Positions 1 through 35,181 of a DNA stretch of 35,181 nt are shown piece after piece (positions within the stretch are counted from its first letter, which is position 1; each line of letters opens with the position of its first letter). This DNA comes from Myxococcales bacterium (lineage in GTDB: Bacteria; Myxococcota_A; Polyangia; Polyangiales; Polyangiaceae), in the NCBI GenBank assembly GCA_023248745.1, contig JAHFDZ010000004.1, forward strand, positions 1 to 35,181, given 5' to 3'. The translations under genes and the position numbers were made by a program. The notes under the pieces are model-generated. The model was not told the origin of the DNA, did not search any database, and was given only the letters and a program-made list of their open reading frames with translations.

Positions 1-26
1 CGAACACGAAACGATACGAGACTCAT
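1..26 (-). CDS. possible start of the next minus-strand gene (cut by the window edge)
   Basis: An ATG at 26 on the minus strand opens a frame (M-S-L-V-S-F-R-V) that runs off the window. It lies 37 bases after the stop of the DUF58 gene. In many genomes a DUF58 gene is followed by a membrane-anchored von Willebrand (BatA-like) protein with a hydrophobic N-terminus, which would suit this position. No clear Shine-Dalgarno sequence is visible, and eight residues cannot identify a family. Confidence 0.25.
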
Positions 27-63
27 GGGCTGATCGTATATCGGCTCCGACAGGTGAGGAAAG

Positions 64-969
64 CTATCGTGGAGAGTCGCCGCGCACGACGCGCAAAAGA
101 GCAGTCGCCGGCGCCTCGTTCGTTTTGAGTGAAACGTAGCGCGCACCAAACCGCTCGAGTTCTCGCTTCAGGCGATCCTCACTCGCTTGAAACAACTGAA
201 GATACGAATTGCGAACAGACTCTGCTTGAGCTTCGACGATGTGATCGCCTTCGAGCGAAACAAACCGTTGTGCGTTCGAAAATGGAAAATCGACTTCATC
301 AGGATCGAGGACGCGAATCGCAACGAGACTGCGTCGCGAGCCCGTGAGCATCGCCAGCACGCGAAGCTGCTCGTCGGTCACGTCGAAAAAATCACTAAAC
401 AAGAGGCTCATCGCACCACGCCGTGCAGTACGCGCAACGTGTTCGATCTCCCGCGTAAAAAGCTGACCCTCGCTAAGGGCATCGGCGTCGGGTTCGAAGG
501 ATTCGAGCATCGTCACAATTCGCTCGAACTGAAGACGCCCACTTCGCGGAAGCAAATGGGCCTGATTCGAGGGAGGCCCGAGCAACGACAACGCGACGGG
601 ATCAGCCGCGTTGAGCGCCACTTTGGATACGCCGGCGGCGAGCGCGCTGGCATAGGCGTACTTTGACGCAAGCGCTCGGCTGCCTCGATAGCGCATGGAG
701 GCCGTAGCATCGACCAGGAGAAACACGTTGCGATCGGTCTCGGTCTCGAACTGACGAACGATGGTGCGATCGTAGAGAAGGAGGGAACGTCGATCGAGCC
801 AACGGAGATCGTCGCCAACGGTATATTCGCGAAAGCCACCAAATTCGACGCCCGCACCTCGACGCGTGCTGCGGTGCGACCCTGCATAGAGTCCGTGCGC
901 AAGCTCGCGCGCACGAAGCCGAAGTGGAGACAAGACTCCCCAGTCGATTGTGCGCGGACTGAAACTCAC
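64..969 (-). CDS. DUF58 domain protein (vWA-like, MoxR-associated type)
   Basis: A 301-residue DUF58 protein. The family hallmark is present at about residues 40-75: G-VEF-GGFREY-VGDD-RWLD, followed by a strand ending RQFETE. A degenerate metal-site (MIDAS-like) motif D87-A-T89-A-S91 follows hydrophobic NVFLLV. No signal peptide or membrane segment is seen, so it is probably cytoplasmic. I chose the GTG start at 969 because it overlaps the TGA of the upstream TPR lipoprotein gene as GTGA, a translational-coupling arrangement. An ATG at 1047 would extend the protein but overlap the upstream gene by 82 bases, and the added residues look unlike the family. DUF58 proteins usually sit beside MoxR ATPases and vWA proteins in envelope or metal-insertion systems. 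No MoxR gene is visible here, so the role is open. Confidence 0.88.
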   Translation of the reverse strand: MSFSPRTIDWGVLSPLRLRARELAHGLYAGSHRSTRRGAGVEFGGFREYTVGDDLRWLDRRSLLLYDRTIVRQFETETDRNVFLLVDATASMRYRGSRALASKYAYASALAAGVSKVALNAADPVALSLLGPPSNQAHLLPRSGRLQFERIVTMLESFEPDADALSEGQLFTREIEHVARTARRGAMSLLFSDFFDVTDEQLRVLAMLTGSRRSLVAIRVLDPDEVDFPFSNAQRFVSLEGDHIVEAQAESVRNSYLQLFQASEDRLKRELERFGARYVSLKTNEAPATALLRVVRGDSPR

Positions 970-3170
970 GGCACCGTGATGTCGTTGGGAAGCGCGCCCC
1001 TCGCAATCGATCGGTCTGAAAGCAAGTATTCGCGTGCAAGGCCCCACTCGTTCAGGCTGACGCCCTCGCCACGAACCACTTGCTCGAAGTGCGCGCGCGC
1101 AGCGGCTGCATCTCCGGTAATTTGCAGATCGATGCCGTGGTAGAAGAGCGCTTCGGCGTACTCAACCGGCGTCTTCGCAGCGGTGATCAACGCTTCACTC
1201 GTCGTTTTCCCGAGGCCGAATCGCGCAATTTGTCCTACCCAGCCATGTTGATCCGCTGCGCTCTTCAGCACACGCTCGACGGCGGCGCTTGTTGGTAAAT
1301 TTCGTTGACGTTCAATGAGCCGGCCCCAAAGTGCGTAGTGAGCAGCTTCTGAACCCTCAACGTCCGCCGAGAGCGCACGGGAAATGCCCTCGCGAGCAGC
1401 ATCGATGTCACCCGCCAAGAGTGCGCGGCCTACCACTTCAGCGGTCGTTGCCTCGACGTCTGCGCGATTGCGACCCGCGGCCTCGAATGCACGCCTGTAT
1501 GCGCGCCTTGCCCCCTTGTCTTCGCCGAAGCGAAGTAGCAGTCTCGCGACCAACCGCTCCGCACGCGAAAGGGCATGCCCATCAAGCGAAGTGCGCGCGC
1601 CAAGAGCCGTACGCAGAGCATCAACGTAACGCGTCCTGGCAAGCGCGGCATCTCCGCTCTCGGCAGTCACTTCGGCTGCATAGTAGAAGGCTTCGGCCCT
1701 TGAAATGGGATCTGCAGCGAACGCAGGCGAGCGCGACGCTTGCTGAAAGTGGCCAATCGCCGCGGCTCGTTTACCGTCGCGCCATTCGACACGCGCGAGC
1801 GCAAACAACGATAGCGGTTCGGGCGAAGTTGCGATCGCGGCTTCGAGAAGCGTTCGCGCCTGATCGACGTAGCCATCTCGAAGTTCGATGCCAGCCATCC
1901 ATGCGCGCATGGCTCCTGCACTGGGCACGATGTTTGACGCAGCGCCACGCTTATCGACGATATTGAGCAAGGGCTTCATGGCCGCGAACATGCGTCGGGC
2001 ACGCGCATGACTGTGCTCAGCTTCATTTGAGAGGGCGCGCATGTTGAGACTTGCCGCAAACGAAACGACTTGTGCGGGTGAGTCGGCAGCAATTGCGTCA
2101 CGCAAGATGAACGGTGTCGCATCACCGAGGCCGAATTCCTGAGCGTCGCGAGCGAGCGACAGCGCAACTTGCGGATGCTCAGGCGCGAGGCGATACGCCT
2201 CTTGAATGGCGCGAAACCGCACGAAAGCGTAGAGGTCGCGATCTTCGGGCGCGATGGCTTCAGCTTCTTCTGAATCGGGCGCGGCGAGCGCGCTGAACAC
2301 GCGATAGAGCTGAAACCAAGCCTCAACCGTCGCGGAGCCAGGTCGAGTTGACTCGGCAATTGTGGCAAAACTCGTGTTCAAAATATCGCGCGCGTCGAGC
2401 TTCTGGAGATCGTCAAGAACGTCGTAGGGAGCACCATCAATCGCGTGGAGCGCGAGGAGCCATAAAGGCGCAAAGGCAAGCGCTTGCTGCATCGCAATGC
2501 TCACCTCTTTGGTCGGCACGATGCGCGTTTCGCGAAAACGATCGCGCTGCGTAAGACCCTCACGAAGCCACGCTCGTACGGCCGCAAGCGCTGCTTCGGA
2601 TGTGCGCTTAGATGGATCGAACATGCGCCTTCGGAACGCAACGCGCGCCAAACCTTGGGCGCGATCGATCGGCTCGTTGCTTGCGCCTTCGACTCCTTCG
2701 GCCCACGTCTCGATTGCACTCAGATGCTCTAGGGCGCTTGCGCTGTGTTTCGGCACGCGCGCAAGCAGGCTGTAGAGCGCACCCGCTCGGCCCGTATCGC
2801 CCTGTTGTGCAAGGTGAGCGACAACGGCCGTGTAGGCTGGCTCGGCTGCCTCGCTCAACGGCCATTCGAAATCGCCGGCGCGTGCACTCGCCGACGCACC
2901 TTGCAATTGCAACAACGCGCGATCCATTTTGCGATGCGATGCAGACAGCGAAGCCTCGGTCACTTGGCAACGCACGAGTGCCTTGTAGTGCGCGCTTCGA
3001 TCGGCCTCGGGCGCAAGAAGCGACGGCACCAAGTACTCGCCACAATCTTCGGACGTGGGGACGGGGTACTGCCGGTGTGGCGTAACCACTAATGGCGCAG
3101 GACCGCATGCGACAAGAACGAGGGGCAACGCAAACGATGCCGTGCGCCAACAAGACATACTGAAGAGCAT
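966..3170 (-). CDS. TPR-repeat lipoprotein
   Basis: A 734-residue lipoprotein. The N-terminus MLFSMSCWRTASFALPLVLV is a signal peptide followed by AC at residues 21-22, fitting a lipobox (LVAC), so the mature protein should be lipid-anchored. The rest is Ala/Arg-rich helical sequence with many TPR-like helix pairs, for example A-x-L-Y-S-L-L-A-R-V-P near residue 130 and RAEAFYYAAEVTAESGDAAL in the C-terminal half. No enzymatic motif is seen. An ATG at 3158 (residue 5) is an equally good start because neither has a clear ribosome site. The gene's stop overlaps the start of the DUF58 gene, and it lies 77 bases after tex. Coupling with DUF58 suggests the two work together, perhaps as an envelope scaffold with its partner; that is inference. 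No orthologue is recognised. Confidence 0.85.
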   Translation of the reverse strand: MLFSMSCWRTASFALPLVLVACGPAPLVVTPHRQYPVPTSEDCGEYLVPSLLAPEADRSAHYKALVRCQVTEASLSASHRKMDRALLQLQGASASARAGDFEWPLSEAAEPAYTAVVAHLAQQGDTGRAGALYSLLARVPKHSASALEHLSAIETWAEGVEGASNEPIDRAQGLARVAFRRRMFDPSKRTSEAALAAVRAWLREGLTQRDRFRETRIVPTKEVSIAMQQALAFAPLWLLALHAIDGAPYDVLDDLQKLDARDILNTSFATIAESTRPGSATVEAWFQLYRVFSALAAPDSEEAEAIAPEDRDLYAFVRFRAIQEAYRLAPEHPQVALSLARDAQEFGLGDATPFILRDAIAADSPAQVVSFAASLNMRALSNEAEHSHARARRMFAAMKPLLNIVDKRGAASNIVPSAGAMRAWMAGIELRDGYVDQARTLLEAAIATSPEPLSLFALARVEWRDGKRAAAIGHFQQASRSPAFAADPISRAEAFYYAAEVTAESGDAALARTRYVDALRTALGARTSLDGHALSRAERLVARLLLRFGEDKGARRAYRRAFEAAGRNRADVEATTAEVVGRALLAGDIDAAREGISRALSADVEGSEAAHYALWGRLIERQRNLPTSAAVERVLKSAADQHGWVGQIARFGLGKTTSEALITAAKTPVEYAEALFYHGIDLQITGDAAAARAHFEQVVRGEGVSLNEWGLAREYLLSDRSIARGALPNDITVP

Positions 3171-3217
3171 AACGCGTCTTGCCCCAGATGCGCCCTTTTG
3201 CTTTGGGGATTCGACGT

Positions 3218-3243
3218 AATTCGTGCATGAAAAGTTACGAATT
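3218..3243. repeat. inverted repeat between tex and the TPR lipoprotein gene
   Basis: AATTCGT (3218-3224) and ACGAATT (3237-3243) are perfect 7-base inverted arms around a 12-base spacer in the 77-base gap after the tex stop. The arms are AT-rich compared with the surroundings. There is no U-tract. It could be an operator-like dyad for the TPR/DUF58 pair or a weak terminator for tex. Confidence 0.35.
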
Positions 3244-3247
3244 TACT

Positions 3248-5536
3248 CTACTTACGAAGCAAGCCCGCAAACGGCTTGTTCGAGAAGTTAGGCCCTTGGG
3301 ACGAAGGTTGCCTTTGGCCGCTTGACACGCCTTGGTGCGAGCGCTCGAGTGCAGTCGCGCGCTGAACTTGCGCGGCGTCGGATTTAGCCGACAGCGAGAT
3401 GCGCTTTCGTGCGAGGTCAATCTCTAGGACGCGCACTCGCATCTTATCGCCCACTTTTGCGACCTCGTGCGGATCTTTGACGAACCGATCGGAGAGTTGC
3501 GACAGGTGCACCAGACCGTCCTGATGCACGCCGACGTCGACAAATGCGCCAAATGCTGTTACATTTGTCACGATCCCCTCGAGCATCATCCCAACCTTGA
3601 GATCCTCCATCGTTCGCACGTCATCGCGAAACGCCGGCGGCTCGAACACATCGCGTGGGTCGCGCCCTGGTTTGAGAAGCTCGCGTCGAATGTCTTCGAG
3701 CGTTGGCAGGCCCACGCTCGCGGAAACGTATTTTTGCAAGTTCACGCGGCCAATCAACTCAGTGTTGCCCACTAGCTCAACGACACGCGCTCCGAGGTCT
3801 TTTGCCATTTGCTCTACGAGGCCGTAGCGCTCGGGGTGAACCGCACTGGCATCGAGAGGATTGGCGCTGTCGCGAATGCGTACGAAGCCCGCACATTGCT
3901 CGAACGCTTTGGGGCCGAAGCCGCTCACCGAGAGCAGGTCTTGTCGTGTTTTGAACGCACCGCGTTCGTTTCGATAGGTCACGATACGCTTGGCGATCGT
4001 CTGCGTCAGACCTGCGACGTGCGCAAGAAGTGGCGCGCTTGCCGTGTTGAGCTCAACGCCCACTGCATTCACGCACGACTCGACCACTTCTTCGAGTTTG
4101 CGCTTGAGGAGCGATTGAAAGACGTCGTGCTGGTACTGACCAACGCCAATCGCTTTGGGATCAATTTTGACGAGTTCTGCGAGTGGATCCTGGAGGCGAC
4201 GCGCGATCGAAATTGCTCCGCGCACGGTGAGGTCGAGATCGGGAAATTCGTCGCGCGCAACATCACTTGCAGAATACACAGATGCGCCAGCCTCGCTCAC
4301 GAGAACGGTCATGGTCTGCGCCGTCATGTCGAGCTCTTTCACGACATCACGCGCAAAGTCTGCGGTCTCGCGACCGTGCGTGCCATTGCCCACTGCGATG
4401 GCAAACGGCTCGTGTGTCTTGATCAATTCGGCAACGGTTTTCTTGGCGTGAGCGAGCGCGTGATCGCCTGTCACTAAATTGATCAACGTATGTGTCAAAA
4501 GTTTTCCTGTGTCGTCGACGACAACGCACTTGCATCCGGATCTTTGTCCGGGATCGATGCCGATAACTTTGCGGCGCCCAAGAGGAGCCGCGAGAAGAAG
4601 CTTGCGAAGATTCTCTGCGAAGATTGCGACGGCTTCGCGATCGGCGTTGAGCTTCAGGTCGACCCGAACGTCGTTCTCGATGCTGGGGATGAGCAGCCGC
4701 TCCACCGAATCTTTGGCGGCAAGTCGCAGCTCTCGTGCAAAAGGCGACGCCGGATTCACCTTGGCGAGTCTTTCTGTTCCGGCGACAAGGGCGTCCTTGT
4801 CGACCTCGACTGACGAGCGGAGCACGCCCTCTGCTTCACCACGACGGATGGCTAAGAATCGATGCGAAGGGATGACCTTCGCCTTGCCGCGGAAGTCGTA
4901 ATAGGCCTCGAACTTTGTGGGTTGTTGCGTCTTTTCTGGGACGCGCATGCTCACAACTTCGCCCTCTTCGGTGAAGCGATCGCGAACAAGCGCGCGCACG
5001 TCGGCACGTTCGGCCATCATTTCGGCGACGATGTCGCGAGCACCCGCAAGGGCTACTTTCGTGTCGGCAACTTCCTTACCGATGTCGACGAAAGCGCTCG
5101 CTTCGGAGAGCACGTCGCCAAAAAGCGGCTGCTCAAGGATCCGCAGAGCCAATGGCTCGAGGCCTCTTTCGCGAGCGATCATCGCGCGCGTGCGTCGCTT
5201 TGGCTTGTAGGGCAGATAGAGATCTTCGAGCTCGGCCTTGACCCAGCAGGCTTCGATTCGTTTTCTTAGTTCTGCGGTGAGCTTGCCCTGCTTCTCGATC
5301 TCGCCGAGCACGACGACGCGGCGATCGTGAAGTTCTGTGTAGTAGCCACACTTCTCTTCGATGGCGCGAATCTGAACCTCATCGAGACCGTCGGTTTGTT
5401 CCTTGCGATATCGCGCGATGAAGGGAACGCTTCCACCTTCGGCAAGTAACTTGACGACCGCACGAACGCCCGACAAAGGCAGATTGAGTTCGGCAGCAAC
5501 GCGTGGACACGGGTCGAAGGCAGAAGCGTCAGACAT
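3248..5536 (-). CDS. tex: Tex family RNA-binding transcription accessory protein
   Basis: A 762-residue full-length Tex protein. The N-terminal Tex domain contains the signature SVPFIARYRKEQTDGLDE near residues 36-53 and DLYLPYKPKRRTRA near 105. A YqgF/RNase H-like domain starts near 322 with KVIGIDPGQRSGCK. Helix-hairpin-helix segments follow at about 500-570 (LLSVSGFGPKAFEQCAGF). An S1 RNA-binding domain spans about 645-718 (GIVTNVTAFGAFVDVGVHQD, then GLVHLSQLS). The tail of about 44 residues is Ser/Gln-rich and probably disordered. Tex binds nucleic acid and affects transcription and stress tolerance in several bacteria. It is cytoplasmic. It lies 45 bases downstream of a secreted hydrolase gene and may be read with it. 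The start has only a weak ribosome site but matches the family N-terminus. Confidence 0.97.
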   Translation of the reverse strand: MSDASAFDPCPRVAAELNLPLSGVRAVVKLLAEGGSVPFIARYRKEQTDGLDEVQIRAIEEKCGYYTELHDRRVVVLGEIEKQGKLTAELRKRIEACWVKAELEDLYLPYKPKRRTRAMIARERGLEPLALRILEQPLFGDVLSEASAFVDIGKEVADTKVALAGARDIVAEMMAERADVRALVRDRFTEEGEVVSMRVPEKTQQPTKFEAYYDFRGKAKVIPSHRFLAIRRGEAEGVLRSSVEVDKDALVAGTERLAKVNPASPFARELRLAAKDSVERLLIPSIENDVRVDLKLNADREAVAIFAENLRKLLLAAPLGRRKVIGIDPGQRSGCKCVVVDDTGKLLTHTLINLVTGDHALAHAKKTVAELIKTHEPFAIAVGNGTHGRETADFARDVVKELDMTAQTMTVLVSEAGASVYSASDVARDEFPDLDLTVRGAISIARRLQDPLAELVKIDPKAIGVGQYQHDVFQSLLKRKLEEVVESCVNAVGVELNTASAPLLAHVAGLTQTIAKRIVTYRNERGAFKTRQDLLSVSGFGPKAFEQCAGFVRIRDSANPLDASAVHPERYGLVEQMAKDLGARVVELVGNTELIGRVNLQKYVSASVGLPTLEDIRRELLKPGRDPRDVFEPPAFRDDVRTMEDLKVGMMLEGIVTNVTAFGAFVDVGVHQDGLVHLSQLSDRFVKDPHEVAKVGDKMRVRVLEIDLARKRISLSAKSDAAQVQRATALERSHQGVSSGQRQPSSQGPNFSNKPFAGLLRK

Positions 5537-5581
5537 GCCCTGATGGTTATCGCGGATTACGCCTTGCGTCGCGGATCCAAG

Positions 5582-7000
5582 TTACTGACACGCAGGCAGC
5601 ACGCTTGCAGCACATGTGGGGAGTGTGCTGCCGTCCACTTTCGCGTCGATCCAATCGAGCATCATCTTGCTGTTGCGAGCCACGACGCCAAGATGCTCAG
5701 CTTGTGCGTCCGTGCACAACAACGTGTCGACGCCCTCGGTTTTCAACTTGTCGGCCACGCAGCGAAAGGTGGCCGGTGGAACGACCGTGTCGTTTAGGCC
5801 TTGGATCGCGAGAACGGGCGCGCCACCTTTTGCAGAAGTGAGCACGTTTGCCTTTTGCACGTCGAGATAACTCTTGCCAGGCTCAGCGCACGTTGGCTTG
5901 CCTGCAGCGCAATCGAGCGTCGTTTGCCGAAAGGTGGGGTCGATGAGCGAACCGAAGGTCGGCGCGACCGCAGGAATCGAGAATGGCAGTTGCGCAATGC
6001 ACTGCGACTCGATCAAGTTGGTGACGGCAGCGCGCGACGACGCGGCGAAACCTTCACTCTTGTGAGTCTCGCCGACACGGTTGCCGAAATAGCTATAGAG
6101 GATCAGCGAAGTGAACGCGGCCGGTGCTCCAAGCGACGTTGAGGTGAGCAACGATGTATTTTCGAGACCGCTTACGTCGACCTTCGTTGCCCAGCCGGGC
6201 GCAAATACAACAATTCCAGATACATTTAGGCCCGCGCCATACGTTGGTGCGAGCGATTGCGCAGAGAGTGCCGCGCCACCGCCTTGGCTGTGACCAAACA
6301 CGAAAACACGTGCGGCCTCATTCGCGCCCGTAAACTTTGCGAGCGCACGCGCGGCGTCGAGCATGCCCTGGCCCGCTTCTACGTTGTCGAGATACGCGTG
6401 AATGCCTGGCGTACCGAGTCCCGCGTAGTCAGGAGCGATGACCGCGTAGCCGTGCGCAACAGCCGGGAGCACGAGATAGTCGGACAGTGTTTCGTAACTC
6501 GATGGCGCACAAATATCAGCCACGCCCGTTGTGCCGTGTGCAGCGACAAGCAGCGGTGCATCGACGACACGCGACGCCGTGGGCACGAAAATGCGCGCAG
6601 ACGACAACGTGGGTGAGCCGTCGAATTTTCGGGTTCGAAACGCGACGCGGTAGCTCTTCGCGCCACTGGTCACATCCATGCCAACGCCCGCACTGGTCAC
6701 GCGTGAACGCATCGACGGGCTATCGATATTTGTGTCAGGCGCGCACCGGACGACGTCTCCTCGGCGTGCATCGATGAGCTCGGGCAAATTGGCAGGTGCG
6801 GTGTATGCGTCAGACACCAAGTCGGTACAAACGATCGGCGCTGCGACCCTCGCATCGGTGCCACCGTCGCTCGCGCCTCCCGCCTCGTTGCCACCGCCTG
6901 TGCCCAACGATCCATCAAGCGCTTCATTAACGGGCGAAGGTGTCTGCAAACTTGAGCAAGCGAGGAAGAGCAGTGCGGCAGCGAGCGTTCGAAGGTGCAT
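5582..7000 (-). CDS. secreted alpha/beta-hydrolase lipoprotein (secretory lipase-like)
   Basis: A 472-residue protein with signal peptide and lipobox (LLFLAC, Cys at 15), then a Gly/Ala/Asp-rich linker up to about residue 50. The fold is an alpha/beta hydrolase: oxyanion segment AAHGTTG near 153-159, nucleophile elbow F-G-H-S238-Q-G-G, acid candidate D404 in GLNDTVVPP, and histidine H436 in AEHLG. Several cysteines flank the core and may form disulfides. The arrangement resembles secretory lipases (the PF03583 type) or related large esterases, acting on lipids or other esters outside the inner membrane. The substrate cannot be told from sequence. It is transcribed toward tex, 45 bases away, and diverges from the Lys-rich protein gene across a 136-base gap where I saw no convincing promoter. 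Confidence 0.85.
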   Translation of the reverse strand: MHLRTLAAALLFLACSSLQTPSPVNEALDGSLGTGGGNEAGGASDGGTDARVAAPIVCTDLVSDAYTAPANLPELIDARRGDVVRCAPDTNIDSPSMRSRVTSAGVGMDVTSGAKSYRVAFRTRKFDGSPTLSSARIFVPTASRVVDAPLLVAAHGTTGVADICAPSSYETLSDYLVLPAVAHGYAVIAPDYAGLGTPGIHAYLDNVEAGQGMLDAARALAKFTGANEAARVFVFGHSQGGGAALSAQSLAPTYGAGLNVSGIVVFAPGWATKVDVSGLENTSLLTSTSLGAPAAFTSLILYSYFGNRVGETHKSEGFAASSRAAVTNLIESQCIAQLPFSIPAVAPTFGSLIDPTFRQTTLDCAAGKPTCAEPGKSYLDVQKANVLTSAKGGAPVLAIQGLNDTVVPPATFRCVADKLKTEGVDTLLCTDAQAEHLGVVARNSKMMLDWIDAKVDGSTLPTCAASVLPACQ

Positions 7001-7136
7001 GACGACCGTTCGATACTCGTGCCAACGCCTCCGCGAAAGACCTCTTACGGATTGCGCCGAAGAAAGGAACGAGCCTCACAATAGTGTGTGCAGAAAAGTG
7101 GGCCCGCTATCGCGAATGTGGCCAACTCGCCCTGCC

Positions 7137-8114
7137 ATGAAGAATTTTCTCGCTCTCGCTCTTGCTGCTGCCATCTTCGCTCCAACCGCTGCGAGCGCCG
7201 AAACTGCGGCGTCAACTCGCATCGCAAAGCGTGCACATCACCAAAAGAAAAAGAAGAAGGTCGTCAGCATCTCATTAGTAAAGAAAACTGACGAAGAGAA
7301 AGGCGAACAGAAGGAGAGAGGCGCAAAGAAAAAGAAGAGGGCAACGAGTGAAGCGCTCTTCGTCGCTTCCGAGCCTCGCGTTCCACTCGCCACCGTCACC
7401 CAAGCCAAAGACGGCATGAGCATTCGCTCGGTGGGCCTCAAAGGTTCCACGTGTGGACCATCAAGCAAGTGGGCCAAACGCGGAAGCAAGTGGATTGCGC
7501 TCGATGCCTACGGCCAGCCGATTGGCACCGCACAAGTGAGCGGCTTTGACACGAACGGCGAAACAAAGTGTCGTGAGTTACAATTCGGACGCAAGAGCGG
7601 AAAGCTCGGCGAAGGCATCTACGTTTCGGCCGATTCAAACTGGGCAGCGAGTAAATCGTTCGAGTGGTCACCCGACGACGCCGAAAAGAAGAGCTTCGAC
7701 GCGTTCGTTCAGACCATGGAAACGCATTTCACCAAGGACGGAGCAGACGACGCAAAGGCGCACAGCCGCGCGCTCTTCTTCTCGACAGGCGAAGCCGCAG
7801 CGAAGGACGACAAAGACAAAGCGAGCGAAGGCGTTTCGAAACGCTCGCGTCGCGCTGTCGTGGGCGGCAATCTGCTCATCGTCGCTCGTCTCGATAGCGA
7901 CAAAGTGTGGCGCATTGAGCGGTTGATTCCACCCGGCAAAGAATCGTCAAGCGAGTTTACGCCTGTTGGCGTGCTCGATATGGACAAGGACGGCGACGCC
8001 GAAATTGTGTACCATGCAAGCAATGGCTGGGAAGCCGGCGACGCCGTCATGAGCCAAGCGACGGCAGGCTGGAAAGACGTCGCACTCAGCGCCTGGAGCA
8101 ACCGAAAGCACTAA
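7137..8114 (+). CDS. secreted protein with Lys-rich N-terminal segment and Asp-rich calcium-type loop
   Basis: 325 residues from the ATG at 7137, chosen because it begins a clear signal peptide (MKNFLALALAAAIFAPTAAS-A). The frame is open far upstream, but those residues lack secretion or coding character. Residues about 30-75 are extremely basic (HHQKKKKK, later AKKKKR). After this comes a compact domain without recognised family features. Near residue 281 the D-M-D-K-D-G-D-A-E-I loop has the spacing of FG-GAP/VCBS or EF-hand-like calcium loops. The protein is probably periplasmic or exported. It ends 21 bases before the convergent stop of the TPR/PEGA-like gene. Function is unknown; the poly-Lys stretch could bind an anionic polymer. 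Confidence 0.75.
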   Translation: MKNFLALALAAAIFAPTAASAETAASTRIAKRAHHQKKKKKVVSISLVKKTDEEKGEQKERGAKKKKRATSEALFVASEPRVPLATVTQAKDGMSIRSVGLKGSTCGPSSKWAKRGSKWIALDAYGQPIGTAQVSGFDTNGETKCRELQFGRKSGKLGEGIYVSADSNWAASKSFEWSPDDAEKKSFDAFVQTMETHFTKDGADDAKAHSRALFFSTGEAAAKDDKDKASEGVSKRSRRAVVGGNLLIVARLDSDKVWRIERLIPPGKESSSEFTPVGVLDMDKDGDAEIVYHASNGWEAGDAVMSQATAGWKDVALSAWSNRKH

Positions 8115-8135
8115 AAGTAGTCTTCGAACGAAACG

Positions 8136-9164
8136 CTAGAACTTGAGCGCACACGCGGCGCCGAGTCCCAAGAGGGGCCCACACGAAAACGACGTGCGGG
8201 CCTCTTGCTTTGGGGACGACGAAATGAAGAGGACGGCTGACGTCGCAGCCAATACGCTCGCGGCAACGAACCCAACGGTCGCGATCGCGCGATAGGTCGC
8301 ACCGTCACTGATCAACCGCTTGCAGGCATCAGGGTCTGCGGTGCTTTCCGTACCCAGACACCTCGCGTCGTCGTTATAGCGACTGACCTGGCCTTCGCGC
8401 AGGGCCAGTCCCGCGATTCCAACACCAAGACCTGCTGCCGCGCTTGCCGCCGCCACCCACGCAAGTGTGCGCTGAGGTTCCTTTGGCTTGGGGACGGGCA
8501 AAGGTGGCACCCATTTCACGATGCCTTTCTTGCCGCCATCGTCAACGATCTGAACAACCTTCGCGAGCGTTGGAATTTCAACGCGCGTGGTTGCGCCGTC
8601 TTCGACGCGTACACTTTGGCTCCACGCAACATGGCCAGGCGCGGAGACTTCGATTCTTACGGCGCCTTGGTCCGCAGGAACCGGCGTGCCACTCCAAAGC
8701 ACCTTGCCCACTTCGATTGCGCCTCGGTGAATGGTCATCCCGGAAACGCGGTTCGCATCTGACACGATGATCGCGATGCGCCCGAGCTTTGGCTCCAGAT
8801 CGGTGCGACGTGTGTTGCACACCTTCTGGGCTTCATCGTGGTTGGTGCGCGATGCGAGCGAGCCTGCGCGACCAAAGTAGTACCAAGCGGACGCGAGCCG
8901 ATGGGTCAATTCGTAACACTGGGCGAGATTAAAGGTATTCGCCAAGCTCTCGAGCGCACGCACCGACTCTTCGAGTTTCGGGCACGCGCGGGCGTTGGCT
9001 TCGGGCGTCCCTAACCGAAGGAGTTCGCGCGCTTCTTCGAGTAGTGCCGTTGCCTGGATTGCCGGATCGTTTTCACCACCGGCAGCCGCGTTGTCGCTCG
9101 CCTTCGCGTTTGTGCAAACCGCGAGTGCGATCGCAAGAGCGCGCGCAAAAAGACGACCTGTCAC
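8136..9164 (-). CDS. exported protein with TPR-like and PEGA-like segments and two membrane helices
   Basis: A 342-residue protein in a style common in myxobacteria. A signal peptide (MTGRLFARALAIALAVCTNA) is followed by a TPR-like pair containing FNLAQCYELTHRLASAWYYF. A beta-rich segment then resembles PEGA-type domains (PVPADQGAVRIEVSAPGH). A Pro/Lys linker leads to two hydrophobic helices (about 235-257 and 290-315) around a loop with paired cysteines. It starts at GTG 9164, with GAGAGG placed immediately before it, an unusually short spacing. It lies 18 bases after the small lipoprotein gene, so the two form an operon. Probably an envelope protein. No enzymatic function is evident. Confidence 0.75.
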   Translation of the reverse strand: MTGRLFARALAIALAVCTNAKASDNAAAGGENDPAIQATALLEEARELLRLGTPEANARACPKLEESVRALESLANTFNLAQCYELTHRLASAWYYFGRAGSLASRTNHDEAQKVCNTRRTDLEPKLGRIAIIVSDANRVSGMTIHRGAIEVGKVLWSGTPVPADQGAVRIEVSAPGHVAWSQSVRVEDGATTRVEIPTLAKVVQIVDDGGKKGIVKWVPPLPVPKPKEPQRTLAWVAAASAAAGLGVGIAGLALREGQVSRYNDDARCLGTESTADPDACKRLISDGATYRAIATVGFVAASVLAATSAVLFISSSPKQEARTSFSCGPLLGLGAACALKF

Positions 9165-9182
9165 CCTCTCAGCATATCGAAT

Positions 9183-9629
9183 TCAGCGCAGAGTGGGATT
9201 GGCGTCGATCGGGGCCGGTACGTCGGGCAATGCAAGCTCGACGCGGAAGACGTCTCCCACTTTGACGCACTGAAACTCGGCGCGATCTGTTTCGACGTGT
9301 TCACCGGTGATGCGAACGAGGCCACCGCCGAGGGAGATCACGGCCTTTGGAGCGAACCGTTGAAAGACCCACCCTTGCGCCAGCACCTCGTAGGGTTGCA
9401 CCGGCCTTCCAAGCACCTGCGACAGTCGGGTGGCCCTTATTTCGAGGTTCGCGCGAGACTTTGGGCCCAAGAGTTCGAACGCGGCTTTTCGGCTCATCGG
9501 CTCTTCGGACGATTGCTCGATACGCTCAATAAAGGCGCGCACAACGCCGTCGGGCGTCGCATCCACACCCCTCTTCGCGCATGCGGCGAAAAGGCACGCC
9601 GAAAAGAGAACGCCAGCTGCCGTGCGCAT
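9183..9629 (-). CDS. small lipoprotein, possibly NTF2-like
   Basis: A 148-residue lipoprotein: MRTAAGVLFSACLFAAC gives a signal peptide and lipobox (FAAC, Cys at 17). The mature part begins with a helix (DGVVRAFIERIEQS) and continues with a helical segment and beta strands, a pattern seen in NTF2-like/DUF4878-type lipoproteins. I cannot confirm the family. It is the first gene of a two-gene minus-strand operon with the TPR/PEGA-like membrane protein and diverges from trpS across 41 bases, which must hold both promoters unless they lie inside the genes. Confidence 0.75.
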   Translation of the reverse strand: MRTAAGVLFSACLFAACAKRGVDATPDGVVRAFIERIEQSSEEPMSRKAAFELLGPKSRANLEIRATRLSQVLGRPVQPYEVLAQGWVFQRFAPKAVISLGGGLVRITGEHVETDRAEFQCVKVGDVFRVELALPDVPAPIDANPTLR

Positions 9630-9670
9630 GCGCTTGCTGGGTTAGCGTCATTTCAGGCAAATTGGAAACA

Positions 9671-10756
9671 ATGACCACCCAAACCGAGGGCCAGCCCAGG
9701 TCCCGCATCCTCACGGGCGACACGCCCACCAGCCGCCTTCACATTGGCCATTGGGTCGGCTCACTCGAGAACCGTGTACATCTGCAAAGTAACTATGATT
9801 GTTACTTTTTGCTCGCCAACATGCACGCGTTCACGACGCGCGCGGAGAAGGCCGCGGAGATTCGAAGAGACACGCTCGAAATCGTCAAAGATTGGCTCGC
9901 AGCAGGCATCGATCCTGAGCGATCGACCTTGGTCCTGCAGACGGAAGTGCCAGCAATCGCTGAGCTGTCTTGGTTTTTCGCGATGCTGCTCCCGTTCAAT
10001 CGCGTCATGCGAAACCCAACGTTGAAGACCGAAATCGAACTGAAAGATCTCGGCGACAAATACAGTTTCGGCTTTCCGCTCTATGCCGTGGGTCAATGCG
10101 CCGACATCCTGGCCTTTCGCGCCGAGCTTGTGCCCGTCGGCGAAGATCAGGTCGCGCACATCGAGATGTGCCGCGAAGTGGCGCGAAAGTTTGCCTGGAA
10201 CTACTGCGGCGTGAGCCCCGAAGCCGAAGACGCTGACTACGAAAAGTTGGGAAGCATCTTTCCCATTCCGAAAGCGCTTGTGGGTCGCGTCGGAAGGCTT
10301 GTGGGCGTTGACGGGAAAAACAAGATGAGCAAGAGCCTCGGTAACGCCATCTTTCTTTCGGACCCGCCAAAGGAGATCAAAAAGAAGCTCGGGCAGCTCT
10401 ACACAGGCCGCCAATCGATGGACGAGCCGGGCGACACCGACAACGCACTCTTTCAATACGTACGCGCATTCATCAAGGACGAAGAGCGCGTGAAGGAGCT
10501 CGAAGATCGTTACCGCCGCGGTGACAATATTGGCGACGGCCACATCAAGGTCGAAGTGGCCGATGCCATCGAGGCGCTCCTGGGCCCCATGCGCGAACGC
10601 CGCGCAAAGTTTGAGGGAACGAGTGGAGACGACCTGGTGGTCAACATTCTTTCCGAACACGCAAAGCGTGCCAACTCGGTCGCCGAAGAGACGCTCTACC
10701 TCGCCAAAGAAAAGATGCACATGCAACTTGCGCGGCGGCGACTATCGTTCGAATAG
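9671..10756 (+). CDS. trpS: tryptophanyl-tRNA synthetase
   Basis: 361 residues, slightly longer than typical TrpRS (about 330-350). This class I synthetase attaches tryptophan to tRNA-Trp in the cytoplasm. The HIGH motif is exact (H24-I-G-H27, in TSRLHIGHWVGSL) and the second signature K218-M-S-K-S222 follows DGKN. Other family segments include YPVGQCAD-like LYAVGQCADILAF and the PVGEDQVAHIEM substrate segment. I chose the ATG at 9671 because the Rossmann core starts normally (SRILTGDTPTS); upstream in-frame residues are antisense to the lipoprotein gene. It leads a run of four tightly spaced plus-strand genes (small ORF, esterase, methyltransferase), so its promoter probably drives all four. 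Confidence 0.97.
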   Translation: MTTQTEGQPRSRILTGDTPTSRLHIGHWVGSLENRVHLQSNYDCYFLLANMHAFTTRAEKAAEIRRDTLEIVKDWLAAGIDPERSTLVLQTEVPAIAELSWFFAMLLPFNRVMRNPTLKTEIELKDLGDKYSFGFPLYAVGQCADILAFRAELVPVGEDQVAHIEMCREVARKFAWNYCGVSPEAEDADYEKLGSIFPIPKALVGRVGRLVGVDGKNKMSKSLGNAIFLSDPPKEIKKKLGQLYTGRQSMDEPGDTDNALFQYVRAFIKDEERVKELEDRYRRGDNIGDGHIKVEVADAIEALLGPMRERRAKFEGTSGDDLVVNILSEHAKRANSVAEETLYLAKEKMHMQLARRRLSFE

Positions 10757-10773
10757 AGCTTCACGCCCACCGA

Positions 10774-10778
10774 AGGAG
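10774..10778 (+). promoter_or_regulatory. Shine-Dalgarno site supporting a TTG start
   Basis: AGGAG lies 10 bases before the TTG at 10789. It is the best ribosome site in the trpS operon and is the main reason to accept the small gene and its rare start codon. Confidence 0.6.
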
Positions 10779-10788
10779 TAAGACCACC

Positions 10789-11067
10789 TTGATTCGCTAC
10801 CCAAACGAGGATCGCCTCCCCCCAGCCGCTCGCGACAACATCGATCGCTTCAAGCGCTCGTCAATCGCCGCAGAGCTCGATTCGTCGACTGAAACGTGGT
10901 CGCTCGACAACTGGCCGTGGCTCGAAGAGCCTCCGCATCGTTTTGTTTTTCGAAACGCGCAGCACGAAGGCAAAGAGGTCATCTTCCGTGAAAACGGATC
11001 CTGGTCCGTCAATGTCATTGACGAATTACCCAAGATCCGCCCTCAAAACCTCGTGATTAGGCTCTAG
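10789..11067 (+). CDS. small conserved-looking hypothetical protein
   Basis: A 92-residue protein starting at TTG with an AGGAG site 10 bases upstream. It is soluble, with no signal peptide and no cysteines. It is rich in Trp, Arg, Glu and Asn, and its middle holds a Trp-rich stretch (TWSLDNWPWLEEPPHRFVF). Codon choice matches the neighbours, and it fits exactly into the operon: 32 bases after trpS and 2 bases before the esterase gene. I do not recognise the family and assign no function. Confidence 0.7.
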   Translation: MIRYPNEDRLPPAARDNIDRFKRSSIAAELDSSTETWSLDNWPWLEEPPHRFVFRNAQHEGKEVIFRENGSWSVNVIDELPKIRPQNLVIRL

Positions 11068-11069
11068 TC

Positions 11070-12077
11070 ATGCGTACAGCAATCGTTGCCGCACGCAAAA
11101 AGGTCGGTGGGGTTCTCTTCAAGAGCCTCTTTCACGGACTTGCATCTGCAGCACAACTCCACCCGCGCGCTCGCCCCGAAGCCTATGGCCTACGCAAGAT
11201 CGAAAACGTGCCGTACGGCCCTCGCGCCAAGGGCGCTCACCTACTCGACGTGTACCTGCCACCGGCTTCGTTTGGCCCAGGTCCGCACCCTGTCGTTCTT
11301 TACGTTCACGGCGGTGCGTTTCGCGTTCTCTCGAAGGACAGCCACTTTTTGATGGCCATCGCGTACGCAAGGCGCGGATACGTCGTGTTCAACATTAACT
11401 ATCGCCTCGCGCCCACGCACCCGTTTCCTGCCGCGGTCGAGGACGTATGCATGGCGTACGAGTGGGTTACTATGCACGCAGCGCAGTATGGCGGCGACGT
11501 TTCTCGCCTCACGCTTGCAGGAGAATCCGCAGGCGCCAACCTGGTTGCAAGTGCAACGATCGCCGCTTGTTACAAAAGACCCGAAGGGTTCGCACGCGCG
11601 GTGTTCGACACTGGCATCGTTCCCAAAGCGGTTGTTCCGGCCTACGGCATCTTCGAAGTCAACAACGCGCATCGCTTCGCCGAACGCAAACCGGGCATCC
11701 CAACGCTCGTGGCCGATCGCATCGCCGAACTACCGCGCACCTACCTCGGACAGACGCCAGCACACATCAGTCACGATCTCGCCGATCCGCTCGTGGTCTT
11801 CGAGCGAGGCGATCGCCCGGACAGACCACTCCCGCCCATGTTTTTGCCGGTCGGGACGAAAGATCCGCTTCTTGACGATACGAGACGGCTCGAACGCGCG
11901 CTTTCAACGCTCGGTGCAAAGGCGGTCGCCAAGTACTACGAAGGCGAGCTTCACGGATTCAACATTTTCCTCTTTCGTCAAAACGCACGCCTTTGTTGGC
12001 GCGACACGTTTGCGTTTCTCGATGAGCACGTGAGCAAGAAGAGCGAGACGCCCAGCACTCATGAGCATTCGCTCTAA
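11070..12077 (+). CDS. alpha/beta-hydrolase, hormone-sensitive-lipase-type esterase
   Basis: 335 residues with the complete HSL-family signature: oxyanion motif H80-G-G-A-F, nucleophile elbow G-E-S153-A-G, acid D265 in TKDPLLDD, and H295 in GELHGFN. Such enzymes hydrolyse short-to-medium acyl esters in the cytoplasm. The first 20 or so residues are basic and amphipathic without a convincing signal peptide. The ATG is 2 bases after the small upstream gene, and the stop lies inside the methyltransferase gene (17-base overlap), so translation is probably coupled. The cellular substrate is unknown. Confidence 0.9.
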   Translation: MRTAIVAARKKVGGVLFKSLFHGLASAAQLHPRARPEAYGLRKIENVPYGPRAKGAHLLDVYLPPASFGPGPHPVVLYVHGGAFRVLSKDSHFLMAIAYARRGYVVFNINYRLAPTHPFPAAVEDVCMAYEWVTMHAAQYGGDVSRLTLAGESAGANLVASATIAACYKRPEGFARAVFDTGIVPKAVVPAYGIFEVNNAHRFAERKPGIPTLVADRIAELPRTYLGQTPAHISHDLADPLVVFERGDRPDRPLPPMFLPVGTKDPLLDDTRRLERALSTLGAKAVAKYYEGELHGFNIFLFRQNARLCWRDTFAFLDEHVSKKSETPSTHEHSL

Positions 12078-13023
12078 GGGGCGAATCATTTCGCTCGCTT
12101 GGCCGGATCGCACCGAGCCTAGAGCGAAGGCATTTCCTATCGTCAAGCGACTTACCGAAGACCGCCGCGGTGTTCTTTTTGTGGGCGACAACCTAACGGT
12201 TCTTGACCATCTGATCGCCGAGAAGCAAACCGGTGCTTCGTTGATCTATTTAGACCCGCCATTTTTTACGCAGCGCGCCCACGAGACGATGCCGCGAAAA
12301 GGGGCCGCGTCCGAAGTGGCGTTCAGCGACCAATGGGAGAGCTTGGCGCACTATCTCGAAGCGATCGCCGCACGCTTGTCGCGCCTTCGTGAGTTACTAC
12401 TTCCGCATGGCTCACTCGTGCTGCATGTCGACACGAAGACGAGCCACTACGTCAAGGTACTTGCCGATGGCATCTTTGGTTTCGACGCGTTCGCGAGCGA
12501 GATCGTTTGGCGCTATCGAAGGTGGCCCAGCAAAACCGAGAACTTTCAGCGCGTGCACGATGTCTTGCTCCGCTACCGCAAAGATCCTTCAATCGCACCT
12601 CGCTGGAACCAGGGCTACGAGGCACTTGCAGCTTCGACACTCAAGACCTGGGGAACGCGCAAGCAACGCGCCGTTGTCGAAGAAGGCCACCGCAAGCGCT
12701 CATCTTCCACCGAAGAGGAGAGCAAAGGCGTGCCGCTTGGCGACGTTTGGGACATTGGCATCCTCGCACCCGTGTCAAAGGAGCGAACGGGCTACCCATC
12801 GCAAAAGCCGGAAGCGCTCCTCGAGCGATTGGTCAACGTGCTTACCGATCCTGATGATCTCGTCCTTGACCCGTATGCCGGTAGCGGAACCACGCTCGCG
12901 GTTGCACACCGTTTGGGTCGACAATTTGTTGGGATCGACGAGAGTGCTGTAGCAATTGCGACGATCGAAAAGCGACTCGCGGAGAAGGGCGTTCTACTGA
13001 CCCAAGTACCCGCCGGTCGGTGA
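12061..13023 (+). CDS. site-specific DNA methyltransferase (beta class, adenine-N6 or cytosine-N4)
   Basis: A 320-residue AdoMet-dependent amino-methyltransferase. The catalytic motif IV D65-P-P-F68 (IYLDPPFFTQ) comes before the AdoMet-binding motif I (L-D270-P-Y-A-G-S-G-T-T), the order that defines the beta class. The usual GYPSQKPEALLERL segment precedes motif I, as in type III Mod and orphan enzymes. The variable centre (about 165-235) would hold target recognition; it includes a basic stretch. DPPF rather than DPPY is the less common form. No restriction or helicase gene is nearby, so it appears to be an orphan, co-transcribed with an esterase and trpS. Its 3' end overlaps the convergent Omp85 gene by 30 bases. 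Confidence 0.92.
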   Translation: MSIRSKGRIISLAWPDRTEPRAKAFPIVKRLTEDRRGVLFVGDNLTVLDHLIAEKQTGASLIYLDPPFFTQRAHETMPRKGAASEVAFSDQWESLAHYLEAIAARLSRLRELLLPHGSLVLHVDTKTSHYVKVLADGIFGFDAFASEIVWRYRRWPSKTENFQRVHDVLLRYRKDPSIAPRWNQGYEALAASTLKTWGTRKQRAVVEEGHRKRSSSTEEESKGVPLGDVWDIGILAPVSKERTGYPSQKPEALLERLVNVLTDPDDLVLDPYAGSGTTLAVAHRLGRQFVGIDESAVAIATIEKRLAEKGVLLTQVPAGR

Positions 13024-14847
13024 CGTAACGCCAACCGCAGTGCCGCCGATGACGTCGGTTGTGAAGGCTTGACCAAATGTGGCGAACACGCCGGCGGGTG
13101 ACACGCCGCTCGGCAAAGAGCCTGCGGTAGGCAAGGGAAACGCGACGTCGACGCGAAACAAAATGCGATCGAACTGAGGAAACAACACGCGCACGCCAGT
13201 ACCGAGAGACTGCTTCGGCAAGAGTGTTGACCAACTATTGAACGCGTCTCCCATGTCCCAAAAGGCGACACCGGCGACTTGCACGGACCATAGATCGAAA
13301 GGACGCGTACGAAACTCGAGGTTGGCTGCCACAAAATTGCTGCCGACAAAGAAGTTTGACGGAAAGCCACGCAGGCGACCGCTGCCACCAAGCTGCACGT
13401 TGCGATTCAGGTAATTCGCGTAGCGATACAACGTTGCCCCGTCGAAGACGAGACGGCCAATCCCAAGCGGCGGAGAGGCCACACGCAACGACCCGCTCAC
13501 CGCGCCATCGGTCACGCCGTGGTCGGTAAATTCGTTCGTCGTTTCGGCTGTCGCGCGCACGAGGCCTTGTCCAAGCGGCACCGTGTATTGCGCGCCGAGG
13601 TACGTTCCAAATAGATCGCGGGATGATCCGAAAGAGCGCAAGATCGGATAGATGCGCGCAGACCCGTTGAAGCCGAGGCGGTAATCCTCTTGCAAGCTCA
13701 AGATCTCGAGGTTGAGAACGCGCGTGTAGTTCGTCGTGTAGGCGCGAAGCTCGACATAGGGCCCCACGCGATCGTCGGAAACAGGAACATTCTTGCGCCT
13801 GAACTCGGAGGCGGCGATTGGGTTAAAGGCCCCGAGGCCGTCGGCGTGGTACTTGCGCAAGTTCGTCTCGGCGCCAAACGCGATATCGAATTTGTTCGCC
13901 CATCCGAACGAGCGCACCGCGCCCACTTGCGCCGTGAATCGCTCAGCGCGGTATTGGAATGGAATTTGGTCGTCGCCCTCGGTCGCCTTCGCGTCGAACG
14001 TGCTGAGGTGGGCGTCAACGTAGCGCCGAACAACCTCACTTCGACCCGAGAAGCCAACATTGTATCCCCATTGGGTTCGGGTCGAATAGAGCGGCCGCCT
14101 GATCGAAATCGCGCCCGTGCCACCCTCAGGTGAGCTTGCGCGCAGATTCATGATGACGTTGGCGTCCGCAGAAAGCTCAAGGCGACGACCATCAAGCCTC
14201 GGGACTCGGTAGCCTGCACCCAGCAGCGCACTCTCGGGCTGGATCGAAGTGCGCACGGATGCGGTTTGCTGTGTGCCGGCGATGTTGCGTTCACTCGGTT
14301 CGAATTCGAGGAGCTGCAAGCCACCACCACCGGCCTGCATGTTCCAGTTCAGGCGCAGACTCCAAACGTCCTTGGTGATGACGAGCACCCTCACGCGATC
14401 CGGCTTGCTGCCACGAAGCGCAGTGACGACCACCAGAGACAATTGACTGAGCGCGCGCAAGTTGCGTGCGGTCTCATCCGCGATCACGACGCGATAGCGC
14501 TCACCCACCTTTTGCAGCACTTCGCGCTTGATGATGTAGTCCTTCGACGTCGCGTGCAGGCTGTTGAGAAAGTTCCGGATCACCTTCGTTCGATTCGGAA
14601 TGGGATCGCGCTCTTCGACGACCTCGAGACGCACCGTCTCGATGCTCTCGATGACCTTGCCTTCGGGGTAGGGATCCACAGGCGCACGCGCATCGTGCGA
14701 CGCATCGTCGATCGACGCTTGCTCATAGGCCGAGTACTTTCCGACCCGTGAGACCGGCGCATCATCGGCGAAAGCACGACCTTCGATGGCCGCAAAGCAA
14801 AGCGCCACTACCGCCGCGCGCTTCACCTCGATAAGTTGTCGTGCCAT
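12994..14847 (-). CDS. Omp85/BamA-like outer-membrane barrel protein
   Basis: 617 residues from the ATG at 14847, chosen for its signal peptide (MARQLIEVKR, then AAVVALCFAAIEGRAFA, cleavage before DDAP). ATGs at 14862 or 14937 would precede it with poorer signal character. Residues about 45-170 form POTRA-like helix/strand units (RNFLNSLHATSKDYIIKRE, then a strand ending RVLVITKDVWSL). The remainder is beta-rich with alternating pattern, and the Omp85 signature appears as G-R-L-R-G-F-P-S-N-F-F-V-G, followed by ANLEFRTRP and FWDMGDAFN. This family inserts or translocates proteins or lipids at the outer membrane. The end (GGYLGQ) lacks the usual terminal aromatic residue. The 3' end overlaps the methyltransferase gene by 30 bases. 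Confidence 0.88.
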   Translation of the reverse strand: MARQLIEVKRAAVVALCFAAIEGRAFADDAPVSRVGKYSAYEQASIDDASHDARAPVDPYPEGKVIESIETVRLEVVEERDPIPNRTKVIRNFLNSLHATSKDYIIKREVLQKVGERYRVVIADETARNLRALSQLSLVVVTALRGSKPDRVRVLVITKDVWSLRLNWNMQAGGGGLQLLEFEPSERNIAGTQQTASVRTSIQPESALLGAGYRVPRLDGRRLELSADANVIMNLRASSPEGGTGAISIRRPLYSTRTQWGYNVGFSGRSEVVRRYVDAHLSTFDAKATEGDDQIPFQYRAERFTAQVGAVRSFGWANKFDIAFGAETNLRKYHADGLGAFNPIAASEFRRKNVPVSDDRVGPYVELRAYTTNYTRVLNLEILSLQEDYRLGFNGSARIYPILRSFGSSRDLFGTYLGAQYTVPLGQGLVRATAETTNEFTDHGVTDGAVSGSLRVASPPLGIGRLVFDGATLYRYANYLNRNVQLGGSGRLRGFPSNFFVGSNFVAANLEFRTRPFDLWSVQVAGVAFWDMGDAFNSWSTLLPKQSLGTGVRVLFPQFDRILFRVDVAFPLPTAGSLPSGVSPAGVFATFGQAFTTDVIGGTAVGVTSPTGGYLGQ

Positions 14848-15664
14848 GGCGATCGTTGGCATATGGGGTAAGCCGTTCCTCAACCTCGAAGAGTACATCG
14901 ATCCCGAGTTGCTGCTGGCCGTCGATGACGAGATCACGAGCGCGCTTGCCGAAGTCGACGTTGGCTACACCGGCGGCAGCCACAAATGGATGGGAATTGT
15001 CCCGCCATCGCTGGCGCAGGATGACTACGCGGACTACGGCCAAGTGCTCGGGTCGATGAGCGACGATGACTACGTTCGCTTTCTCGCGCTCTCCGATACG
15101 CCCTATCGGTACCGCATCGAAGAACGTGCGCAGTACAAATTTGGTGAAGAGCAAGACCACCCGCTCTCACGACGCCAAATGCTCTTTCTGAAGTACAAAT
15201 TCGGCGTCTACTTTCCGTGGAAAATTTTCTATCAGTTCATTCCGGTCGAGTACTGGAACGAGAAATCGTCTGGCGAGGGAAAGTCCATCAAGCGCGAGGC
15301 GCGGCACCGTTTTCCACTAACGTGCGCATTCGTAGAGAGTCTCCCTTTCAAAGAAATGGGTCGATGCAACTTGATGGGGCTTGAAGCCAACGATCACGGC
15401 ACCGTTCATCGCGACGGCGATCCGCGCGAAAAGACAGAGGTCGACCACTTCATCAGCATCGCGCCGCGCGGACACAAGCGCCTGTTTCTATGGGACGAAG
15501 ACGAACGCGCCTCGACGCCCGTCGACGCAAGGGCCTATTGGTTCAACGACAGCGACTATCATGGCGTCGCTCCTGCGCCATTTTTTCAATATTCGCTCCG
15601 CGTTGACGGCGTTTTTGAGCCCTCTTTCCTTGAAGAAATCAGCCAAAAGCACGCCGCGCGATAA
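14846..15664 (+). CDS. probable Fe(II)/2-oxoglutarate-dependent oxygenase
   Basis: 272 residues from the ATG at 14846. No whole-family match is recognised, but the metal/cosubstrate pattern is clear: H188-R-D190 (TVHRDGDP), distal H239 (SDYHGV) and R252 (YSLRVDG), with a beta-strand context (HFISIAPRGHKRLFLW between them). This H-x-D...H...R pattern with about 12 residues between the last His and Arg is typical of 2OG-Fe(II) dioxygenases such as the prolyl/aspartyl hydroxylase group. It is soluble and cytoplasmic, with an acidic N-terminal half. The ATG shares CCATGG with the start of the divergent Omp85 gene. No Shine-Dalgarno sequence is seen, so a leaderless or later start remains possible. 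The substrate is unknown. Confidence 0.65.
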   Translation: MAIVGIWGKPFLNLEEYIDPELLLAVDDEITSALAEVDVGYTGGSHKWMGIVPPSLAQDDYADYGQVLGSMSDDDYVRFLALSDTPYRYRIEERAQYKFGEEQDHPLSRRQMLFLKYKFGVYFPWKIFYQFIPVEYWNEKSSGEGKSIKREARHRFPLTCAFVESLPFKEMGRCNLMGLEANDHGTVHRDGDPREKTEVDHFISIAPRGHKRLFLWDEDERASTPVDARAYWFNDSDYHGVAPAPFFQYSLRVDGVFEPSFLEEISQKHAAR

Positions 15665-15707
15665 ACAGAGAACGTCTTGGCCGAGTCGGGCATAATCGTC
15701 TTCCTCG

Positions 15708-17270
15708 ATGCAGGTCCCCTTCCGTCAGTCGCTTGGCATCTTGGCCATTATCGTTACGACTGCGATCGCGGCGTTGCTCTTCAAAGAGGCGACCATGTCG
15801 CTCGTCATCGTTGGCGTTGTGGCGGTCGCAGCCGTTATCGCGTCGAGCGAAGGTGTACGCGCGGCAGACATCGATGCAATCGAACGCGCGATTCGCACCG
15901 CAAGCGGTGGGCAACGACCTGTTCCGCCTGCAAACGCATCGCCAGCCGCGGCACAAGCCATTCAATCGCTTGCAGAGCTCGCGACCAGTTTTGAGCGAAG
16001 CAAAAGCTCACATGAGTCGATTCAAAAAAAGGGCGAAGAGCAGCGCAAACGCCTCGCCGACATCGTGAGCGCACTCAAGCAACAGGTCGCCGGTTCGCGA
16101 ACACGCACGACCGAATCGGCTCGGCTACTGCGCGATGCAGGAGTCGCCTTTGGGGATGCCACGAAGCGAATCGATCAGTTGCTCGTCTCGACGTCGGAGG
16201 CAAGCCGCTCAGTCAACGAACTTGACAGCAACACCCACGAAGTCGCCGAACACGCGGCCGAACTCGCCAAGAGTGTTCGCGAAACGGTCTCGTCGCTTGA
16301 GCAAATGGCGTATGCCATTCGCGAAGTCGCCAAGAATGTTGACGCACTTTCGCTTACAGCCGAAGAGACCAGCTCGTCGATGAACGAGATGGATCTCTCG
16401 ATCGATCAAGTGCAATCGAATGCCAATGAAACTGCGCGATTGTCAGAAGAAGTGACCCACGACGCCGAAAAGGGCACCGAAGCGATCGTCAAGACGATGA
16501 GCGAGATTTACCGCATCAAGGAGAGCTCTCTTGAGGCGGTAAGCGCCATCAGCACGCTGGGCTTTCGCATCGATGCGATCGGTCAAATTGTCAATGTCAT
16601 TGACGATGTCGCCGAGCAGACCAACTTGCTCGCGCTGAACGCCGCAATCATCGCGGCGCAAGCAGGCGAGCACGGCAAAGGCTTCGCCGTTGTTGCTGAC
16701 GAGATCAAAGATCTTGCGGAGCGAGCCGCCGCAAGCACGCGCGAAATCACCGATCTCATCAAGACTGTCCAAGCCGAGTCGCGTAACGCGATCTTGGCGG
16801 TCGAGCGAGGCGCTGCAAACGTCGATCGCGGTGTCGAGGTATCGAACGAGGCCGAGCGCGCGCTCAAGAAGATTCTCGAGTCGTCGCACAAATCGACCAA
16901 CATGGTGCGCGCGATTGCGCGGGCCACCGTCGAACAATCCAAAGGCTCAAAGCAGGTTACCGATGCGATTGGCCGCATCGCCGAAACCGTGCAGCAGATT
17001 GCAGCGTCGACCACGCAGCACGCACGCGGCTCTGAGCTCGTGATGCGCGGAGCCGAGAAGATGCGCGTTGTCACGCAAGCCGTTGAGCGCGGAGCTCTGG
17101 GCCAAGCACAAGGCACACTCAAGATTTCGGGTACAGTCACCGAGCTTTCAGAAGGCATCGAAGAACTCGCGCAAACGATCGCGAAGGATCTCTCCATCGG
17201 AGCGCGTGGCGACGAGACTGAAATGGAGGCACTCGTCGAGCGCCTCGGTGACGAAGCGGGTAAACTCTAA
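15708..17270 (+). CDS. methyl-accepting chemotaxis protein without a ligand-binding domain
   Basis: A 520-residue chemoreceptor. Two hydrophobic helices (about 8-26 and 29-46) are separated by only a few residues, so there is no periplasmic sensor domain. There is also no obvious HAMP signature. From about residue 95 the protein is a long coiled coil with the signalling hairpin at 303 onward (EQTNLLALNAAIIAAQAG, then FAVVADEIKDLAERAA). The tip is close to consensus, except AIIAAQAG where most receptors have AIEAARAG. Such proteins control a CheA kinase through CheW. No che genes are in the window. Adaptation sites are plausible in flanking E/A/Q-rich heptads but not assigned. It may sense membrane or cytoplasmic cues. 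Confidence 0.93.
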   Translation: MQVPFRQSLGILAIIVTTAIAALLFKEATMSLVIVGVVAVAAVIASSEGVRAADIDAIERAIRTASGGQRPVPPANASPAAAQAIQSLAELATSFERSKSSHESIQKKGEEQRKRLADIVSALKQQVAGSRTRTTESARLLRDAGVAFGDATKRIDQLLVSTSEASRSVNELDSNTHEVAEHAAELAKSVRETVSSLEQMAYAIREVAKNVDALSLTAEETSSSMNEMDLSIDQVQSNANETARLSEEVTHDAEKGTEAIVKTMSEIYRIKESSLEAVSAISTLGFRIDAIGQIVNVIDDVAEQTNLLALNAAIIAAQAGEHGKGFAVVADEIKDLAERAAASTREITDLIKTVQAESRNAILAVERGAANVDRGVEVSNEAERALKKILESSHKSTNMVRAIARATVEQSKGSKQVTDAIGRIAETVQQIAASTTQHARGSELVMRGAEKMRVVTQAVERGALGQAQGTLKISGTVTELSEGIEELAQTIAKDLSIGARGDETEMEALVERLGDEAGKL

Positions 17271-17279
17271 AAGTCAAAG

Positions 17280-18518
17280 TTACAAATCGAGCGCGATGAG
17301 CGTTCGCGCGCCGCGGACGAAAAGATGCCCGGCGCCGGCGTAGAGCGCAACGGGGCTTCCCACAGGTGGCGTCTCGAAGGACCATCGAAGCGACGCCCTG
17401 CGACCCAAAATGCGTACGCGTCGATCGAGCTCGAAGCCGACCACAAGCGCGCGGCCTTGATCGAGCTCACGATGGGCCACGAGCTGATCACCCAACGCAA
17501 GATCGGCAACGTAAGGTTTGTTTCCGAGTTGCAGTCGTTCCGCGCCTTCGTCGTCGGCGAGAAACAAGTCGCTTCGCGCAGCCATTTGGGCGTCGAGCAG
17601 CTGTGCGAGCAGCTCGCCACTCGGCCTGCGTACGAGCCTGAGGCGTTCTGCGCCCGGAGCAAAGAGTTCCGCTGTGCGGGTTACACCACGCTGCAAAAGC
17701 GATTGCCGGTCGAAGACGCGAAGCGACACTGCAAGCGTCCGTCCGCCCTCCGAAACAGGGTCGGCAATCACTACGTGAATCGCGCCATCAGCCGCAAGCA
17801 CTGCCGCCATCGTCTTCTGGCGAAACTCGAGGGGCTCGCCAATGGGAGTTACGGTTTTGCCCAAGACGCGCACGCAGGGATGGACCGCGTCGCTCGAACC
17901 CGAGACCGGTGAAAGAGGCACGAAGAGCGCACCGTCCGCACAGCAGGGTTCGCGAACAAGGCCCGAAGCGATCGGCAAGCTTACGCGCACTTGCTTTGCG
18001 TTCGCGGCGTTGACGAAGAGGCGTGTATTGCGGCGCTGCGTATCGAGGTGACACCAGAGTTCGCGGCCTTCACCCCACGCATCGACAATGTCGAGCGACG
18101 CGCAGTCGCTCTCTTCGAGTTGGCTCCGTGAGACCGGCAAAAGCGAGCCAGGAGTGAGCGCGTAGAGGAACGCGGGCTCTTCAGCGCGCGTTGCGATGAT
18201 TCGCAATTGTGTAACCGATGCGATCATCGTACTCGGCGGGACCGGATCCGGCAGCCGACGTTGACTCATCACGCGGCCACTCTCGGCGTTGAGCGTGACC
18301 ACTTCGGCATGTTGCCACCCCGAGTGAGCGATCGTCGGCGTTGCTGCAATCGTAACTACCTCGCCTACAACGCGCACTTGTTCGATTCGCCCATCGAACG
18401 GAAGATCGTAGCGCCAAGCGATTCGCGGTTTTGGATTCAGGATGCGAGCTGATACCGCGCGGCTGCCCCCTGCGTCACCGCGCCGGTGGGTCCAGTCGCC
18501 AAGGATCAGGCCGCTCAT
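17280..18518 (-). CDS. PQQ-like beta-propeller protein
   Basis: 412 residues, rich in beta strands and Ala/Val/Leu. The opening (ILGDWTHRRGDAGG, then PRIAWRYDLPFDGRI) matches the first blade of PQQ/quinoprotein-like propellers, with later blades such as RVLGKTVTPIGEPLEF and SLRWSFETPPVGSPVALYAG. No signal peptide is present, so it appears cytoplasmic, unusual for this fold unless the start is wrong. No catalytic residues are recognised. It starts 21 bases after the glmS stop on the same strand, with no visible ribosome site, and ends 9 bases from the convergent chemoreceptor stop. It was probably transcribed with glmS. Confidence 0.75.
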   Translation of the reverse strand: MSGLILGDWTHRRGDAGGSRAVSARILNPKPRIAWRYDLPFDGRIEQVRVVGEVVTIAATPTIAHSGWQHAEVVTLNAESGRVMSQRRLPDPVPPSTMIASVTQLRIIATRAEEPAFLYALTPGSLLPVSRSQLEESDCASLDIVDAWGEGRELWCHLDTQRRNTRLFVNAANAKQVRVSLPIASGLVREPCCADGALFVPLSPVSGSSDAVHPCVRVLGKTVTPIGEPLEFRQKTMAAVLAADGAIHVVIADPVSEGGRTLAVSLRVFDRQSLLQRGVTRTAELFAPGAERLRLVRRPSGELLAQLLDAQMAARSDLFLADDEGAERLQLGNKPYVADLALGDQLVAHRELDQGRALVVGFELDRRVRILGRRASLRWSFETPPVGSPVALYAGAGHLFVRGARTLIALDL

Positions 18519-18539
18519 TGTAACAACAAACGATCTTTT

Positions 18540-20435
18540 TTATTCGACGGTGACCGTCTTCGCGAGATTGCGCGGCTGATCGACGTCTGTGCCCTTTAGA
18601 TCGGCCATGTAATACGCGAGCAACTGGAGCGGGATGACCGTGAGAAGTGGAATCACCTCGGGTTCGGCCTCGGGAATTTCGACCATCGAGATGTCGGGCT
18701 CCATCTGCGTAACCGAGGTGCGCCACGAAGAGCTTCGAGGGGCTTCGTCAGGCATGAGCATCTTGGCAACGTCGCGATCGCCTTCGGTTGCGATCGCGAT
18801 GAGTTGACCTTCGCGCGCCTTGACCTCTTGAAGATTGGAGAGCGTCTTTTCGTAGTGCACGTCGCGAGGGCAAATGACGACGACGGGCATTTCGGAATCG
18901 ATCAAAGCGATCGGTCCGTGTTTCATTTCGCCTGCGGCGTAACCTTCTGCGTGGATGTACGAAACTTCTTTGAGCTTCAGCGCGCCTTCGAGTGCGACGG
19001 GGAAGCCTGTGCCGCGGCCCAAAAAGAGCATGTCGCGCGCGCGGATGTGGCGCTTGGCGATGTGCTTGACCTCTTCGGCCTTGGCGAGAACTTCGCGCAT
19101 TTGGTGAGGGACCTTAGAAAGTGCGTCCACGAGCCTTCGCGCTTCTGCGGCGCTGAGCGTGCCACGACGACGACCGAGGCCGATCGCGAGCATGAGCAAG
19201 GCTGCGAGTTGCGTCGTAAAGCACTTGGTTGAAGCGACGCCAATTTCGGGTCCGGCGTGCGTGTAGAGCGCCCCAGCGGACGCGCGCGGAATGGCGCTGT
19301 CGATGACGTTGGCGACCGCGAGGATGGTCGCTCCCTGTGCCTTGGCAGCCTTTACCGCTGCGAGCGTATCGGCCGTCTCTCCGCTTTGGCTCACCGCAAC
19401 GACGAGGTCGTTCTCGGTGAACACTGGCTCGCGATAGCGAACTTCGCTTCCGATTTCGACCGTCGAGGGGATGCGCGCGAGTTGCTCGATCCAGTAGCGA
19501 CCCGCCATCGCGGAGTGGGCGCTCGTGCCGCACGCAACAAAGTAAACGCGGTTGATCTTCTTCGCGAGCGCCTCAGTAATTCCGAGCTCTTCGTCGACCA
19601 CATCGCCAGCTTGCACATCGAGACGACCACGAAGCGTGTCTTCGATTGCGCGCGGTTGCTCGTGGATTTCTTTGAGCATGAAGTGCTTGTAGCCACCCTT
19701 TTCGGCTTGGGTTGGCGACCAGTCGATGCGCTTCTTTTCACGTGTGACTTGCGAACCGTCGAGCTTGGTAATGTTCACGCCTTCGCGCGAAAGCACGGCC
19801 ATGTCGCCGTCTTGAAGGAAGATGACGTCGCGCGTGTGAGACAGCAACGCTGGGATGTCACTCGCAGCGAGCATCTCGCCGTCACCGAAACCGAGGACAA
19901 GGGGTGATTCGGCCTTAGCGACCACGATTTCAGTTGGCTTCTTGCTGCTCACGACCGCAATTGCGTAAGCGCCGGTCACTTGCTTGAGCGCCGCGCGGAC
20001 TGCGCCCGCAAGCGTCGATTCACCACCGCGCATGGCTTCGTCGACGAGGTGCGCGACGATTTCTGTGTCGGTGTCGCTTGAGAAGCGAACGCCTTTGCTC
20101 TCGAGCGCGCGACGGAGCGCAACGTGATTCTCGATGATGCCATTGTGGACAACAGCGATGTCGCCCGCGACGTGCGGATGCGCGTTGGCTTCACTGGGAC
20201 GGCCGTGCGTTGCCCAACGTGTATGGCCGATGCCCGTCGTGCCTTTGAGGGAGGTCTTTTGGAGCGCAACGTCAAGATTGTTGAGCTTTCCAACCGCACG
20301 CACGATCTCGACACCACGACCGGTGTGGACCGCAAGACCCGCTGAGTCGTACCCGCGATACTCGAGGCGGCGAAGGCCATCGACCAAGATAGAAGCGCAA
20401 TCTTTACCGCCGACGTAAGCCACGATGCCGCACAT
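18540..20435 (-). CDS. glmS: glutamine-fructose-6-phosphate aminotransferase (isomerizing)
   Basis: A 631-residue GlmS making glucosamine-6-phosphate from fructose-6-phosphate and glutamine, the entry to peptidoglycan and LPS amino sugars. The N-terminal glutaminase begins M-C-G-I-V-A-Y-V-G-G, with Cys2 as nucleophile after Met removal; family segments YRGYDSAG and GHTRWATHG follow. Two SIS isomerase domains follow, with FVACGTSAHSAM, SQSGETADT and LGRGTGFPVALEGALKLKE, and the C-terminus (DLKGTDVDQPRNLAKTVTVE) is complete. I chose the ATG at 20435 because AGGAGG lies 4 bases upstream and Cys2 requires it. An in-frame open stretch upstream to 20903 is not part of the enzyme. The unusual 317-base leader is described separately. 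Confidence 0.98.
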   Translation of the reverse strand: MCGIVAYVGGKDCASILVDGLRRLEYRGYDSAGLAVHTGRGVEIVRAVGKLNNLDVALQKTSLKGTTGIGHTRWATHGRPSEANAHPHVAGDIAVVHNGIIENHVALRRALESKGVRFSSDTDTEIVAHLVDEAMRGGESTLAGAVRAALKQVTGAYAIAVVSSKKPTEIVVAKAESPLVLGFGDGEMLAASDIPALLSHTRDVIFLQDGDMAVLSREGVNITKLDGSQVTREKKRIDWSPTQAEKGGYKHFMLKEIHEQPRAIEDTLRGRLDVQAGDVVDEELGITEALAKKINRVYFVACGTSAHSAMAGRYWIEQLARIPSTVEIGSEVRYREPVFTENDLVVAVSQSGETADTLAAVKAAKAQGATILAVANVIDSAIPRASAGALYTHAGPEIGVASTKCFTTQLAALLMLAIGLGRRRGTLSAAEARRLVDALSKVPHQMREVLAKAEEVKHIAKRHIRARDMLFLGRGTGFPVALEGALKLKEVSYIHAEGYAAGEMKHGPIALIDSEMPVVVICPRDVHYEKTLSNLQEVKAREGQLIAIATEGDRDVAKMLMPDEAPRSSSWRTSVTQMEPDISMVEIPEAEPEVIPLLTVIPLQLLAYYMADLKGTDVDQPRNLAKTVTVE

Positions 20436-20529
20436 GAGTCCTCCTGCCAATGAGTGATGTGGAGGAGCATGGTAGCACCGGGTTCGCGCGGTTGGAGCCC
20501 CGCGATTTGGAGGGCTTGACCTACCGCGC

Positions 20530-20548
20530 TTTGCGCTTAAGGCGCAAA
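20530..20548. repeat. short perfect hairpin in the glmS leader
   Basis: TTTGCGC (20530-20536), loop TTAAG, GCGCAAA (20542-20548). On the minus strand the loop contains the TAA stop of the coding-like tail described next. No U-tract follows, so intrinsic termination is not supported, though it may mark the end of that transcript. Confidence 0.45.
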
Positions 20549-20659
20549 CGCGCCGTACTTGCCAGACGAGTTGGTCCAGAATCCGCAAAACGACTTGTCG
20601 TCGGTGATGCCTGCAAAGTCGCTCGAGGGGTCCCTTGAGCGTTCCGCTGGCGGCTTCAA
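20537..20659 (-). pseudogene. possible remnant or very small gene upstream of glmS
   Basis: From a TTG at 20659 to TAA at 20537 the minus strand encodes 40 residues ending S-D-F-A-G-I-T-D-D-K-S-F-C-G-F-W, then TNSSGKYGAFAP. The last 28 or so codons strongly prefer G or C at the third position, like real genes here, while the frame before about 20640 does not. Just upstream the coding character seems to move to another frame (TVEAASGTLKGPL), suggesting a frameshifted gene remnant. It has no good start or ribosome site. I recognise no family. Confidence 0.3.
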
Positions 20660-20752
20660 CCGTCGCCCTCACGGGAAGAGGGGGATCGCGAAAAAGAGCG
20701 CTTCGCCTCAAAACACTCGGCCCCAAAAGCCAAGCGAACGCCTTCGTCTCCG

Positions 20753-21250
20753 CTACGGACTTACCCCCACAACGCGCCCAGACTGGCGGTACACAACCCA
20801 ACCATCTTCGGGGTCCTCTTGTTCGTCTTGAACGCCCCTTGCGACCAGGGCAGCCATGAGCGTTGCGCGGCGAACGGCCGATGTGACAAGCCACGATTCG
20901 CACTCGTGCGTTCGACAGTACCGAAGCAGTTCTTGGTCGATCTTCAGCGCGTCACCGGCGCGACCTTGGGCCACCAGTGCTCGCGCATACACATCGCGAA
21001 CGGAGGGGTCTTCGCGAACGACCGGGCGCGCCGCTTCGATGGCGGAAATGGCCATTCCGGGATGACCCATGGATAGATAACCGCGAGCCAATTCGAACAC
21101 GGCGTGGGCGCTCGTGAGATCGGCAGCCGTTGTTTCGAGGTGCTTGAGCTTCGCCTCGGACTGCACAATGAGTGCGTGCTCGTGTTCAACCCCACCCGAC
21201 ATGAGGAGGAAGAGAACCGCACAGAGCGTGGCGATACTCAGCTGGCGCAT
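20753..21250 (-). CDS. small exported TPR-like protein
   Basis: 165 residues from the ATG at 21250, where AAGGTG sits just upstream and a hydrophobic signal begins (MRQLSIATLCAVLFLLMSGG). An upstream ATG at 21343 lacks this logic. The mature part contains one or two TPR-like units (AHAVFELARGYLSMGHPGMA and VYARALVAQGRAGDALKI), then a segment with two cysteines in RYCRTHECESW. The last residues (GWVVYRQSGRVVGVSP) may form a strand pair. Probably periplasmic. It precedes glmS on the same strand by 317 bases and diverges from the GNAT gene. The role is unknown. Confidence 0.7.
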   Translation of the reverse strand: MRQLSIATLCAVLFLLMSGGVEHEHALIVQSEAKLKHLETTAADLTSAHAVFELARGYLSMGHPGMAISAIEAARPVVREDPSVRDVYARALVAQGRAGDALKIDQELLRYCRTHECESWLVTSAVRRATLMAALVARGVQDEQEDPEDGWVVYRQSGRVVGVSP

Positions 21251-21350
21251 CTCACCTTTGAATATGACCCATATGGGGGTTTGAGTCTTGGGTAGGGCAA
21301 AAGTTCCCGAAATCGCGCGACGTGGCCATGTGGTAAGTGCCACCCTCGAA

Positions 21351-21911
21351 ATGATCGACCTTCACACGCTACGCCTCAGTTTGCGCGAGTTTCGAGAGAG
21401 CGACGCATCGCTGACCCATCGCTACGAGCGCGACCCGCATGTGGTCCGCTACCAATCGCACGAGCCGCAGTCGTTCGCACAGAGCCTCGCACGCGTGAAG
21501 AGCGCAATCGCCGCATCCCAAGAGACGCCGCGCACGGTTTTCGATCTCGCGATCGTTCGCACGCAAGACGAACAGCTCATCGGTCGCTGCGGCTTCAAGA
21601 TCACCAACCCCGAGCAACACGAAGCCATGCTCTGGTACGTCAGCGATCCGACCGTTTGGGGACAGGGCTACGTCACCGAGGCCGCCCAAGCCCTTCTCAC
21701 CTTCGCGTTCGAACAACTCTCCCTTCACCGCATCTTCGTCGACATCGATCCGCGCAACACAGCATCCCTCCGCGTCGCCGAAAAACTCGGCATGCGCCGT
21801 GAAGCGCACTTCATCGAGAACGCATGGCTGAAAGGCGAATGGACCGACGCCATCATCATGGCCCGCCTAGCCCGAGAACACCAAGCCACCAGGCCCGCCG
21901 AACATCGCTGA
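21351..21911 (+). CDS. GNAT N-acetyltransferase, RimJ/RimL-like
   Basis: 186 residues from the ATG at 21351 (MIDLHTLRLSLREFRESD, the normal start of this subfamily). Acetyl-CoA-binding motif A is W103-G-Q-G-Y-V-T-E-A, followed by the typical FAFEQLSLHRIFVDIDPRN and NTASLRVAEKLGM. RimJ/RimL-like GNATs acetylate protein N-termini, amino-acid derivatives or antibiotics; the substrate is not predictable here. It is soluble. No strong ribosome site is visible. Its 3' side faces a hairpin-rich spacer that separates it from the convergent E2-like gene. Confidence 0.93.
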   Translation: MIDLHTLRLSLREFRESDASLTHRYERDPHVVRYQSHEPQSFAQSLARVKSAIAASQETPRTVFDLAIVRTQDEQLIGRCGFKITNPEQHEAMLWYVSDPTVWGQGYVTEAAQALLTFAFEQLSLHRIFVDIDPRNTASLRVAEKLGMRREAHFIENAWLKGEWTDAIIMARLAREHQATRPAEHR

Positions 21912-22000
21912 GCGACAGCGACAGCGAACGGTGCCCCCGCAAGCTCCGCCCAAATCAACGCCTAGGAAACACCAACAGCCTCCAAAAAGGCAGCGACCGA

Positions 22001-22017
22001 GCACGCTCTTAGCGTGC
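22001..22017. repeat. hairpin in the convergent spacer
   Basis: GCACGCT (22001-22007), loop CTT, AGCGTGC (22011-22017): a perfect 7-base stem with a 3-base loop. No T-tract follows on either strand. Confidence 0.5.
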
Positions 22018-22103
22018 GTAGGGAAGCGATCCAGGTGGACACCAGGGTAGCAAATTGCCCAGATGCACGAATCATCTCTTCGTAGTGAAAGGAAGCTGGG
22101 GGC

Positions 22104-22136
22104 TTGGGGGCGAAACCATGCGGTTTCGGCCCCCAA
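22104..22136. terminator. strong hairpin, possible bidirectional terminator
   Basis: TTGGGGGC-GAAACC (22104-22117), loop ATGC, GGTTTC-GGCCCCCAA (22122-22136). All bases pair except a single bulged G, giving a stem of about 14 pairs. It stands between convergent genes, where a shared terminator would be useful, but there is no T-run in either direction. It could instead be a REP-like repeat unit. Confidence 0.45.
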
Positions 22137-22220
22137 ATAGCCGTGCGCAGCACATACCCGCTACGCGCAGCGCCCATACAAAGGGACCCGCACGCGCTTA
22201 CGCATCAGCGTCACCTACCC

Positions 22221-23084
22221 TCAAACAAGCTCCCCCTGCGCAGCACCCGGAATCGCCCCAAAAAACCCATACGGATCCCCAAACCACTGTTTCACCAACT
22301 TGCTCATCTTCGCAGCATGCGCGCCGTCCAAAATCCGATGATCAAACGTCACGCAAAGCCTCATGCAGCGCGCTACGCGAATCGTGTCGTCTTCGTTGAC
22401 GACCGCCTCTTTCACGATCGCGCCCATGGCAATGATGAGTGGCACACGACTGTACGGAACGAGCGGTGCCCACGCTTGCTCGATGCCGAGGGAGCCCACA
22501 TTGGTAACCATGACCGATCCAAATGGATCTTTCGGCAAGCCAGCCCAACGCATATCGAAGTTGAGCGTATAGGTAAGAAAACTGACTAAATCGAGAACGA
22601 AGCCGATAAGCCATCCGGGGACCTTACCGAGCGTCTTTCGGGTCTTCTCTTTCTCTTCGTCTTTGCCGGCTCTCACGTCGCGCGCCGCTTTGTCGAAGGC
22701 GTCGGCAATCTCGGGAAGGCTGCGCTTGTCAGCGTCGCGCACGATGAGCCCCGAGAGATCGATCTGGCCGGTCTCTGGATCTTCCATCGCAACCTGAAAG
22801 AACACCGATGCCTCTTGCCGCTGGTAGATGCGACCGAACCGCACGACGGTGTTTGCGTCGGGCATTTCGACGAGCATGCGGCCCACCACGCGCGCCATCA
22901 GATGGGTGAGGCTAAGCCGGCGGCCGGTTTTTTCGCGGTATTCGTCGATGTAGGCAAGAACCTTGTCGACCTCGACACGGAGTGTTCCATAGACGGTTGG
23001 GTTTTTCGTCGTGCGCCAGGTGCCAAGCGCGAGACGCCGAAAACTGGAGATGCGGGCCTTGTGAACGAGCGCGACGTTTGGCAA
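22221..23084 (-). CDS. stand-alone 2-oxoacid dehydrogenase E2-type acyltransferase
   Basis: A 287-residue protein consisting only of the catalytic, chloramphenicol-acetyltransferase-like fold of dihydrolipoamide acyltransferases. The active-site motif is present: D248-H249-R-I-L-D253-G (HxxxDG), with support from TNVGSLGIEQAWAPLV and IIAMGAIVKEAV upstream. There is no lipoyl domain and no E3/E1-binding domain, so it cannot be a normal E2 on its own. It may act on another lipoyl protein or a different acyl-CoA substrate. The start is TTG at 23084 with GGAGG 6 bases upstream. No dehydrogenase genes are nearby. It is cytoplasmic, although residues about 155-175 are hydrophobic. Confidence 0.9.
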   Translation of the reverse strand: MPNVALVHKARISSFRRLALGTWRTTKNPTVYGTLRVEVDKVLAYIDEYREKTGRRLSLTHLMARVVGRMLVEMPDANTVVRFGRIYQRQEASVFFQVAMEDPETGQIDLSGLIVRDADKRSLPEIADAFDKAARDVRAGKDEEKEKTRKTLGKVPGWLIGFVLDLVSFLTYTLNFDMRWAGLPKDPFGSVMVTNVGSLGIEQAWAPLVPYSRVPLIIAMGAIVKEAVVNEDDTIRVARCMRLCVTFDHRILDGAHAAKMSKLVKQWFGDPYGFFGAIPGAAQGELV

Positions 23085-23090
23085 AGGATG

Positions 23091-23095
23091 CCTCC
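23091..23095 (-). promoter_or_regulatory. Shine-Dalgarno site for the TTG-started E2-like gene
   Basis: GGAGG on the minus strand, 6 bases before TTG at 23084. It decides the start, as no ATG is near. Confidence 0.7.
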
Positions 23096-23109
23096 GATCG
23101 CGCAGGGTA

Positions 23110-23298
23110 CTACTTCCCCAAGGTCACCGTGTACTCACTCACCGTGCTCTGCGGCGCGCCGTTCACGGCCTTGATCACTTCGGTGCGCGAAGGACTGATG
23201 ACGCGCAAGGTAGGGAAAGTACGGGTTCTTCGCGAAGTCGAGCTCGCCTCCGGGCGCCCGATGTACTTGGCGCCCGGCGTATCTCCGTCGCCTGTAAG
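23110..23298 (-). pseudogene. possible frameshifted gene remnant
   Basis: Minus-strand codons look coding in pieces. One frame gives T-G-D-G-D-T-P-G-A-K-Y-I-G-R-P, a second gives GGELDFAKNPYFP, and the first then resumes with TLRVISPSRTEVIKAVNG and continues to YTVTLGK before TAG at 23110. Joined, they form a coherent 60-residue tail with G/C third positions, broken by two compensating one-base shifts. Its stop is 25 bases before the E2-like start, so it may once have been the preceding gene. No start codon or family is recognised. The upstream part would run into the plus-strand lipoprotein gene. Confidence 0.35.
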
Positions 23299-23331
23299 AT
23301 GAGAGTCGCTTCCTACGTTTCCAGAGCCGCG

Positions 23332-23760
23332 ATGAAAAACGCCCATTTTGCGACCTTGTTCGCCTTCCTTCTCTTCTCGATCGCGTGCATGGGGACGAGT
23401 CAGCCGCGGCCCGGTCACGCCAATGGTCCTGGCTGTCCGGAGACGTTCGTGAAGGCAACCATGGCCCTCTCCTGTGCTCCGCTGGGTAGTCCTTGTCGTT
23501 ATCACGAAGGGTCGTGTCAGTGCCGCGAGAGACCCCAATGCGGGGGCGTTGGCCATCCGCCAGAGACCCAATTTTCTTGCACTTCGACGGAAGTCAAGCG
23601 ACTTGACGGATGCGCGTACGAGCCTCCTCACGCGGGCGAGGCATGCGCATTACAAGGCGAACAATGTTCCTATGGCCCCTGCGGCCATAACGCCCTTGTC
23701 GCCACGTGCGCTAACGGCAAGTGGACGCTCGCTGCGCACGACGATCCGGCGCCTCCGTAG
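23332..23760 (+). CDS. cysteine-rich lipoprotein with GKW-type C-terminal module
   Basis: 142 residues from the ATG at 23332, the start of a signal peptide with lipobox (FLLFSIAC). An upstream in-frame ATG at 23299 adds only polar residues. The mature protein has many cysteines in two related blocks: G-S-P-C-x4-G-S-C-Q-C near the centre and G-E-A-C-x3-G-E-Q-C-x4-C-G-H-N-x6-C-A-N-G-K-W near the end, then DDPAPP. The second block matches the small protein at 34792. It is probably disulfide-bonded and outside the cytoplasm. Its stop is 4 bases from the convergent leuB-like stop. The function is unknown. Confidence 0.8.
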   Translation: MKNAHFATLFAFLLFSIACMGTSQPRPGHANGPGCPETFVKATMALSCAPLGSPCRYHEGSCQCRERPQCGGVGHPPETQFSCTSTEVKRLDGCAYEPPHAGEACALQGEQCSYGPCGHNALVATCANGKWTLAAHDDPAPP

Positions 23761-23764
23761 AACG

Positions 23765-24829
23765 TTAGCCAGCGATACGCGCCAAGAGCGCGTCAGCCGC
23801 TGCGCGTGTTCCTAATTCGCCGCCGACGTCGCGCGTGCATTGACGCGCTTCGAGTGCCTCGCCAATCGCCGTTTCGATCCGTGCTTCTTCGCCCTTGTAG
23901 CCGAGATGGTCAAGCAACATGCCGACCGTCAGAAACGCCGCGAACGGATTGGCGAGATCTTTGCCCGCGAGAGGTGGTGCCGAGCCGTGCACAGGCTCGA
24001 ACATCGCCACGCGGCCTGGGACGGACGCGTGCACATTGGCGCTACCTGCCATGCCCAAGCCACCCTGAAGCGCAGCACCAAGGTCGGTCACGATGTCGCC
24101 GAAAAGGTTATTCGTGACGATCACTTTGAACGGCGTGGGATCTTGCACAAGGTAGAAGCAGAGCGCATCGACATAAACGTGCTTGCCCGCAATTCCGGGA
24201 TAGCGCGTTGCAACTTCGGCGAACACGCGCTGCCAAAGTTCGTGTGCGTGCCGCATGGCGTTGGACTTGTCGGCCATGTGAACGACGTTGTGCCCGCTTG
24301 CCTTGGCGTACTCGAAAGCAGCAACGATGATGCGCTCGACACCTTTGCGCGTGTTGATGTCTTCGTTGATGGCGACTTCATCGACGGTGCCGCGCTTGAA
24401 CTGGCCGCCAATGTTGACGTAGATGCCCTCTGTATTTTCACGAAAGACAACAAAGTTGACGTCTTTTGCGCACCGATCTTTGAGCGGCACAAGCCGATCG
24501 GCGAGGGCGCGCACCGGTCGAATGTTGGCGTAAAGGTCGAGACCAAAACGAAGACCGAACAGAATGTCGCGCGCGTAGTCGAGCGACGGCACACGCGGAT
24601 CGCCAATCGCGCCGAGCAGCACGGCCGAGGCCTCATGTTCGATGCGATCGGCCACTTCTTTTGGATACGTTGTGCCATCGCGCAAGAAGCGATCGGCGCC
24701 GAGGTCAAGGTGCCAGAGGTCGAGATCGTAACCACGCTTGTTGCGATACCAGTCGAGCAAGCGGGTCGCTTGAAACACCACTTCAGGACCGATGCCATCA
24801 CCCGCAATGAGCGCGATCAACTTGGACAT
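23765..24829 (-). CDS. leuB: 3-isopropylmalate dehydrogenase-family protein
   Basis: A 354-residue beta-decarboxylating dehydrogenase. The family would oxidise 3-isopropylmalate in leucine synthesis, but tartrate or related malates are possible. Conserved residues are in place: R104 (NIRP), R130 (FRENTEG), Y137, K188 (ADKSNAM), D221, D245 and D249 (FGDIVTDL). The dinucleotide loop is H281-G-S-A-P-P286-L-A-G-K. The position after HGSAP is Asp in NAD-dependent LeuB and Lys in NADP isocitrate enzymes, but Pro here, so cofactor choice is unclear. I chose the ATG at 24829 because it begins SKLIALIAGDGIGPEV. It follows the HAD gene by 11 bases in one cluster with ald. No other leu genes are present. 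Confidence 0.85.
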   Translation of the reverse strand: MSKLIALIAGDGIGPEVVFQATRLLDWYRNKRGYDLDLWHLDLGADRFLRDGTTYPKEVADRIEHEASAVLLGAIGDPRVPSLDYARDILFGLRFGLDLYANIRPVRALADRLVPLKDRCAKDVNFVVFRENTEGIYVNIGGQFKRGTVDEVAINEDINTRKGVERIIVAAFEYAKASGHNVVHMADKSNAMRHAHELWQRVFAEVATRYPGIAGKHVYVDALCFYLVQDPTPFKVIVTNNLFGDIVTDLGAALQGGLGMAGSANVHASVPGRVAMFEPVHGSAPPLAGKDLANPFAAFLTVGMLLDHLGYKGEEARIETAIGEALEARQCTRDVGGELGTRAAADALLARIAG

Positions 24830-24840
24830 GGGCAACGAGA

Positions 24841-25590
24841 CTATCGATTCGCGAGCGCTTCGGCGACTGCTCGCGCAGATGGGACGCGCAAAACGTCTGA
24901 GTGCCTGCCCTGATACTGACCCAATGGGTCGACCAGCGCCGTGCGTACTCCCGCCGCACGGGCGCCGAGAATGTCGGTTGCAAACGTATCCCCGAGGTGA
25001 AGCGCCCGATCGGTCGTCCCGTTGCAAGCATCGAGCACCAGGCGAAAAAACGCAGGGTCCGGCTTCTCGACCCCCAGGGCACCGCTGTCGCCCAAGAAGT
25101 CGAAACAATCACGAATGCCGAGCGTGACAAAGAGCGGCTCGAGCATCCCCTCTGAATTGCTGACCAACGCCACGCGCACGCCCGTTTTCCGCAGCGCGTT
25201 CAAGGCCGCTGGCAGACCTATGGGCACCTTCGACCACAAGTTGAGACGGACGTGATCGGTCCAAATGAAATCGATCAGTGCGGGTAACGTATCGAGTGAT
25301 GCCCCCGCAACGTGCAGCATCGTGCCGACCATCTCCGCCCAAGCGCGCGCACCAGGAAGGTGCTTTCGTCGCCACGAAAACGTCGTCATCGTACGCGCTT
25401 CGAGGCGACGCTTCGCTTCGGCCTCCGCGAAGGCCAATGCATCGCCATCTAAGGTTGAAACACCATGGGCGGAGACCAACGCCGCAAGACGATGATGGTC
25501 AAGAAAGACGACGACCCCGCCCGCATCAAGGCAGAGAACGTCAACGTCTCTCAGCAACTCACCAGGAATCGCGGCAATGTCGTCCAGCAA
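24841..25590 (-). CDS. HAD-superfamily hydrolase-like protein
   Basis: 249 residues if started at TTG 25590, 2 bases after the ald stop. A second TTG at 25557 is possible and would put motif I near the N-terminus. Motif I is LCLD22-A-G24-G-V, where the second Asp of the usual DxD is Gly. Motif II is VSNS, motif III the Lys in GVEKPDPAFF, and motif IV LGDTFATD. A helical cap lies between I and II. The family includes phosphatases and dehalogenases, and loss of the acid/base Asp leaves the reaction uncertain. It is cytoplasmic, and translation is probably coupled to ald and leuB. Confidence 0.85.
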   Translation of the reverse strand: MLDDIAAIPGELLRDVDVLCLDAGGVVVFLDHHRLAALVSAHGVSTLDGDALAFAEAEAKRRLEARTMTTFSWRRKHLPGARAWAEMVGTMLHVAGASLDTLPALIDFIWTDHVRLNLWSKVPIGLPAALNALRKTGVRVALVSNSEGMLEPLFVTLGIRDCFDFLGDSGALGVEKPDPAFFRLVLDACNGTTDRALHLGDTFATDILGARAAGVRTALVDPLGQYQGRHSDVLRVPSARAVAEALANR

Positions 25591-25592
25591 AT

Positions 25593-26702
25593 TTACAATA
25601 CCTGCGAGAGCGGCGTGAACGCGAGCCCATGCGCGTGAGCGACAGGTTCGTACACGACGTGTCCGCCGTAGGTATTGAGGCCCTTGGCAAGAACGCGATC
25701 GGCGCGCGCAGCAGCCTCGAGCCCAAGGTCGGCGATGCGCAACGCGTAACCCATCGTCGTGTTGGTGAGCGCCCACGTGCTCGTTTGCGAAACGGCACCC
25801 GGCATGTTCGGCACGCAATAGTGCACGACGCCGTCGACTTCGTACGTCGGATGATCATGCGACGTAGGACGACACGTTTCGATGCAGCCACCTTGGTCGA
25901 CCGCAACGTCGACAATGACGCTGCCAGGCTGCATGCGCGAGACGAGTTCACGCGTGACAAGCCTTGGTGCCTTTGCGCCAGTGATGAGCACGGCGCCAAC
26001 CACGAGATCGGCGCGCGCCACGACCTCTTCGATATTGGTCAGGTTCGAGTAGAGCGTTTCGATCGCACCACCGAACACGTCCTCGAGATAGGCCATCGTG
26101 TCCGCACGCACGTCGAGCACGGTCACTTGCGCGCCCATACCAATCGCGATCGTCGCCGCGTTGCGACCCACAACGCCGCCTCCGAGGATGACGACACGAC
26201 CTCTTCGTGTGCCCGGCACACCACCAAGAAGAACGCCCTTTCCGCCACGCTCTTTCTCGAGACATGTGGCGCCGACTTGCACGGCCATACGTCCAGCGAC
26301 TTCGCTCATGGGGCGAAGAAGTGGCAATGTTCCGTCATCGTTCTCGATGGTCTCATAGGCAACGCCCTTGACCTTCGCGGCAGCGAGCGCGCGCGTGAGC
26401 TCTGGCTCCGCGGCGAGATGCAGGTAGGTGTAGAGCACGAGATTTTCGCGGAAGAAGCCGTATTCGCTGGTGAGCGGCTCCTTCACCTTAACGACCATGT
26501 CGCCGCTCCATGCATCCTGGGCCGCCGGCACTATTGTAGCACCTTGAGTTACATATTCCGCGTCGCGAATGCCGCTTCCCTCGCCGGCACTCTTTTCGAC
26601 GAGCACCTTGTGCCCGCGCGCGGTGAGGCTTCGCACACCCGCTGGGGTCATTCCGACGCGATACTCACGGGTCTTAATCTCTTTAGGCACACCGACGATC
26701 AC
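25593..26702 (-). CDS. ald: alanine dehydrogenase
   Basis: 369 residues. It interconverts L-alanine and pyruvate plus ammonia with NAD. Residues match the family throughout: [20 protein letters not shown] at the start, K74 (VKVKEPL), H95 ([11 protein letters not shown]), the nucleotide motif [20 protein letters not shown] and the [15 protein letters not shown] segment. It is cytoplasmic and usually hexameric. It starts at GTG 26702, with AAGGAG 6 bases upstream. It heads a three-gene minus-strand cluster with the HAD protein and leuB-like gene and diverges from pyrD across 161 bases. Confidence 0.97.
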
Positions 26703-26708
26703 GGCTCT

Positions 26709-26714
26709 CTCCTT
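26709..26714 (-). promoter_or_regulatory. Shine-Dalgarno site for ald
   Basis: AAGGAG on the minus strand, 6 bases before the GTG at 26702. It fixes this start. Confidence 0.7.
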
Positions 26715-26863
26715 CGTGCACAGCCCGCAAATGTGGGACGGCGCGGCGAGAGACTACAAGCTTCAGCACCGGCCACAAGAGAACACCGCGAGGTGACCCA
26801 CCTTGACGCATTGCGCGACTGCCTCTCGCCAATCATGAGAAACGTCGGCATGCTACGGCCTGC

Positions 26864-27898
26864 ATGTATCCTGTGTTTGCGTCGCTCCTCTTTCGATTGC
26901 CACCCCATTTGGCGCACAGTTTGGGCAGTGCCGCGATATCGATACTGGGAAAGTTACCTTTTCGAGCGCCGCTCAAACTTGATACGCCGCCAATCGAAAC
27001 GATGGGCCTGCAGTTCGCTCACCCAATTGGCCTTGCGGGTGGCTTCGACAAGAATGCGCGCCTGCCACATGCGCTCGCATCGCTTGGTTTCTCGTTCGTC
27101 GAGATGGGAACCGTTACGGCGCAGCCGCAATCGGAAAATCCTCGCCCCAATCTGTTTCGTTTGCCTGCCGATCGCGCGTTGATCAACCGGCTCGGCTTTC
27201 CAAACGACGGCGCCGAGGCCGTTGTGGATCGGTATCGCAAGGCAACCCATCAGCGACCGGTCGGCGTGCCTGTTGCTTTCTCGATCGGAAAGTCGCGAGC
27301 GGTGCCGATCGAAGACGTCGATAAAGTCATCGCCGACTATCGCGCAAGTCTGCGCGCGGTAGCTCCGATTTCCGATTTCGTCGTCGTGAACGTTTCGTCG
27401 CCCAATACGAACAATTTGAGGGCGCTCCAAGATGGTGATCGCGCACGCGAATTGCTCGCCGCGTTGCGCGACGAATTGGGCGACCGCGCGCTTCCGATGT
27501 TGGTCAAGGTTGCGCCCGACATGACACACGAGACCTTCGACGTACTGCTCGATCTCATCTCCGAGTTCAAACTCGCGGGTGTCGTAGCGTCCAACACTAC
27601 GGTGTCGCGAGCGAGCGTGATTCACACGCCGAAAGATGTGGTCGACGCCATCGGCCAAGGAGGTCTGAGCGGCCCGCCGCTCAAAGCGAAGGCCCTCCAG
27701 TTCGTCAAGTGGGCGCGCGCGTGCCTTGGCCCGAAGCCAACGATCATCGGCGTAGGCGGCATCGAAACGAAGGACGATGTTGCGCGTTTCCTCGATGCGG
27801 GTGCGAACCTGATTCAGATCTATACAAGTTTCATTTACGGGGGCCCTTCCCTGCCCAAGCGCCTCGCAAGAGAGTGGTCGCAGGCAAAGCAGACGTGA
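26864..27898 (+). CDS. pyrD: dihydroorotate dehydrogenase (quinone), class 2
   Basis: 344 residues, normal length for class 2 PyrD, which oxidises dihydroorotate to orotate with quinone at the inner membrane. The N-terminal MYPVFASLLFRLPPHLAHSL forms the membrane-contact helices. FMN and substrate motifs follow: GLAGGFDKNARLP, INRLGFPNDG and residues 176-182 NVSSPNT with the catalytic Ser. The late segments GGLSGPPLKAKAL, IIGVGGIETKDD and LIQIYTSFIYGGP complete the fold. No good ribosome site is seen. It is followed after 38 bases by a Cys-rich lipoprotein gene. Confidence 0.97.
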   Translation: MYPVFASLLFRLPPHLAHSLGSAAISILGKLPFRAPLKLDTPPIETMGLQFAHPIGLAGGFDKNARLPHALASLGFSFVEMGTVTAQPQSENPRPNLFRLPADRALINRLGFPNDGAEAVVDRYRKATHQRPVGVPVAFSIGKSRAVPIEDVDKVIADYRASLRAVAPISDFVVVNVSSPNTNNLRALQDGDRARELLAALRDELGDRALPMLVKVAPDMTHETFDVLLDLISEFKLAGVVASNTTVSRASVIHTPKDVVDAIGQGGLSGPPLKAKALQFVKWARACLGPKPTIIGVGGIETKDDVARFLDAGANLIQIYTSFIYGGPSLPKRLAREWSQAKQT

Positions 27899-27936
27899 GC
27901 CCTTTTCGCCTGAAGCCTGTTGTGGCACACAGTCTT

Positions 27937-28263
27937 ATGCGCTGTATTCGAGCTCTTTTCGCGATGTCGCTGCTGGTCGCCTCCGCGGCGAGTTGCACGA
28001 CGACCGTCGGCTTTTTCTGCTCGAAAGTATACGACTGCGAGGGCGTTGCGAGCGACCAGTGCGAGGGCCAAGAGCGAACATTACTCACGCAATCGACCGA
28101 CGAATGCCGTGGTCTACAAGACAGCGTGATCAGCTGTTGGTCGACCAACTCGACGTGCCAAGATAAGAAACTTTATTTACTACCGAACAAATGCGCGAAA
28201 GAGCTCGAAGCCGCGCGCAAAGCAAGTTGTCCTGAGATCACGAATCCGCTGCCTACAAAATGA
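27937..28263 (+). CDS. small cysteine-rich lipoprotein
   Basis: 108 residues from the ATG at 27937, chosen because it starts a signal peptide with lipobox-like ASAASC. About nine further cysteines are spaced through a mostly polar sequence (YDCEGVASDQCEG, DECRGL, ISCWS, STCQ, NKCA, ASCPE). Probably a disulfide-stabilised envelope protein. The spacing does not match the GKW module of the other Cys-rich proteins. Lies 38 bases after pyrD and converges on the giant repeat lipoprotein 52 bases away. No function assigned. Confidence 0.7.
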   Translation: MRCIRALFAMSLLVASAASCTTTVGFFCSKVYDCEGVASDQCEGQERTLLTQSTDECRGLQDSVISCWSTNSTCQDKKLYLLPNKCAKELEAARKASCPEITNPLPTK

Positions 28264-28315
28264 CGAGAAGCCCCGGAGCACTTGCCCCGAGGTCTTTCGT
28301 CAAGTCGGTGAACGA

Positions 28316-31300
28316 CTATGGGCAGTATGCGAAGAAGCCGTCGTCGGGCGTAACGTCCGACGTGCCGCCAGGCAGACCGATGGGTGTGCTGTCACACGTG
28401 CGCGCGTTCCAATTGGGGAAGGTGCCGGCCGCAAGGTCGATGACCGCCCGCTTGACAAAGTTGGCGCCTCCGCGGGGAAAGCTGCTGCCGGTGCCGAAGT
28501 CGGCTCCTTCGGTTCCGCCCATCAGGGTGAGGACCGTTGGGTTGCCCACGATGTTGCGCGGAACCACGACGTAGAAGCGGTTGGCCGCCACGTTGTCGAA
28601 TACCGCGCCGCTGACTGCCGTCCACGCCGTGCCGTTCCACTGAACGACGCCGCGGCTCGCGTTGTTGCCATTGGTCCATACGACATACTTGACGGTGCCA
28701 AATCCGTGCGCCGCGCTTGAAGCGAGGCCCGTTCCGCCCGAAGGCAGTGAGATGGTCGGAAAGCCCGTCCCGCCCACAGCGGTGGGGTACGGCGCGGCAC
28801 CAGAAAGATAGAAGTAGCCGTACTCGTTTGCCGCATTCCACGCGTCGTCAACGTCGGCACCTGCGGGTGTCGACGCGATGCCGAGATAGAGATTCGCGGA
28901 ATCGAAGGCCAAGCGCCCGTTGACGGCGTCGCCCGAGACACCGTCGGCCCACTGATTCTGCGCGACGACGAATTCGCCTGCTGCACCACCGCCTGCGGAG
29001 CTCGTGATGGATCGCGAGTACGTTCCGATGCCCGTTGCCGCGTACGTTGCGGTCGCGTCGTCCATGCCGGCCTTGCACGCACGAATGAAGACGGTTCCGT
29101 CCATGGTCGCCCAAGAGCGCAATTCCGGATCCGCGTTTGAACCCGCAACGCGCGTATTGAGACAGTAGTAGCTCGCGCCCGCGACCGGAACGGTGCAGCC
29201 TGCAGGCGGCGACGTAACTTGCGAGAAGCACATCACGAGCGAAGTGTCCTGCGTGCGACCGGCATTCGGCGTGACCGTTATGTCGGCGTTTAGCTTGATA
29301 TCGCGACGCTTGTTGCCATTGGCGGCCACGTCCGTATTGGCAATGGTGTTGAGTGGCGAGACTGTGTAGGCGTACGACGCCGAATGCTCGGTCGACACGT
29401 TGATACTGAGCCCTTCGGAACAGGCAACCGCCCTGACAGTCAACGTACCTGACGTTGGGTTCGGCGAGACGAGCAGCGAAGGCGAGCCGCCCGCGGTGTT
29501 AATTGCGGCGCCGTTGAGGCAGCTCAGCGTTGCGCCCGAGAACGAACCGCATGACGGAGCCGTTCCGTCCGTAGTGTAGCAGATGCCGACGCCAGCCGTT
29601 GCCGCACCAGTTTCGGTTGTCGTACTCGCAATCGTGACGTCGAAGTAGTCGTGGTACTTACCGGCCGCGTTCTTGTTCGGGACGGCGAATGTACCTCGCG
29701 TTCCGAGGACGAACGTTGGCTGCGCAACCGCCGCGGTCGTGTACGTGACCGTGGCAATATCCGAATCGCTAAAGCCACTTGCGCACCCACGCACTTTGAC
29801 GACGCGTGGAACGCTTGTGACGTTCAGGGAAGTCGGTGATACACCGCAAACCGGATCGGTCGCCGTCGCGGCACCGTCAGTGAGTGCGTAGCTTGCGTAG
29901 GTTGGTGTGCCGGTTATTTGAATCGCATTGGCGCCAAGAACGCCGGGGTTGTTACCGGCGATGTTGTTCTGGAAGTTATTGCCGAATGGAAGTGTGGGCG
30001 CCGCGGGCAAGACTGGCGTGAAAACCTTGAAGGTGTACGTGGCGGTCGCAATCGGCGATTGCGGGTAGCCAGTCCGGCACGTGCGGGCTTTGACGACGCG
30101 TGGGTTGCCGCCAAAGTTGCTCGATTCGGTGACGCCTGCCTCAGCCGACAAGTCGAGCGACGTGCCCGTTGCGCAGACGTTGCTGCTTGCGCCGCATTCT
30201 GGATCGCTACCGTTGTCGGTCCAGCAGACGAAGTTGTTCGCGATGTCGCTACGTGAAAAGTACACCCTTGGTTGCTTGACGCTTCCGGCGGGTGCGGTAC
30301 CCCCGGGAGTGTCTGGCGAACGCACCGTGTCGAGCGCAGAGGCATACGTGCCAGACGCTGGAGAGATCGTGGGTGCCGTCAGCTGTCCTGGCGCCGAGTA
30401 GGTGATCGTTGTCACCGGCGAGTCTGCGTAGTCGGCGCGACAGTAAATCGCCTTGATGGTCGAGCCGGCGGCCGTATGGTTGATCGTGACGTTCGCAACA
30501 CCGCCGCCAACCGTCCCAAGAATGGTCGGCGCCGTCGCGGGGTCTCCGCATGTTGCCGGTACAGTGGGATCGGTTCCGTTAGTTGTGTAATACACACTTC
30601 CGTTCGCGAGGGTGTCTTGAACATTCTCGGGCGTCTTCCACATCTGAAGAGCGACCGCCAAAACCGAACTTAGCGGTTGCGCCGTGCCACTCGCAGGTGA
30701 CGCGCCACCCGCATTCGTGAAACTCCAAGTGCCCGTGATGAGATCGGAGTCTTCTGCGCCGGGTTTGCATACGATCGTTCGAAACACACGGTTCGACGAA
30801 TTGCCGGTGATGCCACCGCCAAAAGGAGCGCCGCCTGCGAATGGAAACACGTTGCCTGTCGCGCATCCGGTCTTGCTTGCTGAACACGATGGGATTGTTT
30901 GCGCGCCCACAACTGGACTTGCGCTGACGCAAATTTCGCCCGCCCCCACTGCGCCTAGGGTTGTTTGCTTGAAGGGTTGCGCAGCATCGCTTGGGTACAT
31001 CGGATCGCCACCGCTGGTGTTGATCGAATTGGTCACGACACCAAACGCGCGCCCGCCGACACTACCCACAAGGTCCATCACGGGTGGGCCCATCTTCGTC
31101 TTGAGATCCGTACTGAGAACGGCGCTCAAATTGTAACCCACCTTGCACGAACGCAACTTGTAGAAGGCGCTGCGACGCTGCCCGGTGGTGGTAACAGTGG
31201 CGTCGATTGCCTTCGCAAGGTTCCAAGGAAACGAACCGGCAGCAACAGAAAGCGTTCCGCTTCCTTGAGCGCACGTGCCGGCGACCGCAACGCCCGGATC

Positions 31301-32374
31301 GTTCGGCGTGCTGCCATCTGTGCTCATCGTGTAGAGAAGCACCGCATCGGGTGTTGTGACGTTCGCAAAGACCGTCGTGTCATAGGCAATCGTGCCGCTC
31401 GTCGTCACCGTCGGAAGTGAGGCACGGAATGTGTAGTCTGCAGACGTTATCGTCGAGTTCGTGCTGCCCGCCTTACAGGCAATCGCCTTGACGGTCTTGT
31501 TTCCATCGAAAACAGGCGGCGTCGTTGTGATGTATCGCGCCGAAGTGCCGTTGCACATCTGCGCAATTGGCAGCGTCGCATCGCACGAGGGAATGTTGCC
31601 ATCGATCGTGTAGCAAATTGTCGCGTCGACGGGTGATGTCGTCATCGTAATCGACTGCGATGCCGCGTACTCGCCTGCGGCCGGTGAGAACGAAGGCGCG
31701 CCGATCGTCCCAGCGAGATTGCTGATCTTATACGTCGCCTTCGCCTCGAGCGAATCTGACTTGTTGCTGACCTTCGCGATGGCAATGACGGTCGTGTCAA
31801 CGCTCACGACGAACGGCTTCGTGTAGACCGTGGCGAAGGGCGCTACGGGGAAGCTACCGTTCGTCGTAAAGAGCAGTGTCGCATTGGTCTCTGTCGTGCC
31901 GATGCTGACTTCTTGCGTCGAAGCGTACGTGCCGCTCGCAGGCGTGATCGTCGGCGTTGCCGCGCGCGGAGGCGGCGCTTCGATGGTGTACGTTGCAGAG
32001 TTGACGACCGATGGCTCGTAACCAGGGGCGATCGCAATTGCCCGAATGGTTGTCGTTGCACTTACGCTTATCGGCGCGCCGTATTGCTGCGAAGACTGGC
32101 TCGGCGTGTTTTCATCGAGCGTGTAGTAGATGGCCGCGCCGGTAGTCGCGCTCGCGAGCGAAACGGATTGTGCCGTCGTGTATGTATTGCCAGGCACGCT
32201 GAAGGTGGGCGTTGCGGTGCTCTGCTTCACATTTCCGTCACCGGTGGGGACGACGGCAGCTGCGTCTCCTGCATCGGCGAGCAAAACGCCACCATCGCTA
32301 CAGGCGGTGCTGGTCACTATTAGAACAGCAAAGAACGTGGGTACTCGCCACCGAAACGGCACACTTCGCGTCAT
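28316..32374 (-). CDS. giant lipoprotein with chitobiase C-terminal-like repeats
   Basis: 1352 residues from the ATG at 32374. GGGAGG lies 6 bases upstream of it but abuts the alternative ATG at 32380, so I chose 32374. Signal peptide and lipobox end at C25 (VTSTAC). From about 50 to 1120 there are roughly ten degenerate beta-sandwich repeats of 85-130 residues, most with an x-I-(Y/C)-Y-T-x-D-G-x-x-P core and a closing T-I-x-A-I-A-x-x-x-G segment. This is the pattern of the chitobiase/beta-hexosaminidase C-terminal domain (CHB_HEX_C, PF13290 type). The last 230 or so residues differ: GRLAFDSANLYLGIAST and DAWNAANEYGYFYLS suggest a carbohydrate-binding sandwich. Likely a surface protein for binding, with no catalytic domain visible. 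Confidence 0.85.
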   Translation of the reverse strand: MTRSVPFRWRVPTFFAVLIVTSTACSDGGVLLADAGDAAAVVPTGDGNVKQSTATPTFSVPGNTYTTAQSVSLASATTGAAIYYTLDENTPSQSSQQYGAPISVSATTTIRAIAIAPGYEPSVVNSATYTIEAPPPRAATPTITPASGTYASTQEVSIGTTETNATLLFTTNGSFPVAPFATVYTKPFVVSVDTTVIAIAKVSNKSDSLEAKATYKISNLAGTIGAPSFSPAAGEYAASQSITMTTSPVDATICYTIDGNIPSCDATLPIAQMCNGTSARYITTTPPVFDGNKTVKAIACKAGSTNSTITSADYTFRASLPTVTTSGTIAYDTTVFANVTTPDAVLLYTMSTDGSTPNDPGVAVAGTCAQGSGTLSVAAGSFPWNLAKAIDATVTTTGQRRSAFYKLRSCKVGYNLSAVLSTDLKTKMGPPVMDLVGSVGGRAFGVVTNSINTSGGDPMYPSDAAQPFKQTTLGAVGAGEICVSASPVVGAQTIPSCSASKTGCATGNVFPFAGGAPFGGGITGNSSNRVFRTIVCKPGAEDSDLITGTWSFTNAGGASPASGTAQPLSSVLAVALQMWKTPENVQDTLANGSVYYTTNGTDPTVPATCGDPATAPTILGTVGGGVANVTINHTAAGSTIKAIYCRADYADSPVTTITYSAPGQLTAPTISPASGTYASALDTVRSPDTPGGTAPAGSVKQPRVYFSRSDIANNFVCWTDNGSDPECGASSNVCATGTSLDLSAEAGVTESSNFGGNPRVVKARTCRTGYPQSPIATATYTFKVFTPVLPAAPTLPFGNNFQNNIAGNNPGVLGANAIQITGTPTYASYALTDGAATATDPVCGVSPTSLNVTSVPRVVKVRGCASGFSDSDIATVTYTTAAVAQPTFVLGTRGTFAVPNKNAAGKYHDYFDVTIASTTTETGAATAGVGICYTTDGTAPSCGSFSGATLSCLNGAAINTAGGSPSLLVSPNPTSGTLTVRAVACSEGLSINVSTEHSASYAYTVSPLNTIANTDVAANGNKRRDIKLNADITVTPNAGRTQDTSLVMCFSQVTSPPAGCTVPVAGASYYCLNTRVAGSNADPELRSWATMDGTVFIRACKAGMDDATATYAATGIGTYSRSITSSAGGGAAGEFVVAQNQWADGVSGDAVNGRLAFDSANLYLGIASTPAGADVDDAWNAANEYGYFYLSGAAPYPTAVGGTGFPTISLPSGGTGLASSAAHGFGTVKYVVWTNGNNASRGVVQWNGTAWTAVSGAVFDNVAANRFYVVVPRNIVGNPTVLTLMGGTEGADFGTGSSFPRGGANFVKRAVIDLAAGTFPNWNARTCDSTPIGLPGGTSDVTPDDGFFAYCP

Positions 32375-32380
32375 CGTCAT

Positions 32381-32386
32381 CCTCCC
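32381..32386 (-). promoter_or_regulatory. Shine-Dalgarno site deciding between two ATGs
   Basis: GGGAGG directly abuts the ATG at 32380 and is 6 bases from the ATG at 32374, which makes the second ATG the likelier start of the giant lipoprotein. Confidence 0.6.
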
Positions 32387-32515
32387 AAGTTACCCGCCGA
32401 ACCTCGAACGACTCCTTCAAGAAGGGTATCGCTTTCCACGCATCAAACACCACAAAATCGAGGTCGGGAATTCGTAACTTGTCGTATCTAGTTTCACACG
32501 ACCGCAAAAAACCCA

Positions 32516-32908
32516 ATACACCGTGAGCGAGAACGCATCGTCGATCGACGAGCGCGCAAGACGCGGAAAGAGCGCCACACCGAACAAGGCAACCAAACTG
32601 ACAATTGCAACTCCTGACGATCCAAGTGCTTGACCGTACAAATTCTTGACGAAAGCACGCGGCAAGTTCGCACCATGAAGCGCACCCGCCGCGACCGCGA
32701 GACCACCGACAGAGAGCGCATACGGATCGGCGAGCAAACTCAGTCCGCCGCGCAGTTCTCCGTCGCTCGCGATCGGAAGTCCACGCATTGCAAGACCGAC
32801 TGCGGCGCCCATCACGAAAAGAGCGAGCGCTGCGAACGAGGCGAACGAAACGTCCCAGTACGCGCGCCAGAGCGGAGACGGGTGCTTGCTCCGAAATTCG
32901 ATCGAAGA
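32516..32908 (-). pseudogene. internally deleted remnant of cytochrome bd oxidase subunit II (cydB)
   Basis: The open frame 32417-32938 encodes 173 residues. Residues 11-95 align by eye with the middle of CydB: SSIEFRSKHPSPLWRAYWD, a glycine-rich helix, RGLP, then LLADPYALSVGGL and LHGANL. These match E. coli CydB segments FDYRSK...WRNMWD and LLNPFGLLAG. Residues 98-141 match the C-terminal helix (LGSSGVAIVSLVALFGVALF, then SSIDDAFSLTVY). About 100 CydB residues between the blocks, the first 90 or so, and the final part are missing. The ends (MGCRRLFSDA, and after VY) are unrelated. No cydA is in the window. Subunit II lacking most helices should not work, so this is a decayed remnant. Confidence 0.75.
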
Positions 32909-32976
32909 GGCGTCAGAGAACAGCCGTCGGCAACCCATGCTAAAGGCACTCGAAACTTATTGGGCAGGTGTAGCCG

Positions 32977-32982
32977 AGGAGG
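32977..32982 (+). promoter_or_regulatory. Shine-Dalgarno site for the IgGFc-binding family gene
   Basis: AGGAGG, 5 bases before the ATG at 32988. It rules out the in-frame ATG at 32886. Confidence 0.7.
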
Positions 32983-32987
32983 ACGGG

Positions 32988-34754
32988 ATGCGATCATATG
33001 CTGGCTTTGGTGCGGTTGTGGTGTGCACAATCGCAGCCGCGTGCTCGAGTGGAACCACGCGTTTTGCACCACCCGACGGAGGCGCGAGCGACGCCGCAAC
33101 CCTACGCGACGCCGGCCAAACTCTTGGCGACGGGGCAGGCCCACAGTCGGGTTATTGCTCAGGTGATCTGCGATCGATCGTCGACGCCAATGGGGCCATC
33201 ATCGAAACGTGCCCCAACGACCAGGGCTGCGCGAATGGTCAATGCGTCGCGGCCTGTGACGCCGCAACGGCGAGCAAAGGTAACATCGGTTGCACCTTTG
33301 TGACGTCGACGCCGTCGTTCTATCCTGCCATCAAGCCACCCTGTTACGCGGTGTTCATCGCCAACGCGTGGACGCGCGACGCAAACCTCACCGTGAGTCG
33401 AGGCGGCGCTTCGTACGACGTCACAAAGTTTGGTCGCATCGCAGACACCACCAACGTGAAGTTGTGGCAACCCGTTCCCACCACAGGTCTGCCACCAGGC
33501 AAAGTTGCGGTGTTGTTCATGTCGCACGATCCAGCATCGAAGCATCCCGTCGGCGCCGATCTGACGTGTCCGTTTGCGCCTGCAGTCACTGCATCGACGG
33601 CCGTGCATTCTGGTGGCGCGGCGGCGACTGGCAAGGGCACCGCGTTCACGATTCGAAGCGACTTCCCAGTCAGCGCTTATGACATTCTGCCCTTCGGCGG
33701 GGCTGAATCGTATCTACCCAGCGCGCAGCTGCTGATGCCGGTTTCAGCACTCGGTACGAACTTCGTCGTCGCGCAACCGCCCGCTTCAAACAACGGCGCA
33801 TCGGGTGCGCAAGAGGCCCACTGGCTTCAGATCATCGCGGCAAGCGACAACACCGAAGTCTCGATCGTACCCGTGGCGCCGCTCCCTTCGGGCACCGGCG
33901 TCAGTGCCGCGCCAGCCAACATGGTGTCAAAGTATGTCCTCAGCGCCGGCGAGTTTATCCAGTGGCAAAACACCACAGACATCAGTGGCAGCGTGGTGAG
34001 TTCAACCCTACCCATCGCCGTCGCCGGTGGCCAAACGTACCTGCATTGGGACACCAAAACGTCCAACACAGGCGCAGGCGAATCAGCGCATCAACTGGTC
34101 ATGCCGGTTTCGGCACTTGGCAGCGAGTACGCTATCGCGCCCATCAAATCGCGCCTCACATCGGGCGAAGAAAGCATGAGCTACCGCATCGTCGGCGCCG
34201 TCGACGGCACGACGCTCACCTTCGATCCGCCGATCAATGGCGCTCCTACGCAAACCCTAAGAGGCAACGTCGGGCTCTTCGAAACCACGGGCGCATTTAC
34301 CGTCAAGAGTCAGGACGATCAACATCCTTTCCTAATTGCCCAACTCCTCAGCGGAGCGGTGAGCTCCGAGGGAGACGAGGAATACGTCAACGTCATTCCT
34401 CCCGCGCAATTTCTCAACCACTACGTCTTCTTTACCGATCCTTCGTACTCGAACACGACGCTCTCCATCGTGCGTGTCAAAGGAAAGAACGGCTTCGCTG
34501 ACGTTGAGATCGGCTGTTCTGGTCCTGTCACGGGATGGAAATCGGCTGGAGGAAGTTACGAATACACGACTACGCAGCTCGTGAGCGCGGGCAAAGGCGT
34601 GGGCTCTTGCGCAAACGGTCCACAGACCGCAAAGAGCGACGCTCCCTTTGGCATCGTCGTGTGGGGGACGTCGCGCTACGCATCCTATGGCTACCCGGCC
34701 GGAGGCAACGCAGCAGGGATCAACCAGGTCGTCGTGCCTGCTGCACCCCGGTAA
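32988..34754 (+). CDS. IgGFc-binding family lipoprotein
   Basis: 588 residues. Signal peptide and lipobox (MRSYAGFGAVVVCTIAAAC) begin at the ATG 32988, with AGGAGG 5 bases upstream. A short Asp/Gly/Ala linker and a cysteine-rich stretch (YCSGD, ETCPNDQGCANGQC, AACDAA) precede the main domain at about 100-585. This shows the IgGFc-binding N-terminal pattern: strands and turns ending in FGIVVWGTSRYASYGYPAGG. Two internal copies of MPVSALG (about residues 250 and 374) mark a repeated sub-unit. Such proteins are frequent in myxobacteria and are probably outer-surface adhesins or binding proteins. The name comes from a mammalian protein, and IgG binding is not implied. Confidence 0.88.
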   Translation: MRSYAGFGAVVVCTIAAACSSGTTRFAPPDGGASDAATLRDAGQTLGDGAGPQSGYCSGDLRSIVDANGAIIETCPNDQGCANGQCVAACDAATASKGNIGCTFVTSTPSFYPAIKPPCYAVFIANAWTRDANLTVSRGGASYDVTKFGRIADTTNVKLWQPVPTTGLPPGKVAVLFMSHDPASKHPVGADLTCPFAPAVTASTAVHSGGAAATGKGTAFTIRSDFPVSAYDILPFGGAESYLPSAQLLMPVSALGTNFVVAQPPASNNGASGAQEAHWLQIIAASDNTEVSIVPVAPLPSGTGVSAAPANMVSKYVLSAGEFIQWQNTTDISGSVVSSTLPIAVAGGQTYLHWDTKTSNTGAGESAHQLVMPVSALGSEYAIAPIKSRLTSGEESMSYRIVGAVDGTTLTFDPPINGAPTQTLRGNVGLFETTGAFTVKSQDDQHPFLIAQLLSGAVSSEGDEEYVNVIPPAQFLNHYVFFTDPSYSNTTLSIVRVKGKNGFADVEIGCSGPVTGWKSAGGSYEYTTTQLVSAGKGVGSCANGPQTAKSDAPFGIVVWGTSRYASYGYPAGGNAAGINQVVVPAAPR

Positions 34755-34757
34755 TTA

Positions 34758-34784
34758 GTCAATTATATTGACGTCACTGACGTC
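34758..34784. repeat. two overlapping palindromes between convergent genes
   Basis: GTCAAT-TAT-ATTGAC (34758-34772) overlaps GACGTCA-C-TGACGTC (34770-34784), sharing the bases GAC. The second contains TGACGTCA (34769-34776). Both are perfect but their short centres (3 and 1 base) make them better as protein-binding dyads than as terminator stems. Confidence 0.55.
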
Positions 34785-34791
34785 CGGTTCT

Positions 34792-35028
34792 CTAGCGCCC
34801 AGGTGGCGGCGGGTTGCAGTACGTCATCATGGCGTGCCACTTACCATCTTTGCACTCGTAGCCGTTGAGACCACACCCCTCTTTTTGTTGGCACTTCTTT
34901 CCACTCCACGAGCAGGCCGTGCCGGGTTCAATTTTCTCTGGGCAGCGCCCAACGCACCCCTGACTCGCAACTGCAATTGCGCCGGCTGAAACCGTAAGGA
35001 CGAACGCTTGGCGCAATCGGGCAATCAT
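34792..35028 (-). CDS. small cysteine-rich secreted protein with GKW-type module
   Basis: 78 residues from the ATG at 35028; TTG at 35037 would add three residues. The N-terminus MIARLRQAFVLTVSAGAIAV is a signal peptide, with SQGC as a weak lipobox. The mature part is the same kind of block as the end of the lipoprotein at 23332: G-T-A-C-x3-G-K-K-C-x5-C-G-L-N-x3-C-K-D-G-K-W, then NPPPP. It is probably disulfide-bonded and exported. The stop is 37 bases from the IgGFc-family gene's stop, across a double palindrome. Function unknown. Confidence 0.75.
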   Translation of the reverse strand: MIARLRQAFVLTVSAGAIAVASQGCVGRCPEKIEPGTACSWSGKKCQQKEGCGLNGYECKDGKWHAMMTYCNPPPPGR

Positions 35029-35138
35029 TTGTGACAATCCTACGCGATCAAACGCACCTTCGTTCGATCGCGTCGAATGCGGACCACCCCGTGTGCAACA
35101 GAGCCGCTCGCACGCATCGATGAAGACTACGGGGCCTT

Positions 35139-35181
35139 ATGCAACTCACGACAATCGGAACACTCGTTTTGTTCAGCACGC
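35139..35181 (+). CDS. possible start of a plus-strand exported protein (cut by window end)
   Basis: The ATG at 35139 opens M-Q-L-T-T-I-G-T-L-V-L-F-S-T, resembling the start of a hydrophobic signal, and the frame remains open to the edge. Only 14 residues are visible, and there is no clear ribosome site. An ATG at 35120 in another frame is also open. Confidence 0.3.
   Translation, partial: MQLTTIGTLVLFST

Follow-up and report, generated by a model that had tools for sequence, protein, structure and literature searches.

Between the divergent starts of two surface-protein genes in a Myxococcales bacterium lies an open reading frame of 173 codons (minus strand, 32417-32938) that resembles part of CydB, subunit II of cytochrome bd, and the question is whether this frame is a decaying gene or a shortened protein that is still in use. 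The initial annotation, made on the window (the whole stretch of 35,181 nucleotides that was analysed), proposed a decayed cydB, and this core reading is right, although its deletion count and its account of the 3' end are corrected here. With a probability of roughly 0.9, we consider the remnant to be a pseudogene and the last trace of a cydAB operon (cytochrome bd quinol oxidase) lost from the genus.

Similarity of the open frame to CydB

The frame runs without an internal stop or frameshift, as the initial annotation had noted in calling it open through 173 codons. The Pfam profile for cytochrome bd subunit II (PF02322) matches it with 59.5 bits (E = 4.6e-16; cut-off 35.6) in two stretches, the better of which covers profile positions 95-173 of 302. 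A profile built on 54 full-length relatives, in which most of the 32 related loci of a GTDB-based collection served as full-length CydB, raises the score to 106 bits (E = 9.8e-32) and aligns collinearly with the remnant in two stretches (profile positions 109-192 and 259-309), so that the expected significant CydB match is borne out. The NCBIfam cydB model TIGR00203 scores 36.3 bits (E = 3.8e-9), under its cut-off of 117.3, as is expected for a fragment. Judged by sequence similarity, the minus-strand frame is a genuine CydB remnant. It belongs to the CydB family by its PF02322 score, but with 146 aligned residues it is not a full-length CydB (~340-380 residues, nine transmembrane helices), nor is it a functional CydB with cydA adjacent or present in the genome. 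These scores carry a warning for annotation: a frame that passes the PF02322 gathering score could be labelled CydB, and such a label would suggest a respiratory capacity that is absent from the organism.

Three blocks separated by two internal deletions

A multiple alignment with intact relatives, together with residue mapping onto a 339-residue CydB of the same family (L007), resolves the frame into three blocks, all on the minus strand. Residues 1-9 (MGCRRLFSD; 32912-32938) are foreign or beyond recognition. Block 1 (residues 10-90; 32669-32911) corresponds to CydB residues 97-177 in the TM4-TM5 region, block 2 (residues 91-139; 32522-32668) to CydB residues 244-292 in the TM8 region, and block 3 (residues 140-155; 32474-32521) to the native C-terminus of CydB (residues 324-339). 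Where CydB ends in the relatives, this frame has lost the stop and continues through 18 further codons to a new one (32417-32473). Compared with L007, for which hydropathy gives nine membrane helices, about 96 N-terminal residues are absent, and two in-frame internal deletions have removed 66 residues before block 2 and 31 before block 3 (97 together); helices 1-3, 6-7 and most of 9 are missing. Block 3 (VYWVFCGRVKLDTTS) scores 51.6 against native CydB C-termini. Of the 52,592 15-mers read from all six frames across the window, the runner-up reaches 25.5, and the match of block 3 is therefore not due to chance.

The extent of the loss had thus been well judged, since about 100 residues were thought to be missing between two CydB parts, but a single deletion of that size is ruled out because the native C-terminus makes a third block. 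Similarly, both ends had been taken as replaced by unrelated sequence; with the native C-terminus present as block 3, only the N-terminal side is replaced, and the C-terminal side is native up to the 18-codon read-through. The originally assigned interval of 32516-32908 spans blocks 1 and 2 and cuts off block 3. An ungapped reading through residue 146, taken from a BLAST match to another relative (L003), proved to be over-extended in light of the multiple alignment and the jump in the profile match from position 192 to 259.

Cytochrome bd genes in the genome, genus and family

The assembly (6.1 Mb, 459 contigs, draft, 95% complete) holds no cydB-like sequence besides the remnant, and therefore no second cydB that could serve as a functional copy. 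No match to cydA (PF01654) was found in the whole genome, supporting the proposed isolation of the remnant from any cydA, and sensitive profiles run on the rest of the window detected neither traces of cydA nor the cydB pieces that are missing. Both cydA and cydB are also absent from the genus's three other genomes. In the genus, this genome included, nothing reaches the cut-off for CydD, although general ABC transporters give many weaker matches. Genes for COX1-type heme-copper oxidases are present in the genome, and oxygen respiration presumably proceeds by heme-copper oxidases in this organism.

In the family, PF02322 scores over its cut-off in 58 of 108 genomes, and essentially the whole profile is covered in all of them but this one. 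The remnant is thus disrupted relative to intact homologues, and no equally short homologue turned up among the 108 family genomes, a finding which, with the three-block match, supports the proposal of a decayed cydB. Nor was the same short form recognised among the 32 related loci, from a search that returns close relatives only.

A draft of 459 contigs could in principle hold a chimeric cydB produced by short-read strain variants or by the flanking multicopy repeats, the more so as both neighbouring genes belong to multicopy families, where misjoins happen. However, as the assembly has a single cydB-like sequence, there is no second copy to recombine with, two clean in-frame joins within a single-copy gene are unlike repeat misjoins, and the left part of the contig shares its gene order with a relative from the genus. 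We therefore regard an assembly artefact as highly improbable.

The locus and its neighbours

The remnant occupies a 607-bp gap (32381-32987) between the starts of two divergent genes. One encodes a surface protein of 1354 residues with CHB_HEX_C_1 / Fn3_assoc repeats (28316-32380, minus strand), and the other a lipoprotein-like protein of 588 residues with an IgGFc_binding domain (PF17517; 32988-34754, plus strand), which begins with a lipoprotein-like signal. The description of the neighbours as surface-protein genes holds, and both belong to expanded multicopy families, with 7 matches in the genome for the CHB_HEX_C_1 repeat protein and 12 for the IgGFc_binding protein. A tandem pair of IgGFc_binding lipoprotein-like genes is found on another contig (G000:C336:2408-6031). 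The CHB_HEX_C_1 repeat protein has paralogues that are broken in part, with in-frame stops in several partial copies (G000:C159:17873-19735; G003:C145:3636-5129), suggesting that gene decay may be common in that family.

One relative (G001) shares the gene order of the left part of the window and keeps DHODH, and a second (G002) shares the AlaDH-DHODH order. Past DHODH, the remnant and its surface-protein neighbours are absent from G001 and G002, the two relatives with readable gene order. These relatives differ past DHODH and offer no readable empty site, and the site is therefore variable, which agrees with part of the earlier view of it as a place of gene loss and insertion; an intact cydAB, sought at the same locus in related genomes, was found in none, which leaves an insertion of the neighbours into the ancestral cydAB locus unsupported. 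On one contig of a further relative (G028), a 10-kb stretch holds both Tex and cydAB, but other genes of the window are not shared there and we dismissed this linkage as chance or too weak. A scan of the gap for sigma-70 promoters and terminators found none, a result that says little for an organism of this kind, and the promoters of both neighbours probably lie in or beside the remnant. Elsewhere in the window, long open frames run antisense to the AlaDH, IDH and DHODH genes (25278-27182 and 23840-24913, plus strand; 26954-27928, minus strand); a Pfam scan of two of them gave no match, and these frames are probably by-products of codon bias.

Origin and rate of change

In a tree made on the retained columns, the remnant falls inside a clade consisting mostly of cydB from its own family and order (support 100/98), with G074 as its nearest neighbour (82/87). 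Its end branch is long (0.65 versus a median of 0.29). Tex, a conserved protein whose gene lies on the same contig, does not evolve fast in this genome, implying that the long branch belongs to the cydB remnant, although measured against G028, the nearest Tex relative, the acceleration is modest. The position in the tree fits vertical descent followed by loss, and so ties the remnant to the family's own cydB lineage. In the same tree, CydB sequences of Obscuribacterales/Cyanobacteriota bins (L077, L079, L080 and L085) nest among CydB of the order (L008 and L005; support 98/97), which suggests either transfer between phyla or binning errors.

Pseudogene or retained protein

The product of the remnant cannot be an oxidase subunit, since its cydA partner is absent and it has lost the conserved N-terminal region that carries the WDGNEVW motif. 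It might instead have taken on a new role as a shortened membrane protein; the product would then still be made, which would explain why two in-frame deletions were tolerated. The frame is open, both deletions are in frame (a 1 in 9 chance), and 29 of the 31 sites that do not vary among the 12 closest relatives are preserved. Openness weighs less than it may seem, as the frame drew notice because it is open, and when neutral drift from the remnant was simulated the chance of no stop arising was 0.56-0.14 at 0.1-0.4 amino-acid changes per codon; an open frame and preserved invariant sites are also expected if decay is recent. Moreover, the same short form is lacking from the family genomes and related loci, the 30 bases preceding the ATG contain no Shine-Dalgarno-like sequence, the branch is long and the native stop is lost. 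A new role for a shortened protein therefore appears very unlikely, and we give hardly any credence to the fuller proposal that the cell translates the three-block derivative and retains it as a miniature membrane protein whose function is not oxygen reduction.

On the pseudogene reading, we infer that the remnant is no longer translated. The start of cydB and all of cydA would have been deleted, as would two internal segments of cydB, the first with transmembrane helices six and seven and the second with most of helix nine, and with the stop codon lost the frame reads through. The parts left over, from around TM4, TM5 and TM8 and from the C-terminal tail, cannot form an oxidase, and the DNA is now intergenic sequence between the divergent surface-protein genes.

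Comparison with known systems

With CydB (PF02322; TIGR00203; structures 7d5i_B, 7nkz_B and 6rko_B) the remnant shares three collinear blocks of ~146 residues; its identity to CydB from its own family and order reaches 54%, and it retains the native C-terminal motif. Unlike CydB, it is without the ~96 N-terminal residues that include WDGNEVW, TM6-7, most of TM9, a native start and stop, and a cydA partner. Among the papers listed for cytochrome bd with CydB pseudogenes or with Myxococcota, no title or abstract opening reports such a remnant. It differs from bacterial pseudogenes formed by deletional decay in still being one open frame, free of internal stops and frameshifts. It otherwise resembles them, with a truncation, internal deletions, a lost stop, a long branch, and neither a partner gene nor an orthologue in the genus. 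The remnant is real but ordinary gene decay, and shows cytochrome bd being lost from a particular lineage at a point when its last trace has not yet vanished.
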